A DNA stretch of 64,000 nucleotides. Origin: Christensenellaceae bacterium. GTDB taxonomy: Bacteria; Bacillota; Clostridia; Christensenellales; Christensenellaceae. Below are positions 1 through 64,000 of the stretch, in pieces; position 1 is the stretch's first letter, and each line of letters starts with the position of its first letter. The notes beneath the pieces were generated by a model that ran no database searches, was not told where the DNA came from, and saw nothing but the letters and a program-made list of their open reading frames with translations. The stretch lies in contig AP025580.1 of NCBI GenBank assembly GCA_022846035.1, forward strand, positions 1,240,001 to 1,304,000, read 5' to 3'. The translations under genes and the position numbers were made by a program.

Positions 1-303
1 ACGTCCGACCGGATACAGTCGTTCTTTGATGTCGCTGATATAACGCATCACAGTTGGTCTGCCATTTTCGTCATGGCAGGTGGAAACGCAGCCTGCGGGT
101 TTGTTCAGCATGATATAGATCTTCTGCTGCTTGAGCCGCACAGGTTTATTCATATACTTGACTTGATCCTTGTCCGGATTGACAATGAATCCCATTTCGC
201 GTACCGTAACGCCGTTGACCTCAACCCTGCCCGCCGCAATATACTCTTCAGCCTTACGCCGCGATGCAATGCCCGCTTCCGCCAAAAACTTCTGTAGTCT
301 CAT
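1..303 (-). CDS. rluB: 23S rRNA pseudouridine synthase RluB, 5' part only
   Basis: This is the N-terminal part of an RsuA/RluB-family pseudouridine synthase, which modifies 23S rRNA; the gene runs off the left edge. It starts at the ATG at 301-303 behind AAGGAGAT. The first 60 or so residues form an S4 RNA-binding domain (MRLQKFLAEAGIASRRKAEE). The catalytic domain begins with MLNKPAGCVSTC, and the last visible residues are LYPVGR, just before the family's GRLD catalytic aspartate, so the active site itself is outside the window. It follows scpA and scpB, a common arrangement in Bacillota. RsuA-type specificity cannot be excluded. Confidence 0.9.
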   Translation of the reverse strand, partial: MRLQKFLAEAGIASRRKAEEYIAAGRVEVNGVTVREMGFIVNPDKDQVKYMNKPVRLKQQKIYIMLNKPAGCVSTCHDENGRPTVMRYISDIKERLYPVGR

Positions 304-325
304 TTTATCTCCTTAAAAAAACAGC

Positions 326-889
326 CTAGAGTATAAGGCTGTCCTCATCCGTTTCTTCCGTATCCTTTTCTTCCAACGCTTCGAAATCAATTTTAGGCAA
401 CTCATCCAGGGATGAAATACCAAAGTGCCTTAAAAATTCATCTGTTGTCGCCAGAAGCGCCGGACGCCCCAGGGTATCCTTGCGTCCGATCACTTTCACC
501 AGTCCCTTTTCACTGAGCGTCGCCACTGCGTAATTGGAACGCACTCCCCTGATTTCGTCAATTTCCGCGCGTGTAACCGGCTGCTTGTATGCTATAATGC
601 TCAGCGTCTCCATCACCGAAGCCGAAAGAGACGTTCTTTCTTCCGGCGCCAATAGCTCTTTTACCATGTCTCCATATTTCTGATTGGTGCACAATTGAAC
701 CTTGTCGCCTATCCGTACGAGCAGGATTCCTTCCTCACGCCGCTTGCAATCCTCTATGATTTCCTGGACCGCAATATCCAGTTCGTCGGTATCCATTTCA
801 AAAAGCTGCGCGAACACACACAGCTCTACCGCGTCTCCCGACACAAATAAACTTGAAAAAATAGCGCCTTTTATTTCTGCTTTTGTCAA
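326..889 (-). CDS. scpB: Segregation and condensation protein ScpB
   Basis: ScpB is the winged-helix partner of the kleisin ScpA in the Smc-ScpAB condensin, which compacts and separates new chromosomes. The 187-residue product has the usual family length. Two winged-helix domains can be followed, with the conserved stretch ETLSIIAYKQPVTRAEID around residues 94-111 and DTLGRPALLATTDEFL near 140-155, then an acidic tail. Its ATG overlaps the scpA stop by four bases (ATGA), implying translational coupling. Smc itself is not in the window. Confidence 0.96.
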   Translation of the reverse strand: MTKAEIKGAIFSSLFVSGDAVELCVFAQLFEMDTDELDIAVQEIIEDCKRREEGILLVRIGDKVQLCTNQKYGDMVKELLAPEERTSLSASVMETLSIIAYKQPVTRAEIDEIRGVRSNYAVATLSEKGLVKVIGRKDTLGRPALLATTDEFLRHFGISSLDELPKIDFEALEEKDTEETDEDSLIL

Positions 890-1632
890 CTCGCTATCCC
901 TCCGTTTTGATATTCCAGCATGATGTCTTCAAAGGCTTTTTTTTGCCGGATGACAATCTTGCCGACATGCCACAGCTCCAGTAAAGCGATAAACGTAACC
1001 GCGATTTCCATGTGCGAAGCCTGTTCTTCAAACAGCGAAAAAAAATATACCCTTTTTTCCTGCTTAAGCCGGTTGAGGATTTTTTTCTTCTGGACACGAA
1101 TGCTAAACGTATCCTGCTGGATTTCAACTTTCCGGTATTGCTCCTCTTCCTCGGATTTCTTTCTGTTTTTTAACAACTCCAGAAAGGCCAGATAGAGCAC
1201 GTCTGTATCCGCGCCGTCAATTACCACTTCCTGGGAGAGATCGAAAAGTTCTTCCGGAAGTTTGTAATAAACCTGCTTTGATTGCTTTTCGAGATCAGAA
1301 AGCTTCTGCCCGAGTTCCTTATACATTTTATATGCGCGCAGCCGCTCAATCAACTCTGTCTCCGGATCCACAAAATCCTCGTCTTCAAGTTCCTCGCGCT
1401 TGGCGGGCAACAGTGCGCGCGATTTAATGTACAACAGCGTAGCCGCCATATTCAAAAACTCGCTCGCGCGGTCCATATCGATTTCTTCGATCTGTTCCAT
1501 ATAAACGAGATATTGCTCCGTAATTTGCGAAACAAAAATATCTTGTAAATCTATTTTTGCTTTGCCAACCAGGTGGAGCAACAAATCCAGCGGACCCTCA
1601 AATTGCGCAAGCCTGACGGTATATTCTTCCAT
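886..1632 (-). CDS. scpA: Segregation and condensation protein ScpA (kleisin)
   Basis: ScpA is the kleisin bridge of the Smc-ScpAB complex. The N-terminus (YTVRLAQFEGPLDLLLHLV) is the classic Smc-neck-binding motif. The middle is charged and coiled, and the C-terminal winged helix near residues 195-240 contains the FIALLELWHVGKI motif that contacts the Smc head. At 248 residues it has normal length. It sits 9 bases after the M50 protease gene and overlaps scpB by four bases, so M50-scpA-scpB-rluB is probably one transcript. Confidence 0.96.
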   Translation of the reverse strand: MEEYTVRLAQFEGPLDLLLHLVGKAKIDLQDIFVSQITEQYLVYMEQIEEIDMDRASEFLNMAATLLYIKSRALLPAKREELEDEDFVDPETELIERLRAYKMYKELGQKLSDLEKQSKQVYYKLPEELFDLSQEVVIDGADTDVLYLAFLELLKNRKKSEEEEQYRKVEIQQDTFSIRVQKKKILNRLKQEKRVYFFSLFEEQASHMEIAVTFIALLELWHVGKIVIRQKKAFEDIMLEYQNGGIAS

Positions 1633-1641
1633 AGCCGCCCC

Positions 1642-2340
1642 TTAGAATCCGCTGAATAGCAATGCCTTATAGAATCCCTCCACAGCTGGCTGGGTCATAG
1701 GCATAAATGTATTGAACAACTGCGTATAACAGCCCATCAACCACGAAGAGAAAGCTCCAAGTATCATTCCTGTTATGCCTGTGAGGATCAGTATCAGTAA
1801 GATGATGAAGCCGTAGCGCTGCAATACATTGATAACTCCCTGCGCTTTGTATGGCAAAAAGCTACTCAAAAACTGAAAACCATCAAGCGGCGGGATCGGG
1901 ATCAGGTTGAAAATCCCCAGCGTAATATTCAGTATGATGATATTCCAAATGATATTGATGAATATCTCATTTTGGATATTCAAACCAAATACCACGATAT
2001 GGAAAATAGCATACGCGATAAAGGACACGATGAAGTTTGCAATGATGCCCGAAAGCGACACCCAAATGTTGTCGCGCCGTGGATGCTTGAAATTACGCGA
2101 ATTAATGGGAACGGGTTTCGCCCAGCCAAAACGGAACAGCAGCAGGCATATCGTACCGATCGGATCAAGGTGCTTTAAGGGGTCCATGGTCATACGCCCT
2201 AAATTGCGCGCGGTAGGATCACCGCATTTGTAAGCGGCATACGCATGCGCCGCTTCGTGTACGGAAAGCGCGAGAAGCACGGCCGGTATGCTGTATAGAA
2301 GCATCATCCAATAATATGGATTTGTAAAGTTTGAAAACAT
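1642..2340 (-). CDS. Site-2 protease family (M50) membrane metalloprotease
   Basis: This is an intramembrane zinc metalloprotease of the M50 type. The zinc motif HEAAH lies at about residues 28-32 inside the first membrane segments, and the third-ligand motif appears as NLIPIPPLDGFQF around residue 145. The 232-residue protein has several further hydrophobic segments and no PDZ domain, which places it with the short, widely distributed YwhC-like group next to scpA in many Bacillota rather than with RseP or SpoIVFB. The substrate is unknown. It is first in the operon leading to scpAB and rluB. Confidence 0.88.
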   Translation of the reverse strand: MFSNFTNPYYWMMLLYSIPAVLLALSVHEAAHAYAAYKCGDPTARNLGRMTMDPLKHLDPIGTICLLLFRFGWAKPVPINSRNFKHPRRDNIWVSLSGIIANFIVSFIAYAIFHIVVFGLNIQNEIFINIIWNIIILNITLGIFNLIPIPPLDGFQFLSSFLPYKAQGVINVLQRYGFIILLILILTGITGMILGAFSSWLMGCYTQLFNTFMPMTQPAVEGFYKALLFSGF

Positions 2341-2376
2341 TGACTAAACCTCGTTTCGTTTCCGTTTCCGGATCAC

Positions 2377-2382
2377 ATTATA
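2377..2382 (-). promoter_or_regulatory. Possible -10 element for the M50-scpAB-rluB operon
   Basis: A perfect TATAAT on the minus strand lies about 37 bases before the M50 protease start. No good -35 hexamer stands 16-18 bases upstream, so this is a weak call based mainly on position. Confidence 0.33.
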
Positions 2383-2427
2383 AGCACATTCTTTTATTTT
2401 AACATGCATTTGCGGCATTCGCAAAGC

Positions 2428-3246
2428 CTATCCTATCTTCTCGACGACTCCATCAATAAGCGTACGCATTTTAGACGCGACCATCTTTCCCGCTTCCATA
2501 ACCTCTTCCATGGTGAGCGCATGTTTTGCAACGCCGGCCGCAAGATTGCTAATGCACGATATAGCCGCTGTTTTAGCGCCTGCGTGCGAAGCCGCCACTA
2601 CTTCATGAACGGTGGACATGCCCACCGCGTCCGCTCCCAGCGTTCTGAGCGCGCGGATTTCCGCCGGCGTCTCATAGGAGGGACCGACCATATAACCATA
2701 AATGCCATGCTGCAGTTTAATCCCGTTTTCCCCAGCCGTTTCATCGATCAGGTCGCGCAATTCCTTTGCGTAGGCAAAAGACATGTCGGGAAAGCGCGGA
2801 CCCAGCTCGTCAATATTAGGACCGGTGAGCGCGTTGTGCGCCGAGAAATTGATATGGTCCTCAATCACCATCAAATCCCCTGCTGAAAAATCCGTATTGA
2901 TACCTCCTGCCGCATTGGTAAGCAAGACATATTTCGTTCCCATCATCAGGACTGTACGTAACGGAATAACCGTCTGGGCCGCAGCATATCCTTCATAGCA
3001 ATGGAACCGCCCCGCAAATAAAGCAACACGCTTACCATTTTTGCAGCCAAAAGTAAGCCTGCTTGCATGTCCGGGCGCGGTCGATACCGGAAATCCCGGA
3101 ATGGATGCATAATCAAATTCAGCAATCACTTCATCGAGCGTATCCGCATAGTCTCCCAGTCCCGAGCCTAACACAATAGCAATTTCGGGTACGAAATCCG
3201 TTTTTGCTTCAATATAGTTTTTGGCGATGTTTAATGTTTCTTTCAT
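2428..3246 (-). CDS. punA: Purine-nucleoside phosphorylase (PNP family)
   Basis: The enzyme cleaves purine nucleosides with phosphate to give the base and ribose-1-phosphate in purine salvage. The trimeric-type PNP signature is complete: the phosphate loop GSGLGDYAD near residue 26, a central GYAAAQTVIPLRTVL block, NAAGGINTDF, and the purine-binding stretch VGPSYETPAEIR followed by DAVGMSTVHE. I chose the ATG at 3246, preceded by GAAAGGA. An ATG five codons upstream (3261) overlaps the spo0A stop as ATGA and is an alternative. It directly follows spo0A. Confidence 0.93.
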   Translation of the reverse strand: MKETLNIAKNYIEAKTDFVPEIAIVLGSGLGDYADTLDEVIAEFDYASIPGFPVSTAPGHASRLTFGCKNGKRVALFAGRFHCYEGYAAAQTVIPLRTVLMMGTKYVLLTNAAGGINTDFSAGDLMVIEDHINFSAHNALTGPNIDELGPRFPDMSFAYAKELRDLIDETAGENGIKLQHGIYGYMVGPSYETPAEIRALRTLGADAVGMSTVHEVVAASHAGAKTAAISCISNLAAGVAKHALTMEEVMEAGKMVASKMRTLIDGVVEKIG

Positions 3247-3257
3247 TGCTTTTCCTT

Positions 3258-4001
3258 TCATTCGTCCTGCAATCTGAGTTTATCCGCCAGCGTCGCAATA
3301 AATTCTCCATTGGTCGGTTTTCCTTTGTCGGAGCTCACCGTATATCCGAAGTAGGCGTTAAACGCATCCGGATCGCCCCGCGTGGCGGCGGTCTCGATCG
3401 CATGCCGGATATTCCGCTCCACGCAGGAACTTTGCGTATGATACTTTTCGGCAAGTACCTGATAAATGTTCTTGTTGATGGCCCGTGTGATCGAAAAGTC
3501 CATGCATGCCATATAAAGCGCGTCGCGCATCAGCTTATACCCCTGCACATTCGCCGGAATCCCCAGCCGTTTCAACGCAACGGATATTTGACTGTACAAA
3601 AGCTGGTTTACACCCACTTCGGCCTGTCGGTTCATATCGCGAAAATCCGCCGCCTCCAGGATACGCGCTACAAAAATATCTCGTATATATGGCTTTACGA
3701 ACAAATAATTTGCTTTCAGTTCAAACGCCTTTTTGATAATCAACTCCTGATTCATGGATGTCAGTACGATTTTGATAATGTCCGTGGCAAGCATATGCTC
3801 CATGAGCGCAAAGCCGTCGTATCCCGGCATGATCGCCTCTACCAAAACCAGATCCGGATTATATTGATCATAAAGCGCGATCGCTTCACTGCCGTCTGTC
3901 GTAGACAAAAAGGAATCCGATACATCGGCGAGCATGTCTTTGATCTGCACGACATATTTTCTGCTTTGTTCTACTATCAAGGTGCGCTTGAATCTCGCCA
4001 A
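3258..4001 (-). CDS. spo0A: Spo0A-like response regulator with degenerate receiver domain
   Basis: Spo0A is the master regulator of sporulation and other post-exponential responses in Bacillota. The C-terminal DNA-binding domain (about residues 133-247) is strongly conserved, including SSCVERNIRHAIE, FGYTVS and KPTNGEFIATLADKLRL. The N-terminal receiver is not: the acidic pair expected near residues 11-12 is Glu-Gln, and the phosphoacceptor Asp is Glu55 (VLVEAIMP). Thr81 and Lys103 (FVKPY) are kept. It therefore probably cannot be phosphorylated normally, and Glu55 may mimic the phosphorylated state. It lies between recN and punA; spoIVB, usually found between recN and spo0A, is absent. Assignment is firm; the signalling consequence is inferred. 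Confidence 0.93.
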   Translation of the reverse strand: MARFKRTLIVEQSRKYVVQIKDMLADVSDSFLSTTDGSEAIALYDQYNPDLVLVEAIMPGYDGFALMEHMLATDIIKIVLTSMNQELIIKKAFELKANYLFVKPYIRDIFVARILEAADFRDMNRQAEVGVNQLLYSQISVALKRLGIPANVQGYKLMRDALYMACMDFSITRAINKNIYQVLAEKYHTQSSCVERNIRHAIETAATRGDPDAFNAYFGYTVSSDKGKPTNGEFIATLADKLRLQDE

Positions 4002-4014
4002 GGGATAGCCTCCA

Positions 4015-5727
4015 CTAGTTTTTTGGCAATGCCGCCTTGAAACGCATTGCGTTTTGTATCATATCCTGTGCGTATTTTTCGGAATTTGCAGACTCTATTC
4101 CGCCTGCAAGCCGTGAAACTTCCTCTATTTTTTGCTTTTCGGACAGACGCGTAATATCCGTACTTGTAATCCCTTTTTCTGTGCGTTTGCTAATCAAATA
4201 ATTTTCATCCGCCATTGCCGCAATTTGCGGTAGGTGCGAAACGCATATTACCTGCCTTTCCCTGGCGATACAAGCCATCTTTTCCGCGATCACCAAGGCC
4301 ATCCTGCCACTGATACCCGTATCGATTTCATCGAAAATCATTGTTGAAATCTGGTCCATGCCGGCGGAAAGGTTTTTAAATGCAAGCATAATGCGCGATA
4401 TTTCTCCACCGGAGGCCGTCTTGCTCAATGCTTTCATCGGCTCCCCCGCGTTTGTCGAGATGAGGAATTCCATCTCATCGATTCCGTTGCGGGAATCGCT
4501 TGCTTGATCAATGTTTTTCAGTGGCTCGAAGCGCGCGGAAAACTTCGCGTTAGGCATTCCGAGGTCCTTTAGTTCCTCTAAAAGAAGCTCCTCAAGCCGC
4601 CGCGCCGTTTTCTTGCGTACTTCCGACAGTTTTACATATTGGGCATATAGCCGCTCCTTTAATCCAGCGATTTCGGCGCTGAGGTCGGCCGCCAGTTTTT
4701 CAGCGTTCTGCAGCCTAAATAACTGCTCCTCGGCCTCTGCCAGATAATTGAGTATTTCCTCTTCGTTTAATCCGTATTTACGCTTTAAGGATTGAATCAG
4801 GTTAAGTCTCTGCTCGATTTCTTCCTGTCTCTGTTCGTCGAATAACACGCTTTCCGAAAGACTGCGCATATCATGCGCGCATTCTTCGATTGCATACGTA
4901 TTTTCCTGCAAACGCTCCGTCAGGGACCGATACTGCTCGTCGTAAGACGATATTTCGGATAAACGGGATACGATTTCCTGCAGCATGGAAAGCACGCTTG
5001 TCTCCTCGCCGCCTCCCGCATAAAGCGCCTCATACCCTGATAATAAGGTCTGCGCGATCGTTTGCGCGTGATTCATTTTATCCCGTTCTTCTTTTAGAGC
5101 GTCCTCTTCGCCGGCCGTAAGGCCAGCGTCCTCGATTTCCTTGATTTGAAAAGCGAGAAGATCCGCGCTCTTAGCCCTTTCCCGTTCATCGCCGCCAACG
5201 GCTGCCAAACGCTTTTGAGCGTCCTTTAGTTGATCATAAAGCCCGCTAACGACCTGTTTTATAGGCGCAATCTCTTTTTTCCCAAAAGCGTCGATAAACT
5301 TTAAATGACTTTGAGGATAAAGCAGCGATTGATGCTGATGCTGTCCATGGAGATCGATAATATGATCGGTAAGCTCCTTTAGCGTGGCAAGGCTCACCAC
5401 AACACCGTTAATACGGCATACGTTTTTACCGGTGGCGGACAAATCGCGGGAGATAATCAACTCGTCATCCGCCTCCAGCTCATTGCGTGCAAACAAGTCT
5501 TTCAGCTTATCAGAATCGATCAGAAGCTCTGCCTCTACATACGCTTTTTCACGGCCATGCCGTATCAGCTCTTTGTCGGCGCGCTCTCCTAAAACGAGAT
5601 TCATGGAATCGACAATAATGGACTTGCCCGCTCCCGTCTCGCCGGAAAGCACGTTAAGTCCTTTTCCGAATTCAATATGAAGTTCATCGATCAAAGCGAT
5701 ATTTTTGATCGTAAGGCTGCGTATCAT
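4015..5727 (-). CDS. recN: DNA repair protein RecN
   Basis: RecN is an SMC-like ATPase that acts early in double-strand break repair. The Walker A motif GETGAGKS is near residue 30. A long central region is rich in coiled-coil heptads. The C-terminal part has the ABC signature KTASGGEISRIMLAFK and Walker B MIFDEIDTGISG, then VSHLPQIAAMAD. At 570 residues it is of ordinary length. It follows argR, as in the conserved nadK-argR-recN order. Confidence 0.97.
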   Translation of the reverse strand: MIRSLTIKNIALIDELHIEFGKGLNVLSGETGAGKSIIVDSMNLVLGERADKELIRHGREKAYVEAELLIDSDKLKDLFARNELEADDELIISRDLSATGKNVCRINGVVVSLATLKELTDHIIDLHGQHQHQSLLYPQSHLKFIDAFGKKEIAPIKQVVSGLYDQLKDAQKRLAAVGGDERERAKSADLLAFQIKEIEDAGLTAGEEDALKEERDKMNHAQTIAQTLLSGYEALYAGGGEETSVLSMLQEIVSRLSEISSYDEQYRSLTERLQENTYAIEECAHDMRSLSESVLFDEQRQEEIEQRLNLIQSLKRKYGLNEEEILNYLAEAEEQLFRLQNAEKLAADLSAEIAGLKERLYAQYVKLSEVRKKTARRLEELLLEELKDLGMPNAKFSARFEPLKNIDQASDSRNGIDEMEFLISTNAGEPMKALSKTASGGEISRIMLAFKNLSAGMDQISTMIFDEIDTGISGRMALVIAEKMACIARERQVICVSHLPQIAAMADENYLISKRTEKGITSTDITRLSEKQKIEEVSRLAGGIESANSEKYAQDMIQNAMRFKAALPKN

Positions 5728-5743
5728 AACTGCTCCGTTTTTC

Positions 5744-6196
5744 TTATTTATTAATGATCTTCATTAATTTTTGCGCAATATCTTCCGAGGCCTGGTGCGA
5801 CGTTGTCGCGACAAAAATTGTATTATCACCGGCCAACGTTCCCATAATTCCGTTAAAATTCATACTGTCAATGACTTCCGCAGCCGCGTTGGCGCTGCCT
5901 GAAAGCGTTTTGATTACGACCAGATTCTCCGCAAAATCTACCGACAGAACCGTATCTTTAAAGATGCGCATCATAATATCCATATCGTTTGTTTTGTGCT
6001 TTTTATTCTCTGCATATTTATACGCGCCGGAATTAGCCTGTACCTTAATCAGCTGCAATTCCTTAATATCGCGTGATACGGTTGCCTGCGTCACCTTAAA
6101 ACCTGATTCGTTAAGCCGCGTCACCAGCTCTTCCTGCGTCTCGATCTCGCCGTTTTCAATCAGGTCCAGAATTTTGTTCTGCCGTTTTGATTTCAT
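5744..6196 (-). CDS. argR: Arginine repressor ArgR
   Basis: ArgR is the arginine-responsive repressor/activator of arginine metabolism genes. The N-terminal winged helix contains QATVSRDIKELQL, the recognition region of the family. The C-terminal hexamerisation and arginine-binding domain has GTLAGDNTIFVAT near the end. I chose the ATG at 6196 (MKSKRQNKIL), which follows AGGAG with good spacing and gives 150 residues, the usual length. An upstream ATG at 6229 would overlap nadK and has no such site. It sits between nadK and recN, with no arginine gene nearby. Confidence 0.95.
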   Translation of the reverse strand: MKSKRQNKILDLIENGEIETQEELVTRLNESGFKVTQATVSRDIKELQLIKVQANSGAYKYAENKKHKTNDMDIMMRIFKDTVLSVDFAENLVVIKTLSGSANAAAEVIDSMNFNGIMGTLAGDNTIFVATTSHQASEDIAQKLMKIINK

Positions 6197-6207
6197 ATTT
6201 CTAACTC

Positions 6208-7050
6208 CTACTTCTTTGTAATGCTCCATTGAGCCAATTTATCCTTCAACTGTGGGAAAAAGTGATCCTTTTTCAGCCGTATAAACTGGGTCACAAGTCC
6301 GGAACGGCAAATCGTTACCTCATCCGACTCGCGGATCCTCACAATTTCCTGTCCATCCGCCGTAAGCGTAACGTCCTTTTCCCCACTAAACGGAGCTACT
6401 TTTACAACGTCGCTGAATTTGGCTATAATACTGCGGGCATATAAGGAATGCGGACAGATAGGCGTGATCAAAACGCAGTTAACATTCGGCGCGACAATCG
6501 GCCCGCCTGCCGAAAGCGAATAAGCGGTGGAGCCGGTGGGCGTCGCCACAATGAGTCCGTCGCCATTATAAAGCTCCGCAAGCGATCCATTGATATATAG
6601 GTCAAGCTTGACCATATGGGTACGGTTCACTTTCGAAATAATAAAATCATTGAGCGCAAGCAGCAGTTTCTTATGTCCGCTGACCTTAGCCTCAAGCATC
6701 ATACGTTCGTCGATTATGTAATCGCCTTGTATGACCTGATCCAGCGCGCGCTCAATGTCGTCTAAATTAATCTCGCTCATAAAACCAAGATGGCCGATAT
6801 TGATACCGATCAATTTAATACCGTATCCGACATATTTTCGTGCAGCACGTAAAATAGTTCCGTCGCCGCCCAGCACAAAAAGTACGTCGGCATGCTTAGC
6901 ATCCTGAAAGTCGGAGATTTTAAGCGCTTTGGCTGTATTTTCGTCATAACAAACAGCACAGCCCCGACGCTCAAGCGCACTGATTACCGTCCGCGTCGCT
7001 AAAAGACCAGGATCCTTGATTTCATTTGTATAGACACCGAATTTCAGCAT
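6208..7050 (-). CDS. nadK: NAD kinase
   Basis: The enzyme phosphorylates NAD to NADP. The diagnostic GGDG motif lies at residues 61-64 (FVLGGDGTIL), followed by GINIGHLGFM, the NE/ND motif in ALNDFIISK, and the glycine-rich region with TPTGSTAYSLSAGGPIV. The ATG at 7050 is preceded by GAGG at suitable distance and gives 280 residues; an ATG at 7071 is possible. A likely promoter lies just upstream at 7086-7115, so nadK may lead a transcript with argR and recN. Confidence 0.95.
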   Translation of the reverse strand: MLKFGVYTNEIKDPGLLATRTVISALERRGCAVCYDENTAKALKISDFQDAKHADVLFVLGGDGTILRAARKYVGYGIKLIGINIGHLGFMSEINLDDIERALDQVIQGDYIIDERMMLEAKVSGHKKLLLALNDFIISKVNRTHMVKLDLYINGSLAELYNGDGLIVATPTGSTAYSLSAGGPIVAPNVNCVLITPICPHSLYARSIIAKFSDVVKVAPFSGEKDVTLTADGQEIVRIRESDEVTICRSGLVTQFIRLKKDHFFPQLKDKLAQWSITKK

Positions 7051-7085
7051 TAAAACCTCGTTCGCTTTCAAAATATACTATTTTT

Positions 7086-7115
7086 ATTATACACTGAAAA
7101 TGAATAGATATACAA
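7086..7115 (-). promoter_or_regulatory. Candidate sigma-A promoter for nadK-argR-recN
   Basis: On the minus strand TTGTAT (7110-7115) and TATAAT (7086-7091) are separated by 18 bases in an AT-rich gap between tlyA and nadK. The -35 match is partial and the -10 is perfect. Confidence 0.5.
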
Positions 7116-7139
7116 GGAAATACCGAATAAATTTACAAA

Positions 7140-7931
7140 CTATAAACGTTCATGAGAAAGTGACACAATCCGGCGTATCGCCTCATCGTCAATCATTGCA
7201 TCCGCTTTATTTCTCGTAAACAAAGCGAGATATTCGATGTTTCCGTTCGGTCCCTTGATGGGAGAATAAGTCAGCGATTTCATATACAAGCCGTGATCCC
7301 CTGCCTTTTTCATCACAGTGAGAACCACATCCTTGTGTACCGAGGCATCGCGCACCACGCCCTTTTTCCCTACATACTCTTTGCCGGCCTCAAACTGGGG
7401 TTTGATCAGCGCTACGATCTGCATATCGTCCGTTCCCACACGCACCGCAGCCGGAAAAATCAGATTTAAAGAAATAAACGAGACGTCGATGCTTACAAAA
7501 TCAACAGGTCTTTCCTGCGGTTCCAGATAACGCGCATTCGTGCGCTCCTGCAAATTCACCCGTTCATCGTTTCTAAGCGACCAGTCAAACTGTCCATATC
7601 CAACGTCTACCGCATAAACATATGCCGCTCCGTTTTTTAACATACAGTCGGTAAACCCGCCCGTGGAAGCGCCGATGTCCATACATATCTTGCCCTGCAG
7701 GTTAAGCGCGAATTCCGTTACCGCGCGTTCAAGCTTGAGACCTCCCCTGCTGACATATGGACAGCTATCCTTGCCGACGGTTATTTGCGCATCGTCCTCA
7801 AACGTATCAGAAGGCGATTTCACGGGTTTCCCATTGGCAACGACTTCGCCTGCAATCACAAGCGCCTTTGCTTTCTCGCGGCTCTTGGCAAGCCCTTTTT
7901 CATACAGTAATACGTCAATTCTCTTTTTCAT
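7140..7931 (-). CDS. tlyA: TlyA family rRNA (cytidine-2'-O)-methyltransferase
   Basis: TlyA-family enzymes 2'-O-methylate cytidines in rRNA. An N-terminal S4 RNA-binding domain (about residues 1-65, KKRIDVLLYEKGLAKSREKA) is followed by an FtsJ-like methyltransferase fold with the SAM-binding loop MDIGASTGGFTDCML and the later VSIDVSFISL motif. I chose the ATG at 7931 (MKKRIDVLL), giving 263 residues. This start overlaps the 3' end of oapA by 17 bases. It lies in the conserved oapA-tlyA-nadK-argR-recN order. Confidence 0.93.
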   Translation of the reverse strand: MKKRIDVLLYEKGLAKSREKAKALVIAGEVVANGKPVKSPSDTFEDDAQITVGKDSCPYVSRGGLKLERAVTEFALNLQGKICMDIGASTGGFTDCMLKNGAAYVYAVDVGYGQFDWSLRNDERVNLQERTNARYLEPQERPVDFVSIDVSFISLNLIFPAAVRVGTDDMQIVALIKPQFEAGKEYVGKKGVVRDASVHKDVVLTVMKKAGDHGLYMKSLTYSPIKGPNGNIEYLALFTRNKADAMIDDEAIRRIVSLSHERL

Positions 7932-8466
7932 TGCCCTTGCCTTTTTTAAAACTGAAAAAATGGGCGATGGACCCAATCATCATTACAATATCCTTATTTT
8001 TTTTCAGGGCAATTCCTTTGCCCCACGCCTTTCCCGCCACCGTCAGCGCCGCAATCAAGGCTGATACCGCGATAGAAATCGCCATGTCCGGAAAAGGGAA
8101 CTGGAAAACGACCGCTTTTAAGGTAATGGCTGCTCCGGCGGCGCCGCTGACAATCCCGCATATATCGCCAATCACGTCATTGCAGAAATTCGAAACCACA
8201 TCTGCGTTTTTAAGCATTTTAAGCGCATAATGCGCTTTCGTGTTTTTACGGGAGGACATGGCGATAAACGGTGACTGGTCGCAGCTAGCAAAGGCCACCC
8301 CGACAATATCAAAGAGAATACCTACGGCGATCAGCGCGATGACAACGCCAACTGAAGCGATTAAGGAAAGATTGGAAATAAAATATTCCGCAGCTACGGA
8401 AACGCCTGCGGAAATAAACAATGTAATAAAAAATATTTTGATCGCCCAGTGTTTTATGACTTTCAT
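7915..8466 (-). CDS. oapA: OLE-associated membrane protein OapA
   Basis: OapA is the membrane protein that binds OLE RNA and holds it at the cell membrane. The 183-residue product has about four hydrophobic segments (near 9-27, 35-60, 99-118 and 127-147). Its central block is typical of the family as I remember it: GILFDIVGVAFASCD, FIAMSSRK and NADVVSNFCNDVIGDI. The ATG at 8466 follows CGGAGATAAG. It lies immediately after a 600-base non-coding region and before tlyA, the known OLE-oapA arrangement. Family assignment rests on remembered sequence features and context, not on a search. Confidence 0.85.
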   Translation of the reverse strand: MKVIKHWAIKIFFITLFISAGVSVAAEYFISNLSLIASVGVVIALIAVGILFDIVGVAFASCDQSPFIAMSSRKNTKAHYALKMLKNADVVSNFCNDVIGDICGIVSGAAGAAITLKAVVFQFPFPDMAISIAVSALIAALTVAGKAWGKGIALKKNKDIVMMIGSIAHFFSFKKGKGNEKEN

Positions 8467-8484
8467 CTTATCTCCGACATTTAA

Positions 8485-9070
8485 ATTATGGTGGTGACAA
8501 TAAGGGTAGACCTTGCAGTATATGGTCCGGTAGGATTTCCCCGCAGTCTGCTCCCCGTCGCCGATAGGAGTGGTTTCCCTTTGAAGTCTGCGATGCAGCG
8601 TTTCCCTCTGCACGACCGGATTGCCTGTTCAAACCACACTATAATCCCCTTATTGCCTGAAATACAGTCTAGGAGCTTTCCTCGACAGCACAAATCCAAT
8701 TTCTAGTCTCTTTTGCCGGTATGGTTTTTTACAGTCATGATTTTAAGGAATTCGTACGCCATCCGCAAAAAATCGTCTTCCTGCTTTTCCACCATACCAA
8801 CGCAAGACAGGCTACACTGTACACAGCTTAGTACCGCATAACAGGTTCACCCTGCCCAGTAATGAAAAGATCTCACCACCCAAGCAGGTCTCCGCGAAAG
8901 CTGGGTCAACGCCCATATGCCCTTATGGATCGCCCTTCTTTCTTAACTCCCAGCACCAGCCCCCAACGGGGCGTCAGCGGCCAGCACCAGGAACTTCATC
9001 GATGTGCCCTTTAACGGATTTTTAGGCCCGCCTTCGAAATCGGCAGTACCGACTAGAATACTGCACCACC
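8485..9070 (-). ncRNA. ole: OLE RNA (ornate large extremophilic RNA)
   Basis: This roughly 590-base stretch between recA and oapA has no credible reading frame on either strand and is about as long as known OLE RNAs (near 610 nt). OLE RNA is a structured RNA that forms a membrane-bound complex with OapA and is linked to stress tolerance. Helices visible by eye include 9043-9048 with 9059-9064, 8960-8964 with 8968-8972, the long-range 8-bp pairing of 8718-8725 with 8791-8798, and 8570-8576 with 8631-8637. The call depends mainly on the adjacent oapA, size, structure and direction. Ends are approximate. A promoter was not identified, so it may be read from recA. Confidence 0.77.
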
Positions 9071-9078
9071 ATAAATTG

Positions 9079-10125
9079 TTATTTCTTTGTTTCTTGCTCC
9101 TCTTCCAGAGTCTCTTCTTCGTCCGGCAAGTCCGCATATTCGCCGAGCTTGTATGCCTTTAAGATCTCTTGCTTGATTCCCTCCGCGATCTGTGGATTTG
9201 CTTGCAGATATTGGCGCACATTATCGCGCCCCTGGCCGATCTGCTCGCCGTTGTAAGAAAACCATGAACCGGATTTTACAATGATGCCAAGCTGCGTTGC
9301 AAGATTTAAAATACTTGCCGTTTCGCTGATTCCCTCGCCGTAATATATTTCAAATTCAGCCGTTTTAAACGGCGGCGCAACTTTATTTTTGACGACCTTG
9401 ATCCGTGTGCGGTTACCAATCATCTGGTCCCCGACCTTGATCGTCTCAATCCTGCGGACATCAAGGCGCACAGACGCATAGAATTTTAAAGCCTTGCCGC
9501 CTGTCGTCGTTTCCGGACTGCCAAACATAACGCCGATCTTTTCGCGAAGCTGGTTGATGAATACTGCGATCGTATTGGAACGGTTGATCACGCCGGCCAG
9601 TTTTCTTAACGCCTGCGACATCAGCCGCGCCTGCGCGCCGACATGCGAATCGCCCATCAGTCCCTCGATCTCCGATTTTGGTACCAACGCCGCGACCGAG
9701 TCGACAACGATAATGTCAATAGCGCCGCTTCTCGTAAGCGCCTCGGTGATTTCCAGCGCTTCCTCACCTGTGCTTGGCTGTGAAACATAAAGATTATCGA
9801 TGTCTACGCCGAGATTTTTTGCGTATACCGGATCGAGTGCATGCTCCGCGTCGATAAACGCGGCCGCTCCCCCCTGTTTTTGTACCTCTGCAATCATATG
9901 CAGGGCTACGGTCGTTTTACCGGACGATTCCGGTCCATAGATCTCGATGATCCTGCCGCGCGGCACACCGCCGATCCCAAGAGCAATATCCAGTTCCAAA
10001 CATCCCGTCGGCACGACCGATACGTTCATATTCTTGGCTGCATCGCCAAGCTTCATAACAGCGCCCTTTCCAAATTGCTTTTCAATTTGCGCGAGCGCTA
10101 CGTCCAGAGCTTTATCTTTTTCCAT
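9079..10125 (-). CDS. recA: Recombinase RecA
   Basis: RecA forms filaments on single-stranded DNA for homologous recombination and SOS signalling. The 348-residue protein has Walker A GPESSGKT at residues 64-71, the IDAEHALDP and [15 protein letters not shown] blocks, and the QALRKLAG...[14 protein letters not shown] region with loop L2. The tail is acidic. It is the last protein gene in ftsK-rimO-pgsA-recA, with 25 bases after pgsA. I saw no LexA-type box in the short gap before it. Confidence 0.99.
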
Positions 10126-10150
10126 CTTTCAGAATCCTTTCTTTTCTCAG

Positions 10151-10693
10151 TTAGTCCTTTAGTACCTGCGAATTTTTTACCATATACTCAATACATGAAT
10201 ATATGGCCAGTGCTGCGCTGATCCAGATCAGAATCAGTCCGACCGATACCGGTACAAACGTAAACGGCCAGTCGTTTAAAAGTAATATTATGATTGCAAC
10301 AAACTGCACCACCGTTTTAAGCTTTCCCGACTTATCCGCCGCGATTACAATGCCTTTGGATGCGGCCAGCGAGCGAAAACCACCGATGATAAGCTCTCTC
10401 GCCTCGATGATCAGCACCGGAATCAGCCCGACTTTTCCCCAGTCCATCAGCAGCAAAAGAGCCGCCAGCACTAAAAGTTTGTCCGCGATCGGGTCCCAAA
10501 GCTTTCCGAAATCGGAGACTTGGTTATTCTTGCGCGCGAGAAACCCGTCAAGCCAATCCGTGAAAGCCGCTACAATAAATATTATAGCAGCATAGATGTT
10601 CCAATTCGGTACATCGGTAAAATAAAATAGCACGAAAAACGGAATCAATATCATTCGTACCAAAGTCAATATGTTCGGCGCATTCCATTTCAT
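10151..10693 (-). CDS. pgsA: CDP-diacylglycerol-glycerol-3-phosphate 3-phosphatidyltransferase
   Basis: PgsA makes phosphatidylglycerol phosphate from CDP-diacylglycerol and glycerol-3-phosphate in the membrane. The CDP-alcohol phosphotransferase motif is complete, reading D-x2-D-G-x2-A-R-x8-G-x3-D-x3-D in DWLDGFLARKNN...FGKLWDPIADKLL. There are several membrane segments in 180 residues. The chosen ATG (10693) overlaps the rimO stop as ATGA and has AGGAG upstream. The rimO-pgsA-recA order is common in Clostridia. Confidence 0.95.
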   Translation of the reverse strand: MKWNAPNILTLVRMILIPFFVLFYFTDVPNWNIYAAIIFIVAAFTDWLDGFLARKNNQVSDFGKLWDPIADKLLVLAALLLLMDWGKVGLIPVLIIEARELIIGGFRSLAASKGIVIAADKSGKLKTVVQFVAIIILLLNDWPFTFVPVSVGLILIWISAALAIYSCIEYMVKNSQVLKD

Positions 10694-12015
10694 TCGGTTA
10701 ATTCTCCTATACAATCATAGCTGTACGCTTTTGTAATCATGATATTATAATACTTTCCGCTCTCCAATTCCTTTTCTGTTTCTACAAATATCTTACCGTC
10801 AACGTCAGGCGCTTCGGCATAAGAACGGCCATAATAAAGGCCCGTATGCTCGTCCTTTCCCTCAATCAGTACCTCATATATCCTGCCAATACGCTTTTTG
10901 TTCAGGTCAAGCGATATAGACGCCTGTACATTGAGCACAGAATCCTTACGAAATTCCTTTTCTTCTTCGTCAATCTGGTCCGCCATGTCCGCGGCGGGCG
11001 TATGCTCCTCCTGCGAATAGGTGAAGACGCCCAGTCTGTCAAACTGAAGCTTTTTCATCGTAGAACAAAGGTGACTCACATTTTCACGTGTTTCGCCCGG
11101 GAAACCCACAATAACCGTTGAGCGGATGATAAAATCGGGCGAGGCGGCATGGATTTTCTGTACCACTTCGCTCGTCGATTCCCTCGTATTGCGCCGATTC
11201 ATCGGTCCCAGCACCTCATTATCCAGATGCTGCACAGGAATATCGATATATTTTACAATGTTGTCATGCTTTAACATTACGGTAAGCAATTCATCCGTCA
11301 CACCGTTTGGATAACTATACAATACGCGCAACCACTTTACACCGTCGATTTGCGCCGCCTGATCCATCAGATATGCCAGGTTAACATCCTCCTCAAGGTC
11401 GCTTCCGTAATTGGTCGTATCCTGCGCAATGAGGATGATTTCAGAAAATCCCTTTTGGACAAGAATGCGTATCTCATCCAGTATAGCCTGCGGCCTGCGG
11501 CTCTGATAGCGGCCCCTGATGGATGGGATTACGCAATAACTGCAGCAATTGTCGCATCCTTCCGCGATTCGCACATATGCTGTAGGCGCAACCGTTGTAA
11601 TGATACGCTCATGATATTTTTCATCAATGGTGACATCGGCATAGTTGGTAAAATGTCCCCCATGCACAACTTCGTCCATCGCCCGCCTAATATCTTTATA
11701 GGCGGCAGTACCCAAAAAAGCGTCCACACGCGGCAGCGTCTCCGCAAGTTCCTCTCTAAATCTTTGCGGAAGACATCCCGTAACAACGATTCCACGGACA
11801 TTGCCAAATTTTTTCTGCTGCTCCGCTTCCAAAATCGTATTGATGGATTCTTCTTTTGCTTCGTCCGTAAAGGCGCAGGTATTGATCAGCATAATATCCG
11901 CCTCAGCAATGTCCTGCACAAACGCATACTCTGGCGCGAGCTGAGAAAGCATCAGCTCCGTATCCATTCTGTTTTTCGCACATCCAAGTGAAATTACGCC
12001 TATTTTTACTGCCAT
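10690..12015 (-). CDS. rimO: Ribosomal protein S12 methylthiotransferase RimO
   Basis: RimO is a radical-SAM enzyme that methylthiolates an aspartate of ribosomal protein S12. The N-terminal UPF0004 domain supplies cluster cysteines at 12, 47 and 81 (SLGCAKNRMD, NTCAF, TGCLPQR). The radical-SAM cluster is Cys154-x3-Cys158-x2-Cys161. A C-terminal TRAM-like domain ends the 441-residue protein. MiaB and MtaB are related, but the opening IGVISLGCAKNRMDTE and the pgsA context favour RimO. Confidence 0.95.
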   Translation of the reverse strand: MAVKIGVISLGCAKNRMDTELMLSQLAPEYAFVQDIAEADIMLINTCAFTDEAKEESINTILEAEQQKKFGNVRGIVVTGCLPQRFREELAETLPRVDAFLGTAAYKDIRRAMDEVVHGGHFTNYADVTIDEKYHERIITTVAPTAYVRIAEGCDNCCSYCVIPSIRGRYQSRRPQAILDEIRILVQKGFSEIILIAQDTTNYGSDLEEDVNLAYLMDQAAQIDGVKWLRVLYSYPNGVTDELLTVMLKHDNIVKYIDIPVQHLDNEVLGPMNRRNTRESTSEVVQKIHAASPDFIIRSTVIVGFPGETRENVSHLCSTMKKLQFDRLGVFTYSQEEHTPAADMADQIDEEEKEFRKDSVLNVQASISLDLNKKRIGRIYEVLIEGKDEHTGLYYGRSYAEAPDVDGKIFVETEKELESGKYYNIMITKAYSYDCIGELTE

Positions 12016-12017
12016 AC

Positions 12018-14423
12018 TTATTCTTCCTCTCCCTGAGGGGATGTGAGACGATCATATTCTTCCTTTGTAATCAGTACCTGGCGGGGCTTGCTGCCATCCA
12101 TAGGCGAAATATACCCGCTCTCTTCAAGCTGGTCGATCAACCGCGCGGCGCGCGCATACCCAATCCGCAAACGCCTTTGCAGCATCGAGGTCGAAGCCTG
12201 GTCGTATTCCATGACAACTTCAAGCGCTTTCATAAACAGCTCGTCCGTCTGTTCCTGTCCCGCTATCGGCGACGCCGATTCTTTGGAGATCCCTTCCAGC
12301 ACGCGCGTATCATAATCGACCGTTGTCCGCTCTTTCAGGAAATTCGTAACGGCTTCCACTTCCTTGTCCGAGATAAAGCACCCCTGCAAACGCACAGGCT
12401 TGGGCGCGCCGGACGGATAAAATAACATATCGCCCTGCCCCAAAAGCTTTTCAGCGCCCGCCATATCCAGTATCGTACGCGAATCGACCTGCGAAGATAC
12501 CGCAAAAGCGATCCTTGACGGTATATTGGCTTTTATGATACCCGTAATCACATCTACAGACGGTCTTTGCGTCGCAATTACTAAATGGATACCGCTCGCG
12601 CGTCCAAGCTGCGCAATACGGCAGATAGCGTCTTCCACCTCTCCTGGCGCGACCATCATCAGGTCTGCAAGTTCGTCGATAATCACCAGAATATGCGGCA
12701 GTTTTTCCTGTTCTTCCGCAAGCATAATCTCGTTATACTTCCTTAAGTCTTTCGCTCCCTTAGCCGCAAACATACGGTACCGCATCGTCATTTCGTTTAC
12801 CGCCCAATTGATTGCTGAGGCCGCCTTTTTGGGATCTGTGACAACAGGAATCAGCAGATGCGGAATATCGTTAAAAACATTCAACTCAACCACTTTGGGG
12901 TCGATCATAATCATTTTAACATCTTCGGGCGACGCATGATAGAGCATACTGATGATCAGCGAGTTGATACATACGCTTTTTCCGGAGCCGGTGGCTCCCG
13001 CGATCAGCAAATGCGGCATACGCCCAATATCCGCGTATACGTTAGTCCCTGCAATATCTTTGCCGAGCGCAAAAGCGATCGGGCTTTTCAGCTTTTTGAA
13101 ATCTTCCGAACTGACCAGTTCGCGCAGCCCGACAGCGCTGGTCTCCGTATTTGGTATTTCGATACCCACCACTGGTTTTCCCGGCACGGGCGCTTCGATA
13201 CGTACATCCCTCGCCGCAAGGTTCATGGCGATATCGTCTGCCAGATTGACAATTTTGCTGACTTTGATCCCGGGCGCAGGCTGCACCTCGTAACGCGTCA
13301 CAACCGGCCCTCTACTCACATTCACAACCTTTGCGCTCACATGGAAGCTGGAGAGCGTATTCTCCAATATCTCCACATTTTTACGCAGGTCGGCAGCCGA
13401 CGTCCGTCCGCCCTGTCCCTGCATTACTTTCAGCAGATTAAGCGGCGGTTTTACATATTTTGGCGCACTTGGTTTTGGCGGCGTCATTAGGTTTGTTGCC
13501 GCTCCTGCTGCAACAGTACCTCCACTGCCCGCCTGTGTTTTAACCGTGGGGATCGGCTGCGTAATATCTATTTTCCGCCTGCTGCGTGTTTGGGACGGTA
13601 CATCGTCGTCAAAGGTAATATCCGTATCCGAAAATACTTTCCTATATTCTTCCGGATTATAATCCGCAAATTCATCTGCCGGAGGCTCTTCAAATACAGG
13701 CTCGCCGGTCGGTACAGACGACGTATCCGCCAGGTCCTCAATCTGCATGTTGAACTCGTCTTCCGGTTCCTCGCGCATCGCTTCTTCCTGCACCTCGTTC
13801 AGCCTTTCCACATAAAGCCGCTTTTGCTCCCTGCGTTCTTCTGCACGCGCCCGGTATTCATCGTAGGTTGTCTTGACCGCAGCGCCAAGGTCTGTACTCA
13901 CTTTTTTGATGGATAGGTTGGTAAGCGCAATGATACATGCGGCGATACCGGTAATAAAAACAATATAGCTGCCGACCAGGCTCAGGAAATTGTATGTCCA
14001 ATAGGAAAGCAGCGCGCCAATGGCTCCGGCGCCGACAATATTTGCCGCCCCTGTGTCGTACGAATTTTTTATAAAGTCAGCAAAACTATTTCCCGTCTTA
14101 AAAATATCTTCGATCGCAGAGAGATGAATCAGGGAAAACACGAAGAACACGGCCAGCGCCAGAAGCACCAGCTTACTTGCATTGGGGTATTTTTTACGCG
14201 CGGCAATAAAAAGCACGCCGATCACGCCTAAAATAATCGGTACCACATAACCGATGATACCGCACAAACCAAAAATAAGGCCTTTGATCATATCGCCAAA
14301 GACACTTCCTACGCTAAAGTATATGGTAATCGCCGTAAAAACCGCTAGGCCAATAATAACAATACCAATTATCTCACCTGTTTTTGTTGTATTCTTTTTT
14401 CTCTTCTTCTTGCGAGTCGCCAT
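12018..14423 (-). CDS. ftsK: FtsK/SpoIIIE family DNA translocase
   Basis: This is a membrane-anchored DNA pump that moves chromosome DNA through the closing septum. After a basic start there are about four membrane segments in the first 170 residues, an acidic linker, then the motor with Walker A GATGSGKS and Walker [15 protein letters not shown], and a C-terminal gamma winged helix (roughly 735-795) of the type that reads KOPS/SRS orienting sequences. It is 801 residues long. In a sporulating host this would be called SpoIIIE; since Spo0A looks degenerate here I use the neutral name. It has its own promoter at 14499-14527. Confidence 0.95.
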
Positions 14424-14445
14424 TCTTTTCCCTCAACCACCAATA

Positions 14446-14483
14446 GGCCGTACGCATCCATTCTGTCGCATCTGCAAACGGCC
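14446..14483 (-). promoter_or_regulatory. Hairpin in the ftsK 5' leader
   Basis: The ends of this stretch, GGCCGT and ACGGCC, pair exactly and enclose about 26 bases. It would lie at the start of the ftsK transcript, between the candidate promoter and the start codon. No function is known to me. Confidence 0.35.
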
Positions 14484-14498
14484 AAAACCTGCTCATAT

Positions 14499-14527
14499 AT
14501 TATAGCATTGAAGGCAGGATTTTTCAA
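14499..14527 (-). promoter_or_regulatory. Sigma-A promoter for ftsK-rimO-pgsA-recA
   Basis: TTGAAA (14522-14527) and TATAAT (14499-14504) on the minus strand are separated by exactly 17 bases. The -35 box overlaps the last bases of the M16 peptidase gene. Confidence 0.7.
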
Positions 14528-15816
14528 ACCGGCCTTCGATTTTGCGCAACAATATTTTTTAACGATTCCGTGTCCTTGACTTTTCCCACGCCGGTGACGG
14601 TTAACCCAGTAAAATCAAGGCAATATTCAGCAACTTCCCTGATCTCCTCGTAGCTGACGTTTTCGATCATACGCAGAACCTCTTCGTCTGAATACGTCTT
14701 TCCGGTGAGCAGCAGCGCCTTTCCGATCGCGCTCATTTTGGAAGAAGTGCTTTCCAGAGACAGTATCATGCTCCCCTTAAGCTGCTCTTTGCTTTGCTGA
14801 AATTCATCCTGTGTGATTCCATCTGCTTTCACACGTTTCAGTTCCTCAAGGACCATTTCCGCTACCTTTTCCGTATTCCCCGCCATCGTACCGGCGTATA
14901 CGCCGTACATTCCCGTATCGCGGTAAAGCGCCGGATAGGTGAAGACGGAATATGCCATGCCCATCTCTTCCCTGATCTTTTGGAAAAGGCGCGAACTCAT
15001 GGACCCGCCGACGACATTGTTCAGGATATTAAGGGCAAAACGTTTATCATCCTGCAAATTGTAGCAGGGCATACCCATGCACAAATGCACCTGTTCGATG
15101 TCCCTCTGGTTGATTTCGAAACCGCCGTGTGTTACAAAACCCCCGCAATGTGAAAATTCCGGCAGCGCAAGCGGATGTTTGTTGATGTCCACAAGATAAC
15201 GGTTTAAAGATTCTTTCAGCTTCTGTGCTTCAAAGTTTCCCGCCACCGCAACGACAATATTGGAAGCGGTATAATATCTGTCCATATAGGAGACAAGGTC
15301 ATCCCTGGTAAATCTTTTAATATTTTCCGGCGGGCCGATAATAGTTTTCGCAAGGGAACAACCGTCAAAATAGGCACTGGAGATAAGATCCATCGCCGCG
15401 TCTTCCGGATTGTCGTTACTCATGGCGATTTCTTCCAAAACCACGCCCTTTTCTTTTTCCAGTTCCGCTGGATCAAGCGTCGCGTTGCAAAAAAGGTCTG
15501 TAAGAATCTCGAGTCCCGCATCCAGCTTCTCATCGATCACTTTGATGTAATAGCAGGTGCATTCTTTGGAAGTAAAGGCGTTGATCTGCCCGCCGATATT
15601 GTCGACATCCACCGCGATTTGCTTAGCCGTACGCTTCTTCGTTCCTTTGAACAGCATATGTTCGATCAGGTGGGATATACCGTTCTCCCCGGGCGTCTCC
15701 GTAATAGAGCCCGCCCCTACCCAAATGCCGACCGTAACCGAATGGAAATTCGGCAACGGTTCTGCGATCAAGGTAACGCCGCTTTGAAGTTTCTCTTTTA
15801 CAAACGTATTATTCAT
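14524..15816 (-). CDS. M16 family zinc peptidase (processing-peptidase/YmxG type)
   Basis: This is an M16 metallopeptidase like B. subtilis YmxG/MlpA. The inverted zinc motif HLIEH is at residues 49-53, and a distal Glu in EKEKGVVLEEIAMSND lies about 75 residues on, as the fold requires. The C-terminal half has the second M16 domain with SSRLFQKIREEMGMAYSVF. It is 430 residues long and predicted cytoplasmic, since no signal peptide is visible. It follows pnp, a typical position; a terminator separates the two. Confidence 0.93.
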   Translation of the reverse strand: MNNTFVKEKLQSGVTLIAEPLPNFHSVTVGIWVGAGSITETPGENGISHLIEHMLFKGTKKRTAKQIAVDVDNIGGQINAFTSKECTCYYIKVIDEKLDAGLEILTDLFCNATLDPAELEKEKGVVLEEIAMSNDNPEDAAMDLISSAYFDGCSLAKTIIGPPENIKRFTRDDLVSYMDRYYTASNIVVAVAGNFEAQKLKESLNRYLVDINKHPLALPEFSHCGGFVTHGGFEINQRDIEQVHLCMGMPCYNLQDDKRFALNILNNVVGGSMSSRLFQKIREEMGMAYSVFTYPALYRDTGMYGVYAGTMAGNTEKVAEMVLEELKRVKADGITQDEFQQSKEQLKGSMILSLESTSSKMSAIGKALLLTGKTYSDEEVLRMIENVSYEEIREVAEYCLDFTGLTVTGVGKVKDTESLKNIVAQNRRPV

Positions 15817-15886
15817 GCTTATTTTTCACTCCCATAAACCGCGAATCCAAACAATTTTGGCGTTCCGGCGGCTTGATGTTTCGTAA

Positions 15887-15916
15887 TAAAAAAGCCGGTA
15901 TGTACCGGCTTTTTTA
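15887..15916 (-). terminator. Terminator after pnp
   Basis: A near-perfect inverted repeat (AAAGCCGGTA and TACCGGCTTT, loop of two bases) is flanked by A and T runs on both sides. It stands just after the pnp stop on the minus strand; its symmetry means it could work in both directions. Confidence 0.85.
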
Positions 15917-15927
15917 ACCAATTCTTG

Positions 15928-18027
15928 TTATTTCTGGTCTTCAGCCTTTACGCCCTTGTGCGTCAAGTTGATTCTTCCCTGCTTATCGATTTCGATTACC
16001 TTGACAAGCAACTCGTCTCCAATGTTGCAGACATCCTCGACTTTCTTGACAAATTCGTTGGAAAGATTCGAAATCCTGCACATTCCTTCTTTTCCGGGCG
16101 CAAGTTCCACAAAAGCGCCGAAATTCATGATGCGCGTGACTTTTCCGTTGAACACTTCGCCGACTTTAACGTCTTTGACGATTGTTTCGATAATCTTGCG
16201 GGCTTTCGCCGCCGCATCGTCGTCGGGTGTAAGAATGGAAACGCTTCCGTCATCTTCAATATCGATTTTCACACCGGTATCGTCAATGATCTTATTGATC
16301 ACCTTTCCGCCGCTGCCGATAACCTCGCGGATTTTATCCGGATCAATCGTAAAGCGGATGATTTTCGGTGCATATGGAGATAAATGATCCTTAGGCGCAG
16401 GCATTACTTCCGTCATCTTATCCAGGATAAAGAGCCGGCCGCGCAGCGCCTGCGCAAGCGCGCGTTCCAGAATTTCTTTATCGATTCCCTTGATTTTAAT
16501 ATCCATCTGGATTGCCGTAATACCCTTGGCCGTACCGGCGACCTTAAAGTCCATATCGCCTAAAAAGTCTTCAAGCCCCTGAATATCGGTCAATACAACG
16601 ATTTTCCCGTTTTCTTCGTCTTTGATGAGGCCCATTGCGCATCCTGCAACCGGCGCTTTGATTGGCACACCCGCGTCCATCAACGCCAGGCAGCTTGCGC
16701 ATACGCTGGCCTGCGAAGTAGAACCATTCGAACTGATTACCTCGGATACGGAACGAATCGCGTAAGGAAATTCCTCTTCGGACGGCAGCACAGGCTCTAA
16801 CGCCCTTGAAGCAAGCGCGCCATGTCCGATCTCTCGGCGGGACGTCGAACGCATCATACGCGCTTCGCCCGTCGAATACGGCGGCATGTTGTAATGATGC
16901 ATATAACGCTTGAAATCTTCTTCCGAAATGCCATCCAGGTTCTGGCCCTCACGCATTCCCCCCAGCGTTACGATATTCATTGCCTGCGTCAGTCCACGCG
17001 TGAACACCGCGCTGCCGTGCGTTCTTGCAAAGATTCCCGTTTCGCACCAGATGGGACGAATATCCTCATAACCACGGCCATCGGGACGAACCCCGTCGTT
17101 TAATATTTTGCCGCGGATCACTTCTTTTGTCATATAATAAAGTACGTCTGCAATATCGGCGTCACTATCCGGAAACTGCTCCGCAAAGTGCTCGATCACT
17201 TCCTGCTTCACCTGGTCCTGACGCTTTTCACGCTCGGTCCTGTCAAAAGTGTCTACGCTCCACACGACTTTATCTGCGGCAAAGGCACGTACCGCATCGT
17301 TGATCTCCTCCGGCACCTGGTGAATGTCAACTTCTTTTTCCGGTTTGCCAATATCGTTTTTGATATTCTCGATAAATGCACAGATACGCTTGATTTCCTC
17401 ATGTCCGAAGAGGATCGCACCAAGCATCTCTTCCTCTGTAACCTCGTTTGCGCCTGCTTCAACCATCATCACAGCGTCTTTCGTACCGGATACCACCAGG
17501 TGCAGACGGCTCTTTTCGCGCTGCGCGCTGTCCGGATTGATCACGTACTGCCCGTCGACAAGGCCGACGACTACCGTACCTGTCGGGCCCGCGAAAGGAA
17601 GCCCCGAGATACTGAGCGCGGCGGACGAGCCGATCATGGCAAAAACTTCCGGCGGAATATCCGTATCCACCGACATCACCGTGGCGATAATCTGCACGTC
17701 ATTGCGGTATCCTTTCGGGAAAAGCGGACGAATCGGACGGTCTATCAGCCTTGCCGCCAGAATCGCTTTCTCGGAAGGCCTACCTTCACGTTTGATAAAC
17801 CCGCCGGGGATTTTACCTACGGAATACATTTTCTCTTCGAATTCAACGCTCAGCGGGAAAAAATCAATTCCCTCCCTCTGCGTTTTTGATGCTGTGGCAG
17901 TTACCAGAACAGCCGTATCTCCACATCTTACGATGACTTCGCCGTCTGCCTGGAAGGCGTATTTACCGCTCTCCACAGTGAGAGTCCGGCCGCCCAGTTC
18001 CATTTCATATACATGGTTTTGTTGCAT
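15928..18027 (-). CDS. pnp: Polyribonucleotide nucleotidyltransferase (PNPase)
   Basis: PNPase degrades RNA from the 3' end using phosphate and takes part in mRNA turnover. The 699-residue protein has two RNase PH domains (first with [19 protein letters not shown], second with [12 protein letters not shown]), a KH domain around [15 protein letters not shown] and a C-terminal S1 domain with [15 protein letters not shown]. It follows rpsO as in most bacteria. The 125-base gap upstream contains the rpsO terminator, so pnp is fed by read-through or by its own promoter, which I did not identify. Confidence 0.98.
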
Positions 18028-18121
18028 AATCTTTCAATTCCTCCTGAATTTGATACATCCTCATGGCCAGATACCCGTCCCTTAACCATTTTAAGGCCGC
18101 CGGATATATGCCGTCCACATC

Positions 18122-18145
18122 AAAAAGAGCGAGAAAATCCCGCTC
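18122..18145 (-). terminator. Terminator/attenuator after rpsO
   Basis: On the minus strand an 8-bp stem (GAGCGGGA with TCTCGCTC, one G-U pair) with a 3-base loop is followed by TTTTT. It lies 8 bases after the rpsO stop and could set the rpsO to pnp transcript ratio. Confidence 0.75.
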
Positions 18146-18152
18146 CAATTGC

Positions 18153-18416
18153 TTATTTTCTTAAGTTCAGACTTTCGATCAAGTTTCTGTAGCGCTCGAT
18201 GTCTTTTTCTTTTAGATAGTTGAGCAATCCTCTTCTTTTACCAACCATCTTAAGCAGGCCGCGCCTTGAATGCGAGTCTTTGCTGAACGCTTTCAAATGC
18301 TCGTTGAGGTGGTTGATACGGTATGTCAGCAGCGCGATTTGCACTTCCGGAGAACCTGTATCCCCTTCTTTCTGAGCATACTTCTGAATAATCTCTGTCT
18401 TTACTGCCTTATCCAT
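18153..18416 (-). CDS. rpsO: Small ribosomal subunit protein S15
   Basis: S15 is a 16S rRNA-binding protein needed for platform assembly of the 30S subunit. The product shows the whole family pattern: [40 protein letters not shown] and [20 protein letters not shown] chose the ATG at 18416, 7 bases after GGAGGT; this gives 87 residues. An ATG further upstream (18431) overlaps the Shine-Dalgarno itself and is unlikely. A promoter and a strong leader hairpin lie upstream, which suggests S15 feedback control. Confidence 0.98.
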
Positions 18417-18448
18417 TTTTTCTACCTCCATTTGTTGTAAACCCCGTA

Positions 18449-18486
18449 ATGCTATGGTGGCGTCGGAGTGTCGCCCATCAGAGCAT
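18449..18486 (-). promoter_or_regulatory. Structured rpsO leader, candidate S15-binding operator
   Basis: Read on the minus strand, three nested stems can be drawn: ATGCT with AGCAT, ATGG with CCAT, and GCG with CGC, with a 9-base loop. It lies about 16 bases into the predicted rpsO transcript and about 30 bases before the start codon. In several bacteria S15 represses its own mRNA through a leader structure; that role here is inferred. Confidence 0.55.
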
Positions 18487-18508
18487 CCGGTAAAAGTACA
18501 CGAGAGTT

Positions 18509-18537
18509 ATTTTAACATATTATGTATTCTTTGTAAA
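18509..18537 (-). promoter_or_regulatory. Sigma-A promoter for rpsO
   Basis: TTTACA (18532-18537) and TAAAAT (18509-18514) on the minus strand are 17 bases apart, and TGT precedes the -10, giving an extended -10 element. It overlaps the 3' end of ribF. Confidence 0.7.
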
Positions 18538-19432
18538 CCTCTAAATTCGTGAGCATATCAGCCGCGGACTGTGCATCGCGCGCGATCTGGCGTCTTAATT
18601 CCTCCACATTATCAAACACTTTTTCCCTGCGTATCTGGCTGACAAAATAAACGCGCATGTCTTCGTTATATACATTGCCCGAAAATTGCAGGATAAAGGT
18701 CTCAATGTTGGGGGTATCGTCATCCTTTACCGTCGGCTTGATCCCTACGTTGGTTACGGCGGGATACAGTTTCCCGTCGATTTGAGCGATCGTCGCATAC
18801 ACTCCATATTGCGGCAGAAGCTTGTCCGTTGAGATATTGGCTGTCGGAAAGCCGATTTTTGATCCCAGATGGTTTCCTTTTTCAATCGCGCCGTCTACAA
18901 AATAAAAGCGGCTTAGAAGCTTGGTCGCTTCTTCCATATTTCCGTCCAGAATCAGCTCCCTGATATACGAGCTGCTCACTTTTCCACCTTGGTATTCGAT
19001 ACGTGGCATTACGTGGAGCGTATAACCATATCGCTTACTTTGCTCGCGCAAATAATCCGTTGTTCCTTCCGCATCTTTGCCGAAGCGGAAATCAAAACCG
19101 ACTGTGATATGCTTGGCGTGGAAGTCATATACCAGCCGCTCTAAAAACGCCTGCTTCGAAAGTTTGGAGAACGTATGGTCAAAAGCCTGCAGATAAAAAC
19201 CGTCCACCTGCATACATGAAAAAATTTCTTCTTTTTCTTTTAACGTATAGATGTTTTTATATGCGGCGTGATTCGGTTTTCCATCAAAGGTATACACCAG
19301 GGAAAACAGTCCTTTCTGCCCCTCAATATCCCGAATCAGCGTCTGATGTCCTTCATGCACGCCGTCAAACAAACCGATTGCAATTGCCGTTCCGTATGGG
19401 AACGGCAAATCCTCTGAAGTCAATATTTTCAT
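18512..19432 (-). CDS. ribF: Bifunctional riboflavin kinase/FAD synthetase
   Basis: RibF converts riboflavin to FMN and then FAD. The N-terminal nucleotidyltransferase has GLFDGVHEGH at residues 20-29 and GFDFRFGKDAEG further on; the C-terminal kinase domain has the KIGFPTANI motif and YPAVTNVGIKPT. It is 306 residues long. The gene starts two bases after the truB stop, as part of the infB-rbfA-nrnA-truB-ribF run. Confidence 0.96.
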   Translation of the reverse strand: MKILTSEDLPFPYGTAIAIGLFDGVHEGHQTLIRDIEGQKGLFSLVYTFDGKPNHAAYKNIYTLKEKEEIFSCMQVDGFYLQAFDHTFSKLSKQAFLERLVYDFHAKHITVGFDFRFGKDAEGTTDYLREQSKRYGYTLHVMPRIEYQGGKVSSSYIRELILDGNMEEATKLLSRFYFVDGAIEKGNHLGSKIGFPTANISTDKLLPQYGVYATIAQIDGKLYPAVTNVGIKPTVKDDDTPNIETFILQFSGNVYNEDMRVYFVSQIRREKVFDNVEELRRQIARDAQSAADMLTNLEVYKEYIIC

Positions 19433-19434
19433 TT

Positions 19435-20328
19435 TTACCCCTCGCGCAGTTTGAGCATTGTAACAATTTTAAGCGTATCGCCCGTGCGCTTTCCAATTCC
19501 AATCAATGTGCCTTTGCAGTATACCGCGTAAGCAATATTTTCATCAACCTTGAGCGTTCCCGCCTTACGAAGATCAACGGGGGTTCCCGTGGTCAGGATG
19601 TCGTAAAGGTAGTCCCCGCATACGATCTTGGGCATGTCCCCAAGCGCCTGCTCCATAGGAATGAGCGCCTGCTTTATTTCCTGCGCATTGCACATCGCTT
19701 CCAATTCGTCAAGCGTATAGCTTTGTTCAATTCCGTACGCGCCCGTTTTTGTACGCATCAAAAAAGAAGTATAAGCGCAGGTACCCAGCGCATGACCTAT
19801 ATCCGCGCATAAACTGCGGATATAAGTTCCTTTCGAACAGCATATCCTCAGCAAAAAACGGTTTGTCTTCTCATCCAGAATTTTAATTTTCCGAACCGTT
19901 ACCTCGCGTGCGGGCTTTTTTACTTCGACTCCCTTGCGCGCCAGTTCGTAAAGCTTCCTGCCCTCATGCTTAATCGCCGAATACATCGGCGGTTTTTGCA
20001 AAATCCGCCCTGTAAACTGCGGTAATATTTCTTCCAGTTGCCGCAGGGAAATATCCATATCCGCTTTGGCCGTGACAGTTCCATAGCTGTCCTGCGTATC
20101 GGTTTCGGTTCCAAAGCGTATCTCGGCGATATACTCCTTGTCTGCCGACATGATATAATCCGCAATCTTCGTTGCGCGCCCGACACAAACAGGCAGTACG
20201 CCCGCCGCCCCCGGGTCAAGCGTTCCCGTATGCCCTACTCTGCGCTCGCTGAGCATTCGCCTTATGCGGGAGACAACGTCGCTCGAGGTCATAGCGGGCG
20301 GCTTCAAAACATTTAAAACACCGTTCAT
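19435..20328 (-). CDS. truB: tRNA pseudouridine(55) synthase TruB
   Basis: TruB makes pseudouridine 55 in the T loop of tRNA. The N-terminal NVLKPPAMTSSDVV motif and the catalytic block GHTGTLDPGAAGVLPV are present, with the catalytic aspartate at residue 38. IRFGTETDTQDSYG and KPPMYSAIKHEGRKLYE follow as expected. It is 297 residues long and overlaps the nrnA stop by four bases. Confidence 0.96.
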   Translation of the reverse strand: MNGVLNVLKPPAMTSSDVVSRIRRMLSERRVGHTGTLDPGAAGVLPVCVGRATKIADYIMSADKEYIAEIRFGTETDTQDSYGTVTAKADMDISLRQLEEILPQFTGRILQKPPMYSAIKHEGRKLYELARKGVEVKKPAREVTVRKIKILDEKTNRFLLRICCSKGTYIRSLCADIGHALGTCAYTSFLMRTKTGAYGIEQSYTLDELEAMCNAQEIKQALIPMEQALGDMPKIVCGDYLYDILTTGTPVDLRKAGTLKVDENIAYAVYCKGTLIGIGKRTGDTLKIVTMLKLREG

Positions 20329-21275
20329 CGCAAATGATTTCCCGCCGATTTATTGATTTTCTCAAGGATATTATAAAGATTCCCTTTCATCATGCAGCCT
20401 GCAGCTTTGACGTGTCCTCCGCCCCCGCACTCCGCCGCCATCGCGCCGACGTCGACGTAATCGTTGGAACGAAAGCTCACCTTATAGGTATCCTTACTCA
20501 TTTCGCGGACAAATACCGCTATCTCAACGCCTTCGACTTCCCTTGCATAGTTAATCAATATCTCGCAGTCCTCAACCAGCGCGCCCGTTTCCTCAAGGTC
20601 GCACAGCATAAGGACGGAAACGGCCAGCCTGCCCTCTTCATAAAAACGCATCTTATCAATAAAACGCGCGATCAAACGGGTGGCGCCAAGAGAGCGGCGG
20701 TTAAATATCTGGTCCGCCATTTCCACCAGAGGAAACCCATACTGCATCAGCTTCGTAAAAGTTTCCAACGTTTTTTCCGTTGTATTGGAATAAGTGAAGT
20801 TCCCACTGTCCGTAGAAATCGCCATATAAAGGGCCATAGCGATCGTCTTATCCATCGGCGCCCGCAAATGTTCCGTCAATTCAAAGATGATCTCGCCCGT
20901 TGCCGCCGCTTGCCTCACATAATTAACCTGTCCATAATCAGTGTTCGAAATATGATGATCGATGTTGCAGTTCGGTTTACTTAAGAATAACGCCTGCGCG
21001 TCCGCCAGCCGTGGCAGCGTCGCACAGTCAACGCTGATCGCAGCATCATAAGCCTCCGCCTCCACGTCGCCGATCAATCGGTACAGGTCCGCGAATTCTT
21101 TGAATACAAGCTTTTGGGGCGGTTCGGACAATAAAATAACCTCGGCTTTCATGCCAAGATTATTCAGTGCCCGTACCAGGGCGTATGCGCTCCCAAGCGC
21201 ATCTCCATCGGGATGGAGATGCGTCAGAACCGCAAAACTTTTGTGTTCCTTAATAAAGCCGACTACTTCTTTCAT
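20325..21275 (-). CDS. nrnA: DHH-family nanoRNase/pAp phosphatase NrnA
   Basis: NrnA degrades 2-5 nt RNA and, in many species, dephosphorylates 3',5'-pAp. The DHH domain shows HLHPDGDALGSAYAL near residue 20 and the hallmark NIDHHISN motif; the C-terminal DHHA1 domain has VSFRSNDYVDVGAMA and ECGGGGHVKAAGC. At 316 residues it has normal length. It lies between rbfA and truB with four-base overlaps on both sides, so translation is probably coupled. Confidence 0.93.
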   Translation of the reverse strand: MKEVVGFIKEHKSFAVLTHLHPDGDALGSAYALVRALNNLGMKAEVILLSEPPQKLVFKEFADLYRLIGDVEAEAYDAAISVDCATLPRLADAQALFLSKPNCNIDHHISNTDYGQVNYVRQAAATGEIIFELTEHLRAPMDKTIAMALYMAISTDSGNFTYSNTTEKTLETFTKLMQYGFPLVEMADQIFNRRSLGATRLIARFIDKMRFYEEGRLAVSVLMLCDLEETGALVEDCEILINYAREVEGVEIAVFVREMSKDTYKVSFRSNDYVDVGAMAAECGGGGHVKAAGCMMKGNLYNILEKINKSAGNHLR

Positions 21276-21631
21276 TCACTGTCCTTACTGTTCACATCAT
21301 CCAAAATCTTCGAGATTTTGATGCTGTATTCAATCGAATCGTCAAGTACAAACGTAAGCTCCGGCACACGCCTCAAATCCACGGCTTTTGCAAGCTTCGT
21401 GCGGATAAAGGCCGCGCCATGGTTCAGCGCGTCTATCGACGCGTGACGTTTCTTGTCCGTATCGGCATAAACACTGATAAATACCTTAGCAAACTTAAGG
21501 TCGGATGTAATCTCGACCCGTGTTACGCTTGTCATAGGCGACAGCCTGTCGTCCTTTACATCGTTACGGATAATATCCGCAAGCGCGCGTTTTACTTCCT
21601 CGTCGATTCTGTTCATTCTGTTGACTGACAT
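21272..21631 (-). CDS. rbfA: Ribosome-binding factor A
   Basis: RbfA is a small KH-fold factor for late 30S maturation and 16S 5' processing. The 119-residue product has the family sequence pattern: RMNRIDEEVKRALADIIR at the start, VTRVEITSDLKFAKVFISVY in the middle and LRRVPELTFVLDDSIEYSIKI near the end. It follows infB by 10 bases and overlaps nrnA by four. Confidence 0.95.
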   Translation of the reverse strand: MSVNRMNRIDEEVKRALADIIRNDVKDDRLSPMTSVTRVEITSDLKFAKVFISVYADTDKKRHASIDALNHGAAFIRTKLAKAVDLRRVPELTFVLDDSIEYSIKISKILDDVNSKDSE

Positions 21632-21641
21632 ATTAAGACAC

Positions 21642-24134
21642 CTACCGTTCTATTTCGCGCATCTCAAAGCATTCAACGACATCGCCTTCCTTAAGGTCAT
21701 TGTAGTTATCGAGGGAGAGGCCGCATTCATAACCCTGAGCCACTTCTTTTGCGTCGTCCTTGAATCTCTTCAGGGAACTCAACGCTCCTTCATATATAAC
21801 CACATTGTCTCTCAGCAAACGGACCTGACAGTTGCGTTTAACCACCCCGTCCATAACATAGCAGCCTGCAATCGTGCCAACGCTCGAAACCTTGAAAGTC
21901 TGGCGTACTTCCGCATGGCCGATGACCGCTTCCTCGTATTCCGGTTCGAGCATACCTTTCATCGCCGCCGTAATATCTTCGATCGCCTTATAAATAATAC
22001 GATACAAACGCACGTCGACCTTTTCATGCTCCGCAGCGGCCGTCGCCATATTATCCGGCCGCACGTTAAAGCCGATGATGATCGCATTCGCCGCCGAAGC
22101 GAGCATAACGTCTGTTTCCGTGATCGCGCCTACGCCGCAGTGAATCGCGCGCACGCGCACTTCGTCATTGGAAAGTTTCTCCAAAGACTGGCGCACCGCT
22201 TCCACGGAACCCTGCACGTCTGCCTTGATAACGATATTCAGATCCTTGATCTGTCCTTCCGCTATCTGAGTGAAAAGATCGTCCAAGGATACTTTGGACA
22301 TCTTCTTGAGCATTTCCGCTTTCTGCCTGTCTTTCCTTTCCTCGGCAACCTGCTTGGTGAGCTTATCCGCCGGAGCCGCGTGCAGAATATCGCCTGCCGC
22401 CGGAACCTCGGAGAATCCGATTACCTCAACCGGCTGGGACGGCAAAGCCTCGTTCACCATCTGCCCCCTGTCGTTTACCATAGCACGCACACGGCCATAA
22501 GCCGTGCCTGCAACAATCGTATCGCCCACGCGCAAAGTACCCGTTTGTACCAGGACGGTCGCGACCGGTCCGCGCCCTTTATCAAGCTGTGCTTCCACAA
22601 TCGTGCCTTTTGCCAGGCGGTCCGGATTTGCTTTCAGCTCCTGCACGTCCGCAACCAACAGAATCATCTCCAGAAGCTTATCGATTCCTTCGCCCGTTTT
22701 GGCAGATACCGGTACGACGATCGTATCGCCGCCCCATTCTTCGGGCAGCAGTTCATATTCTGTCAGCTCCTGCATGATCTTTTGCGGGTTCGCATTTTCG
22801 CGGTCGATTTTATTGATCGCAACAATAATCGGCACTTCGGCGGATTTAGCGTGGTTGATCGCTTCCACCGTCTGCGGCATAACGCCGTCGTCCGCCGCGA
22901 CGACAATGATCGCAACGTCCGTGACCTGCGCGCCTCTGGCGCGCATTGCCGTAAATGCTTCATGCCCGGGCGTATCGATGAAAGTGATTTTCTCACCGTT
23001 CAGTTCAACCTGGTATGCGCCAATATGCTGCGTAATACCGCCGGCCTCGCTCTCCGTAACCTTGGACAGCCTGATTTTATCAAGAAGCGACGTCTTACCG
23101 TGGTCAACATGGCCCATAATCGTAACGATCGGCGGGCGTTTTATAAGCTGATCCTCCGTATCTTCCGCTTCATCTACCAAGATGTCCTCGGCCGTCTGTG
23201 CAATCTTCTGCTCCAGTTCAATATCATATTCGCTCGCGATAAGCTGCGCTGTATCAAAATCGATCTGCGAATTGATTGTAGACATCATTCCCAAAAGCAA
23301 AAGCTTCTTCAGAATTTCCGACACCGGTTTACCGATTTTTTCAGAGAACAATTTTACGGAAATCGTCTCTTCCGTGATCGTTGCTTTCTCAATCTTGATC
23401 GGCTCAATTACCATCTTAGGCTGTTGCTGCTGCTTTTTATGACGCTTGCGCGACCCTTTCGGAAAATCGTCCTCGTCAATATTAAATACGCGTTCCTTGA
23501 TTTTCGGGCGTTTGTTCCGGTCCTCTTCCTGCTGCTTTTTACTTTTGCCATGTTCAAAGCCGCCGGATTTTTTGGATGAGAATTTCTTTTCCGGACGCGC
23601 TTCCGTTGCAGCGCCTGTCTGGACGCGCGGACTTTTTCTCTGCTCATCCTGCTCGCGCCTGGGCGCAGGCTTTTTATCCTCTGCTGATTTTGCATTGCTT
23701 TCGCCAGGCACATGCTTTACCTGCTGTTTCGGGCGTTCCTGCGCCGGTCTTGTAGCCGCGGGGGTTGCGGCTGCCTTTTTCGGCGGTTCCTGAGCGTTTG
23801 AAACAGGCTCTTTCACTTCCTCTTTCTTGGCGAGTGTCTCCTCCTGTTGCGCAGGCTTTTCCTGCGGTTGATCCGGCTCTTCCGCCTGCTTTAATTCCTG
23901 TTCTTTTTGCGCGGCAAGAGCCTGCTCGCGTTGCTCTTTCAAACGCTGCTCTTCCCGCTCGGCGCGTGCCTTTTCATTTTTGACCTTTTCTATATCAAGA
24001 ATCTTTGTTTCAATGCTTTTGATTTCCTTGATCTGTTTTTCCGCATCCGTCTGCATCTCTAAAATCGTATTGAATACAGCTTGCGCATTGTTTAACAGGT
24101 TCTTGTTCGCTTCTAAAATTTTAATCTTGCTCAA
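21642..24134 (-). CDS. infB: Translation initiation factor IF-2
   Basis: IF-2 is the GTPase that brings initiator tRNA to the 30S subunit and joins the subunits. I place the start at the TTG at 24132-24134, which follows GGGGGTGAAATCA and overlaps the ylxQ 3' end by 14 bases; this gives 830 residues. The ATG in frame at 24185 lies well inside ylxQ and lacks a site. A long charged, repetitive linker (residues about 30-240) precedes the IF2_N domain. G1 is GHVDHGKTS near 341, then DTPGHEAF and NKID. The usual first IF2_N-like helix at the N-terminus is only weakly recognisable. Confidence 0.96.
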
Positions 24135-24456
24135 TGATTTCACCCCCGGAAGTAGTGTGGTATTTTTCCCATGCATGCTTTGCAAAATTCGGACACACTA
24201 TCCCAATAATTTTATTGTTTGGTTTATTCAGGCTCTCGCCCAGCACACCGCATTCATTTAATACGATGATTTTCGTTTTATAATAGCTGCATGCGTCCAT
24301 AAAGGCTTTTTTGGTGGCCTCCGAAGCGCCGCCGTCGAGGACCACCAGCCGCGCCTTTCCGCTTTTGATCGCCTTATCGGTTCCTTCGGCGCCATAGACC
24401 AGCTTGCCGGCCTTTGCCGCCAACCCCAGAAAATCCAGGAATTTATTTCTTTTCAT
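24121..24456 (-). CDS. ylxQ: L7Ae-family RNA-binding protein YlxQ
   Basis: This is a ribosomal L7Ae/L30e/S12e/Gadd45-fold protein, expected to bind kink-turn RNA. The 111 residues begin [22 protein letters not shown], the standard opening of the family, followed by [16 protein letters not shown]. It overlaps ylxR upstream and infB downstream. Because the genome carries OLE RNA, which in other bacteria is bound by an L7Ae-like protein, this gene is one candidate partner, though the ylxQ position is conserved even where OLE is absent. Confidence 0.9.
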
Positions 24457-24718
24457 GCTCGCACACAGCTTTCATCAAATCCTCATAAAGCGCATCGCCC
24501 ATCTGGCAATGCATCGCCTTGCCGAAGATTTTCTTTGCTTTTTCCACGCAGGCGGCGTCCGCACAGATATACGCGCCGCGGCCGCCCTGCCTTTTTCCTG
24601 TAGCGTCCAGGGTAAACCGCCCATCGCGCTCCCGTATGATGCGTATCAGTTCCTGCTTTGGTTTGCTCTGCCTACAGGCAATACACATGCGCGCAGGCGC
24701 CCGCCGTTCTTCCGCCAT
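24443..24718 (-). CDS. ylxR: YlxR family (DUF448) RNA-binding protein
   Basis: This is a small basic protein of the YlxR/DUF448 family, found between nusA and infB. The signature RMCIACRQSKPKQELIRI and the GRGAYICADAAC motif are both present in 91 residues. Family members have been linked to RNA binding and, in some studies, to RNase P or transcription control. It follows nusA by eight bases and overlaps ylxQ. Confidence 0.93.
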   Translation of the reverse strand: MAEERRAPARMCIACRQSKPKQELIRIIRERDGRFTLDATGKRQGGRGAYICADAACVEKAKKIFGKAMHCQMGDALYEDLMKAVCEHEKK

Positions 24719-24726
24719 AATCTATT

Positions 24727-25917
24727 TTACTGCTGCTCTTCTTCGGTTTGTTCCTCCAGAGAATCCAGCAGCACATCCTCCTCGACATCTTCCACAGCTT
24801 CTTCCTCGTTGAGTTCGTCCACCATATCAAACTCACTGGAAACCGATGTATCCGCATTCGCGAAATCTTCGCCGAACACTTCCTGCTCTATCTGCGATTG
24901 ACTCTTTATATCAATTTTCCAGCCAGTCAGCTTAGCCGCGAGCCGGGCGTTCTGCCCCTCCTTGCCGATCGCCAGAGAAAGCTGGTAATCAGGAACGATC
25001 ACCTTTGCCGCTTTTTCATCCTCGTTGATCTGTACCATAACCACCTTGGCCGGACGCAGCGCGTTGGCAATAAACTCAATGGCGTCCGAGCTCCACGGCA
25101 CAACGTCAATTTTCTCGCCGCCCAGTTCTTCTACCACCTTTTCAATACGCGTTCCCTTATGCCCTACGCATGCGCCAACCGGATCAATATCCTTTTCATC
25201 GCTCCATACCGCGATTTTTGTCCGTCCTCCCGCCTCGCGCGCAATACTTTTGATCTGTACGACGTTCTGCCTGATTTCCGGCACCTCAAGTTCAAACAAA
25301 CGCTTGATCAGGGAGGGATGCGTACGGGAAACAATAATCTGCGGTCCTTTGTTCGTTTTCTTTACTTCCAGCACATAAACCTTGATCCGGTCGTTGATGT
25401 TATATTGCTCCGTATAGACCGTTTCGCTGACAGGAATAATCCCCTCGGCGCGACCTAATTCCACATATACGTTTCCGCGCTCGATTCTGTGTACGATAGC
25501 GGTCAGCACTTCATTTTCCTTTTCCGCGTACTGGTCATAAATAATGCCGCGTTCTGCCTCGCGGATACGCTGCACAACGACCTGCTTAGCAGTCTGCGCG
25601 GCAATGCGTCCAAAATCACGCGGGGTCACTTCCGTTTCCACGACGTCCCCGACTTCGTACTTATCGTTGATCTTGCGCGCTTCCTCAAGCGAAATTTCAG
25701 TTTCTTCATCTTCCACTTCCGCCGCCACATTTTTGATCGCAAATACTTTTATTTCTCCAGTATCGCCGTCGATTTCCACGCGGGCGTTCTGGTCCGTTCC
25801 AAAATGCCTTTTATAAGCCGAAATAAGCGCCGTCTCAATCGCTTCCAGTAAAATATCTTTTTTAATTCCCTTATCGTGTTCCAGATCATTTAAGGCTTCC
25901 ATAAATTCCGTATTCAT
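24727..25917 (-). CDS. nusA: Transcription termination/antitermination protein NusA
   Basis: NusA binds RNA polymerase and nascent RNA and modulates pausing, termination and antitermination. The order is an N-terminal polymerase-binding domain (residues 1-125), S1 domain (HRIERGNVYVELGRAEGIIP), KH1 (ARVGA-like block DPVGACVGHKGTRIEKVVEEL) and KH2 (LAIGKEGQNARLAAKLTGWKI), ending in an acidic tail. The ATG at 25917 follows AAGGAGA and gives 396 residues. A TTG two codons upstream is unlikely. rimP is 12 bases upstream. Confidence 0.97.
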   Translation of the reverse strand: MNTEFMEALNDLEHDKGIKKDILLEAIETALISAYKRHFGTDQNARVEIDGDTGEIKVFAIKNVAAEVEDEETEISLEEARKINDKYEVGDVVETEVTPRDFGRIAAQTAKQVVVQRIREAERGIIYDQYAEKENEVLTAIVHRIERGNVYVELGRAEGIIPVSETVYTEQYNINDRIKVYVLEVKKTNKGPQIIVSRTHPSLIKRLFELEVPEIRQNVVQIKSIAREAGGRTKIAVWSDEKDIDPVGACVGHKGTRIEKVVEELGGEKIDVVPWSSDAIEFIANALRPAKVVMVQINEDEKAAKVIVPDYQLSLAIGKEGQNARLAAKLTGWKIDIKSQSQIEQEVFGEDFANADTSVSSEFDMVDELNEEEAVEDVEEDVLLDSLEEQTEEEQQ

Positions 25918-25929
25918 AGCCAATCTCCT

Positions 25930-26388
25930 TTATATGTCTAAATGCAAGTTTATTTTTGCAATTTCATTTCTTTCAAAAACGATCTCATTTTCTTCCGTTT
26001 CGATCGTCACCGTGTTTTCCGTATAGCCGGTTAAAGTTCCGGTAAAAAGTTTAGCTCCCTCAAAGGGCTTGTAAAGCTTGATGTCAATTTCCTTACCTAA
26101 ACTCCTTAAAAAATCCCCCTCCGTTTTTAAGGGACGGTCGAGCCCGGGGGACGAAACACACAAGCAGTAGCTTTCCGTAATCGGATCCGTTTCGTCGAGC
26201 ACCGCTTCGATGGCGCGGCTCGCCTGCTCGCAATCCTCCAAAAGCACTCCGCCGTCCTTATCGATAAAAATGGTAAGCATCCAGTCCTGCCCTTGTTTTG
26301 CGTACTCCGTGTCAATATAAATGAGTCCCATACTTTCCACAATCGGGCGTGCGATTTCTTCGACGGCCGATCTTACATTTTTTGCCAT
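25930..26388 (-). CDS. rimP: Ribosome maturation factor RimP
   Basis: RimP helps 30S assembly. The 152-residue protein has the N-terminal alpha/beta domain with LIYIDTEYAKQGQDWMLTIFIDKDGGV and DCEQASRAIEAVLDE, the central VSSPGLDRPLKTEGDF signature and a C-terminal SH3-like barrel. I chose the ATG at 26388 behind GGAG; a GTG two codons upstream is possible. It opens the rimP-nusA-ylxR-ylxQ-infB operon, with a promoter and leader hairpin upstream. Confidence 0.95.
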   Translation of the reverse strand: MAKNVRSAVEEIARPIVESMGLIYIDTEYAKQGQDWMLTIFIDKDGGVLLEDCEQASRAIEAVLDETDPITESYCLCVSSPGLDRPLKTEGDFLRSLGKEIDIKLYKPFEGAKLFTGTLTGYTENTVTIETEENEIVFERNEIAKINLHLDI

Positions 26389-26420
26389 TTCCACTCCAAA
26401 AATTCGTATTTATAATGCGA

Positions 26421-26445
26421 AAGAGTGGGCGTCAATCCCACTCTT
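26421..26445 (-). promoter_or_regulatory. Hairpin in the rimP-nusA leader
   Basis: Nine-base arms (AAGAGTGGG and CCCACTCTT, seven-base loop) pair perfectly. The hairpin lies between the predicted transcription start and rimP. It has no long T run, so it looks more like a NusA-sensitive pause, processing or stability element than a simple terminator. The role is inferred. Confidence 0.5.
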
Positions 26446-26473
26446 CGATGCTAGCATCCTATTAACATAGCTT

Positions 26474-26502
26474 ATAATACCATAAAAATCCGCTTTGTGC
26501 AA
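26474..26502 (-). promoter_or_regulatory. Sigma-A promoter for the rimP-nusA-infB operon
   Basis: TTGCAC (26497-26502) and TATTAT (26474-26479) on the minus strand are 17 bases apart in the gap after plsY. Confidence 0.7.
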
Positions 26503-26519
26503 GCCTTTTTTGCCCTTTG

Positions 26520-27122
26520 TCATTTTTTGGAAAAGCTCAATTTGTGCTCTGTTCCGTGAATTAACCGGTTGATATTTTCGCGGTGACTGAACACCCCCAG
26601 CGCAGCGATAATCAACACCGAAATCATTTGATAAAAATTTCCATGGGAAAAGGCCACTGCTGCGACCGCGCTCAGGATAAGGCCGATGATCGAGCCGATA
26701 CTCATGATCTTCGTACAGGCGACAATGATAATTGAGACCGTAAAGATTACCAGCGTCGGAACCGGCTGGATCAGGAGCAACACCCCGATTGTAGACGCGA
26801 TTCCCTTACCGCCTTTAAATTTCAAAAAACAGGAATAATTGTGCCCTACGATCGCGAATACGCCCGCCACGCACAAACCCTCATAACCCGCCAGCCATAA
26901 ACCGATCAAGGCGGCGACTACCGCTTTTAGCACGTCTCCCGCAAAAACAGCAAGTCCCAGTCCCCATCCATAATTCCTGAGCACATTCGTCGTTCCGGCA
27001 TTCCCGCTGCCTTTATCACGAATATCCTCATGTCTGATTTTTTTCGTAAAAATATAGGAAAACGATATTGAACCCAATAAATATGCAATTGCGGCGCAAA
27101 GGATAAGCACCCAAATCTCCAT
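26520..27122 (-). CDS. plsY: Glycerol-3-phosphate acyltransferase PlsY
   Basis: PlsY transfers the acyl group from acyl-phosphate to glycerol-3-phosphate, the first step of phospholipid synthesis, in the membrane. The 200-residue protein has several membrane segments and the loop motifs GSGNAGTTN (about 38-46) and CFLKFKGGKG (near 98-107). It works with PlsX, whose gene lies in this window at 31.8 kb. It begins two bases after der ends. Confidence 0.95.
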   Translation of the reverse strand: MEIWVLILCAAIAYLLGSISFSYIFTKKIRHEDIRDKGSGNAGTTNVLRNYGWGLGLAVFAGDVLKAVVAALIGLWLAGYEGLCVAGVFAIVGHNYSCFLKFKGGKGIASTIGVLLLIQPVPTLVIFTVSIIIVACTKIMSIGSIIGLILSAVAAVAFSHGNFYQMISVLIIAALGVFSHRENINRLIHGTEHKLSFSKK

Positions 27123-27124
27123 TC

Positions 27125-28459
27125 CTACGATTCCTCCCTGCTCTCATTGCGTTGCCTAATTATTATTTTAATCGGCGTACCGCTAAAGTCAAACGTTTTG
27201 CGCAAATAATTCTCCAAATAACGCTGGTAAGAAAAATGCATCAACGGCACCTCGTTGACAAACAATACAAAGGTCGGCGGCTTTATGCTCACCTGTGTCA
27301 TATAAAACACCTTAAGCCTGCGGCCGTTGGTTGCGGGCGGTTCCACAGCCGTAATCGCGTCCTGCAGGCAATCGTTGAGCACGCCTGTCGGAATCCGCGC
27401 GGTATTATGTTCATATGCCTCGTGCAAAAGCGCAAACAGCTTATCAACGCGCAATCCGGTAGCGGCCGAAATATAGATGCGCTTTGCGTACGGCATAAAC
27501 GCCAGGTCAGCCGATATTTTTTTGTTATATTCTTCGATCGTATAGGTATCCTTTTCAACCGCATCCCATTTATTGACCGCAATCACACACGGCTTGCCCT
27601 CCGCATCCACAAAGCCCGCCACCTTGACATCCTGCTCTGTGATCCCTTCTGTCGCGTCGATCATAACCACCACAACATCCGCGCGACGGACGGCGTTTAA
27701 CGAGCGGATTACGCTGTAACGCTCAATAGATTTATCATCAATCTTTCCGCGCTTGCGCATTCCTGCCGTATCGATGATCGTATACCATGCGCCATCGCGC
27801 TCGAATCTTGAGTCGATCGCATCGCGCGTCGTTCCCGGAATATCGCTCACAATCACACGCTCATATCCCAAAATTTTATTGGTCAGGGACGATTTCCCGA
27901 CATTTGGCTTCCCTACAAGCGCAATTTTTAAGCTGTCGTCCTCTTCGCTATCCGTCTGATAATTGCCGATGTATTCCATGATTTCATCAAGCAGCTCTCC
28001 TAGGCCCAGTCCCTGCGAGGATGAAATACCCAGCACATCGCCCAGCCCCAGTTCGTAAAAATCAAAAATATTTTGTTCGTCCGCCGGATTATCTATTTTA
28101 TTGACAACCACAATGACGGGCTTACCGGACTTTCTGAGCATCTTTGCGACCTCATAATCTTCCGCGGTGATACCTGTTTTTCCGTCTACAAAAAACAAAA
28201 TCAATTCAGCCGAATCAATCGCAATCTCTACCTGCGCGCGCATCTGACTCAGAAGAATATCGTCGGTATTCATATCGATCCCGCCCGTATCGATCAGTGT
28301 AAACTCTTTGTCCAGCCACTGTGCATCCGCGTAAATTCGGTCGCGTGTAACGCCGGGCGTATCCTCGATAATCGCCAGCTTTGTTCCTGTTATCCTGTTA
28401 AAAAATGTAGATTTCCCCACATTTGGCCTGCCTACGATCGCTACCAGCGGCTTTGTCAT
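27125..28459 (-). CDS. der: Ribosome-associated GTPase Der (EngA)
   Basis: Der has two tandem GTPase domains and a C-terminal KH-like domain and assists 50S assembly. G1 motifs are GRPNVGKST near residue 10 and GKPNVGKSS near 183; both domains have DTGG/DTAG switch II motifs and NKID/NKWD. The C-terminal domain runs from about 350 to 444. It follows the DUF512 protein by 12 bases and precedes plsY, a familiar clostridial order. Confidence 0.97.
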   Translation of the reverse strand: MTKPLVAIVGRPNVGKSTFFNRITGTKLAIIEDTPGVTRDRIYADAQWLDKEFTLIDTGGIDMNTDDILLSQMRAQVEIAIDSAELILFFVDGKTGITAEDYEVAKMLRKSGKPVIVVVNKIDNPADEQNIFDFYELGLGDVLGISSSQGLGLGELLDEIMEYIGNYQTDSEEDDSLKIALVGKPNVGKSSLTNKILGYERVIVSDIPGTTRDAIDSRFERDGAWYTIIDTAGMRKRGKIDDKSIERYSVIRSLNAVRRADVVVVMIDATEGITEQDVKVAGFVDAEGKPCVIAVNKWDAVEKDTYTIEEYNKKISADLAFMPYAKRIYISAATGLRVDKLFALLHEAYEHNTARIPTGVLNDCLQDAITAVEPPATNGRRLKVFYMTQVSIKPPTFVLFVNEVPLMHFSYQRYLENYLRKTFDFSGTPIKIIIRQRNESREES

Positions 28460-28471
28460 AGCTTTCTCCTT

Positions 28472-29779
28472 TTATTCCTTAACCATAGCGCGAATGAGTT
28501 CGTACCCATCGTTTCCGATCTTTCTGCACGAGACACCCAGCGCCCTGCTAAGGTCCGCAAGCGTTATCTCGTCCAGCATCGCATCTTCCTTTTCTTTAAA
28601 ACAGCAACTGCTCAAAAAGAGTACCTCGTCACTGACTTTTCCTCCAAGCTGCGTAATGAGGTCTCTACCCGTAAGCAATCCCGTCACAGTAACCGTTTCA
28701 CCGAAAAAGTCGTTCCTGATCGGATAAACGTTTATCCTCATATCCAGCAAGCGTTCCGCCTCAATGGCGATTTGCTGCAAAAACGGATAAAAATCCGCCC
28801 CTGTCGCCATCGCGACCGACCGATAACATGCTTTTAAAGGCCCGAGACCGGCAAGCGCATCTTTCGCGTCTTCCATAAACATCCGCACCATTCCGACGCC
28901 GTTCTCAATCTGTTCAAACGCTTCATAGCTTTCGTAATCCGGCAGGTCGATACCTGCCTTTAAATACATCTCATCCGCCGGAAAAACAAACCGCGTTTCT
29001 TGGTTATCCCTTAAAAAACGATTTTGATAACGTTCGATCATTTTAATCGTGTTGCAGGCATTTTTCCTGCTGATCGCACAGAGCGGATAGCGTTTATCCC
29101 TGAATTTTGTCAGTCCCACCGGCACAACCGCCAGCGAGCGCACGCCGGGATACAAGTCATATAACCTTTCTATCGTTTCCCTAAGCACCGTACCGTCATT
29201 GATCCCTTCGCACATAACGATCTGCGTATGTACTTCTATCCCGTTGCGCACAAAGTACTCAAGAATATCAAATGTTTTTTGCGCGTCCTTATTGCCGAGC
29301 AGCATATTATGCACCGTAGGATCATAGGCGTGCACCGAAACATATAACGGCGATATATGCTGTGCGGCGATACGTTTTATATCGGCATCGCTTAAGTTGG
29401 TAAGGGTAATGTAGCTTCCCATCAAAAAAGACATGCGCCAGTCGTCGTCTTTAAAATACAAGGTCTTGCGCATTCCTTTTGGCATTTGGTCTACAAAACA
29501 AAAAACGCATTTGTTGCGGCAGACTATTTTTTTGCCAAAACCGTCGTCCTCGAATTCGATCCCAAGCTCTTCATACGCTTCCTTTTCGATTTCAATTTCT
29601 TCTTCCGTTCCATCCTGTTTCCGGATCAATAAAAGAACGTTTTCGTCTGCCACATGATAGGCATAATCAATGTAATCCCCGATGGGCTGGCCATTGATCT
29701 CAAGCAGAATATCCCCCGCCGCAAGTCCGCACTGCGCGGCAATGCTTCCTTCTTCAATTGTTGCAATCAGACGCCCCAT
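28472..29779 (-). CDS. DUF512 radical-SAM/PDZ protein
   Basis: This 435-residue protein has a PDZ-like N-terminus (residues 5-60, GSIAAQCGLAAGDILLEING), a radical-SAM-type cluster motif at Cys87-x3-Cys91-x2-Cys94, and the C-terminal DUF512 region with FPADEMYL and TGADFYPFLQ. The family is widespread in Clostridia next to der, but its reaction is not known to me. Its start lies only about 12 bases after the glyA terminator, leaving no room for an ordinary promoter, so it may be expressed by read-through. Confidence 0.9.
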   Translation of the reverse strand: MGRLIATIEEGSIAAQCGLAAGDILLEINGQPIGDYIDYAYHVADENVLLLIRKQDGTEEEIEIEKEAYEELGIEFEDDGFGKKIVCRNKCVFCFVDQMPKGMRKTLYFKDDDWRMSFLMGSYITLTNLSDADIKRIAAQHISPLYVSVHAYDPTVHNMLLGNKDAQKTFDILEYFVRNGIEVHTQIVMCEGINDGTVLRETIERLYDLYPGVRSLAVVPVGLTKFRDKRYPLCAISRKNACNTIKMIERYQNRFLRDNQETRFVFPADEMYLKAGIDLPDYESYEAFEQIENGVGMVRMFMEDAKDALAGLGPLKACYRSVAMATGADFYPFLQQIAIEAERLLDMRINVYPIRNDFFGETVTVTGLLTGRDLITQLGGKVSDEVLFLSSCCFKEKEDAMLDEITLADLSRALGVSCRKIGNDGYELIRAMVKE

Positions 29780-29790
29780 CCCAAGCTCCT

Positions 29791-29816
29791 AAAAGAAAGC
29801 GGGCAAAGCGCCCGCC
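29791..29816 (-). terminator. Terminator after glyA
   Basis: On the minus strand GCGGGC and GCCCGC (29799-29804 with 29810-29815) form a GC-rich stem followed by TTTCTTTT. Confidence 0.75.
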
Positions 29817-29846
29817 CTCTTACCATCATCAATTCAATCTTTCGGC

Positions 29847-31085
29847 TTATTTATAAAGCGGAAACTCCTCGCACAGCGCGAACACTTGCCTCGTCACATC
29901 GTCCTTTGCGCTTTCGCCTTCTTTGATCATCTTAGCGATCAGACCGCCAATAATCTCCATCTGCGCTTCTTTCATGTTGCGCGTCGTTGCCGCCGGCGTA
30001 CCGATGCGGATACCGCTTGTCACAAACGGGCTTAATGTTTCAAAGGGAATCGTATTCTTGTTGACGGTGATATGCGCGGAATCGAGCAGTGCTTCCACTT
30101 CTTTACCTGTCTTACCCTGCTTGCCGACATCCACCAGCATTAAATGATTGTCTGTACCGCCCGAAACAAGCCTGATGCCATTGTCTGTCAGTGTCTTCGC
30201 CAACGCAGCGGCATTTTTTACGATTTGCTGCTGATATTGCTTGAATTCAGGCTGCAGCGCCTCCTGAAAAGATACGGCCTTGGCCGCGATCACATGCATC
30301 AGCGGGCCACCCTGGGTGCCCGGGAAAATTGCCTTATCCACCGCTTTCGCATACTCTTCGGAGCACAGGATCATACCACCGCGTGGGCCGCGCAGCGTCT
30401 TATGTGTCGTCGTCGTCGTGAAGTGCGCATACGGAATGGGATTCGGATGCAGCCCTGCTGCCACAAGGCCTGCGATGTGCGCCATATCTACCATCAGATA
30501 GGCGCCGACAGAGTCCGCAATTTCCCTGAACTTCGCAAAGTCGATCGTACGCGGATATGCGCTTGCGCCCGCTACAATCATTTTCGGTTTATGCTCGGCT
30601 GCCAGCTCCGCAAGCTTTTCGTAGTCAATTCTTTCGTCCTTTTCGCTTACACCGTACGGCACAATATTAAAATACTTTCCGGAAATATTGACCGGACTGC
30701 CGTGCGTCAGATGTCCGCCATGCGAAAGGTTCATACCAAGGATCGTATCGCCCGGCTCGAGCATCGCGAAATAGACTGCCGTATTTGCCTGCGCGCCCGA
30801 ATGCGGCTGCACATTTGCATGCTCTGCGCCAAACAGTTTTTTTGCACGGTCTCGCGCGAGGTCCTCTATCTCGTCCACAAATTCGCATCCGCCGTAATAA
30901 CGCTTGCCCGGGTATCCCTCGGCGTATTTATTGGTAAGATGTGAGCCCATCGCCTGCATCACCGCCGGAGAAACAAAGTTCTCAGACGCAATCAGCTCGA
31001 TATTATGCTCCTGACGATCGAGTTCCCGCATCATGGAATCATATACTTCACTGTCCACTTTCTTTACTTCAGAAAAATCAAGCAT
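29847..31085 (-). CDS. glyA: Serine hydroxymethyltransferase
   Basis: GlyA converts serine and tetrahydrofolate to glycine and methylene-tetrahydrofolate. The PLP-lysine motif [14 protein letters not shown] is intact, as are [29 protein letters not shown] and [13 protein letters not shown]. It is 412 residues long. It follows rnc by five bases and probably ends the plsX-rnc-glyA transcript. Confidence 0.98.
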
Positions 31086-31090
31086 GTTTT

Positions 31091-31777
31091 TTACCCCTTA
31101 TAAATTTTATCAAAATTTGCAATCGCAAATTTAGCTGCATTTTGTTCCGCTTCTTTTTTAGAGCTTCCTACCCCTTCGCAGATGACTTCGCTTCCTACAA
31201 TCAGTCGGACGTAGAACGTCGTATTGTGCGGCGGTCCCTCCTGGCGGCTTACAAGATAATTGATGTCCTGTTTAACCGTCTTCTGCACCATCTCCTGAAG
31301 CTGCGATTTGTAATCGTGGTCAGATATGCGCGACATCGCTTCCTTGATGGTATTGAAAAACAGTATATTGATGACGCTTTGCGCGGCGTAAAATCCGCCG
31401 TCTATATAAATCGCGCCCATTAACGCTTCCAGAACATTTTCCAGAATGGACGTTTTGTTGCGCCCGCCGGATTGTTCCTCCCCGTTGCCAAGAAAAATAT
31501 ACTCTCCCAGATTGATCGTGCGCGCAATGCCGGCCAGCGACCGCGAGCACACAATATCCGCCCTCTTCTGTGTCAGCATGCCTTCCGAAAAATCACCGTA
31601 GCGGTTAAAGAGATAATCGCTGATAATCAGCTCGATTACCGCATCCCCCAGAAATTCAAGACGTTCGTAATTAGGCACATTACCACATGAAGGATGTGTC
31701 AGCGCGCGCATCAAAATCTCCTCGTCGTTAAAATCGTATCCTATTCGTTTTTGTAATTCTAACAACAGTTCATCCAT
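31091..31777 (-). CDS. rnc: Ribonuclease III
   Basis: RNase III cuts double-stranded RNA in rRNA processing and mRNA decay. The catalytic signature [13 protein letters not shown] covers residues 38-50, and a double-stranded RNA-binding domain occupies the last 75 or so residues ([31 protein letters not shown]). It is 228 residues long. Its ATG overlaps the plsX stop as TAATG. Confidence 0.97.
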
Positions 31778-32778
31778 TATTCTTCGGCCAGTTTGGCGAT
31801 TTCTTCCTTAATTACTTCCACAACATTACCTGAAATAAACTTTCTTGCGTTCCTTATTGTGTTAAAGATCGCTTTTTCATCCGAGCTTCCGTGCGACTTT
31901 ACAACGCCGCCACGAAGTCCTAAAAGAAGCGAACCTCCGTACTCCGTATAATCCATCTTTTTCTTGAGCTTTCCAAAAGCCCCTTTCATAAAGACCGCGC
32001 CGAGCTTGGCGCCCGCCGATTCCCTGATATAGCCCTTGAGCATGCCAAGGATCGTCTTTGCACATCCTTCGACAAACTTCAACACAATATTGCCTGTAAA
32101 TCCGTCGCATACCAATACGTCGAATTGTCCGGAAAGCAGATCCCTTCCCTCAGCGTTTCCGACAAAATTCACCGGAGCGTTCTTCAGCAATTGATATGCC
32201 TGCTTGGTAAGCTCGCTGCCTTTTTCTTCCTCGCCGCCGATATTAATAAGTCCTACCTTGGGCGATGACATACCGAATACCTTTTCCATATAGATACTGC
32301 CCATAACGCCGAATTGCTGCAAATATTTTGGCGTGCATTCCGTATTTGCCCCTACGTCAATCAAGAGGACCTCGCCCGTTTGCGTCGGCAGCACCGGCGC
32401 CAGCGCAGGCCGTTTGATCCCTGGAATGCGCTTGACAATCAAAGTCGCTCCCGCTACCAACGCGCCCGTATTTCCTGCGGAAATAGCCATTTCGCCTTTT
32501 CCCTCAGCCACCATTTTAAGCGCCACCGCCATAGAAGAATCCGGTTTTTCTTTCATTGCCTTGACCGGTGAATCGTTCATTTCAATAATCTGCGTCGTAT
32601 GCACGATCTCAAGACGGTTTTTATCATAGGTAAGCCCGCTTAATATCTCCCCGATCCGGTATTGGTCGCCTGTCAGCACGATCGTTACGTCCGGAAACTC
32701 GTTAATACCCGCGACCGCTCCTTTAACGATTGCCTGCGGCGCGTTGTCACCGCCCATTGCGTCAATAATGATTCTCAT
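31777..32778 (-). CDS. plsX: Phosphate acyltransferase PlsX
   Basis: PlsX makes acyl-phosphate from acyl-ACP for PlsY. The family opening IIIDAMGGDNAPQAIVKG and the blocks ISAGNTGALVAGA, LIDVGANTECTP and VCDGFTGNIVLKFVEG are all present in 333 residues. No fapR or acpP gene is next to it; it is coupled to rnc and glyA. A candidate promoter lies upstream at 32815-32843. Confidence 0.97.
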   Translation of the reverse strand: MRIIIDAMGGDNAPQAIVKGAVAGINEFPDVTIVLTGDQYRIGEILSGLTYDKNRLEIVHTTQIIEMNDSPVKAMKEKPDSSMAVALKMVAEGKGEMAISAGNTGALVAGATLIVKRIPGIKRPALAPVLPTQTGEVLLIDVGANTECTPKYLQQFGVMGSIYMEKVFGMSSPKVGLINIGGEEEKGSELTKQAYQLLKNAPVNFVGNAEGRDLLSGQFDVLVCDGFTGNIVLKFVEGCAKTILGMLKGYIRESAGAKLGAVFMKGAFGKLKKKMDYTEYGGSLLLGLRGGVVKSHGSSDEKAIFNTIRNARKFISGNVVEVIKEEIAKLAEE

Positions 32779-32814
32779 TTCTCTTCCTCACAAATATTCG
32801 ACAAATACAGATAT

Positions 32815-32843
32815 AGTATACATGAAAACGCCGCAATTTTAAA
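32815..32843 (-). promoter_or_regulatory. Candidate sigma-A promoter for plsX-rnc-glyA
   Basis: TTTAAA (32838-32843) and TATACT (32815-32820) on the minus strand are 17 bases apart, between the rpmF terminator and plsX. Confidence 0.5.
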
Positions 32844-32860
32844 GCATAATTACAAGAATA

Positions 32861-32890
32861 AAAAGGGCCTGTAAACTATTTACAGGCCTT
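32861..32890 (-). terminator. Terminator after rpmF
   Basis: Ten-base arms GGCCTGTAAA and TTTACAGGCC with a three-base loop are followed on the minus strand by a CTTTTT run, 16 bases after the rpmF stop. Confidence 0.9.
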
Positions 32891-32905
32891 TCTTTAAAAA
32901 CAACC

Positions 32906-33097
32906 TTATTTAGCCGCATCCTCTTTCGGAGCTACGACGAGTCTTCCGTTGTAGTATCCGCAAGTCGGGCAAACTCTATGAGCCAGCTTAGGCTGATGGC
33001 ACTGCGGGCACTGCGATACAGCAGGAGCAGTCAGCTTCCAATGCGCTCTTCTTGTACGTTTACGTTGTTTAGAAGTCCTATTCTTTGGTACTGCCAC
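32906..33097 (-). CDS. rpmF: Large ribosomal subunit protein L32
   Basis: L32 is a small 50S protein. The 63 residues begin MAVPKNRTSKQRKRTRRAHW, the standard opening, and contain two CxxC pairs (CPQC and CPTC), so this is the zinc-binding form. It follows the YceD-family gene by 20 bases, the usual arrangement. Confidence 0.98.
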   Translation of the reverse strand: MAVPKNRTSKQRKRTRRAHWKLTAPAVSQCPQCHQPKLAHRVCPTCGYYNGRLVVAPKEDAAK

Positions 33098-33117
33098 TTT
33101 CTACACCTCCCCGGGTT

Positions 33118-33603
33118 TCAAAACAATCCCTTTAATTTTGCAAACGGATTTGTTTCATCCGTATCGTTCTTTTCACAGCTACACTGTGCCTCGTTCAGGT
33201 CCTGTCCGCATTTCGGGCATAAACCCTTGCAATTTTCACTACACAAAAGCTGATGCGGCATGCCTAACATGATAATGTCATACACCATCTTATCAAGGCA
33301 AAGTTTCTCTCCCCGATAGATGTACTCGTCTTCACTCTGCGTGCCTGCCGGAATGAACAGTTCATCGAACTCACCGTCAAAGGCAAAATCCGTTTCTTTC
33401 AGGCACCGGTCACACCGTCCGCCAAGCACGGTAGCGAGCGTTCCGTAAACGCGTACGCATTTATCGTCCACGCAGTATTCTGACCGCAGCTTCAATGGTT
33501 CCTTAAAATCAATATCGTCCCCCAGATCGGGAATTGCATTATACTCATAGGAGTATGTTGTTCCCTCGTTTTTCAATGCAATTGAAAGGTCAATATCAAT
33601 CAT
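33118..33603 (-). CDS. YceD family (DUF177) protein
   Basis: This 161-residue protein belongs to the DUF177/YceD family that precedes rpmF in many bacteria; plant and bacterial relatives are tied to 23S rRNA accumulation. Visible features are a CDRCL motif near the middle and a Cys-rich tail (CSENCKGLCPKCGQDLNEAQ) that looks able to bind zinc. It has a consensus promoter 35 bases upstream. Confidence 0.88.
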   Translation of the reverse strand: MIDIDLSIALKNEGTTYSYEYNAIPDLGDDIDFKEPLKLRSEYCVDDKCVRVYGTLATVLGGRCDRCLKETDFAFDGEFDELFIPAGTQSEDEYIYRGEKLCLDKMVYDIIMLGMPHQLLCSENCKGLCPKCGQDLNEAQCSCEKNDTDETNPFAKLKGLF

Positions 33604-33637
33604 AATTTTCCCTCAGCAAGAAAACAGCTACCATATT

Positions 33638-33666
33638 ATTATATTTTTATGCCGTTTAATTGTCAA
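33638..33666 (-). promoter_or_regulatory. Consensus sigma-A promoter for yceD-rpmF
   Basis: Perfect TTGACA (33661-33666) and perfect TATAAT (33638-33643) on the minus strand with a 17-base spacer, the best promoter in the window. Confidence 0.88.
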
Positions 33667-33684
33667 TATCTTTTTTAGCGCGCG

Positions 33685-34887
33685 TTATTTACAGCAGATC
33701 TCGTAAGTATCCTTTGCGATCGTCATTTCTTCGTCCGTCGGGATCACGAGGATCTTAACTCTGGAGTCCGCCGCGGAAATCTCCATCTCCTCGCCGCGCA
33801 TGCCGTCGTTCTTCTCCTTATCCAGCTTGATTCCCATAAACTCCAGGCCTTCCACCGCATGTGCGCGAACGTCCCAGTCGTTTTCGCCTACGCCACCGGC
33901 AAAGGTCAGAACATCGACGCCGCCCATCGCCGCCGCATAGGCACCAATAAACTTTTTCAGCCTATAGTTAAACACGTCGAGCGCCAGCTTCGCGCGTTCA
34001 TTTCCCTTTTCCTCTTCTGCCCAGAGGTCACGGAAGTCGCTCGAGATACCCGAAATACCCCATACGCCGGAATCTTTGTTCAGGTAATTGATCGCCTGGT
34101 CGACGTTCATGTTGAGTTTCCCCATCAGGTAAGGAACGATCGCCGCATCAAGATCGCCGCTGCGCGTCCCCATCACAAGCCCCTCTAAAGGTGTGAAGCC
34201 CATTGAAGTGTCCACCGAAATACCACCGTCCACCGCCGCTACGGAAGAACCGTTGCCAAGATGGCAGGTGATGATTTTCAAATCTTTAATGTCTTTTCCC
34301 AGGATTTCCGCCGCCCTTTGCGAAACATATTTATGCGACGTGCCGTGGAATCCGTAACGCCTTACCTTGTAATCTGTATATGCCGCATACGGAATACCGT
34401 ACAGGAAAGCCTTTTTCGGCATTTTTGCGTGAAACGCCGTGTCAAATACGCCGACCATCGGTACTTCCGGCATCAGCTTTTGGCAGGCAGCGATGCCCAT
34501 CAGGTTTGCCGGATTATGCAATGGAGCCAGCTCGATATTTTCCTTGAGCGCATCGATTACCTCATCCGTAATCAGCACCGAACCACTGAATTTCTCACCG
34601 CCATGCACGACGCGGTGTCCTACCGCCTTAATGCTCGAAAGATCGGAAACCACCCCATGTACCGGATCCGTAAGAGCCTTGATCACCTGCTCCATCGCAT
34701 CGTTATGGTCTTTCATCGGCGTTTCGATCTCTACGTTATCTTTTCCGGCGGGCTTATGCTTAATCACCGAATGGTCAATGCCGATTCTCTCAACCAGACC
34801 TTTGGCGATAACATTTTCCGTATCCATGTCGATCAGCTGATATTTCAGCGAAGAGCTTCCGGCGTTAATTACCAATACATTTGTCAT
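33685..34887 (-). CDS. ackA: Acetate kinase
   Basis: AckA makes ATP and acetate from acetyl-phosphate. The family motifs are complete: [14 protein letters not shown] at the start, [37 protein letters not shown], and [10 protein letters not shown] near residue 322. It is 400 residues long. It lies 19 bases after pta; together they form the acetate branch for substrate-level ATP production. Confidence 0.98.
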
Positions 34888-34906
34888 TTTCTCTATACCC
34901 CTTATC

Positions 34907-35902
34907 TTAAAAAGACTGTGCCTGTACCGCTGTAATCGCTACAACCGATACAATATCTTCCACACTGCAGCCGCGCGATAAATCGTTTACCGGACGGGCA
35001 AGCCCCTGACTTACCGGACCGATAGCCTCAGCACCGCCCAGTCTCTGCACCAGCTTATAGCCGATATTACCCGCCTGAATATCAGGGAAAATCAATACAT
35101 TGGCATGCCCCGCAACTTTGCTGCCCGGGCTTTTTAACTGCCCGACCGCTTCGATCAGCGCTGCGTCCGCCTGCAGCTCGCCGTCAATATTTAGTTCCGG
35201 CGCAAGTTCTTTTGCGATTTTCGTCGCCTCGATCACCTTGTCAACATTCGGATGCTTTGCGCTGTTCTTTGTTGAGAACGAAAGCATCGCCACGCGCGGA
35301 TCGATGCCTGCAAGCGTCTTTGCCGTATCGGCCGAAGCAATCGCAATCGCCGCCAATTCCTCGGCATTGGGATCGATATTGATCGCGCAGTCCGCAAAGA
35401 CCATTACGCCGTCATTTCCCCACTTCTTATCCGGATGCTCCATAATAAAGCTGCTGGATACGATCGAAACGCCGGGCTTTGTTTTGATGACCTGCAGCGC
35501 CGGACGAAGCGTATCGCCCGTCGAATGCACCGCACCCGAAACCATACCGTCCGCATCGTTATTTTTGATCATCATAACGGCATAATAAAGGGTATCCTTA
35601 CAGGTCTCTTTAGCCTGCTCTAAAGTGATACCCTTACTCTTGCGCATTTCATAAAACATCTCCGCATATTCGTCCAGTTTTGGCGAAGTAGCCGGATTGA
35701 TGATTGTGGCTTTTGATAAATCCATATTTTTTGTGTTGGCAGCCTGAATTTCCTTTTCATCCCCCAGCAAAATCACATGAGCGATTCCCTGTTCCCCAAT
35801 CTTCGCCGCAGCTTCAATCGTTCTCGGTTCATTGCCCTCCGGCAGAACGATATTTTTGCTGACTGATTTCGCCTTTTCTTTGATCTTGTCCATTAATGAC
35901 AT
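34907..35902 (-). CDS. pta: Phosphate acetyltransferase
   Basis: Pta converts acetyl-CoA and phosphate to acetyl-phosphate. The 331-residue short form contains [46 protein letters not shown] and the C-terminal [15 protein letters not shown] block. The ATG at 35902 follows AGAGGTG; a TTG two codons upstream is unlikely. It leads the pta-ackA operon and is divergent from tmcAL. Confidence 0.97.
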
Positions 35903-35927
35903 TTTCAATACACCTCTTGTTCTTATA

Positions 35928-35956
35928 TTTCAAAACATTGATTTCTCTGTTATAAT
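35928..35956 (+). promoter_or_regulatory. Extended -10 promoter for tmcAL
   Basis: TATAAT (35951-35956) preceded by TGT, with a weak TTTCAA 17 bases upstream. It points toward tmcAL and lies just inside the pta leader region. Confidence 0.5.
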
Positions 35957-35967
35957 GACACTCATAT

Positions 35968-35995
35968 ATTATATATAAAAAACAATACTTTGCAA
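35968..35995 (-). promoter_or_regulatory. Promoter for pta-ackA
   Basis: TTGCAA (35990-35995) and TATAAT (35968-35973) on the minus strand are 16 bases apart. The -35 box lies 10 bases before the tmcAL start codon, so the two divergent transcription units share this short region. Confidence 0.6.
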
Positions 35996-36004
35996 AGGGA
36001 ATTT

Positions 36005-37189
36005 ATGAAAATAGCTGGAATTATAGCGGAATATAACCCGTTTCACGCCGGTCATGCCTATCATATTTTACAAACGTCAAAATTGTATGGCGCAGACGCT
36101 GTCGTCTGTATCATGAGCGGCAATTTTGTCCAGCGTGGCGAAGCGGCAATTTACGATAAATGGACGCGCGCGCAAGCTGCCGTTTTAGGCGGTGCAGACC
36201 TTGTGCTGGAGCTTCCGTTTTTCTATGCCACGCAAAGCGCGGAAGGATTTGCACACGGTGCGCTCAGTATACTCGATGCGCTTGGCTGTATCTCCATACT
36301 TTCTTTCGGCAGCGAAGCTGAGAATATGGATGATCTGAGAACGGTTGCAGATGTGCTTTCTAAGGAACCTGCTCCTTTTTCCTCTGTACTAAAGGAGCGG
36401 TTAAGCGCAGGCCAATCATATCCGTCAGCGCGTGCACAGGCTTTAAAGGATTTTTGTTCCTGCGTCAGCGAAGATGTCTACCGTTCCCCCAATAATATTT
36501 TAGGAATCGAATATTTAAAGGCGCTGGCGCAGATAAACAGCCCTATAAGGCCTGTGCACGTCGTCCGGCATGGCGGTAATCACGCCGACCGACATCTTGC
36601 GCCGCAATACTCGAGCGCCGCTTCCATACGGTCCGAAATCCTGCGCAAAGGCGCAGCAAACTTAAAAGAATCCGATATTCCGAATGCTGTCAGGTCGCTT
36701 TATACATCCGAGTTTGTTTCACCGGATGCGATTTTTCCATATCTGCTCTTTCGCCTTAGAAGTATGCCTCTATCCGAAATCAGCGATATTTGCGAGGTAA
36801 CCGAGGGACTGGAATATAAGCTGCGGCAGGCGGCGCGCGATGCGCAATCTTATCAGCAATTTATCGATATTGTCAAAAGCAAGCGCTACACGCAGACGCG
36901 TATTCAGCGCATCATGCTATACATCATTACCGGGCTTACAAAACAAAAGGCGCGTACGCTGACGTCCCAGAGCTTGTATGCTCGTGTACTGGCCGTCAAA
37001 AAAGAGCGGCTCGGCCTCTTGGCGGAGCTGAAAACAAAATCCGCTATACCCGTTATCACCAGGGCTTGCGAATTTCCGGAAAATCCGCTTTTTGATTTGG
37101 ATATTCTATCCAGCGACATCTATGCCTTGCTGCATAAAAAAATCGCGCCCGGAAAGCGCGATTTCACACAAAAATTTCTGGTTATTTAA
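36005..37189 (+). CDS. tmcAL: tRNA(Met) cytidine acetate ligase TmcAL
   Basis: TmcAL (formerly YlbM) acetylates the wobble cytidine of elongator tRNA-Met using free acetate and ATP. The nucleotidyltransferase motif YNPFHAGH is at residues 10-17, followed by VCIMSGNFVQRGEAAIYDKW and LELPFFYATQSAEGFA. I start it at the ATG at 36005 behind AAAGGGAA, giving 394 residues. It is one of only two plus-strand genes, divergent from pta-ackA, which produces its substrate acetate. Its 3' end overlaps the convergent patatin-like gene by eight bases. Confidence 0.92.
   Translation: MKIAGIIAEYNPFHAGHAYHILQTSKLYGADAVVCIMSGNFVQRGEAAIYDKWTRAQAAVLGGADLVLELPFFYATQSAEGFAHGALSILDALGCISILSFGSEAENMDDLRTVADVLSKEPAPFSSVLKERLSAGQSYPSARAQALKDFCSCVSEDVYRSPNNILGIEYLKALAQINSPIRPVHVVRHGGNHADRHLAPQYSSAASIRSEILRKGAANLKESDIPNAVRSLYTSEFVSPDAIFPYLLFRLRSMPLSEISDICEVTEGLEYKLRQAARDAQSYQQFIDIVKSKRYTQTRIQRIMLYIITGLTKQKARTLTSQSLYARVLAVKKERLGLLAELKTKSAIPVITRACEFPENPLFDLDILSSDIYALLHKKIAPGKRDFTQKFLVI
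37136..37163 (-). terminator. Terminator of the patatin-like gene, inside tmcAL
   Basis: On the minus strand AATCGCGC and GCGCGATT (37156-37163 with 37141-37148) form a stem followed by seven T residues. It stands 19 bases after the patatin stop and within the last codons of the convergent tmcAL gene. Confidence 0.75.
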
Positions 37190-37955
37190 TCCCCAGTACC
37201 TTTTTGATTTCGGGCAGCGCGGCAGTTGCTGCTTCCATGCCGCGACCGATAATCGTTTGCGTATCCTTATAATCATTTCCGCTGATGTCGTTAATTTCCG
37301 GCAATATCAAGACATCCGCTTCTTTCAGATATGTCTGCGTCAAGTACCATTCCGAAATCGTAAAAGTATCCTGCAGCAGATCAACCACCGTCTTAGGAGA
37401 TGCGAGCGGTTCGCCTCGGTAAGAAACATCTACCGCGATTACAATATCGCTGCCCATTTCGCGTGCCGCGCGAATAGCCGTCCTGTCGATCACGCCCCCG
37501 TCGATATAGGTCTTTCCATCAATCTCATGCGGTGTAAAAATACCGGGGATAGAGATGCTGGCACGTACCGCTTCACAGATGGGCCCTTTGGTGAATCGGT
37601 GCAGCTTCGCCTCTTCGACGCAGGTCGCGATACAGCTGAAAGGAATGGCCGCCTTTTCGATGTTGATATTTTTTGTCATAAGCTTCAACAGATCCCGTAT
37701 CTTGTTCCCCTTGACATATCCGGACGTGGAAAGCGTAATATCGAAATATTTCTTGGAATCGAATACGATCGCCAGACTTTCCAGAGTATCCAAATCCCCT
37801 TCGGCTGCAAAAATCCCGCCAATCAGCGATCCCATACTGCATCCCGAGATATAATCAAAGGGAATCTTTTGCTCCAGCAATACTTTCAGTACGCCGATAT
37901 GAGCAAATCCCCGCGCGCTGCCGCCTCCAAGCGCCAATCCAATTTTTTTCGTCAT
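37182..37955 (-). CDS. Patatin-like phospholipase (RssA/YlbK type)
   Basis: This is a serine acyl hydrolase of the bacterial patatin family. The oxyanion motif GLALGGGSARGFAHIG is at the start, the nucleophile elbow GCSMG has Ser40, and the partner Asp152 is in YIDGG. The 257 residues have no signal peptide. The substrate is unknown; YlbK-type relatives lie near coaD and rsmD in Bacillota, as here. Confidence 0.9.
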   Translation of the reverse strand: MTKKIGLALGGGSARGFAHIGVLKVLLEQKIPFDYISGCSMGSLIGGIFAAEGDLDTLESLAIVFDSKKYFDITLSTSGYVKGNKIRDLLKLMTKNINIEKAAIPFSCIATCVEEAKLHRFTKGPICEAVRASISIPGIFTPHEIDGKTYIDGGVIDRTAIRAAREMGSDIVIAVDVSYRGEPLASPKTVVDLLQDTFTISEWYLTQTYLKEADVLILPEINDISGNDYKDTQTIIGRGMEAATAALPEIKKVLGIK

Positions 37956-37978
37956 GCTTTTTCCACCCTTTCCTATAA

Positions 37979-38014
37979 GAAAAAATCTTTATATCATACA
38001 ATATAAAGATTTTA
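37979..38014 (-). terminator. Terminator after the coiled-coil protein gene
   Basis: Eleven-base AT-rich arms (AATCTTTATAT and ATATAAAGATT, six-base loop) are followed by a T run on the minus strand, between the coiled-coil gene and the patatin-like gene. Confidence 0.65.
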
Positions 38015-38044
38015 TACCTACTATTGAACCATTTTAAACCATGA

Positions 38045-38512
38045 TTAGAACTCAGCCTGGTCTTTGTTCTTCTTGTTGATAAAATTGGACTGGTTTTCCT
38101 TGATAATATCCATATATTCACGCATATAGGAAGATAAATCTTCCAGTACATTGACAGCATAATCATTGGCGTTGACGCGGATCTCATACGCCTGCTTCTG
38201 CGCCATATCAATCATCCTGTTAGACTTCTCGTAGGCAAGCTGCGTCACGCGGTGTTCTTCGATCAGCTCGGCCAAACGGTTATCTACCCCGTCCAGAATA
38301 TTCTTTGCTTTTTCCTGCGCCTGGTTGATGATCTCCTGCTTATGCCCGAGCACTTCCTGCGCGTACAAAAGATCTTCCGGCATCGCCTCTTTGATTTCGT
38401 TTAAAATTTCAAGTACGAAATCTACTTCTATCGTTTTTTTATTTCCAAACAGAGATTTTCTTCCGTTTTCTATCTCGTCCAAAATTTCGTCAATTAAATC
38501 GAAAATCTTCAT
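38045..38512 (-). CDS. Coiled-coil protein of unknown function downstream of coaD
   Basis: This 155-residue, highly charged protein is predicted to be nearly all helix. The N-terminus reads MKIFDLIDEILDEIENG, and residues about 45-140 have a long heptad pattern (QEIINQAQEKAKNILDGVDNR and after). Similar proteins, often labelled ATPase or ATP synthase B-like from the coil alone, follow coaD in many Clostridia. No enzymatic motif is visible. The ATG at 38512 follows AAGGAG and starts just after the coaD stop. A cell-division or envelope scaffold role is possible but unproven. Confidence 0.8.
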   Translation of the reverse strand: MKIFDLIDEILDEIENGRKSLFGNKKTIEVDFVLEILNEIKEAMPEDLLYAQEVLGHKQEIINQAQEKAKNILDGVDNRLAELIEEHRVTQLAYEKSNRMIDMAQKQAYEIRVNANDYAVNVLEDLSSYMREYMDIIKENQSNFINKKNKDQAEF

Positions 38513-38513
38513 G

Positions 38514-38987
38514 TTATTCTCCTTTATCAATCATGCCAAGAATTTCCTTTGGCACATATTCTGAAATATCCGCCTTAAATGCAATCAGTTCCTTGACAGC
38601 GCTTGAACTGATAAAATGCGTTTCCGGCTTGGAAAGCAATGCCAGCGTTTCCGTCCCGGGCAACAATTTCCCGTTGATGAACGCAAGCTGCTGCTCGAGC
38701 TCTAAGTCCGTTCCCGTCCGCAGGCCACGAATAATGATCCTTGTATCCAGCTTCTTGAGTAAGTCAACCAGAAGACCGTCAAAAGCAAGGACCTCGACGC
38801 CTTTCAGGTGTGCCGTTGCCGCCTGCGCCATCTTTATACGATCCTGCACGCTGAACATGCACTTTTTTGATACATTGTTCAGAACCCCGACATATACGAC
38901 CGGAAAAATAGTACTTGCCCGCTCGATAATATCCAAATGGCCCTTTGTAACCGGATCAAAGCTTCCCGGATAGACACATGCTTTCAT
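38514..38987 (-). CDS. coaD: Phosphopantetheine adenylyltransferase
   Basis: CoaD adds AMP to 4'-phosphopantetheine, the fourth step of coenzyme A synthesis. The nucleotidyltransferase motif YPGSFDPVTKGHLD is near the start, and RGLRTGTDLELEQQLAFIN and the C-terminal FISSSAVKEL motif follow. It is 157 residues long, the usual size, and follows rsmD with no gap. Confidence 0.97.
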   Translation of the reverse strand: MKACVYPGSFDPVTKGHLDIIERASTIFPVVYVGVLNNVSKKCMFSVQDRIKMAQAATAHLKGVEVLAFDGLLVDLLKKLDTRIIIRGLRTGTDLELEQQLAFINGKLLPGTETLALLSKPETHFISSSAVKELIAFKADISEYVPKEILGMIDKGE

Positions 38988-39539
38988 TTATTTGTTATCC
39001 CACCTGAAGAACGTAACGTGCGTCCTTCCGTATTTCTTATTTTTATACCGGACATACCCATCGATTCCTATTTCTATGGGTTCTTCACTCTCCGCAATCA
39101 GGAGCGCGCCGGACGCAAGTACTTCTTGCTCTGCCAAGCGCTTGAAAACGTCGTCATAATATCCACTCCTGTACGGTGGATCTATAAATACTATATCAAA
39201 CTTTTTTGTATTTTGAAATACCTTAATTGCATGAATATAGTCATTTTTCAGGACTTTTGCGCGATTGTAGTATCCCAGCCTGGCAATATTTTTTTTAATG
39301 ATTTCAACAGGATCATCGTACCTATCGCAAAAAACGCTTTCTTTCGCACCGCGCGAGAGCGCTTCTAAGCCCAGGGCGCCGCTTCCGGCAAAAAGATCCA
39401 GAATAACCGCTCCGGAAATTTCAAACTGGATGGATCCAAAAAGCGCTTCGCGCACCCTATCGGTCGTCGGCCGCGTATCCAGTCCCTGCGGGGCAAGGAT
39501 CTGAGTTCCCCGCTTCTCCCCTGCGATAATCCGCGTCAT
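38988..39539 (-). CDS. rsmD: 16S rRNA (guanine(966)-N(2))-methyltransferase RsmD
   Basis: RsmD methylates G966 of 16S rRNA. The SAM-binding motif is VILDLFAGSGALGLEALSRGA and the catalytic motif is FIDPPYRSG; RPTTDRVREALFGSI precedes them. The 183-residue gene overlaps fthC by four bases and pairs with coaD, a classic neighbourhood. Confidence 0.95.
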   Translation of the reverse strand: MTRIIAGEKRGTQILAPQGLDTRPTTDRVREALFGSIQFEISGAVILDLFAGSGALGLEALSRGAKESVFCDRYDDPVEIIKKNIARLGYYNRAKVLKNDYIHAIKVFQNTKKFDIVFIDPPYRSGYYDDVFKRLAEQEVLASGALLIAESEEPIEIGIDGYVRYKNKKYGRTHVTFFRWDNK

Positions 39540-40093
39540 CCGATTGTCTCGTCCGGCGTGACGATCATATCCATTTTTACATCATGCGCTTCCTGCATGA
39601 CCTGATCGAGCAACTGAAAATCATAGGCCAGCGCAATCTTCTGCGCGTGTATTGCGCGCTTCAGGAAAGCGTCGTAATATCCGCCGCCGAAGCCGATACG
39701 GTTTTTTGCCCTGTCAAAGGCAACGCCCGGCACGATAATAATATCCAATTGATCAGGCTCGATCATCTCCGCCTGCTCATACTTAGGCTGCGCCACTCCG
39801 AAACAGCTTAGTTCCAGCACCGCGCTCTTAATATTTGCCGCGTACATTTCTTTTTGATAGACCACCGGCAAAAAAACCTGAGCTCCCTGATAAAGCAGCC
39901 ATCCGGTTAAATGCGCGGTTTTTACCTCGCCGTCAAAATCGCTGTACACAAGGACGTTTTTCGCCTTTTTCAAAGCAGGCAGCGCCAGCAGGCGCTCCAT
40001 TACTTTGGCCGACTCGTCTTCAATATATTTTGATGTCAGGCTTCGGCGCATGTCCAGCATTTTTTCGCGTATTTCCTGCTTCTGCTTGGTCAT
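39536..40093 (-). CDS. 5-formyltetrahydrofolate cyclo-ligase
   Basis: The enzyme uses ATP to convert 5-formyl-THF to 5,10-methenyl-THF. The typical C-terminal block GVAFDRAKNRIGFGGGYYDAFL is present, with an N-terminal helical region KQEIREKMLDMRRSL. I chose the ATG at 40093 behind GGAG, giving 185 residues. An ATG at 40105 overlapping the alr stop (TGATG) would add four residues. It belongs with glyA in one-carbon metabolism, though the genes are not adjacent. Confidence 0.92.
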   Translation of the reverse strand: MTKQKQEIREKMLDMRRSLTSKYIEDESAKVMERLLALPALKKAKNVLVYSDFDGEVKTAHLTGWLLYQGAQVFLPVVYQKEMYAANIKSAVLELSCFGVAQPKYEQAEMIEPDQLDIIIVPGVAFDRAKNRIGFGGGYYDAFLKRAIHAQKIALAYDFQLLDQVMQEAHDVKMDMIVTPDETIG

Positions 40094-40104
40094 TTTCTTC
40101 TCCA

Positions 40105-41238
40105 TCAATCCTCATAGATACGCGGTACACGGCTGTTAAAATCCAAAAGAATTTCATAGCTGATCGTGCCGCAGATATTTGCGAGTTCGTCCGCATCTAC
40201 CGCCTTACCGCCCGCCGCGCCCAACACCACCGCCTCGTCGCCCAGGGCGACTTCGCCCTCCACGTCAGTGATGTCAATCATGGTTTGGTCCATACATACA
40301 CGGCCAATGATCGGCGCGTAAAACGATCCCCGTTCTGTTTTTATGATCATACGGCCCTTGTTGGAAAGCAGGCGGTTGTATCCGTCGCCATAACCAATCT
40401 GCACCGTCGCAATCTTCGTTTCCCTGCCCGTGGTAAACGTACTGCCATATCCGACGCACGTTCCCGCCGGTACCGTCTTTATATGCGAAATCTCAGCCCG
40501 TACTTCCATGACCGGAAAAAGCCTTACCTGTTCTTTGTTTATGTAAGGCGACGCGTAATAACCGTACAACGAAATACCATAACGCACCATGTCATGCCCA
40601 AATTGCGGCAGATCGATTGTGCCCGCGCTGTTGTCTGCATGGACCGCCGGATTAAGGCCATACCCGTGCAGCCGCTCCACGTAGCGCATAAACAGCTCGT
40701 GCTGGGCGTTTGCGTGCGTCTTATCCTGCGCGTCGCTGTTTGCAAAATGCGTAAACACGCCGCTCAGGCTTACTTGATCACAAGCCTTAAGTGCTTTAAC
40801 AAAGTCATCGAGCTCATCCATGCTTCGCAGCCCTATCCTGCTCATGCCCGTATCGATTTTCAGATGTACCCTCGCCTGTTTACCGGCTGCTTTTGCTTCA
40901 TCCTGCAAAATCCGCACCTCATCCGGAGTAAATATGCAGGCTTCCAAACCAAGCTTGACCGCCAGCTTCAGTTGCTCTTTATTAGAGCGTCCAATAATCA
41001 TAATCGGCATATCAATGCCCGCTTCGCGCAAAGGAACCGCTTCCTCTGCAAGGGCAACCGCAAGCATACATGCACCGGCACGCCGGGCTGCAAGCGAACA
41101 CTTGACCGCTCCGTGGCCATAGGCGTCCGCTTTTACGACTGCCACAACGCCACAATTTTCAGGTAACTGCGCGGCAGCGTTTCTGACGTTGCGTTCCAGA
41201 TTTCCAAGATGTATTCGGGCATATGTTTTTCTATACAA
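40105..41238 (-). CDS. alr: Alanine racemase
   Basis: Alr interconverts L- and D-alanine for peptidoglycan. The PLP-binding Lys36 is in AVVKADAYGHG; KIDTGMSRIG, FTHFANSDAQDK, and the C-terminal domain with CVGYGSTF and GRVCMDQTMIDITD follow. It is 377 residues long and follows the ACT-domain gene by nine bases. Confidence 0.97.
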   Translation of the reverse strand: MYRKTYARIHLGNLERNVRNAAAQLPENCGVVAVVKADAYGHGAVKCSLAARRAGACMLAVALAEEAVPLREAGIDMPIMIIGRSNKEQLKLAVKLGLEACIFTPDEVRILQDEAKAAGKQARVHLKIDTGMSRIGLRSMDELDDFVKALKACDQVSLSGVFTHFANSDAQDKTHANAQHELFMRYVERLHGYGLNPAVHADNSAGTIDLPQFGHDMVRYGISLYGYYASPYINKEQVRLFPVMEVRAEISHIKTVPAGTCVGYGSTFTTGRETKIATVQIGYGDGYNRLLSNKGRMIIKTERGSFYAPIIGRVCMDQTMIDITDVEGEVALGDEAVVLGAAGGKAVDADELANICGTISYEILLDFNSRVPRIYED

Positions 41239-41247
41239 AGTCTGACC

Positions 41248-41679
41248 TCAAATGTTATAAACGGCTTCTTCCGTCAGGATTTTAAAGCCGGATTTTTTTA
41301 AAAGCTCAATCGCCTTTTCTATTTCTTCCACATGGAAAATAATCAGCGCATTCTCGCTGCGCGTTCCCACAAAGGAATACAGGTATTCAACGCTGATGTC
41401 GCTTTCATTCAGCGCTTCAAGCACCTCTGCGAGCCCGCCCGGCTCGTCTTCCACTTCGACTCCCAGGACCTCTGTCACGCTCGCTGTAAAACCAGCCTCT
41501 TTCACAATCCGCAAGGCCGCCGCCGGATCATTTACAATACAGCGCAGGATACCGAACTCCGCAGTATCCGAAATACTGAGAGCTTTCAGATCAATGCCGT
41601 GATCCGCAAGCGTTTTCGTCAGATGATACAGTCTTCCTTTTTTATTTTCCACAAATACGGAAATCTGCTTGATCAGCAT
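41248..41679 (-). CDS. Tandem ACT-domain protein
   Basis: The 143 residues contain two ACT domains (about 4-70 and 70-140): IKQISVFVENKKGRLYHLTK and GVEVEDEPGGLAEVLEAL. Such stand-alone proteins bind amino acids and in Clostridia and archaea commonly sit beside iorAB and paaK. A role sensing aromatic amino acids for the aryl-acid cluster is an inference from position. The ATG at 41679 follows AAAGGAG. Confidence 0.9.
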   Translation of the reverse strand: MLIKQISVFVENKKGRLYHLTKTLADHGIDLKALSISDTAEFGILRCIVNDPAAALRIVKEAGFTASVTEVLGVEVEDEPGGLAEVLEALNESDISVEYLYSFVGTRSENALIIFHVEEIEKAIELLKKSGFKILTEEAVYNI

Positions 41680-41727
41680 ATCGGTTCTCCTTTGCTCCGG
41701 CATACAAAAACGCCGGTATCGCCTCTC

Positions 41728-42306
41728 TTATAAATTATATCCCAGATCGAACGCCCGTTCGTTCATTTCGACAAACTTAGGCTTTACCACCGTACGTATT
41801 GCGTCCAGCCAGATCTCTTTATCAAGGTCCATATTTTTGGCCAGCACACCCAAAAGCACAGTGTTTACCGCCTTAACGCTGCCTGCCTGGTTTGCCAGCG
41901 AAAGCGCGTCTACGAATACCGCATCACTGACGTACCCTTTGATTTTTGATGGAATATCTTTCGGATATGCCATCGCGCCGGTAATGACGGGCATGGGCAA
42001 TATTTGCTGCGTATTGCAGTATACTTTACCGCCGTCAGGCTTTACAAAAGGAAGCCAGCGCAATCCCTCAAGTTGCTCAAAGGCAAGCAGGATGTCCGCG
42101 CCGCATTCGTCGATGACGGGCGAATAAATCTTTTCTCCCTGATCACCGATGCGCACATACGTAACTACGCTTCCGCCGCGTTGCGCCATCCCATGCACTT
42201 CCGACAGCTTGACATCGTATCCGAGCTTTAACGCGATTTGTCCGAATACCGTGCTGGCGAGCAGTGTTCCCTGTCCGCCTACGCCTGCAATCACAATACT
42301 TTTCAT
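41728..42306 (-). CDS. iorB: Indolepyruvate:ferredoxin oxidoreductase beta subunit
   Basis: IorB is the small (gamma-domain type) subunit of the 2-oxoacid:ferredoxin oxidoreductase for aryl pyruvates. IVIAGVGGQGTLLAS at the start and VHGMAQRGGSVVTYVRIG are the family signatures. I chose the ATG at 42306, which overlaps the iorA stop as ATGA and has GGAGGTG upstream; this gives 192 residues. Confidence 0.95.
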   Translation of the reverse strand: MKSIVIAGVGGQGTLLASTVFGQIALKLGYDVKLSEVHGMAQRGGSVVTYVRIGDQGEKIYSPVIDECGADILLAFEQLEGLRWLPFVKPDGGKVYCNTQQILPMPVITGAMAYPKDIPSKIKGYVSDAVFVDALSLANQAGSVKAVNTVLLGVLAKNMDLDKEIWLDAIRTVVKPKFVEMNERAFDLGYNL

Positions 42307-44030
42307 TCTGCCGCACCTCCGATCGCGTGGAACGGACATACGTCCGCACATAACCCGCACCCAATACACAGCGATGCATCTATATCCACTTTATTTTCTC
42401 CTTTGACAATCGCCGGACAACCGAGCTTCATGCACATGCCGCAATTTCTGCAATCGTCTGATACGCGCAACGCACCTTTCACAGACGTTCTGTCAATCAG
42501 CACACACGGACGCTTTGTAATGATCACTGAAAGCTCCTCGCGCTGTGTTTCTTCCCGCAGCGCCCTCTCAAGAGTCGGCAGGTCGAAAGGATCGACTACA
42601 AGGACATTCTTGATTCCAATCGTCTCAACCAGTTTTTTAATATCCACCGCGGGCGCCGTTTCACCCTTGGCGTTCTTTCCCGTAGCCGGATGATCCTGGT
42701 GCCCCGTCATACCGGTGGTGGAGTTATCAAGAATCAGCACCGTTGACGTCGCGCCGTTATAAAACATATTGATCAGTCCCGTAATCCCCGAATGCATAAA
42801 CGTGCTGTCGCCGATCACGCTTACCAGCTTGCGGGCAAACTCATTTCCGCGCGCTTTCTCCATTCCATGCGCCATTCCGATCGAAGCGCCCATGCAAAGC
42901 GTCGTATCGATCGCGCTCAAGGGCGCTCCCGCCCCCAGCGTATAACAGCCTATATCGCCCATGGCCGTGAGGTTTAGCTTATTAAACATATAATAGACGG
43001 CCCGATGCGGGCAGCCCGGGCAAAGCACCGGCGGACGCATCGGCAGTGCTTCCGTTTTGATCGGCTCGCACCTTTCACCGCATAGTTTCTCCTTAATCAT
43101 ATTGACCGAATATTCGCCCTGCACCGTGAATAGCTCTTTTCCGCTTACAGGAAGCCCCATCACGCGAATCTGGTTTTCGAAAAACGGTTCCAGTTCTTCG
43201 ATGACATACAGTTTTTTCACTTTGGACGCAAATTCGCGGATCATTTTTTTCGGCAGCGGATACACCATCCCAAGCTTCAGGACACTTGCATCCGGAAGCG
43301 CTTCTTTCACATAGTTATAGCAGGTTCCACTGGTAATTACACCGATCTCGCCGCCCGAATACTCTGCTCTGTTAAGCCCGCACTCGTCCGCAAACGCTTC
43401 CAGGTCTTTCATACGCTGTTCTACAACGATATGGCGCGCCTTGGCCATCCCCGGCATCATCACATATTTTTTGATGTCTTTGCGGTATTCTCTGAGCGGT
43501 GCCTCTTCGCGCTTTTCGGTTTCCACAACGCCGCGCGAATGCGAAATCCTTGTATTGGACCGCAGGAGCACAGGCGTATCAAACCTTTCGCTGAGCGAAA
43601 AAGCGTATTTCATGAATTCTTTTGCTTCCATGCTGTCCGACGGTTCCAGCATCGGCACATGCGCGCTGCGCGCATAAAACCGTGAATCCTGTTCGTTCTG
43701 GCTGGAATGCATACCCGGATCGTCTGCCACCAAAATCACCAACCCCGCGTTTACACCCGTATAAGAAGCGGTAAAAAGAGGGTCTGCCGCCACATTGAGA
43801 CCGACGTGCTTCATGCAGCATAAAGAACGCGCGCCTCCATAGCAGGCACCTGCGGCAACCTCAAGCGCCACCTTTTCGTTGGGCGCCCACTCGGCGTATA
43901 CCTCGTCATACTTGACCAGATTTTCCGTTACTTCCGTACTCGGCGTACCGGGATAGGATGATACGACTTTTACGCCGCCTTCATACGCCCCCTGCGCATA
44001 CGCCTCATTTCCCAGCATTATCTTCTTCAT
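42303..44030 (-). CDS. iorA: Indolepyruvate:ferredoxin oxidoreductase alpha subunit
   Basis: IorA oxidatively decarboxylates indolepyruvate and other aryl pyruvates to aryl-acetyl-CoA with ferredoxin as acceptor. It begins with a pyrimidine-binding domain (VVSSYPGTPSTEVTE), has CPGCPHRA, the thiamine diphosphate site with GDSTFMHSGITGL and NSTTGMTGHQDHP, and ends in two four-Cys ferredoxin clusters (CRNCGMCMKLGC and CIGCGLCADVCP). The ATG at 44030 gives 575 residues. Confidence 0.96.
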   Translation of the reverse strand: MKKIMLGNEAYAQGAYEGGVKVVSSYPGTPSTEVTENLVKYDEVYAEWAPNEKVALEVAAGACYGGARSLCCMKHVGLNVAADPLFTASYTGVNAGLVILVADDPGMHSSQNEQDSRFYARSAHVPMLEPSDSMEAKEFMKYAFSLSERFDTPVLLRSNTRISHSRGVVETEKREEAPLREYRKDIKKYVMMPGMAKARHIVVEQRMKDLEAFADECGLNRAEYSGGEIGVITSGTCYNYVKEALPDASVLKLGMVYPLPKKMIREFASKVKKLYVIEELEPFFENQIRVMGLPVSGKELFTVQGEYSVNMIKEKLCGERCEPIKTEALPMRPPVLCPGCPHRAVYYMFNKLNLTAMGDIGCYTLGAGAPLSAIDTTLCMGASIGMAHGMEKARGNEFARKLVSVIGDSTFMHSGITGLINMFYNGATSTVLILDNSTTGMTGHQDHPATGKNAKGETAPAVDIKKLVETIGIKNVLVVDPFDLPTLERALREETQREELSVIITKRPCVLIDRTSVKGALRVSDDCRNCGMCMKLGCPAIVKGENKVDIDASLCIGCGLCADVCPFHAIGGAAE

Positions 44031-44052
44031 ATATCCCTGTTCCTTCTCCAGT

Positions 44053-45363
44053 CTATTCATTCGTGCGCAGGTCCGTAACTCTCTGCGCCTTGCCTTCAAA
44101 ACGTTTCAGCGACTGCGGTTCTGCCAGCGTTACTTTCACATGCATGTTGAGCACTGTAAAAATATTGTGAGCGATACGCTCCCGAAGCGCTTCCAAAGCG
44201 CCATAGCTTGTCAGCAGTTGTTCGTCCGCAACCTCTACCTTGACTTCAATTCTGTCGAGATGCTTTTCCGTCGTCAGGACAATTTCATAATGCGGCGCAA
44301 CCGCATCCATCCCTAACAGTACGCCCTCAATCTGCGACGGGAATACATTAACGCCGCGAATGATCAGCATATCGTCCGTACGTCCGGAAACCTTTTCCAT
44401 ACGCGTACTCGTCCGTCCGCATGCGCAAGGCTCGTCATTCAGCCGCGTAATGTCCTTGGTACGGTAGCGCAGGATAGGCAGCGCTTCCTTAGTGAGGCTT
44501 GTCACCACCAACTCTCCCTTTTCGCCCATGGGCAGTACTTCGCCCGTATCCGGATCGATTACCTCGGCGATAAACTCATCGTCCGCAATATGCATTCCGT
44601 TCTGGATATAACATTCGCCCGAAAAACCCGGTCCGATTACTTCGGAAAGCCCATAGTTTTCAGTATCGGTGATATTTAAATATTTCTCGATCTGCTTCTG
44701 CATTTCTTTCGTATGCCCTTCTCCGCCGAAAAGACCGAGCCGCAGCTTCAGCTTTTTAAAATCGATGCCCATGCTTTGCGCGGTTTCTCCCAAATATAGC
44801 GCATAGGACGGAGTACTGATGAGCACGGTGCTTCCGAAATCCTGCATGAATTTGATTTGCCGTTTGGTATTGCCGCTCGATACGGGTATCACGCTGGCCC
44901 CTACGTTTTCAAGCCCGTAATGCAGCCCGAAGCCCCCTGTAAAGAGACCATAACCAAAAGAAATCTGCGCAATATCGTCCGGCACTACTCCTGCCGCGCA
45001 GGCAATACGCGATACAAGGCCGGTCCACATATCAAGATCGTGCCGCGTATATCCGACGATCGTCGGGTTTCCCGTCGTTCCCGACGAACCATGCACGCGC
45101 ACAATTTGTTTCATAGGTACCGCAAACATCCCGTATGGATAATTTTCCCTTAAGTCGTCCTTAGTCGTAAACGGCAGCTTCTGCAAATCTTTCAGGGTCT
45201 TAATATGCTCCGGCTTTAAGCCGATTTCATCCAGCTTCTTTTTGTAATGCGGAACGTTATCGTAACAATATGCTACCGTGTGCTTAAGCCTTTCCAGTTG
45301 CAGTTGCCTGATCGTTTTACGGTCCGCACACTCCATTTCCTTGTTCCAGATAATATGTTCCAC
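44053..45363 (-). CDS. paaK: Phenylacetate-CoA ligase family enzyme
   Basis: This AMP-forming aryl-acid:CoA ligase has the AMP-binding motif RVHGSSGTTGNPTIVGYT near residue 90, then ENYGLSEVIGPGF, RYRTKDIT and a C-terminal domain with GRTDDMLIIRGVNVFPSQIE. It is 436 residues long and starts at a GTG behind AGGAGGG. With iorAB it would interconvert aryl acids and aryl-acetyl-CoA, either to activate scavenged acids or, in reverse, to gain ATP. Confidence 0.94.
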   Translation of the reverse strand: MEHIIWNKEMECADRKTIRQLQLERLKHTVAYCYDNVPHYKKKLDEIGLKPEHIKTLKDLQKLPFTTKDDLRENYPYGMFAVPMKQIVRVHGSSGTTGNPTIVGYTRHDLDMWTGLVSRIACAAGVVPDDIAQISFGYGLFTGGFGLHYGLENVGASVIPVSSGNTKRQIKFMQDFGSTVLISTPSYALYLGETAQSMGIDFKKLKLRLGLFGGEGHTKEMQKQIEKYLNITDTENYGLSEVIGPGFSGECYIQNGMHIADDEFIAEVIDPDTGEVLPMGEKGELVVTSLTKEALPILRYRTKDITRLNDEPCACGRTSTRMEKVSGRTDDMLIIRGVNVFPSQIEGVLLGMDAVAPHYEIVLTTEKHLDRIEVKVEVADEQLLTSYGALEALRERIAHNIFTVLNMHVKVTLAEPQSLKRFEGKAQRVTDLRTNE

Positions 45364-45386
45364 GAAAATACCCTCCTAAAATGAAA

Positions 45387-45422
45387 ACGGCCTGGGCCGT
45401 CAAACAAATCATAAATATTATA
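45387..45422 (-). promoter_or_regulatory. Hairpin and possible -10 before paaK
   Basis: A five-base GC stem ACGGC/GCCGT (45387-45400, four-base loop) followed on the minus strand by TTTCATTTT looks like a short terminator for the cob genes. A TATAAT at 45417-45422 lies upstream of it, so for a transcript starting there the hairpin would be a paaK leader element. The two readings cannot be separated by eye. Confidence 0.45.
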
Positions 45423-45473
45423 ATACAACCAGGCTAAAAAAGAAATACTATTCTACGGTTTTTAACGACATGC

Positions 45474-46040
45474 TCATAGCTGTACCGTAAGCGTCTGCGC
45501 GTTACCAATATCCCGCTTAAGAACATCCGACCCATCCTGCGTCAAAAGCGCAGAAACGCAATTCAAGATAAACCCCTTATGGCCGACGATCAAAATCTTC
45601 TTTTTACAATACTTTTCGGCAATGCTGTCAATCCAATTTCCGCAGGATTGATAGTAGTCCGAAATATTGTCGCCCTGCGGAAAAGTATATGTCTGCCAGT
45701 CATTCATATATTTTTCCCATTCGTCCGGATATTGCTCTGCAATTTCGCGGTAATGCATTCCTTCAAAGACGCCAAAATCCATCTCCCGTATTTCATTAGC
45801 CTGAAACAGAGCCTCCGGTTTGTTTTTAAGGTGCTCAAGAACCGCCTGCGCCGTTTGCTCCACACGCCTGGCCCTGCCGTAAATTACCACATCAAAGTTC
45901 TCGCCTTTTAATTTTTCGGCTGCTTCCCGCGCCTGTTTTTGACCCGTATCGTTAAGCGGCAGGTCAAGGCGTCCATGAAATTCCCCCTTAATATTAGCAT
46001 CCGTTTGCGCGTGGCGCAGAAAGGTAATACTCGTTTTCAT
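45474..46040 (-). CDS. cobC: Histidine phosphatase family protein, probable alpha-ribazole phosphatase
   Basis: The histidine phosphatase fold is shown by FLRHAQTDAN (catalytic His10), QARRVEQTAQAVL-type region and HKGFILNC near the end. Here RHGET appears as RHAQT. The adjacent cobS and cobU suggest removal of the 5' phosphate in alpha-ribazole assembly, the CobC role. It is 188 residues long and overlaps cobS by four bases. Family assignment is firm; the substrate rests on context. Confidence 0.82.
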   Translation of the reverse strand: MKTSITFLRHAQTDANIKGEFHGRLDLPLNDTGQKQAREAAEKLKGENFDVVIYGRARRVEQTAQAVLEHLKNKPEALFQANEIREMDFGVFEGMHYREIAEQYPDEWEKYMNDWQTYTFPQGDNISDYYQSCGNWIDSIAEKYCKKKILIVGHKGFILNCVSALLTQDGSDVLKRDIGNAQTLTVQL

Positions 46041-46774
46041 ATCATCACCGCCATAATCAACAAACAGGCGATTTCGCCCAGCTCATTGCACGCGCCGAGC
46101 ACGTCGCCCGTAGCGCCGCCGATTTTCTTTTCCGATACAAAGTGCATGGCCGCTCCTATGGCAATCCCACAGGCGATGGCGACGGTGCCCGCGTAAAAGC
46201 CGCTCAGTAATATAACAATCGCTGAGCAAACGGCTATCGTGATCACAGTGACATTGGTCTTAAGGTTTTCGACGATACATTTAGCCATACCATCCTGCCG
46301 TGGGTAACGGCTCAGGCGCGCGCACAGGGCCATCGGTATTTTTCCGCATACGGGTATCGCAAGCAAAATCCACAGGATATTTTGCGCGGGCAAGGCGGCA
46401 ATAAGTATCGTTTTGGCAGCAACGACAAATACGATGCCGAGTACACCGTAGGTGCCCATCCTGCTGTCTTTTAGTATTTCCAGCGTTCGTTCTTTCGGTT
46501 TTCCCGTGAAAAAAGCATCGCATACGTCGGCAAAGCCGTCGATGTGCAGTCCCCCTGTAAACAGGCAGGCTGCTGTCACACACATAAGCGAAGCCAGCAG
46601 CGGTATGCCTGTCAAAAAGAAAATCTGATATACCGCGAGCATAACAAGGCCTACTAAAAACGCCGTCAGCGGAAACCAGGCGACGCTGTCGGCATAATCC
46701 TGGCACGTTACTTCAAATTGTTTTTTCAGTGGCAATCGCGTCATTGTCTGGATTGCCAGGCCAAGTCTTTTCAT
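46037..46774 (-). CDS. cobS: Adenosylcobinamide-GDP ribazoletransferase CobS
   Basis: CobS joins adenosylcobinamide-GDP and alpha-ribazole (phosphate) at the membrane in the last steps of cobalamin synthesis. LGLAIQTMTRLPLKK, TGGLHIDGFADVCDAFF and DSRMGTYGVLGI are family signatures, with several membrane segments in 245 residues. The ATG at 46774 overlaps the cobU stop as ATGA. Confidence 0.94.
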   Translation of the reverse strand: MKRLGLAIQTMTRLPLKKQFEVTCQDYADSVAWFPLTAFLVGLVMLAVYQIFFLTGIPLLASLMCVTAACLFTGGLHIDGFADVCDAFFTGKPKERTLEILKDSRMGTYGVLGIVFVVAAKTILIAALPAQNILWILLAIPVCGKIPMALCARLSRYPRQDGMAKCIVENLKTNVTVITIAVCSAIVILLSGFYAGTVAIACGIAIGAAMHFVSEKKIGGATGDVLGACNELGEIACLLIMAVMI

Positions 46775-47337
46775 TTTCCACCTTTCAGCGGCAAAAGCAA
46801 CCCGCTTACTACTAAATATACCTCGTTCGCTTTTTCTGCCAACATCCTGTTCACTCTCCCGCTCACGTCGCGGAACAGCCTTCCCAGCGAATTTGCAGGA
46901 ACAAGGCCCATGCCTACTTCGTTTGTCACAACGATGAAGTCCGCGCGGCTTTTTTGGCACGCGCAAAAAAGCTCGTTTATTTTCCGGTCAATCTTTTGTT
47001 CCAGTTTGTTTTGTTCTTCTGCCGATAATATATCCTGCTCTTCCCAATCCCGCTTCTCCTCGAGAAGCAAATTTGTAATGTATGCTGTCATGCAGTCGAT
47101 CAGGTATACATCATGTTCCGAATTGCCGATCACTTTTTGCAGGTCGTAGCCTTCTTCATAAGTCCGCCATTCCTGCGGACGCTGTTTCTTGTGCTTTTCG
47201 ATGCGTACGTCCATTTCCTCGTCCGTACTGACGGCTGTCGCAACATACGCCACATTCCGGTAATTCGCTGCGAACCTTTGGGCATAGGTGCTTTTCCCGC
47301 TTCGCGCGCCGCCCGTAAGCATCATGATCATTCCCAT
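46771..47337 (-). CDS. cobU: Adenosylcobinamide kinase/guanylyltransferase CobU
   Basis: CobU phosphorylates adenosylcobinamide and adds GMP. The P-loop GGARSGKST is at residues 9-17, and the guanylylation-site region EKHKKQRPQEWRTYEE follows; VTNEVGMGLVP is also typical. It is 188 residues long and starts just after the ATP synthase terminator. No cobalamin riboswitch fits in the 90-base gap upstream. Confidence 0.95.
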   Translation of the reverse strand: MGMIMMLTGGARSGKSTYAQRFAANYRNVAYVATAVSTDEEMDVRIEKHKKQRPQEWRTYEEGYDLQKVIGNSEHDVYLIDCMTAYITNLLLEEKRDWEEQDILSAEEQNKLEQKIDRKINELFCACQKSRADFIVVTNEVGMGLVPANSLGRLFRDVSGRVNRMLAEKANEVYLVVSGLLLPLKGGK

Positions 47338-47355
47338 ATACTGTTCCCCCGCCGA

Positions 47356-47387
47356 TAAAAAAGACGGGGTCCACGCCTCGTCTTTTG
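47356..47387 (-). terminator. Terminator of the ATP synthase operon
   Basis: AAAAGACG and CGTCTTTT arms with imperfect GG/CC extension form a hairpin followed by a T run on the minus strand, 40 bases after atpC. Confidence 0.8.
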
Positions 47388-47426
47388 ATTGTTAAGGTTT
47401 CGCGCGCATATACGCGCGCCGGAAAA

Positions 47427-47840
47427 CTACAGAGTAGTCTTTCTCTTGGTCAGGCTGAGACGCGCCATTGCCCGCGCAAGCGCAATCTTATTGCGACGGT
47501 ATTCCTCCGCGCTTTTCCGTTGCCGCAGGCGTTCCTCTGCACGCTCTTTTGCACGCTCCGCCCGTTTTACGTCAATCTCTTCCGGCCATTCCGCCGCCTG
47601 CGTAAACATAATCGTTTCGTCTGGGCGCACCTCCAAAAAGCCTTCCGCCACAGAGCATATCAGCCACTTTTTTCCAGTATTGATTTTTACTTCGCCCGGC
47701 ACAACCGTCACCACTTCCGCCTCGTGTCCCTTTTGGATAGACATCTGTCCGTCTTCCGTCGGAAAGATGATAGATTGCGCATTGTCGCAAAAAAACGAAC
47801 GTTCGGGCGTTAAGATTTCAACCAGGAATTCTGAAGCCAT
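47427..47840 (-). CDS. atpC: ATP synthase F1 subunit epsilon
   Basis: Epsilon is the regulatory central-stalk subunit. LVEILTPERSFFCDNAQSIIFPTEDGQMSI marks the N-terminal beta sandwich; the C-terminal two-helix region has RAKERAEERLRQRKSAEE. The 137 residues are normal. It is the last gene of the operon. Confidence 0.96.
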   Translation of the reverse strand: MASEFLVEILTPERSFFCDNAQSIIFPTEDGQMSIQKGHEAEVVTVVPGEVKINTGKKWLICSVAEGFLEVRPDETIMFTQAAEWPEEIDVKRAERAKERAEERLRQRKSAEEYRRNKIALARAMARLSLTKRKTTL

Positions 47841-47841
47841 T

Positions 47842-49254
<1,413 letters not shown>

Positions 49255-49266
49255 TCATAACTCCTC

Positions 49267-50127
49267 TTAGGTTAATGCGTCCATCGCTCCCACGATCTCT
49301 GTGATCTCCATCGTGATCGCCGCCTGCCGCGCGCGGTTCATTTCAATCTCCAGCTTTCCGAGCATTTCATCCGCATTTTTGGATGAAGCGTCCATCGCCA
49401 TCATACGCGCGCTATTCTCACTGGCAAACGCCTGTATGAGGGCACCGTATATCAGGCCGATGATATATTGCGGTACCAGAATATCGAACACCTTTTTGGG
49501 CGACGGATAATAATTCATCTCGTTGTCGTAATCAAGCTCCGTCTCAATATCGTCAAATTCGTCAAGCTCCACCGGAAGCAGCTTGAGCGCCGTGGGCACC
49601 TGTTTGACGGATGAAAAATAACGTGTGTAAATGAGATAGACCTCATTCATTTCCCCACTCTTATAAAGCGTCGCCAGGTCAGAAGCCAGATTACGCGCCT
49701 CATAAAGCGTCGGGTTTTGTGAAATATGCAAATACTCCACATCGATCGGCACGCCCTTGCGTTCAAAGAAAGCACGCGCTTCCTGTCCGATCGTAATGAC
49801 AAATTTATCGCCGTCAGACATAAAATCGTGCGCAAAATTTAAGATGTTATGATTGTAACCGCCGCACAGGCCTTTATCTGCCGCAATCACGATATACGCC
49901 GGATTTCCCTGCTGGTGCTTTTCCAAAAACGTATGACGAAGCTCATGCGAATGCACGAGAATATCCTTGATCGCGCTCCTGACACGGTTAAAATATAGCA
50001 AGTTTGCATCATAACGCGCAATCGCTTTCTTCATCTTGGATGTGGCGATCAGCTTCATAGCTTTTGTGATCTTGCTGGTATCGTTTATCGCGCGTATGCT
50101 GTTTTTCACATCGGCCGTGCTTCTCAT
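49267..50127 (-). CDS. atpG: ATP synthase F1 subunit gamma
   Basis: Gamma is the rotating central shaft. It opens with [24 protein letters not shown] and has [13 protein letters not shown], ending in [20 protein letters not shown], all typical. It is 286 residues long and overlaps the preceding alpha gene by four bases. Confidence 0.97.
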
Positions 50128-51986
50128 TCCGCATCCACACTCGCTTTCATTTCCAGATTTTCAGCTACCGGAAATTCATCCGCGCCTGTTTTCTCCTGCA
50201 AAAAGCCCCGCTTGAACTCTGCCGCGGCATCCAGAATCAACTTTTCATTTTCGTCCGACAACTGTCCGCTTTCCTTGATCGCGCTCCGCACCTGCGGATA
50301 TTTTGCGTTCACGAAATCCAGAAACTCGCTGTTGAAAGTGCGTATCCTGTCTACCGGAACGTCCATTAGCTGTTTATTCGTCGCAATGCAAAGGATGATC
50401 ACCTGATTCTCCACGGAATATGGCGCATATTGCGGCTGGATTAAGGCTTGTGTCACTTTCATGCCATTTGTCAGGGCATCCTGTGTCGCTTTATCCAAAT
50501 CGGAGGCAAACTGTGAGAACACTTCCAGTTCTCTGTATTGCGCAAGCTCAAGGCGCAAAGGCCCCGCGACCTTTCTCATGGCTTTGATCTGTGCGCTGCC
50601 GCCTACGCGGGATACAGAAAGTCCAACGTTGACAGCCGGCCTCTGTCCCGAATTAAAAAGCTCCGTTTCCAGATATATCTGCCCGTCGGTGATAGAAATA
50701 ACATTCGTCGGTATATACGAGGAAATATCGCCTTCCATTGTTTCGATGATGGGCAGCGCCGTCATCGAGCCGCCACCAAGTTTTTCAGACAGCTTAGCAG
50801 CCCGTTCCAAAAGCCGCGAATGCAAATAGAAAACATCGCCCGGATAGGCTTCGCGTCCCGGCGGCCTGCGCAAAAGCAGCGACATCGTGCGGTAGGCCAC
50901 CGCGTGCTTGGAAAGATCGTCGTATACAATCAGTACGTCCTCTCCGCGATACATAAAGCTTTCCGCAATCGCGCAGCCCGCATATGGAGCAATATACTGC
51001 ATCGGCGCAGTATCACTTGCCGTCGAAGCTACGACCGTGGTATAATCGAGCGCCCCGAATTCATTAAGCCTGTTGACGATTTCCGCAATCGTAGACGCCT
51101 TTTGCGCAATGGCGACATAAACGCATTTTACGTTTTTACCTTTTTGATTAATGATCGTATCTACCGCGATCGCCGTTTTACCGGTCTGCCGGTCGCCAAT
51201 GATAAGCTCCCTTTGTCCTCTACCGATTGGAATCATAGCATCAATGGCCATAATGCCAGTTTGCAGTGGCGTATCGACCGATTGCCTGTCGATAATCGGC
51301 GGAGCTGGCGTTTCGATCTGGCGGTTTTCATCTGTCAAAATGCTGCCTTTCCCATCGATCGGATGCCCAAGAGGGTTCATGACCCGCCCGAGGACCGCAT
51401 CTCCCACGGGAACCTTGACAACATCGCCCGTATGGCGCACCATGGAGCCTTCCGTGACATCGGCTACCCCATTTAACAGTACTGCGCCCACACGATCAAG
51501 CTCGAGGTTCATAACGATCCCGTAGGCCTCGTTTTCAAATTGCAGCAATTCGCCGTACTTACAGCCGTCAAGGCCACGCACAAAAACGACGCCGTCGCCC
51601 GTGCGTTCTACGATACCGATCATGGAAATATCATACTTCACATCATACTGTGTGATTTTCTTTTCCAGCTCGCTTCCGATAGAACTCCCCTTAAGCTCGC
51701 CGTTTACTTTGCTTTTCAGCGTTTCGATAATATCTTCTATTTTCTCAGTGCCCTGATACCCTGAATGATCGCCGATATAATTCTGCATTCTGTCAAGATA
51801 CGATTTCGCGCTCAAATCGTAAACCATATTATTTACGGTAGCGGTAAAACCGCTGATAAGCGTCGGGTCGGTCTCGACCTTAAAATCTATTTTTGCATCA
51901 AAAAGCTTTTCAAACTTTGTGACGATCGCAGAAATCTCATCGGGAGTAAATTCAGTTGCACAAATAAGTTTCCCTTTCAATTCCAA
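50124..51986 (-). CDS. atpA: ATP synthase subunit delta C-terminal domain fused to subunit alpha
   Basis: The 620-residue product is about 110 longer than ordinary alpha. Residues about 102-605 are a full alpha subunit: [17 protein letters not shown]-loop GDRQTGKT at 264-271, and the conserved arginine-containing [15 protein letters not shown]. Residues about 1-72 match the C-terminal domain of subunit delta (AtpH): [17 protein letters not shown], then [21 protein letters not shown] and [11 protein letters not shown] charged linker (71-100) joins them. There is no separate atpH: atpF ends three bases before this start. The delta N-terminal helical domain is thus missing. The alpha call is certain; the delta-domain call is a confident reading of the pattern. 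Confidence 0.93.
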
Positions 51987-51989
51987 AAG

Positions 51990-52466
51990 CTAACTCACCT
52001 TCTCAAAAAATTCGTTGATAATATTTTTATTATCCTCGTAAGAGACTTCGCGTTCCAAAACCTTCTCCGCGATCTGAATCGCCATTTTAGTCACTTCCTG
52101 CCTCATTTCGATGACTGCCTGCTGTTTTTGTGATTCAATATGCTTTTCCGTACGCGTGCGGATTTCTTCCGCCGCTTCTTCCGCTTCCGCGACAATCTGG
52201 CGCGCCTGCTCGTCCGCGACCGTCTTGCCCTTGTTGATAAGCTCTGTCGCCAAATCCTGCGCGTTGTGCATCATTTCGTCATATCTCGCTTTCAATTGTT
52301 CTGCATCAGAATACTTTTGCGCGGCTTCATCAATCTGTTTTTGGATCTCATTCGTGCGGTTCGCCAAAAACTTGGTGATCGGCTTATACAAAAGCCAACG
52401 CAAAAAGAAAAACAAGATCACAATATTCACGATATACAGCAGTATTTCAATTATATTGATTTCCAT
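51990..52466 (-). CDS. atpF: ATP synthase Fo subunit b
   Basis: Subunit b is the membrane-anchored peripheral stalk. A single N-terminal membrane segment (IIEILLYIVNIVILFFFLRWLLYKPI) is followed by a long helix with NRTNEIQKQIDEAAQKYSDAE. The 158 residues are ordinary, so the missing delta N-terminal domain has not been moved to the b subunit. It ends three bases before the fused alpha gene. Confidence 0.96.
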   Translation of the reverse strand: MEINIIEILLYIVNIVILFFFLRWLLYKPITKFLANRTNEIQKQIDEAAQKYSDAEQLKARYDEMMHNAQDLATELINKGKTVADEQARQIVAEAEEAAEEIRTRTEKHIESQKQQAVIEMRQEVTKMAIQIAEKVLEREVSYEDNKNIINEFFEKVS

Positions 52467-52499
52467 ATCAATCCCTCAGAGTGTTTTGTTTTATTTCTA

Positions 52500-52730
52500 T
52501 TATTTGCCCATCGTAAAGATCATAATAATAGAAATAACGAAACCATAAATTGCGGTAGATTCCGCAAGAGCCAGACCGATCAGAAGCACCTGGTTGATTT
52601 TGCCTGTCGCTTCAGGCTGCCGTGCAACAGCTTCGCAAGCTTTGCTCGTAGCGATACCCATGCCAATACCTGCGCCCATACCTGTAAAAACAGCGAGGCC
52701 CGCGCCAATTGCGATTAAACCCATATCCAT
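52500..52730 (-). CDS. atpE: ATP synthase Fo subunit c
   Basis: Subunit c forms the rotor ring. The 76-residue hairpin has GAGIGMGIATSKACEAVARQPEA and the ion-binding helix LALAESTAIYG with Glu57, Ser58, Thr59 and Tyr62, a pattern like sodium-binding rings. However, the glutamine usual in those rings is Met24 here. I chose the ATG at 52730 behind GGAGGT; the upstream ATG overlaps that site. Ion choice cannot be settled by eye. Confidence 0.96.
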   Translation of the reverse strand: MDMGLIAIGAGLAVFTGMGAGIGMGIATSKACEAVARQPEATGKINQVLLIGLALAESTAIYGFVISIIMIFTMGK

Positions 52731-52805
52731 TTTTTCTACCTCCATTTATTACATTGAAATATAAAATATTTTAAGCCGCACAACAGCGCAGCTTGTAAAC
52801 GCTTG

Positions 52806-53480
52806 TTATAGCTTTTCTTCCATAAAGGACATCGTCAGCATCGTAAAAACGTACGACTGCATCCCCAGATGGAAAAGTATAAAGTAAATCGACGCCAGCG
52901 CCGGAATCCCGATTGCGAAATAACCGAGCGCGCCATAAAGCATATCCATAACGACCAGGCCGCTGAACATATTGCCAAATAACCGGCACGCGAGCGAAAC
53001 GGGCACCGCCAGCGAAGAAAGCACATTGATCGGCACCATGAACGGTTTTGGTTGCGCATATGTTTTCAGCCATCCCTTGACTCCCTTGTAACGGATAGAA
53101 AAAGCAATGATCAACACAAACGTGATTACCGCGAGGCCGATCGTACAGTCAAGGTCCGTCGCGGGAGAACGAATCCCCAGAAACTCGAGCGCACCGCTCA
53201 GGATGATAAACGCAAACACCGTCATGATGTAAGGCGCGATAGCTTTCGCCTTATCCCCCATGATCGACGAAGAAAATTTGTTGACTCCGTCTACCATGAG
53301 TTCCATCACATTCTGGAAACCCTTAGGCACCCTCTTGAAGTTTTTCAGGATCACAAAACGAAAAATAAGTGCAAAAATAATAATGCCAATCGTCGTCCCA
53401 AACGCAGCTACAAGAGTCTGACTGACCTGTATCCCGCCGAAAATCGTCATCTTGCTGGGAAAGACACTGGGTATATTCAT
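52806..53480 (-). CDS. atpB: ATP synthase Fo subunit a
   Basis: Subunit a provides the ion half-channels. The essential arginine is Arg166 in LACRLFGNMFSG; five or six hydrophobic segments are seen, and the C-terminal helix reads YVFTMLTMSFMEEKL. It is 224 residues long and its start overlaps the stop of the upstream atpI-like gene by four bases. Confidence 0.95.
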   Translation of the reverse strand: MNIPSVFPSKMTIFGGIQVSQTLVAAFGTTIGIIIFALIFRFVILKNFKRVPKGFQNVMELMVDGVNKFSSSIMGDKAKAIAPYIMTVFAFIILSGALEFLGIRSPATDLDCTIGLAVITFVLIIAFSIRYKGVKGWLKTYAQPKPFMVPINVLSSLAVPVSLACRLFGNMFSGLVVMDMLYGALGYFAIGIPALASIYFILFHLGMQSYVFTMLTMSFMEEKL

Positions 53481-53785
53481 TGCTTTTGTTCACCTCCATG
53501 CTGCTGACGCTTATATTTTCTTATGGTAATGATGCTGCTTGCGACCGGAAGCCCGATCATTGCAATCGCCGTGCCCGCTGCGCACCATATCATGGATTCC
53601 AGGGAAACGAACCTGGCCATCAAAAAAAGTACGGCTAATATGAGCGCCAGCTTCAAAATCGTTATCGGTACCGCGACCATAGCAGAACTGCGCGTAGCTG
53701 TCATCATCGCGATGAGTTTCTTTAAAATTACAATCTCCAGGACTCCAAGACCAAGCCCGACAAAGATTCCCCACATGACGCTCAC
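53477..53785 (-). CDS. Small membrane protein in the atpI position
   Basis: This is a hydrophobic protein with about three membrane segments, at the place where atpI usually stands as the first gene of the atp operon. AtpI helps assemble the c ring. I chose a GTG at 53785 (five bases after AAGG), giving 102 residues; the ATG at 53776 is also possible. The sequence resembles ATP synthase subunit I only in general character, so the name is from context. Confidence 0.72.
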   Translation of the reverse strand: MSVMWGIFVGLGLGVLEIVILKKLIAMMTATRSSAMVAVPITILKLALILAVLFLMARFVSLESMIWCAAGTAIAMIGLPVASSIITIRKYKRQQHGGEQKQ

Positions 53786-53810
53786 GCATACCTTCCACAA
53801 AATATATACT

Positions 53811-53839
53811 ATAATAGACCTATTTGATTGATAATGCAA
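53811..53839 (-). promoter_or_regulatory. Promoter of the ATP synthase operon
   Basis: TTGCAT (53834-53839) and TATTAT (53811-53816) on the minus strand are 17 bases apart, about 25 bases before the first operon gene. Confidence 0.72.
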
Positions 53840-53867
53840 GTAAGGAAAACCGCAAAAATGTTCAGGC

Positions 53868-54917
53868 TTAATAGGTCTCAAAAAAACATGCCGTTTGCCT
53901 CCTGAAAAAGCATGACGCAATATCATTCGTTTCAAAGGCGCCGGCAGCCGCCCGTGCAAATTCCGTTATCGAAAAAACAATATCCGGCGTTGCATTCGAT
54001 GGGATTACTCTGTTGCTTCCGTTTTCCATTCGCTCGATGAACAAACGATGCTTTTCCCCAAGGAAATCATCGGCGATTTCGATCACAAACCGTTCTTTCT
54101 TTATATCCAGCCCTCGAAGCACCTGCGCCGGATCGAGTACGCGCATCATTGTGAATTCCTCTGCCCCGCCGCCTTGTTCCGCCGGCAGAAAATAGCGCGC
54201 CGTTTCCTCCGCAAGTCCCCGCAGCAATCGATCTCTTTGGGTTTCATCTGTATAGACAAGTTCGAACACCTCCGCCGCGCCGTCTTCCACATAATAAAGA
54301 GCATAGGTATCGTGATATCCGTTTTCCAGCACCGCGCACCGCCCGCCGTCTGCAAGCAGCAGTTCAAGCCATCCCCAAAAGCGCTTTTTACTGCGTATAA
54401 ATGCATTGTCAAAGCGAGCTATATATTGATTATACGCTTCAAACAGGTCTTCATACGGTACATCCCGCATATTTGCAAAGACGTGCACATCCTTTGCGTC
54501 GTTCCGGTGACCCTGCACAGTCCTCCTATGGATATAAGCGATCGTCTCGTATCCGAATTGCCTGTAGAAAGCATGCAGGAAAGGATGCAAATAAGTAATA
54601 CATTGCCCGCGTCTTCGCATATCCAGCATAGCGCCTTTTACCAATTCGCGCATCAGTCCACGCCTTCGCGCCTCAGGCAGCGTGGCGCATCCCGCAAGAA
54701 AGTCCGCCTCATACTCCCTGTTTCCAAACTTCGCGCAAAACGGCAGCATAAAAAGATCCGCCAGCAAGCGGCCGTTTTCATAATATCCCAGCGTCTTGCC
54801 ATACTCCACAAAGCTGTGGAAATATTGGTCGATAAACGCGTCCGAATCCCCGAAACAGGTTCTCCATACCTGTTTGGCATTACTTTCTTCGGATTTTTGC
54901 AAAGGATGGATTATCAT
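53868..54917 (-). CDS. GNAT N-acetyltransferase, Eis-like with C-terminal SCP2-type domain
   Basis: The N-terminal GNAT fold has the acetyl-CoA loop GCATLPEARRRGLMREL near residue 75 and FYRQFGYETI about 40 residues later. The region after 150 and a C-terminal sterol-carrier-like domain follow the Eis family layout (349 residues). Eis-like enzymes acetylate amines, including some aminoglycosides; the substrate here is unknown. It overlaps the DUF2156 gene by four bases, so the two are co-translated. Confidence 0.85.
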   Translation of the reverse strand: MIIHPLQKSEESNAKQVWRTCFGDSDAFIDQYFHSFVEYGKTLGYYENGRLLADLFMLPFCAKFGNREYEADFLAGCATLPEARRRGLMRELVKGAMLDMRRRGQCITYLHPFLHAFYRQFGYETIAYIHRRTVQGHRNDAKDVHVFANMRDVPYEDLFEAYNQYIARFDNAFIRSKKRFWGWLELLLADGGRCAVLENGYHDTYALYYVEDGAAEVFELVYTDETQRDRLLRGLAEETARYFLPAEQGGGAEEFTMMRVLDPAQVLRGLDIKKERFVIEIADDFLGEKHRLFIERMENGSNRVIPSNATPDIVFSITEFARAAAGAFETNDIASCFFRRQTACFFETY

Positions 54918-55831
54918 TCTTCTTCTCCGCTCAACAGCACGTCGTATTTCTCCAGCATGAACGCCGGATGATAAGACTTTTTGGCTTTGCGTATTCCCGG
55001 CACGCCCATATCCTCGGCACGATTGATATACTTACAATGCGACCAGACCCGTTTCACAAACTCATGATTCACATAAGCATACAGGCCGTTTACGCCGGCC
55101 TTTGCTTTTTCAATATGGATAATCGCCGTATCCTCATTGATCTGTTCCCCAAACGAAAAGGCAACGACCTCGCCTTTGATTTTGACGACACACCCTTTAA
55201 AGTTGAGGTCGCGCCAGTTATCAAGCGCTTTGGTGATCGATAAGAGTTCTTCCGCCGCTTCTCTTGGGTCCGCTTCCTTTTCTTTTGCCCACTCGATCTG
55301 CAGATTCAGACAGTCGTCCCGATACTTGTCGTCATATAACTCAAAGCTGCTGTCATAATCGCGCAGGAACGCGTTTACATGATTCCGCTTGGAGTGATAC
55401 TTTTTGCCGGATAAATGGATAAGATCCTCTGCGTTGTAAGCATATTCCGAATTGTATTCGTCATACGCAAAACCGTAGCGGTCCCCGCAATCCTTTTTGA
55501 TTTTTTCCACCATCTCCGGCGTTGCGCACTTGATATAAAAAACGCCGTTTTCCCTTGCCATATATTCTTCGCATATCTGCATGCTTGGCTGTATAGATTC
55601 ATCCAGATCCTTTAGGTAAGGCGGAAGCATAAACGGCTTATATACGTCGCTGTACATTTTTACAAACAACGCGTTTTCGCAAACCGCCATCTGGATGTCC
55701 CATGCTTCCTGCCATGTATACATATTGGAAAACGATGCTTCCGAATGCCTGTAGTGATTATGCAATACAAAGTTGTCAAAGAGAGGTTTGTCTTCGAGTT
55801 CCAAAGGTTTAAAATTCAGCATAAATATCAA
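54914..55831 (-). CDS. DUF2156 protein (phosphatidylglycerol lysyltransferase C-terminal-like)
   Basis: This 305-residue soluble protein matches the DUF2156/LPG synthase C-terminal type with a double acyltransferase fold: KKYHSKRNHVNAFLRDY near the middle and NRAEDMGVPGIRKAKKSYHP near the end. No MprF-like membrane part is present. A TTG at 55831 is correctly spaced from GAGG; an ATG at 55822 is the alternative. Aminoacyl-tRNA-dependent transfer is known for relatives, but its substrate is not clear. It lies directly after pyk. Confidence 0.85.
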   Translation of the reverse strand: MIFMLNFKPLELEDKPLFDNFVLHNHYRHSEASFSNMYTWQEAWDIQMAVCENALFVKMYSDVYKPFMLPPYLKDLDESIQPSMQICEEYMARENGVFYIKCATPEMVEKIKKDCGDRYGFAYDEYNSEYAYNAEDLIHLSGKKYHSKRNHVNAFLRDYDSSFELYDDKYRDDCLNLQIEWAKEKEADPREAAEELLSITKALDNWRDLNFKGCVVKIKGEVVAFSFGEQINEDTAIIHIEKAKAGVNGLYAYVNHEFVKRVWSHCKYINRAEDMGVPGIRKAKKSYHPAFMLEKYDVLLSGEEE

Positions 55832-57583
55832 TTAGTCCTCACGATTTTCATTACATACCAATCCGCGCTCCGCGTCCAGCTTGATGTGCGTCCCGCTCTT
55901 TAAAATCTGCGTCGCGCTCACCGCGCCGACCAGCACCGGTATATCCAGCGCCATCCCCACGATCGCCGCATGCGAATCCAGATTATCATCCTCTGTTATA
56001 ATACCCGAAGATTGCTTCATTAAATCCAAAATATAATTGGAAGTTTTCGGAACCACCAAAATATCGCCTCGCTTAAAAAGCTGGCGGGCCTGCTTTTCCG
56101 TGTTGGCCACGCAAAGGTTTCCGGATGAGCAGAGATTGTTAACGCCGATTCCTTTCACAAGCACATTTCCTACGATATGCACTTTCAGCAGGTTTGTCGT
56201 GCCCGCAATCCCAAGGGGTACTCCCGCCATGATAACCACAAGGTCACCGTTCTTTAAATATCCCGCTTGTTTTGCCGTATCGACGACCGTCTCAAACAGC
56301 TCGTCCGTATTATTCTTTTGCTCGACCTCAAGCGGTACTACACCCCAGGACATACTGAGCTGGCGGCACACGATCGGATCAGGGGAACAGCCGATGATAG
56401 GAATAGACGGACGGTATTTGGAAGTCATCCGCACCGACGTACCCGTTTTGGTAACCGTGATAATCGCCGACGCTCCAAGATCATAAGCGGTCGTGCAGGC
56501 CGCATGTGAAATCGCGTTGGTGACATCGGAAAAGCAGGCAATATCATTGCTTTCAAAGCGCGCTTTATAATCAATATCACGCTCAGCCCGGCGCGCAATC
56601 CGCGCCATCGTCTGCACCGCTTCCACCGGATATTTTCCCGCCGCCGTTTCGCCCGAAAGCATGATCGCGCTCGTACCGTCGTATATGGCCGTTGCAACGT
56701 CCGTCGTCTCCGCGCGTGTCGGCCGTGGATTATGCATCATGCTATCCAACATCTGCGTTGCCGTGATGACAATTTTCCCAGCCGTATACGCTTTACCTAT
56801 GAGCCGCTTCTGGTAAATAGGCACATCCTCAAGCGGTATTTCAACGCCCATATCGCCGCGCGCCACCATAATTCCATCAGAAACCCTCAGAATGTCGTCG
56901 ATATTTTTAACGCCCTCCGCATTTTCTATTTTTGCAATCACGCGAATGCTGCGGTTATGGTATTCATCCAACACTTTTTTAATATCCAGAATATCCTGCT
57001 CGCTGCGCGTAAAGCTGGCGGCAATAAAGTCAAATTCATTTTCAATACCGAAAATAATATCTGCCTTGTCTTTTTCACTGAGATACGGAAGAGAGATAGC
57101 AAAACCTGGTACATTCACGCCTTTCCTATCCCCTAAACGCCCGCCGTTTAAAACCTTACAGGTAATATCCGTATCCGTAATACATGTCGCCTGCAGCTCA
57201 ATCAATCCGTCGTCGATTAAAATGACCGCTCCCTGCTTTAGGTCATGCGGCAGATCCTTAAAGGAAATGGAGACGATTGATTCGTCGCCCACAACTTCCC
57301 TTGATGTCAGCGTAAAGGTATCTCCGGCCTGCAGCTCGATAAAACCGTTTTTAAACTGACCGATACGTATCTCCGGTCCCTTGGTGTCAAGCAGGCAGGA
57401 AATATAGCGGTCCATCTTTTTACTGATTTTCCGTATTTTTTTGATTCTTTCTTTTTGAATCTCATGCTCGCCGTGTGAAAAATTAAAGCGGGCAACGTCC
57501 ATACCCGCTTCCATCATACGTTCAATCGTATTTTCGTCCTCACACGCAGGCCCAAGCGTACATATAATTTTTGTTTTCCTCAT
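55832..57583 (-). CDS. pyk: Pyruvate kinase with C-terminal PEP-utilising domain
   Basis: Pyk makes pyruvate and ATP from phosphoenolpyruvate. KIICTLGPACEDENTIERM, MDVARFNFSHG, GPEIRIG, MVARGDMGVEIP and TATQMLDSM are all present. Residues about 480-583 add the PEP-utiliser mobile domain with its His in DSHAAIVGMALDIPVLVG, as in Bacillus. The ATG at 57583 follows GGAG and gives 583 residues. Confidence 0.97.
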   Translation of the reverse strand: MRKTKIICTLGPACEDENTIERMMEAGMDVARFNFSHGEHEIQKERIKKIRKISKKMDRYISCLLDTKGPEIRIGQFKNGFIELQAGDTFTLTSREVVGDESIVSISFKDLPHDLKQGAVILIDDGLIELQATCITDTDITCKVLNGGRLGDRKGVNVPGFAISLPYLSEKDKADIIFGIENEFDFIAASFTRSEQDILDIKKVLDEYHNRSIRVIAKIENAEGVKNIDDILRVSDGIMVARGDMGVEIPLEDVPIYQKRLIGKAYTAGKIVITATQMLDSMMHNPRPTRAETTDVATAIYDGTSAIMLSGETAAGKYPVEAVQTMARIARRAERDIDYKARFESNDIACFSDVTNAISHAACTTAYDLGASAIITVTKTGTSVRMTSKYRPSIPIIGCSPDPIVCRQLSMSWGVVPLEVEQKNNTDELFETVVDTAKQAGYLKNGDLVVIMAGVPLGIAGTTNLLKVHIVGNVLVKGIGVNNLCSSGNLCVANTEKQARQLFKRGDILVVPKTSNYILDLMKQSSGIITEDDNLDSHAAIVGMALDIPVLVGAVSATQILKSGTHIKLDAERGLVCNENRED

Positions 57584-57633
57584 GTTAATCGCTCCATATA
57601 TATAAATTTTTTTCATTTCATATTATTGTTTCT

Positions 57634-57642
57634 ATTCTACCA
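57634..57642 (-). promoter_or_regulatory. Extended -10 promoter for pyk
   Basis: TAGAAT (57634-57639) preceded by TGG on the minus strand, after a T-rich upstream stretch; no clear -35. Confidence 0.45.
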
Positions 57643-57691
57643 CAAATGCAGAAAAAAAACACATTTCACCGCGCGCTATTTTTTACAAATG

Positions 57692-57722
57692 AAAAAGCTG
57701 CGCCATAAACGACGCAGCTTTC
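57692..57722 (-). terminator. Terminator after the EF-G-like gene
   Basis: Nine-base arms AAAGCTGCG and CGCAGCTTT with a ten-base loop, then TTTTC on the minus strand, 16 bases after the stop. Confidence 0.82.
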
Positions 57723-57737
57723 ATAATATCCTTTGTT

Positions 57738-59813
57738 TTATTCTTCCATATCCAGTTTGGCTTGCGCGATCACCTTATCAGCCATCTGGGCCGGAACCTC
57801 TTCATACCGTTCAAACGTCTGCTTGAAGCTGCCGCGCGCCTGCGTCATCGAACGAAGGTCCGTAGCATATTTGAACATTTCGCTCATAGGCACCTCTGCC
57901 GTCACTTCCTGCATCCCCTCGACCGGATTCATCCCAAGTATCCTGCCGCGTCTGCGGTTCAAATCGCCAATAATATCTCCCATATATTCGTCTGGTATCG
58001 TTACCTCTACTTTAACAATAGGCTCTAGCAGCACCGGATTGGCCTCGGCCATTCCTTTCTTAAAAGCAAGGTTCGCCGCTACTTTAAACGCCATTTCAGA
58101 CGAGTCTACCGTATGGTAAGAACCATCATAAAGCGTACATTTGAGGCCGACCACCGGATAACCCGCCAACACGCCTTTTTTAACGCTTTCCTTAAGCCCC
58201 TTTTCCACCGCCGGAATATACTGGCGCGGAACAACGCCGCCGACGATCTTGTCCTCAAAAATGAAGTCCGCAAGTCCGTCCGGCACCGGCGAAAATTCAA
58301 TCCATACGTCGCCGTACTGTCCGTGTCCGCCGGATTGCTTTTTATGTTTTCCCTGTGCCTTTACCGGCTTTTTAATCGCTTCCCTGTAAGGGATACGAGG
58401 ATCGTGCAATTCGCCCTCCACATTGAATTTACTCTTCAGCTTATTGTTAATGATTTCCAGGTGCATTTCACCCATGCCGTTCGCAAGCATGTCGCCTGTT
58501 TCGGTATCCTTTACGAGCTTAAACGTCGGGTCCTCGTCTTCCAATCTATGCAGGCCACTGAAAACCTTTTCTTCCTCGCCCTTTTTCTTTGCCGCAACGG
58601 CAAGGGAAATACATGGCTGCGGAAATTCGATGGGAGTAAACCGCAGCGTACACGCTCCCGTACACAGCGTATCGCCTGTCGCTGTGTTTTGCAGCTTAGC
58701 AATCGCGCCGATGTCTCCCGCCAGCAGCTTTGATACGTTGATTAGTTTTTTCCCGCGCATTACGCCCAGGTTCGAGCATTTTTCCGGCTTGCCGGTATTG
58801 CCGTTGGTAACGGACATATCCGACGTAAGCGTTCCCTGTATTATTTTAATAATCGATAATTTTCCTACAAACGGATCGGCAATCGTCTTAAGCACATGAG
58901 CCACAAAGGGCGCCGCCGGATCCCTCTTTAATTCGATCTCTTTGCCGCTTGCGTCCTCTACCCGCACCGGCGCTATCTCGGAAGCAATCGGCATCATTGC
59001 CAAAAGCCCGTCCATCAGTGCGCTTACGCCCAAATCGAGCGCTGCGGCCACTGCGAACACAGGCGCGACCGTTCCTTGCAGGATCCCTGCCTTAAGGCCT
59101 TTCATAATATCCTCTGTGGATAATTCCTGGCCGTCGAAGAATTTTTCCATCAACGCTTCGTCATTTCCCGCAGCGTTTTCTACCAGTGTTTCCCTAAGCG
59201 CCGTCGCTTCGTCCTTAAGGTTTGCCGGAATCTCCGCCGGTTTTACGGATTTGCCGTCGAACATGTACGCTTTCATTTCGATCAGGTCCACAATGCCCTC
59301 GAATTTACCGTTATTCATAATCGGCATCTGTACGGCCGTAACAGCCGCGCCATATTTCGTTCCCAGCGCGCCAACCGTTTTTACAAAATCCGTATTTTCT
59401 TTATCAAGCTGATTGATTGCGAACGCACGCGGAATATTATGCTTCACGCAATAATCATAGGCTTTCTGCGTGCCGACTGGAACGATGCCGTTCGGCCCCA
59501 AAACGATCAGCGCACAATCCGCAAGGCCATACGCCGCAACGGCTTCGCCCTCAAAATCGAAGTAACCGGGCACGTCGACCAGATTTATTTTTTTGTTTTT
59601 CCATTCCACGGGAGCCAGCCCCATACCGATGGAAATGTGTCTCTTGATTTCTTCATTGTCATAGTCTGTTACAGTATTCCCATCCTCGACTTTGCCCATG
59701 CGCTCGATCGCGCCCGAATCAAAGAGCATTGCCTCGGTAAGAGTGGTTTTTCCCTCGCCACCATGTCCGACAACAGCTATGTTCAAGATGTCTTGTGGAT
59801 TGTATTCTTTCAT
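57738..59813 (-). CDS. EF-G-like translational GTPase (FusA paralogue)
   Basis: The 691-residue protein has the full domain order of EF-G: G domain, domain II, and III-V with a FEDKIVGGVVPRQYIPAVEKG block and a C-terminal FKYATDLRSMTQARGSF. G motifs differ from translocating EF-G: G1 is GHGGEGKTT (residues 16-24), G3 is DVPG (80-83), and G4 is NQLD (134-137) where NKxD is expected. It is therefore an EF-G-like paralogue, not the main fusA, which normally sits in the str operon. Its job is unknown; it may act in ribosome rescue or recycling. Confidence 0.88.
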   Translation of the reverse strand: MKEYNPQDILNIAVVGHGGEGKTTLTEAMLFDSGAIERMGKVEDGNTVTDYDNEEIKRHISIGMGLAPVEWKNKKINLVDVPGYFDFEGEAVAAYGLADCALIVLGPNGIVPVGTQKAYDYCVKHNIPRAFAINQLDKENTDFVKTVGALGTKYGAAVTAVQMPIMNNGKFEGIVDLIEMKAYMFDGKSVKPAEIPANLKDEATALRETLVENAAGNDEALMEKFFDGQELSTEDIMKGLKAGILQGTVAPVFAVAAALDLGVSALMDGLLAMMPIASEIAPVRVEDASGKEIELKRDPAAPFVAHVLKTIADPFVGKLSIIKIIQGTLTSDMSVTNGNTGKPEKCSNLGVMRGKKLINVSKLLAGDIGAIAKLQNTATGDTLCTGACTLRFTPIEFPQPCISLAVAAKKKGEEEKVFSGLHRLEDEDPTFKLVKDTETGDMLANGMGEMHLEIINNKLKSKFNVEGELHDPRIPYREAIKKPVKAQGKHKKQSGGHGQYGDVWIEFSPVPDGLADFIFEDKIVGGVVPRQYIPAVEKGLKESVKKGVLAGYPVVGLKCTLYDGSYHTVDSSEMAFKVAANLAFKKGMAEANPVLLEPIVKVEVTIPDEYMGDIIGDLNRRRGRILGMNPVEGMQEVTAEVPMSEMFKYATDLRSMTQARGSFKQTFERYEEVPAQMADKVIAQAKLDMEE

Positions 59814-59944
59814 ATAACCAGACCTCCAAGTGAAATAATTTATGTGAAGTCTTTAAATTTCAAAAATTGAACGGAAAAGTACAATATTAGTTTACCAGAT
59901 ATCCTACCAAAAAGAAATCTTTTTTTATTGTTCTGCGGAAATTC

Positions 59945-59973
59945 TTGCAGAGCACAGGAATATTATATATAAT
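59945..59973 (+). promoter_or_regulatory. Sigma-A promoter for the small membrane protein gene
   Basis: TTGCAG (59945-59950) and TATAAT (59968-59973) with a 17-base spacer, about 44 bases before the start codon. Confidence 0.75.
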
Positions 59974-60016
59974 ATTTAATATTGTTACAAAAAACAAAAG
60001 TGTGAGGTATGTATAT

Positions 60017-60496
60017 ATGAGTGAAGCTGATAATGAAAAGTTGGAGCAGGAGCAGGCTGCTGTAAAAGAACCTGAAGTAGAAAGCGCGCCTGAAGCGGCG
60101 GACGATTCGCCAAAAAGCGAAACGGAAGTCGTTGTAAGCGAAGAAGATACCGATGTTGAAAGCGCGGATGAGGAGGAGGAAGAAGAAGAACTCCCTGTCA
60201 TCACGCACGTATCCAAGTTTTCCCAAAAGACGATCAATATCATCCAGGCGATCCTGGGACTCGCGGCCAGTGCCGCCATTTGGCTATGCATCACGTTCGG
60301 TTCCACTTCAGATAATGTCTTGCTGCAGTATCTTTTCGTTATTGTATTCGCGGCAGTCATGCTGATACAGCGCGCTGTAGAACGCAAACTCGGTCTTGCG
60401 ACCCGCACGTTTGTAAAATTCTGGCTGATCGGCCTGATCATTTTTCTTGCCGTATTCATCATATATGGCGTTGCTACAGGCAAGTTTACCAGCTGA
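60017..60496 (+). CDS. Small membrane protein with acidic N-terminus, unknown function
   Basis: I do not recognise a family. The 159 residues split into a very acidic, probably disordered N-terminal 60 residues, ending in a run of glutamates, and three membrane segments (about 82-100, 108-122 and 134-155). The ATG at 60017 follows GAGGT. It is a single-gene plus-strand unit with its own strong promoter and a bidirectional terminator, surrounded by minus-strand genes. Confidence 0.8.
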   Translation: MSEADNEKLEQEQAAVKEPEVESAPEAADDSPKSETEVVVSEEDTDVESADEEEEEEELPVITHVSKFSQKTINIIQAILGLAASAAIWLCITFGSTSDNVLLQYLFVIVFAAVMLIQRAVERKLGLATRTFVKFWLIGLIIFLAVFIIYGVATGKFTS

Positions 60497-60513
60497 CAGA
60501 TTTGCAGATTATC

Positions 60514-60541
60514 AAAAAGCTCCGGAAGTCCGGAGCTTTTT
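60514..60541. terminator. Bidirectional terminator between convergent genes
   Basis: AAAAAGCTCCGGA and TCCGGAGCTTTTT form a perfect hairpin with A and T runs on both sides. It lies between the convergent small membrane protein and TIM-barrel genes, so it can serve both. Confidence 0.88.
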
Positions 60542-60553
60542 GTTTTCTTTCGA

Positions 60554-61225
60554 TTATTCTTCCAACTGCAATTTTTCCCTGTAAACCTGCATGGTCATAC
60601 GAAACAGCTCCGCGTTGGAAGGCGGCGTATAGGTAATTGCGTCCGCTCCGCATTCGATGGTTTCGCGTATGGTTTCGTCCGTCGGGCCGCCAGTGGCGAT
60701 AATCGGGATATACGGATACTTATTACGTATCTGCTCAATGATCCTGCACGTGTTTTCCGCTCCCGAAACATTGAGAATATCCGCGCCGCTTTCGATCCTC
60801 CGCTCAAGGTCTTCTTTTTCCGAGACCACCGTCACCACAGTCGGAATATCAATGCGCTTCTTTAATTTGGCAACCAGCTCGTTATCCGCCGTGGGGTTCA
60901 GGACCGCGCCAAAAGCGCCGCCCCATTCGGCTTCCATCGCCATATGAAGCACGCGGTCGTCTTCCACTTCCCCGCCGCCTACGCTGCACATCACCGGAAT
61001 GCTTGCCGTTTGCAAAATCGCCTGATTAATCGCCGGCTGCGGCGGAAAAGGATACACCGCCATGACGGCGTCCGCATCCGTATTCTTGATCAGTGAAGTA
61101 TCCGTTGCAAAAAGAAAAGATTTCAGCGTCCTTCCGAATATCTTGATCCCCGGCGCCTGCCCGATCACCTCGGGTATCGTTAAAATCATGTACCGGAGCT
61201 TGCTCTCATATTCCTTTGACTGCAT
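60554..61225 (-). CDS. TIM-barrel protein, putative hydrolase family
   Basis: The 223-residue protein shows the repeating beta-alpha pattern of a phosphate-binding TIM barrel: DADAVMAVYPFPPQP, IPVMCSVGGGEVEDD, ADILNVSG, and IIATGGPTDETIRETIECGA near the end. Similar proteins are annotated only as hydrolase in Clostridia, without a proven reaction. The ATG at 61225 is well placed after AAAGGA; an ATG two codons upstream is too close to it. Confidence 0.8.
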   Translation of the reverse strand: MQSKEYESKLRYMILTIPEVIGQAPGIKIFGRTLKSFLFATDTSLIKNTDADAVMAVYPFPPQPAINQAILQTASIPVMCSVGGGEVEDDRVLHMAMEAEWGGAFGAVLNPTADNELVAKLKKRIDIPTVVTVVSEKEDLERRIESGADILNVSGAENTCRIIEQIRNKYPYIPIIATGGPTDETIRETIECGADAITYTPPSNAELFRMTMQVYREKLQLEE

Positions 61226-61250
61226 AACCATATCCTTTCGAAAACCAAAT

Positions 61251-62042
61251 TCATGAAAAAACGATTTCTACATCCAGACCGCTGTTTTTGCGGCTCAATC
61301 CAAATTCTTTCAGCAATACGTCGATTTTGCCCGTTCCATCGTCTTTTAATAATACACTGTTTTCGTTTTCCTGTATCGTAATTTTTTCTTCAGCAGCTTT
61401 TTGCAGGAAAGTTTGCTTATCTATCGAGGCCCCTGCCTGTATCTTCTCAGGCGCAATATCAAGCGGCGCCGCTCGGCCGGAGCCTGCCTGCGCCTTATCG
61501 GCGGCCTGGGATTGCGGCGGCGCCGCGCTGTCCGCCGATGGAGGTTCCTCCTGAGAATTGGTAGTGCTTTCCGTCAATTCGGAGCCCTCCTCCGCCTGGG
61601 GTGTTTGCGTCGCCTCTGCCGCCCCGCTATCCTGTTCGCTCTCATTTTCCACAACTGCGGGCGCATGCTCCGTCATGTCCGCCTCTTCCTGTGCTCCTGA
61701 AAGCATAACACTGTTTTGTGAATGTATTGTGAACCCGCCTGTGGCAAAAGCAGTAATCACAAAAACACAGCAAAGAGCTCCCGCGAGCGCCGGAATTAGA
61801 ATCTTATACTGGAAACGCTTCTTTTGGGGATGCCTTTGTATTTCATTTCTCCACGAGTAGCAGAAATCCTGCGGAACGGCTTGCGCCGCCCGATGCGTCA
61901 GGTTCCTATTTATTTTAACCATCTGACGGTAATACTTTTCACAGCGTGAACACGAGGCGATATGCTGCATAATCTCGCTTTTGAGGCCGACATTGCCATC
62001 CAAATATTCATTGATCAAATTTTTACATTGCCTGCACGTCAT
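61251..62042 (-). CDS. Anti-sigma-factor-like zinc-finger membrane protein
   Basis: An N-terminal zf-HC2 domain (MTCRQCKNLINEYLDG, then His-x3-Cys-x2-Cys in HIASCSRC) is followed by one membrane segment near residues 82-103 and an extracytoplasmic region. Residues about 115-195 are low complexity, rich in E, Q, S, A and P; the last 65 form a compact domain. Such proteins usually hold an ECF sigma factor, but no sigma gene is next to it. Confidence 0.82.
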   Translation of the reverse strand: MTCRQCKNLINEYLDGNVGLKSEIMQHIASCSRCEKYYRQMVKINRNLTHRAAQAVPQDFCYSWRNEIQRHPQKKRFQYKILIPALAGALCCVFVITAFATGGFTIHSQNSVMLSGAQEEADMTEHAPAVVENESEQDSGAAEATQTPQAEEGSELTESTTNSQEEPPSADSAAPPQSQAADKAQAGSGRAAPLDIAPEKIQAGASIDKQTFLQKAAEEKITIQENENSVLLKDDGTGKIDVLLKEFGLSRKNSGLDVEIVFS

Positions 62043-62177
62043 AATCGTTCCCGCTTTTATTTTGTATTCGCAAAAAATACGAAATGAAACTCTCCATATC
62101 TTATTTTACATTTTGTCATTTAGACGTAACACACATTTAAAATGTTCCGGTTTTTTCTAAATTAATATTACAGTATT

Positions 62178-63323
62178 TTACCATGGACGGCGGCCGCATA
62201 CAAAATGCGCGCGCCAATAAGAAGAGTCGTAGGTACGCTCGACAACCTTGCCGTTGGAGGATGACGCGTCAATCATCATCCCGTCACCGATCACTATGCC
62301 TACATGCCCTACCCTCGTGCCTGCATTATTCGTATAAAAAATCAAATCGCCGCGCTGCAGGTTGTCAAAGGAAACCTTTTCCCATGCGCTGTTCTGGGAA
62401 AAACCTGCGGCGTTATACCGTCCTGTCGTCGAACCCGCCTCACGCAGACAATAGGTAACCAGTCCGGAGCAGTCGAACGTATTTGGGCCCTGTGCCCCCC
62501 ATACATACTTGCAGCCCAGCTTTTCCGCAGCCGCGTTGATAAAGGCGTCGATATTCCCCTTGCGCTGTACCGCTTTTTTCATTTCCTCGGTTGGCTGCGC
62601 ATCGGGCGAATAAATAAGGTTCAAGGTCATCTCGCCCGTTTTTCCGTCTACCCCCAGATCATTGCGGGATTGAAATGCTTTTACGGCTTCGATCGTATCG
62701 GTTCCATAATAACCGGAAACCGTTCCTAAATATCCAAGCTCCTGCAAGCGGCTCTGCAGGCTTTCCACGTCCTCGCCTTCCGTTCCCTGCAAAAGAGTAT
62801 ACGGCTTCGCGTCTTCGGCATAAATCATGCCCAGAGTCAATGGTCCAGCAACGCCGTCCTGCTCCAACCCATGCTGGCGCTGGAAATACTGCACGGCCAG
62901 GTTGGTAGCCGGACCATAATAATTCGTCGGTTCGTCGATCTGCAAAAAGCCAAGATCCATCAGCCGCTGCTGCAGCTTTGCCACTTCCTCATTTTCCATA
63001 CCTTCTTTAAGCGTCGGATCAGGTGTGGGCGTGGGAGTCGGCTCCGGCGTAGGTGCCAGGGTTGACTCCGCAGGCATAATACTTTCCGTTGCGACGCTCT
63101 GCTTTTCCTGGTCCTCCGACCCAAGCGCCATAGTGGGCAGGCCGCCGTTTAAAGATAAAACCAAAACCACCGCAACCACTGCAACGGCAGCTGTTCCGGC
63201 GTATGTTATCATTCTCTTTTTTTTGGACATTCTCGTAATGCTTGAACGAAAATCCCGAAAGAAGTTTTGGATACGATATGACCAGTTATAACGATTTCTT
63301 TTTTTGAAATACTTCTTTTTCAT
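62178..63323 (-). CDS. NlpC/P60 cell wall hydrolase with two peptidoglycan-binding domains
   Basis: A basic cytoplasmic start and a membrane anchor (about 39-60) lead to a Thr/Pro-rich spacer, two PG_binding_1 repeats (LKEGMENEEVAKLQQRLMDLG and LLQGTEGEDVESLQSRLQELG) and a C-terminal NlpC/P60 peptidase from about 257. Catalytic Cys285 is in FDCSGLV and His340 in GHVGIVIG. The protein should cleave stem peptides in the wall. It is 381 residues long and has its own candidate promoter. Confidence 0.93.
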   Translation of the reverse strand: MKKKYFKKRNRYNWSYRIQNFFRDFRSSITRMSKKKRMITYAGTAAVAVVAVVLVLSLNGGLPTMALGSEDQEKQSVATESIMPAESTLAPTPEPTPTPTPDPTLKEGMENEEVAKLQQRLMDLGFLQIDEPTNYYGPATNLAVQYFQRQHGLEQDGVAGPLTLGMIYAEDAKPYTLLQGTEGEDVESLQSRLQELGYLGTVSGYYGTDTIEAVKAFQSRNDLGVDGKTGEMTLNLIYSPDAQPTEEMKKAVQRKGNIDAFINAAAEKLGCKYVWGAQGPNTFDCSGLVTYCLREAGSTTGRYNAAGFSQNSAWEKVSFDNLQRGDLIFYTNNAGTRVGHVGIVIGDGMMIDASSSNGKVVERTYDSSYWRAHFVCGRRPW

Positions 63324-63386
63324 ATTTACCCCAAATCGGCAGGCATACAGTCATTACAAAAATATAACAAATTTATGTCTTTCTAC

Positions 63387-63415
63387 ATTATACACGAAAA
63401 TTCTTTATTTGTGTA
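63387..63415 (-). promoter_or_regulatory. Candidate promoter for the NlpC/P60 gene
   Basis: TACACA (63410-63415) and TATAAT (63387-63392) on the minus strand are 17 bases apart, 64 bases before the start codon. Confidence 0.55.
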
Positions 63416-63452
63416 CTCCCAAATATTTGTTGCCCATATGCGCCTCGGCGGC

Positions 63453-63487
63453 AAAAAAACCGCATCTTCGTTCATTCGCAGATACGG
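63453..63487 (-). terminator. Terminator after the oxidoreductase gene
   Basis: Arms CCGTATCT and AGATGCGG (one T-G pair) on the minus strand with a 12-base loop, then seven T residues; it lies about 60 bases after the stop at 63548. Confidence 0.72.
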
Positions 63488-63547
63488 TCGTTTCCTTGCT
63501 TATTTGGCAAATTCAATCCCTGATCCGGTGCGACCTACAAACCTCGC

Positions 63548-64000
63548 CTATCTGGCGGCATTGCAGGCAATCTGGATCGCATCCCATACCCCTGCATATG
63601 GCGGTGAATATATCAGGTCGGCCATCCCCAGTTGTTTGGTTGTCATCCCCGCATTGATCGCCACCACAAATACGTCCGTCCTCAGCGCCGCTCCGTCCTT
63701 GCCCGCAAGCTGCGCACCCAATATCCGCATACTTGGTTTTTCATAAATCACTTTGATATAAAGCGGCTCCATTCCCGGAAAATACGCGGGATGGTTGCGA
63801 CCCTCGATCGTCACGCTTCCTACCGTATAACCCATATCAATGGCCTCGCGTTCCCCAAGGCCCGTACGACCAAGCTGGACATCGCACACCTTGAGCGCGG
63901 CTGAACTCGTCATGCCAACGAACACTTCATGGCCGCCGCAAATATTGTTTCCTGCAATCCGGCCGCATTTATTTGCAGCCGTTCCCAACGGTAAATATAC
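63548..64000 (-). CDS. Pyridine nucleotide-disulfide oxidoreductase (CoA-disulfide reductase/NADH oxidase type), C-terminal part
   Basis: Only the last 150 codons are inside; the gene continues beyond the right edge. The visible part begins YLPLGTAANKCGRIAGNNI and has the dimerisation domain with TGLGEREA, ILGAQLAGKDGAALRTDV and a closing YSPPYAGVWDAIQIA. This is the pattern of CoA-disulfide reductases and NADH oxidases/peroxidases. The FAD and NAD domains and the redox cysteine are outside the window, so the exact activity is open. Confidence 0.88.
   Translation of the reverse strand, partial: VYLPLGTAANKCGRIAGNNICGGHEVFVGMTSSAALKVCDVQLGRTGLGEREAIDMGYTVGSVTIEGRNHPAYFPGMEPLYIKVIYEKPSMRILGAQLAGKDGAALRTDVFVVAINAGMTTKQLGMADLIYSPPYAGVWDAIQIACNAAR

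What the first reader, a model, noticed from the sequence alone, without database searches (positions are those of the whole stretch)
50124..51986. ATP synthase alpha subunit carries a fused delta C-terminal domain; no separate atpH
The alpha product has an extra N-terminal block of about 100 residues. Its first 72 residues follow the pattern of the delta subunit C-terminal domain, including the [11 protein letters not shown] segment. atpF ends three bases before this gene, so there is no room for atpH, and atpF is of normal length. Normally the delta N-terminal helical domain caps the three alpha subunits and its C-terminal domain meets subunit b. Here the b-binding part is tethered to alpha and the cap domain is gone. 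With three alpha copies per F1, either three delta domains are present or some are unused, so the stator must be built differently. b-delta fusions are known in mycobacteria; I do not know of a described delta-alpha fusion.
Basis: partly seen in the sequence, partly recalled or inferred. Interest (0 to 1): 0.87.

Follow-up and report, generated by a model that had tools for sequence, protein, structure and literature searches.

The report
ATP synthase alpha carrying delta's tail
In this gut bacterium the part of the ATP-making enzyme that ties its head to its side arm has been shortened and built into the head itself, a layout that in an engineered enzyme allowed up to three side arms instead of one.

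Summary
The 620-residue atpA product (50124-51986, minus strand) begins with a delta/OSCP C-terminal domain: residues 4-69 match Pfam OSCP positions 104-170, and an AlphaFold2 model of the block has delta/OSCP chains as top PDB matches. The delta N-terminal cap domain is absent. Searches of the genome found no other delta, one F-type alpha and no V-type E subunit. Named Christensenella records share the layout.

It is not unique. In 198 genomes of the order, 94 alpha loci split into 54 fused, 26 with a free-standing delta C-terminal domain and 14 with full delta. Twelve more fusions lie in eight families outside the order.

Nor is it undescribed. Ueno et al. [quoted passage not shown] The Christensenella enzyme is therefore probably multi-stalk; this is unproven.

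New here: the breadth, the free-standing form, and seven relatives encoding b-delta-alpha as one protein.

The parts
50124..51986 (-). atpA: delta C-terminal domain fused to F1 alpha, 620 aa (start TTG at 51986, or the TTG at 51980 that lines up with ATG in relatives)
51774..51980 (-). delta/OSCP C-terminal domain, about residues 3-71 (strand-helix-three strands-helix)
   Evidence: Pfam OSCP 104-170; AF2 model, pLDDT 82-89 over its first 60 residues; Foldseek top matches delta/OSCP
51687..51773 (-). linker between delta domain and alpha, about residues 72-100; predicted helical with low confidence, variable between species
   Evidence: AF2; higher dN/dS than the stretches on either side in the 8 of 15 pairs with a defined value
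50202..51686 (-). F1 alpha proper, residues 101-595
   Evidence: TIGR00962
51990..52466 (-). atpF, subunit b, 158 aa, ordinary; the only PF00430 match of the genome at E up to 0.001
52500..52745 (-). atpE, subunit c, 81 aa (assigned by sequence and place, from recall)
   Evidence: no family search run on it
52806..53480 (-). atpB, subunit a, 224 aa (assigned by sequence and place, from recall)
   Evidence: no family search run on it
49267..50127 (-). atpG, gamma (assigned by sequence and place, from recall)
   Evidence: no family search run on it
47842..49251 (-). atpD, beta (assigned by sequence and place, from recall)
   Evidence: no family search run on it
47427..47840 (-). atpC, epsilon (assigned by sequence and place, from recall)
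   Evidence: no family search run on it

Best explanation
This is the operon of a natural F-type ATP synthase whose delta subunit has lost its N-terminal cap domain and whose delta C-terminal domain is built onto the N-terminus of alpha. With one alpha gene and no evident internal start, each F1 head should carry three copies of the b-binding domain, one per alpha, and nothing sits on the threefold axis to break the symmetry. The head therefore offers up to three equivalent docking sites for b2 stalks. Most likely more than one b2-plus-a module binds, which would raise the number of ions used per ATP and let synthesis run at a low proton motive force, as in the engineered enzyme. Shown: fusion, loss of the cap, no other delta found, ordinary b, conservation under selection. 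Inferred: three domains per head and equivalent sites. Not shown: the actual number of stalks and a-subunits.
For: Domain identity by profile, by a predicted fold matching solved delta/OSCP, and by a profile of the block whose best PDB sequence match is the engineered delta-alpha fusion 9jc1 (E 2.6e-20). One delta source and one F-type alpha found in the genome. Of 54 fused loci, 12 have no in-frame start codon between delta domain and alpha core, and only 5 have one with a Shine-Dalgarno-like 5-mer at the spacing I scored, so a separate plain alpha is not a general product. The b end keeps an R-E...D motif in all 31 rows (15 rows chosen by frame; the other 16 came from a set picked for holding ERE, so they do not count as independent). 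Alpha's own N-terminus is eroded where the cap is absent: the TIGR00962 match starts at median position 6 (54 fused) and 6 (26 free domain) against 2 (14 full delta) (kinship not corrected for). Engineered precedent: the same architecture gave up to three stalks and a-subunits. In seven relatives b, delta domain and alpha are one protein, so every alpha would bring its own membrane anchor.
Against: No biochemical or structural datum here bears on stalk number. One stalk per F1 would suffice for stator function. The engineered enzyme showed only 1.26 stalks per molecule on the grid and pumped less. In one deep clade of fusions, all 14 members whose b was read lack the common b end motif, and L171, L173 and L174 have it changed. 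The b-delta model has pTM 0.37, so it does not define the docking.
Confidence: 0.68

Rival explanations
1. Single-stalk enzyme: one of the three delta domains binds b2, the other two are idle or pack on the head, and the fusion merely replaces the cap as the anchor.
For: Ueno et al. state that all ATP synthases so far have one a-subunit. Operon order is ordinary and one b gene was found. A linker of median 40 residues between delta domain and alpha core (range 13-83, 54 loci) permits it.
Against: Three copies of a selected domain per head without use would be odd; the engineered equivalent bound up to three stalks; the one-protein b-delta-alpha relatives are hard to build with one stalk.
Confidence: 0.3
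2. Mixed alpha: proteolysis or internal translation yields two plain alpha and one delta-alpha per F1, restoring a single-stalk enzyme.
For: The linker is less constrained than its neighbours; 42 of 54 fused loci have some in-frame ATG, GTG or TTG in that stretch.
Against: Only 5 of 54 have one with a Shine-Dalgarno-like 5-mer, and positions are not conserved. Proteolysis cannot be tested here.
Confidence: 0.05
3. Stop readthrough of atpF makes one b-delta-alpha chain per complex.
For: In the window atpF and atpA are in the same frame, one TAG and one codon apart.
Against: Only 13 of 53 fused loci with a scored b have b in frame, and there the stop is TAA in 9 and TAG in 4 (the b ORF was picked automatically and mis-picked at least in L103 and L127).
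Confidence: 0.01
4. Sequencing or assembly error, or a degraded atpH remnant.
For: None found.
Against: Same open frame in six Christensenella genomes and named records; purifying selection.
Confidence: 0.01

Closest known systems
Engineered delta-N-deleted/alpha fused Bacillus PS3 FoF1 (Ueno et al. 2025, Nat Commun 16:5410, PMC12229609; PDB 9jc1)
   Same: Delta N-terminal domain removed, delta C-terminal domain joined to the alpha N-terminus, no free delta.
   Different: Engineered, with the epsilon C-terminal domain also removed; stalk number measured there, unknown here. The paper's linker is called short; the natural one is longer and variable.
Natural delta-alpha fusion of Acidaminococcus fermentans and UniProt G4Q3K6, A0A1I2C5T3 (named in the Discussion of the same paper)
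   Same: Fusion, with the delta N-terminal domain missing (stated for A. fermentans; the other two are said to be similar); predicted there to be multi-stalk.
   Different: Different class (Negativicutes). I could not compare the sequences directly.
Mycobacterial b-delta subunit (e.g. PDB 7njk)
   Same: A delta domain fused to a neighbour in the stator; C-terminal domain fold matches.
   Different: Fused to b, not alpha; that delta keeps its N-terminal domain there is from recall.
N-ATPase (alternate F1F0)
   Same: No delta; b is longer and said to resemble the E subunit (PMC5706428, passages); TIGR03321 positions 184-243 match the window domain weakly (E 0.031).
   Different: Domain is on b; the window alpha is below the N-ATPase cut-off (604.7 against 750.5). 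[quoted passage not shown]
Chloroflexus aurantiacus ATP synthase (PDB 9itj and kin)
   Same: Delta C-terminal domain match; 12 delta chains in 6 entries, chains S and W in 9itk, which may mean two stalks.
   Different: Delta is a separate 157-residue chain; no paper found in the library; stalk number is my inference.

Membership tests
Delta-N-deleted/alpha fused FoF1 (Ueno et al. 2025) | Delta C-terminal domain and alpha in one chain | tested here: met
Delta-N-deleted/alpha fused FoF1 (Ueno et al. 2025) | Delta N-terminal domain missing, no other delta in the genome | tested here: met
   a very divergent cap domain could escape a profile search
Delta-N-deleted/alpha fused FoF1 (Ueno et al. 2025) | Ordinary b able to bind the delta domain | tested here: inconclusive
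   b is ordinary and its end resembles that of relatives; binding not shown
Delta-N-deleted/alpha fused FoF1 (Ueno et al. 2025) | More than one peripheral stalk and a-subunit per complex | not testable with these tools
   needs purified enzyme
F1 alpha subunit (TIGR00962) | Score above curated cut-off | tested here: met
   756.8 against 484.45 bits
Complete delta subunit (TIGR01145 equivalog) | Both domains, above cut-off | tested here: not met
   positions 106-170 only, 41.3 against 57.5 bits
N-ATPase | Alpha TIGR03324 and b TIGR03321 above cut-off | tested here: not met
   604.7 against 750.5; 65.3 against 224.7
Mycobacterial-type b/delta (NF009961) | b carries delta | tested here: not met
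   b 158 aa, 38.6 against 328 bits
A/V-type ATPase | E subunit (PF01991) in genome | tested here: not met
   no match in G000 at E up to 0.1

The most novel reading that the evidence does not exclude
Multi-stalk ATP synthases are not a laboratory curiosity but the normal F-type enzyme of much of the order Christensenellales (80 of 94 alpha loci sampled lack the delta cap) and of several other Bacillota lineages. Evolution first discarded the delta cap, leaving a free delta C-terminal domain, then joined that domain to alpha and split it off again many times, and in one lineage went on to join b, delta and alpha into a single protein of 736-754 residues, so that each alpha is covalently part of its own membrane-anchored stalk and the complex must have three.
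Probability: 0.45. Interest if true: 0.92.

Novelty: new member of a known kind. Interest (0 to 1): 0.68.

Why it matters
Ueno et al. write that all ATP synthases so far have a single a-subunit, and conclude that the delta cap enforces one stalk. Natural enzymes without the cap are a ready test of that idea and of whether anaerobes tune the ion-to-ATP ratio by stalk number rather than by ring size. Christensenella has named, sequenced strains, and the order holds full-delta, free-domain, delta-alpha and b-delta-alpha forms for comparison.

Tried and rejected
Readthrough of the b stop codon: rejected, frame and stop codon not conserved. Internal initiation giving plain alpha: unlikely, no conserved start. 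A hidden delta cap in the genome: the one hit to the N-terminal half of OSCP lies in a DeoC/LacD-type aldolase. N-ATPase or V-type identity: rejected. A delta-domain hit in a MAG labelled Pseudodesulfovibrio (L187): its frame runs into unlike sequence after the linker, so I treat it as a chimeric contig and do not count it. Literature: all 10 paper searches used; in the listings and passages that I saw, only PMC12229609 speaks of a natural delta-alpha fusion; the library holds open-licence papers only and no bioRxiv. Seen of each paper: PMC12229609 outline, passages and the whole Discussion; PMC5709465, PMC5706428 and PMC4154653 passages only; other papers as search listings.

Full report
WHAT IS THERE. 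The window lies in a 2.77 Mb one-contig genome. On the minus strand the ATP synthase operon runs a, c, b, alpha, gamma, beta, epsilon (names other than alpha, delta domain and b are assigned by sequence and place, from recall). Between b and alpha, where atpH normally lies, there are three bases. The alpha ORF has 620 residues; alpha proper starts at residue 101 (TIGR00962).

THE EXTRA BLOCK IS A DELTA C-TERMINAL DOMAIN. Pfam OSCP matches residues 4-69 at profile positions 104-170, above the curated cut-off. An AlphaFold2 model of residues 2-121 with an alignment of 70 rows gives strand, helix, three strands, helix, with pLDDT 82-89 over the first 60 residues; overall pTM is 0.47 and the linker is poorly defined. 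Foldseek against the PDB returns 39 matches with E up to 0.001, all to chains of ATP synthase entries, those that names being delta, OSCP or b-delta; E. coli delta (6oqr_W) fits with rmsd 1.8 over 68 columns. A profile of the same alignment has as best PDB sequence the engineered delta-alpha fusion 9jc1.

NOTHING ELSE FOUND SUPPLIES DELTA. OSCP over the whole genome gives only this match above cut-off; the next is in an aldolase. One F-type alpha (E up to 1e-100), one PF00430 b (E up to 0.001) and no V-type E subunit (E up to 0.1) were found. No other V/A-type subunit was sought.

SELECTION. Among six Christensenella genomes dN/dS of the delta domain is 0.016-0.137 in 14 of 15 pairs (one undefined), of alpha 0.009-0.045 in 14 of 15 (one undefined), and of the linker 0.05-0.72 in the 8 of 15 pairs with a defined value. 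dS is often above 1, so the ratios are rough.

HOW WIDESPREAD. In 198 genomes of the order (minimum completeness set at 90%), 93 hold an F-type alpha and 93 an OSCP match; 105 have no such alpha at the cut-off used. I fetched all 94 alpha loci of that sample (a 95th, G016, was fetched too and left out of the counts). With an HMM grown from the window domain, each has a delta C-terminal domain just upstream or fused: 54 in one open frame with alpha, 26 as a separate short ORF, 14 as a normal delta of about 180 residues. 'Fused' means no stop between domain and alpha. G051 has both a normal and a fused operon. In a phylum sample of 398 genomes, 340 had an OSCP match; I re-examined the 30 with the weakest matches apart from G275, G334 and G360, and read 12 further delta-alpha fusions in eight families outside the order. 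A likely thirteenth (G387) is cut by its contig end and not counted.

EVOLUTION. On an alpha tree of 125 rows (quick method, LG+G4), fused versus not needs 14 changes, at least 9 of them forced by well-supported branches; presence of the delta cap needs 5, at least 2 forced. So cap loss looks rarer than joining or splitting of domain and alpha. Where the cap is missing, the alpha profile match starts later (median 6 against 2), as if the helix that the cap would hold were eroded; kinship was not corrected for.

HOW IT PROBABLY WORKS. In the ordinary enzyme one delta cap sits on the threefold axis and the delta tail binds b2. Ueno et al. 2025 (PMC12229609; passages and Discussion) removed the cap in Bacillus PS3 FoF1 and fused the tail to alpha: up to three stalks and a-subunits formed, H+/ATP rose from 3.0 to 5.8, and they named natural fusions in Acidaminococcus fermentans and two UniProt entries, predicting multi-stalk enzymes. 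Against it, their particles held only 1.26 stalks on average on the grid and pumping was weaker. The Christensenella protein has the same architecture. All alpha copies should carry the domain, since no general internal start is seen: 12 of 54 fused loci have no in-frame start in the linker and 5 have one with a ribosome-site-like 5-mer. I think a multi-stalk enzyme is more likely than not, but nothing here counts stalks.

b SUBUNIT. The b end keeps a common motif in many of these loci, but all 14 members of one deep clade of fusions whose b was read lack it, and L171, L173 and L174 have it changed; how those b bind is open.

STRONGEST SUPPORT FROM RELATIVES. Seven genomes (three genera) out of 61 searched in one family of the order encode a 736-754-residue protein with an N-terminal hydrophobic helix, a b-like stretch, the delta domain and complete alpha, behind a separate b gene (142-143 aa in six, 168 aa by its longest start in one). 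PF00430 is over its cut-off inside two of these proteins (G622, G610), found below it in three (G647, G633, G641) and not found inside two (G180, G643); OSCP is over cut-off in the one scanned (G180). Six of the seven have only this alpha at E up to 1e-50, the seventh (G643) also an ordinary one. If made as read, three alpha mean three anchored stalks. A table note in PMC4154653 (passage) that one Azospirillum N-ATPase b is 'probably misannotated as part of' alpha may be an earlier sighting of something similar.

MODEL OF b WITH THE DELTA DOMAIN. Reading the atpF stop as glutamine, the b end and the delta domain were predicted as one chain: mean pLDDT 83.6 but pTM 0.37, so both parts fold but their docking is not defined; PDB matches are again led by delta/OSCP, with a V-ATPase chain and FliH far weaker.

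LIMITS. No experiment, no multimer prediction, no direct comparison with Acidaminococcus. Most genomes used are unnamed assemblies. No paper on the free-standing domain or the triple fusion was found in the searches, which cover open-licence papers only and were not aimed at the triple fusion, which I found after nearly all of them.

Noticed in passing
L136, L248-L254 (G180, G641, G633, G647, G622, G643, G610): b-like membrane anchor, delta C-terminal domain and alpha in one 736-754 aa ORF, with a separate b gene upstream; in 7 of 61 genomes of one family.
   Followed up: partly
L139 (G128): A separate 131 aa ORF holds two delta C-terminal domains in tandem, the first incomplete.
   Followed up: no
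L242 (G251): A 290 aa delta with a second C-terminal domain appended.
   Followed up: no
L243, L244 (G529, G379): b subunits of 271-272 aa ending in a delta-like C-terminal domain (weak OSCP matches), followed by a divergent alpha (48% identity to the window's); recalls the long b of N-ATPases.
   Followed up: no
L213, L214, L217, L218, L220 (one genus, g232): Short ORFs that match only the delta N-terminal domain (OSCP 6-98); in the two regions fetched (L246, L247) no alpha was found.
   Followed up: no
L086 and L127 (G051): One genome carries two F-type operons, one with full delta and one with the delta-alpha fusion.
   Followed up: no
loci L121, L128, L131, L133, L134, L142, L144, L147, L151, L152, L155, L162, L163, L169: In these fused loci the b C-terminus lacks the common R-E...D end motif, so its contact with the delta domain may differ.
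   Followed up: no
window 51685-51692 (-): An AAGGGGAG stretch lies just before the point where ordinary alpha would begin, perhaps a remnant of a former atpA ribosome-binding site; no ATG, GTG or TTG follows at the usual spacing.
   Followed up: partly
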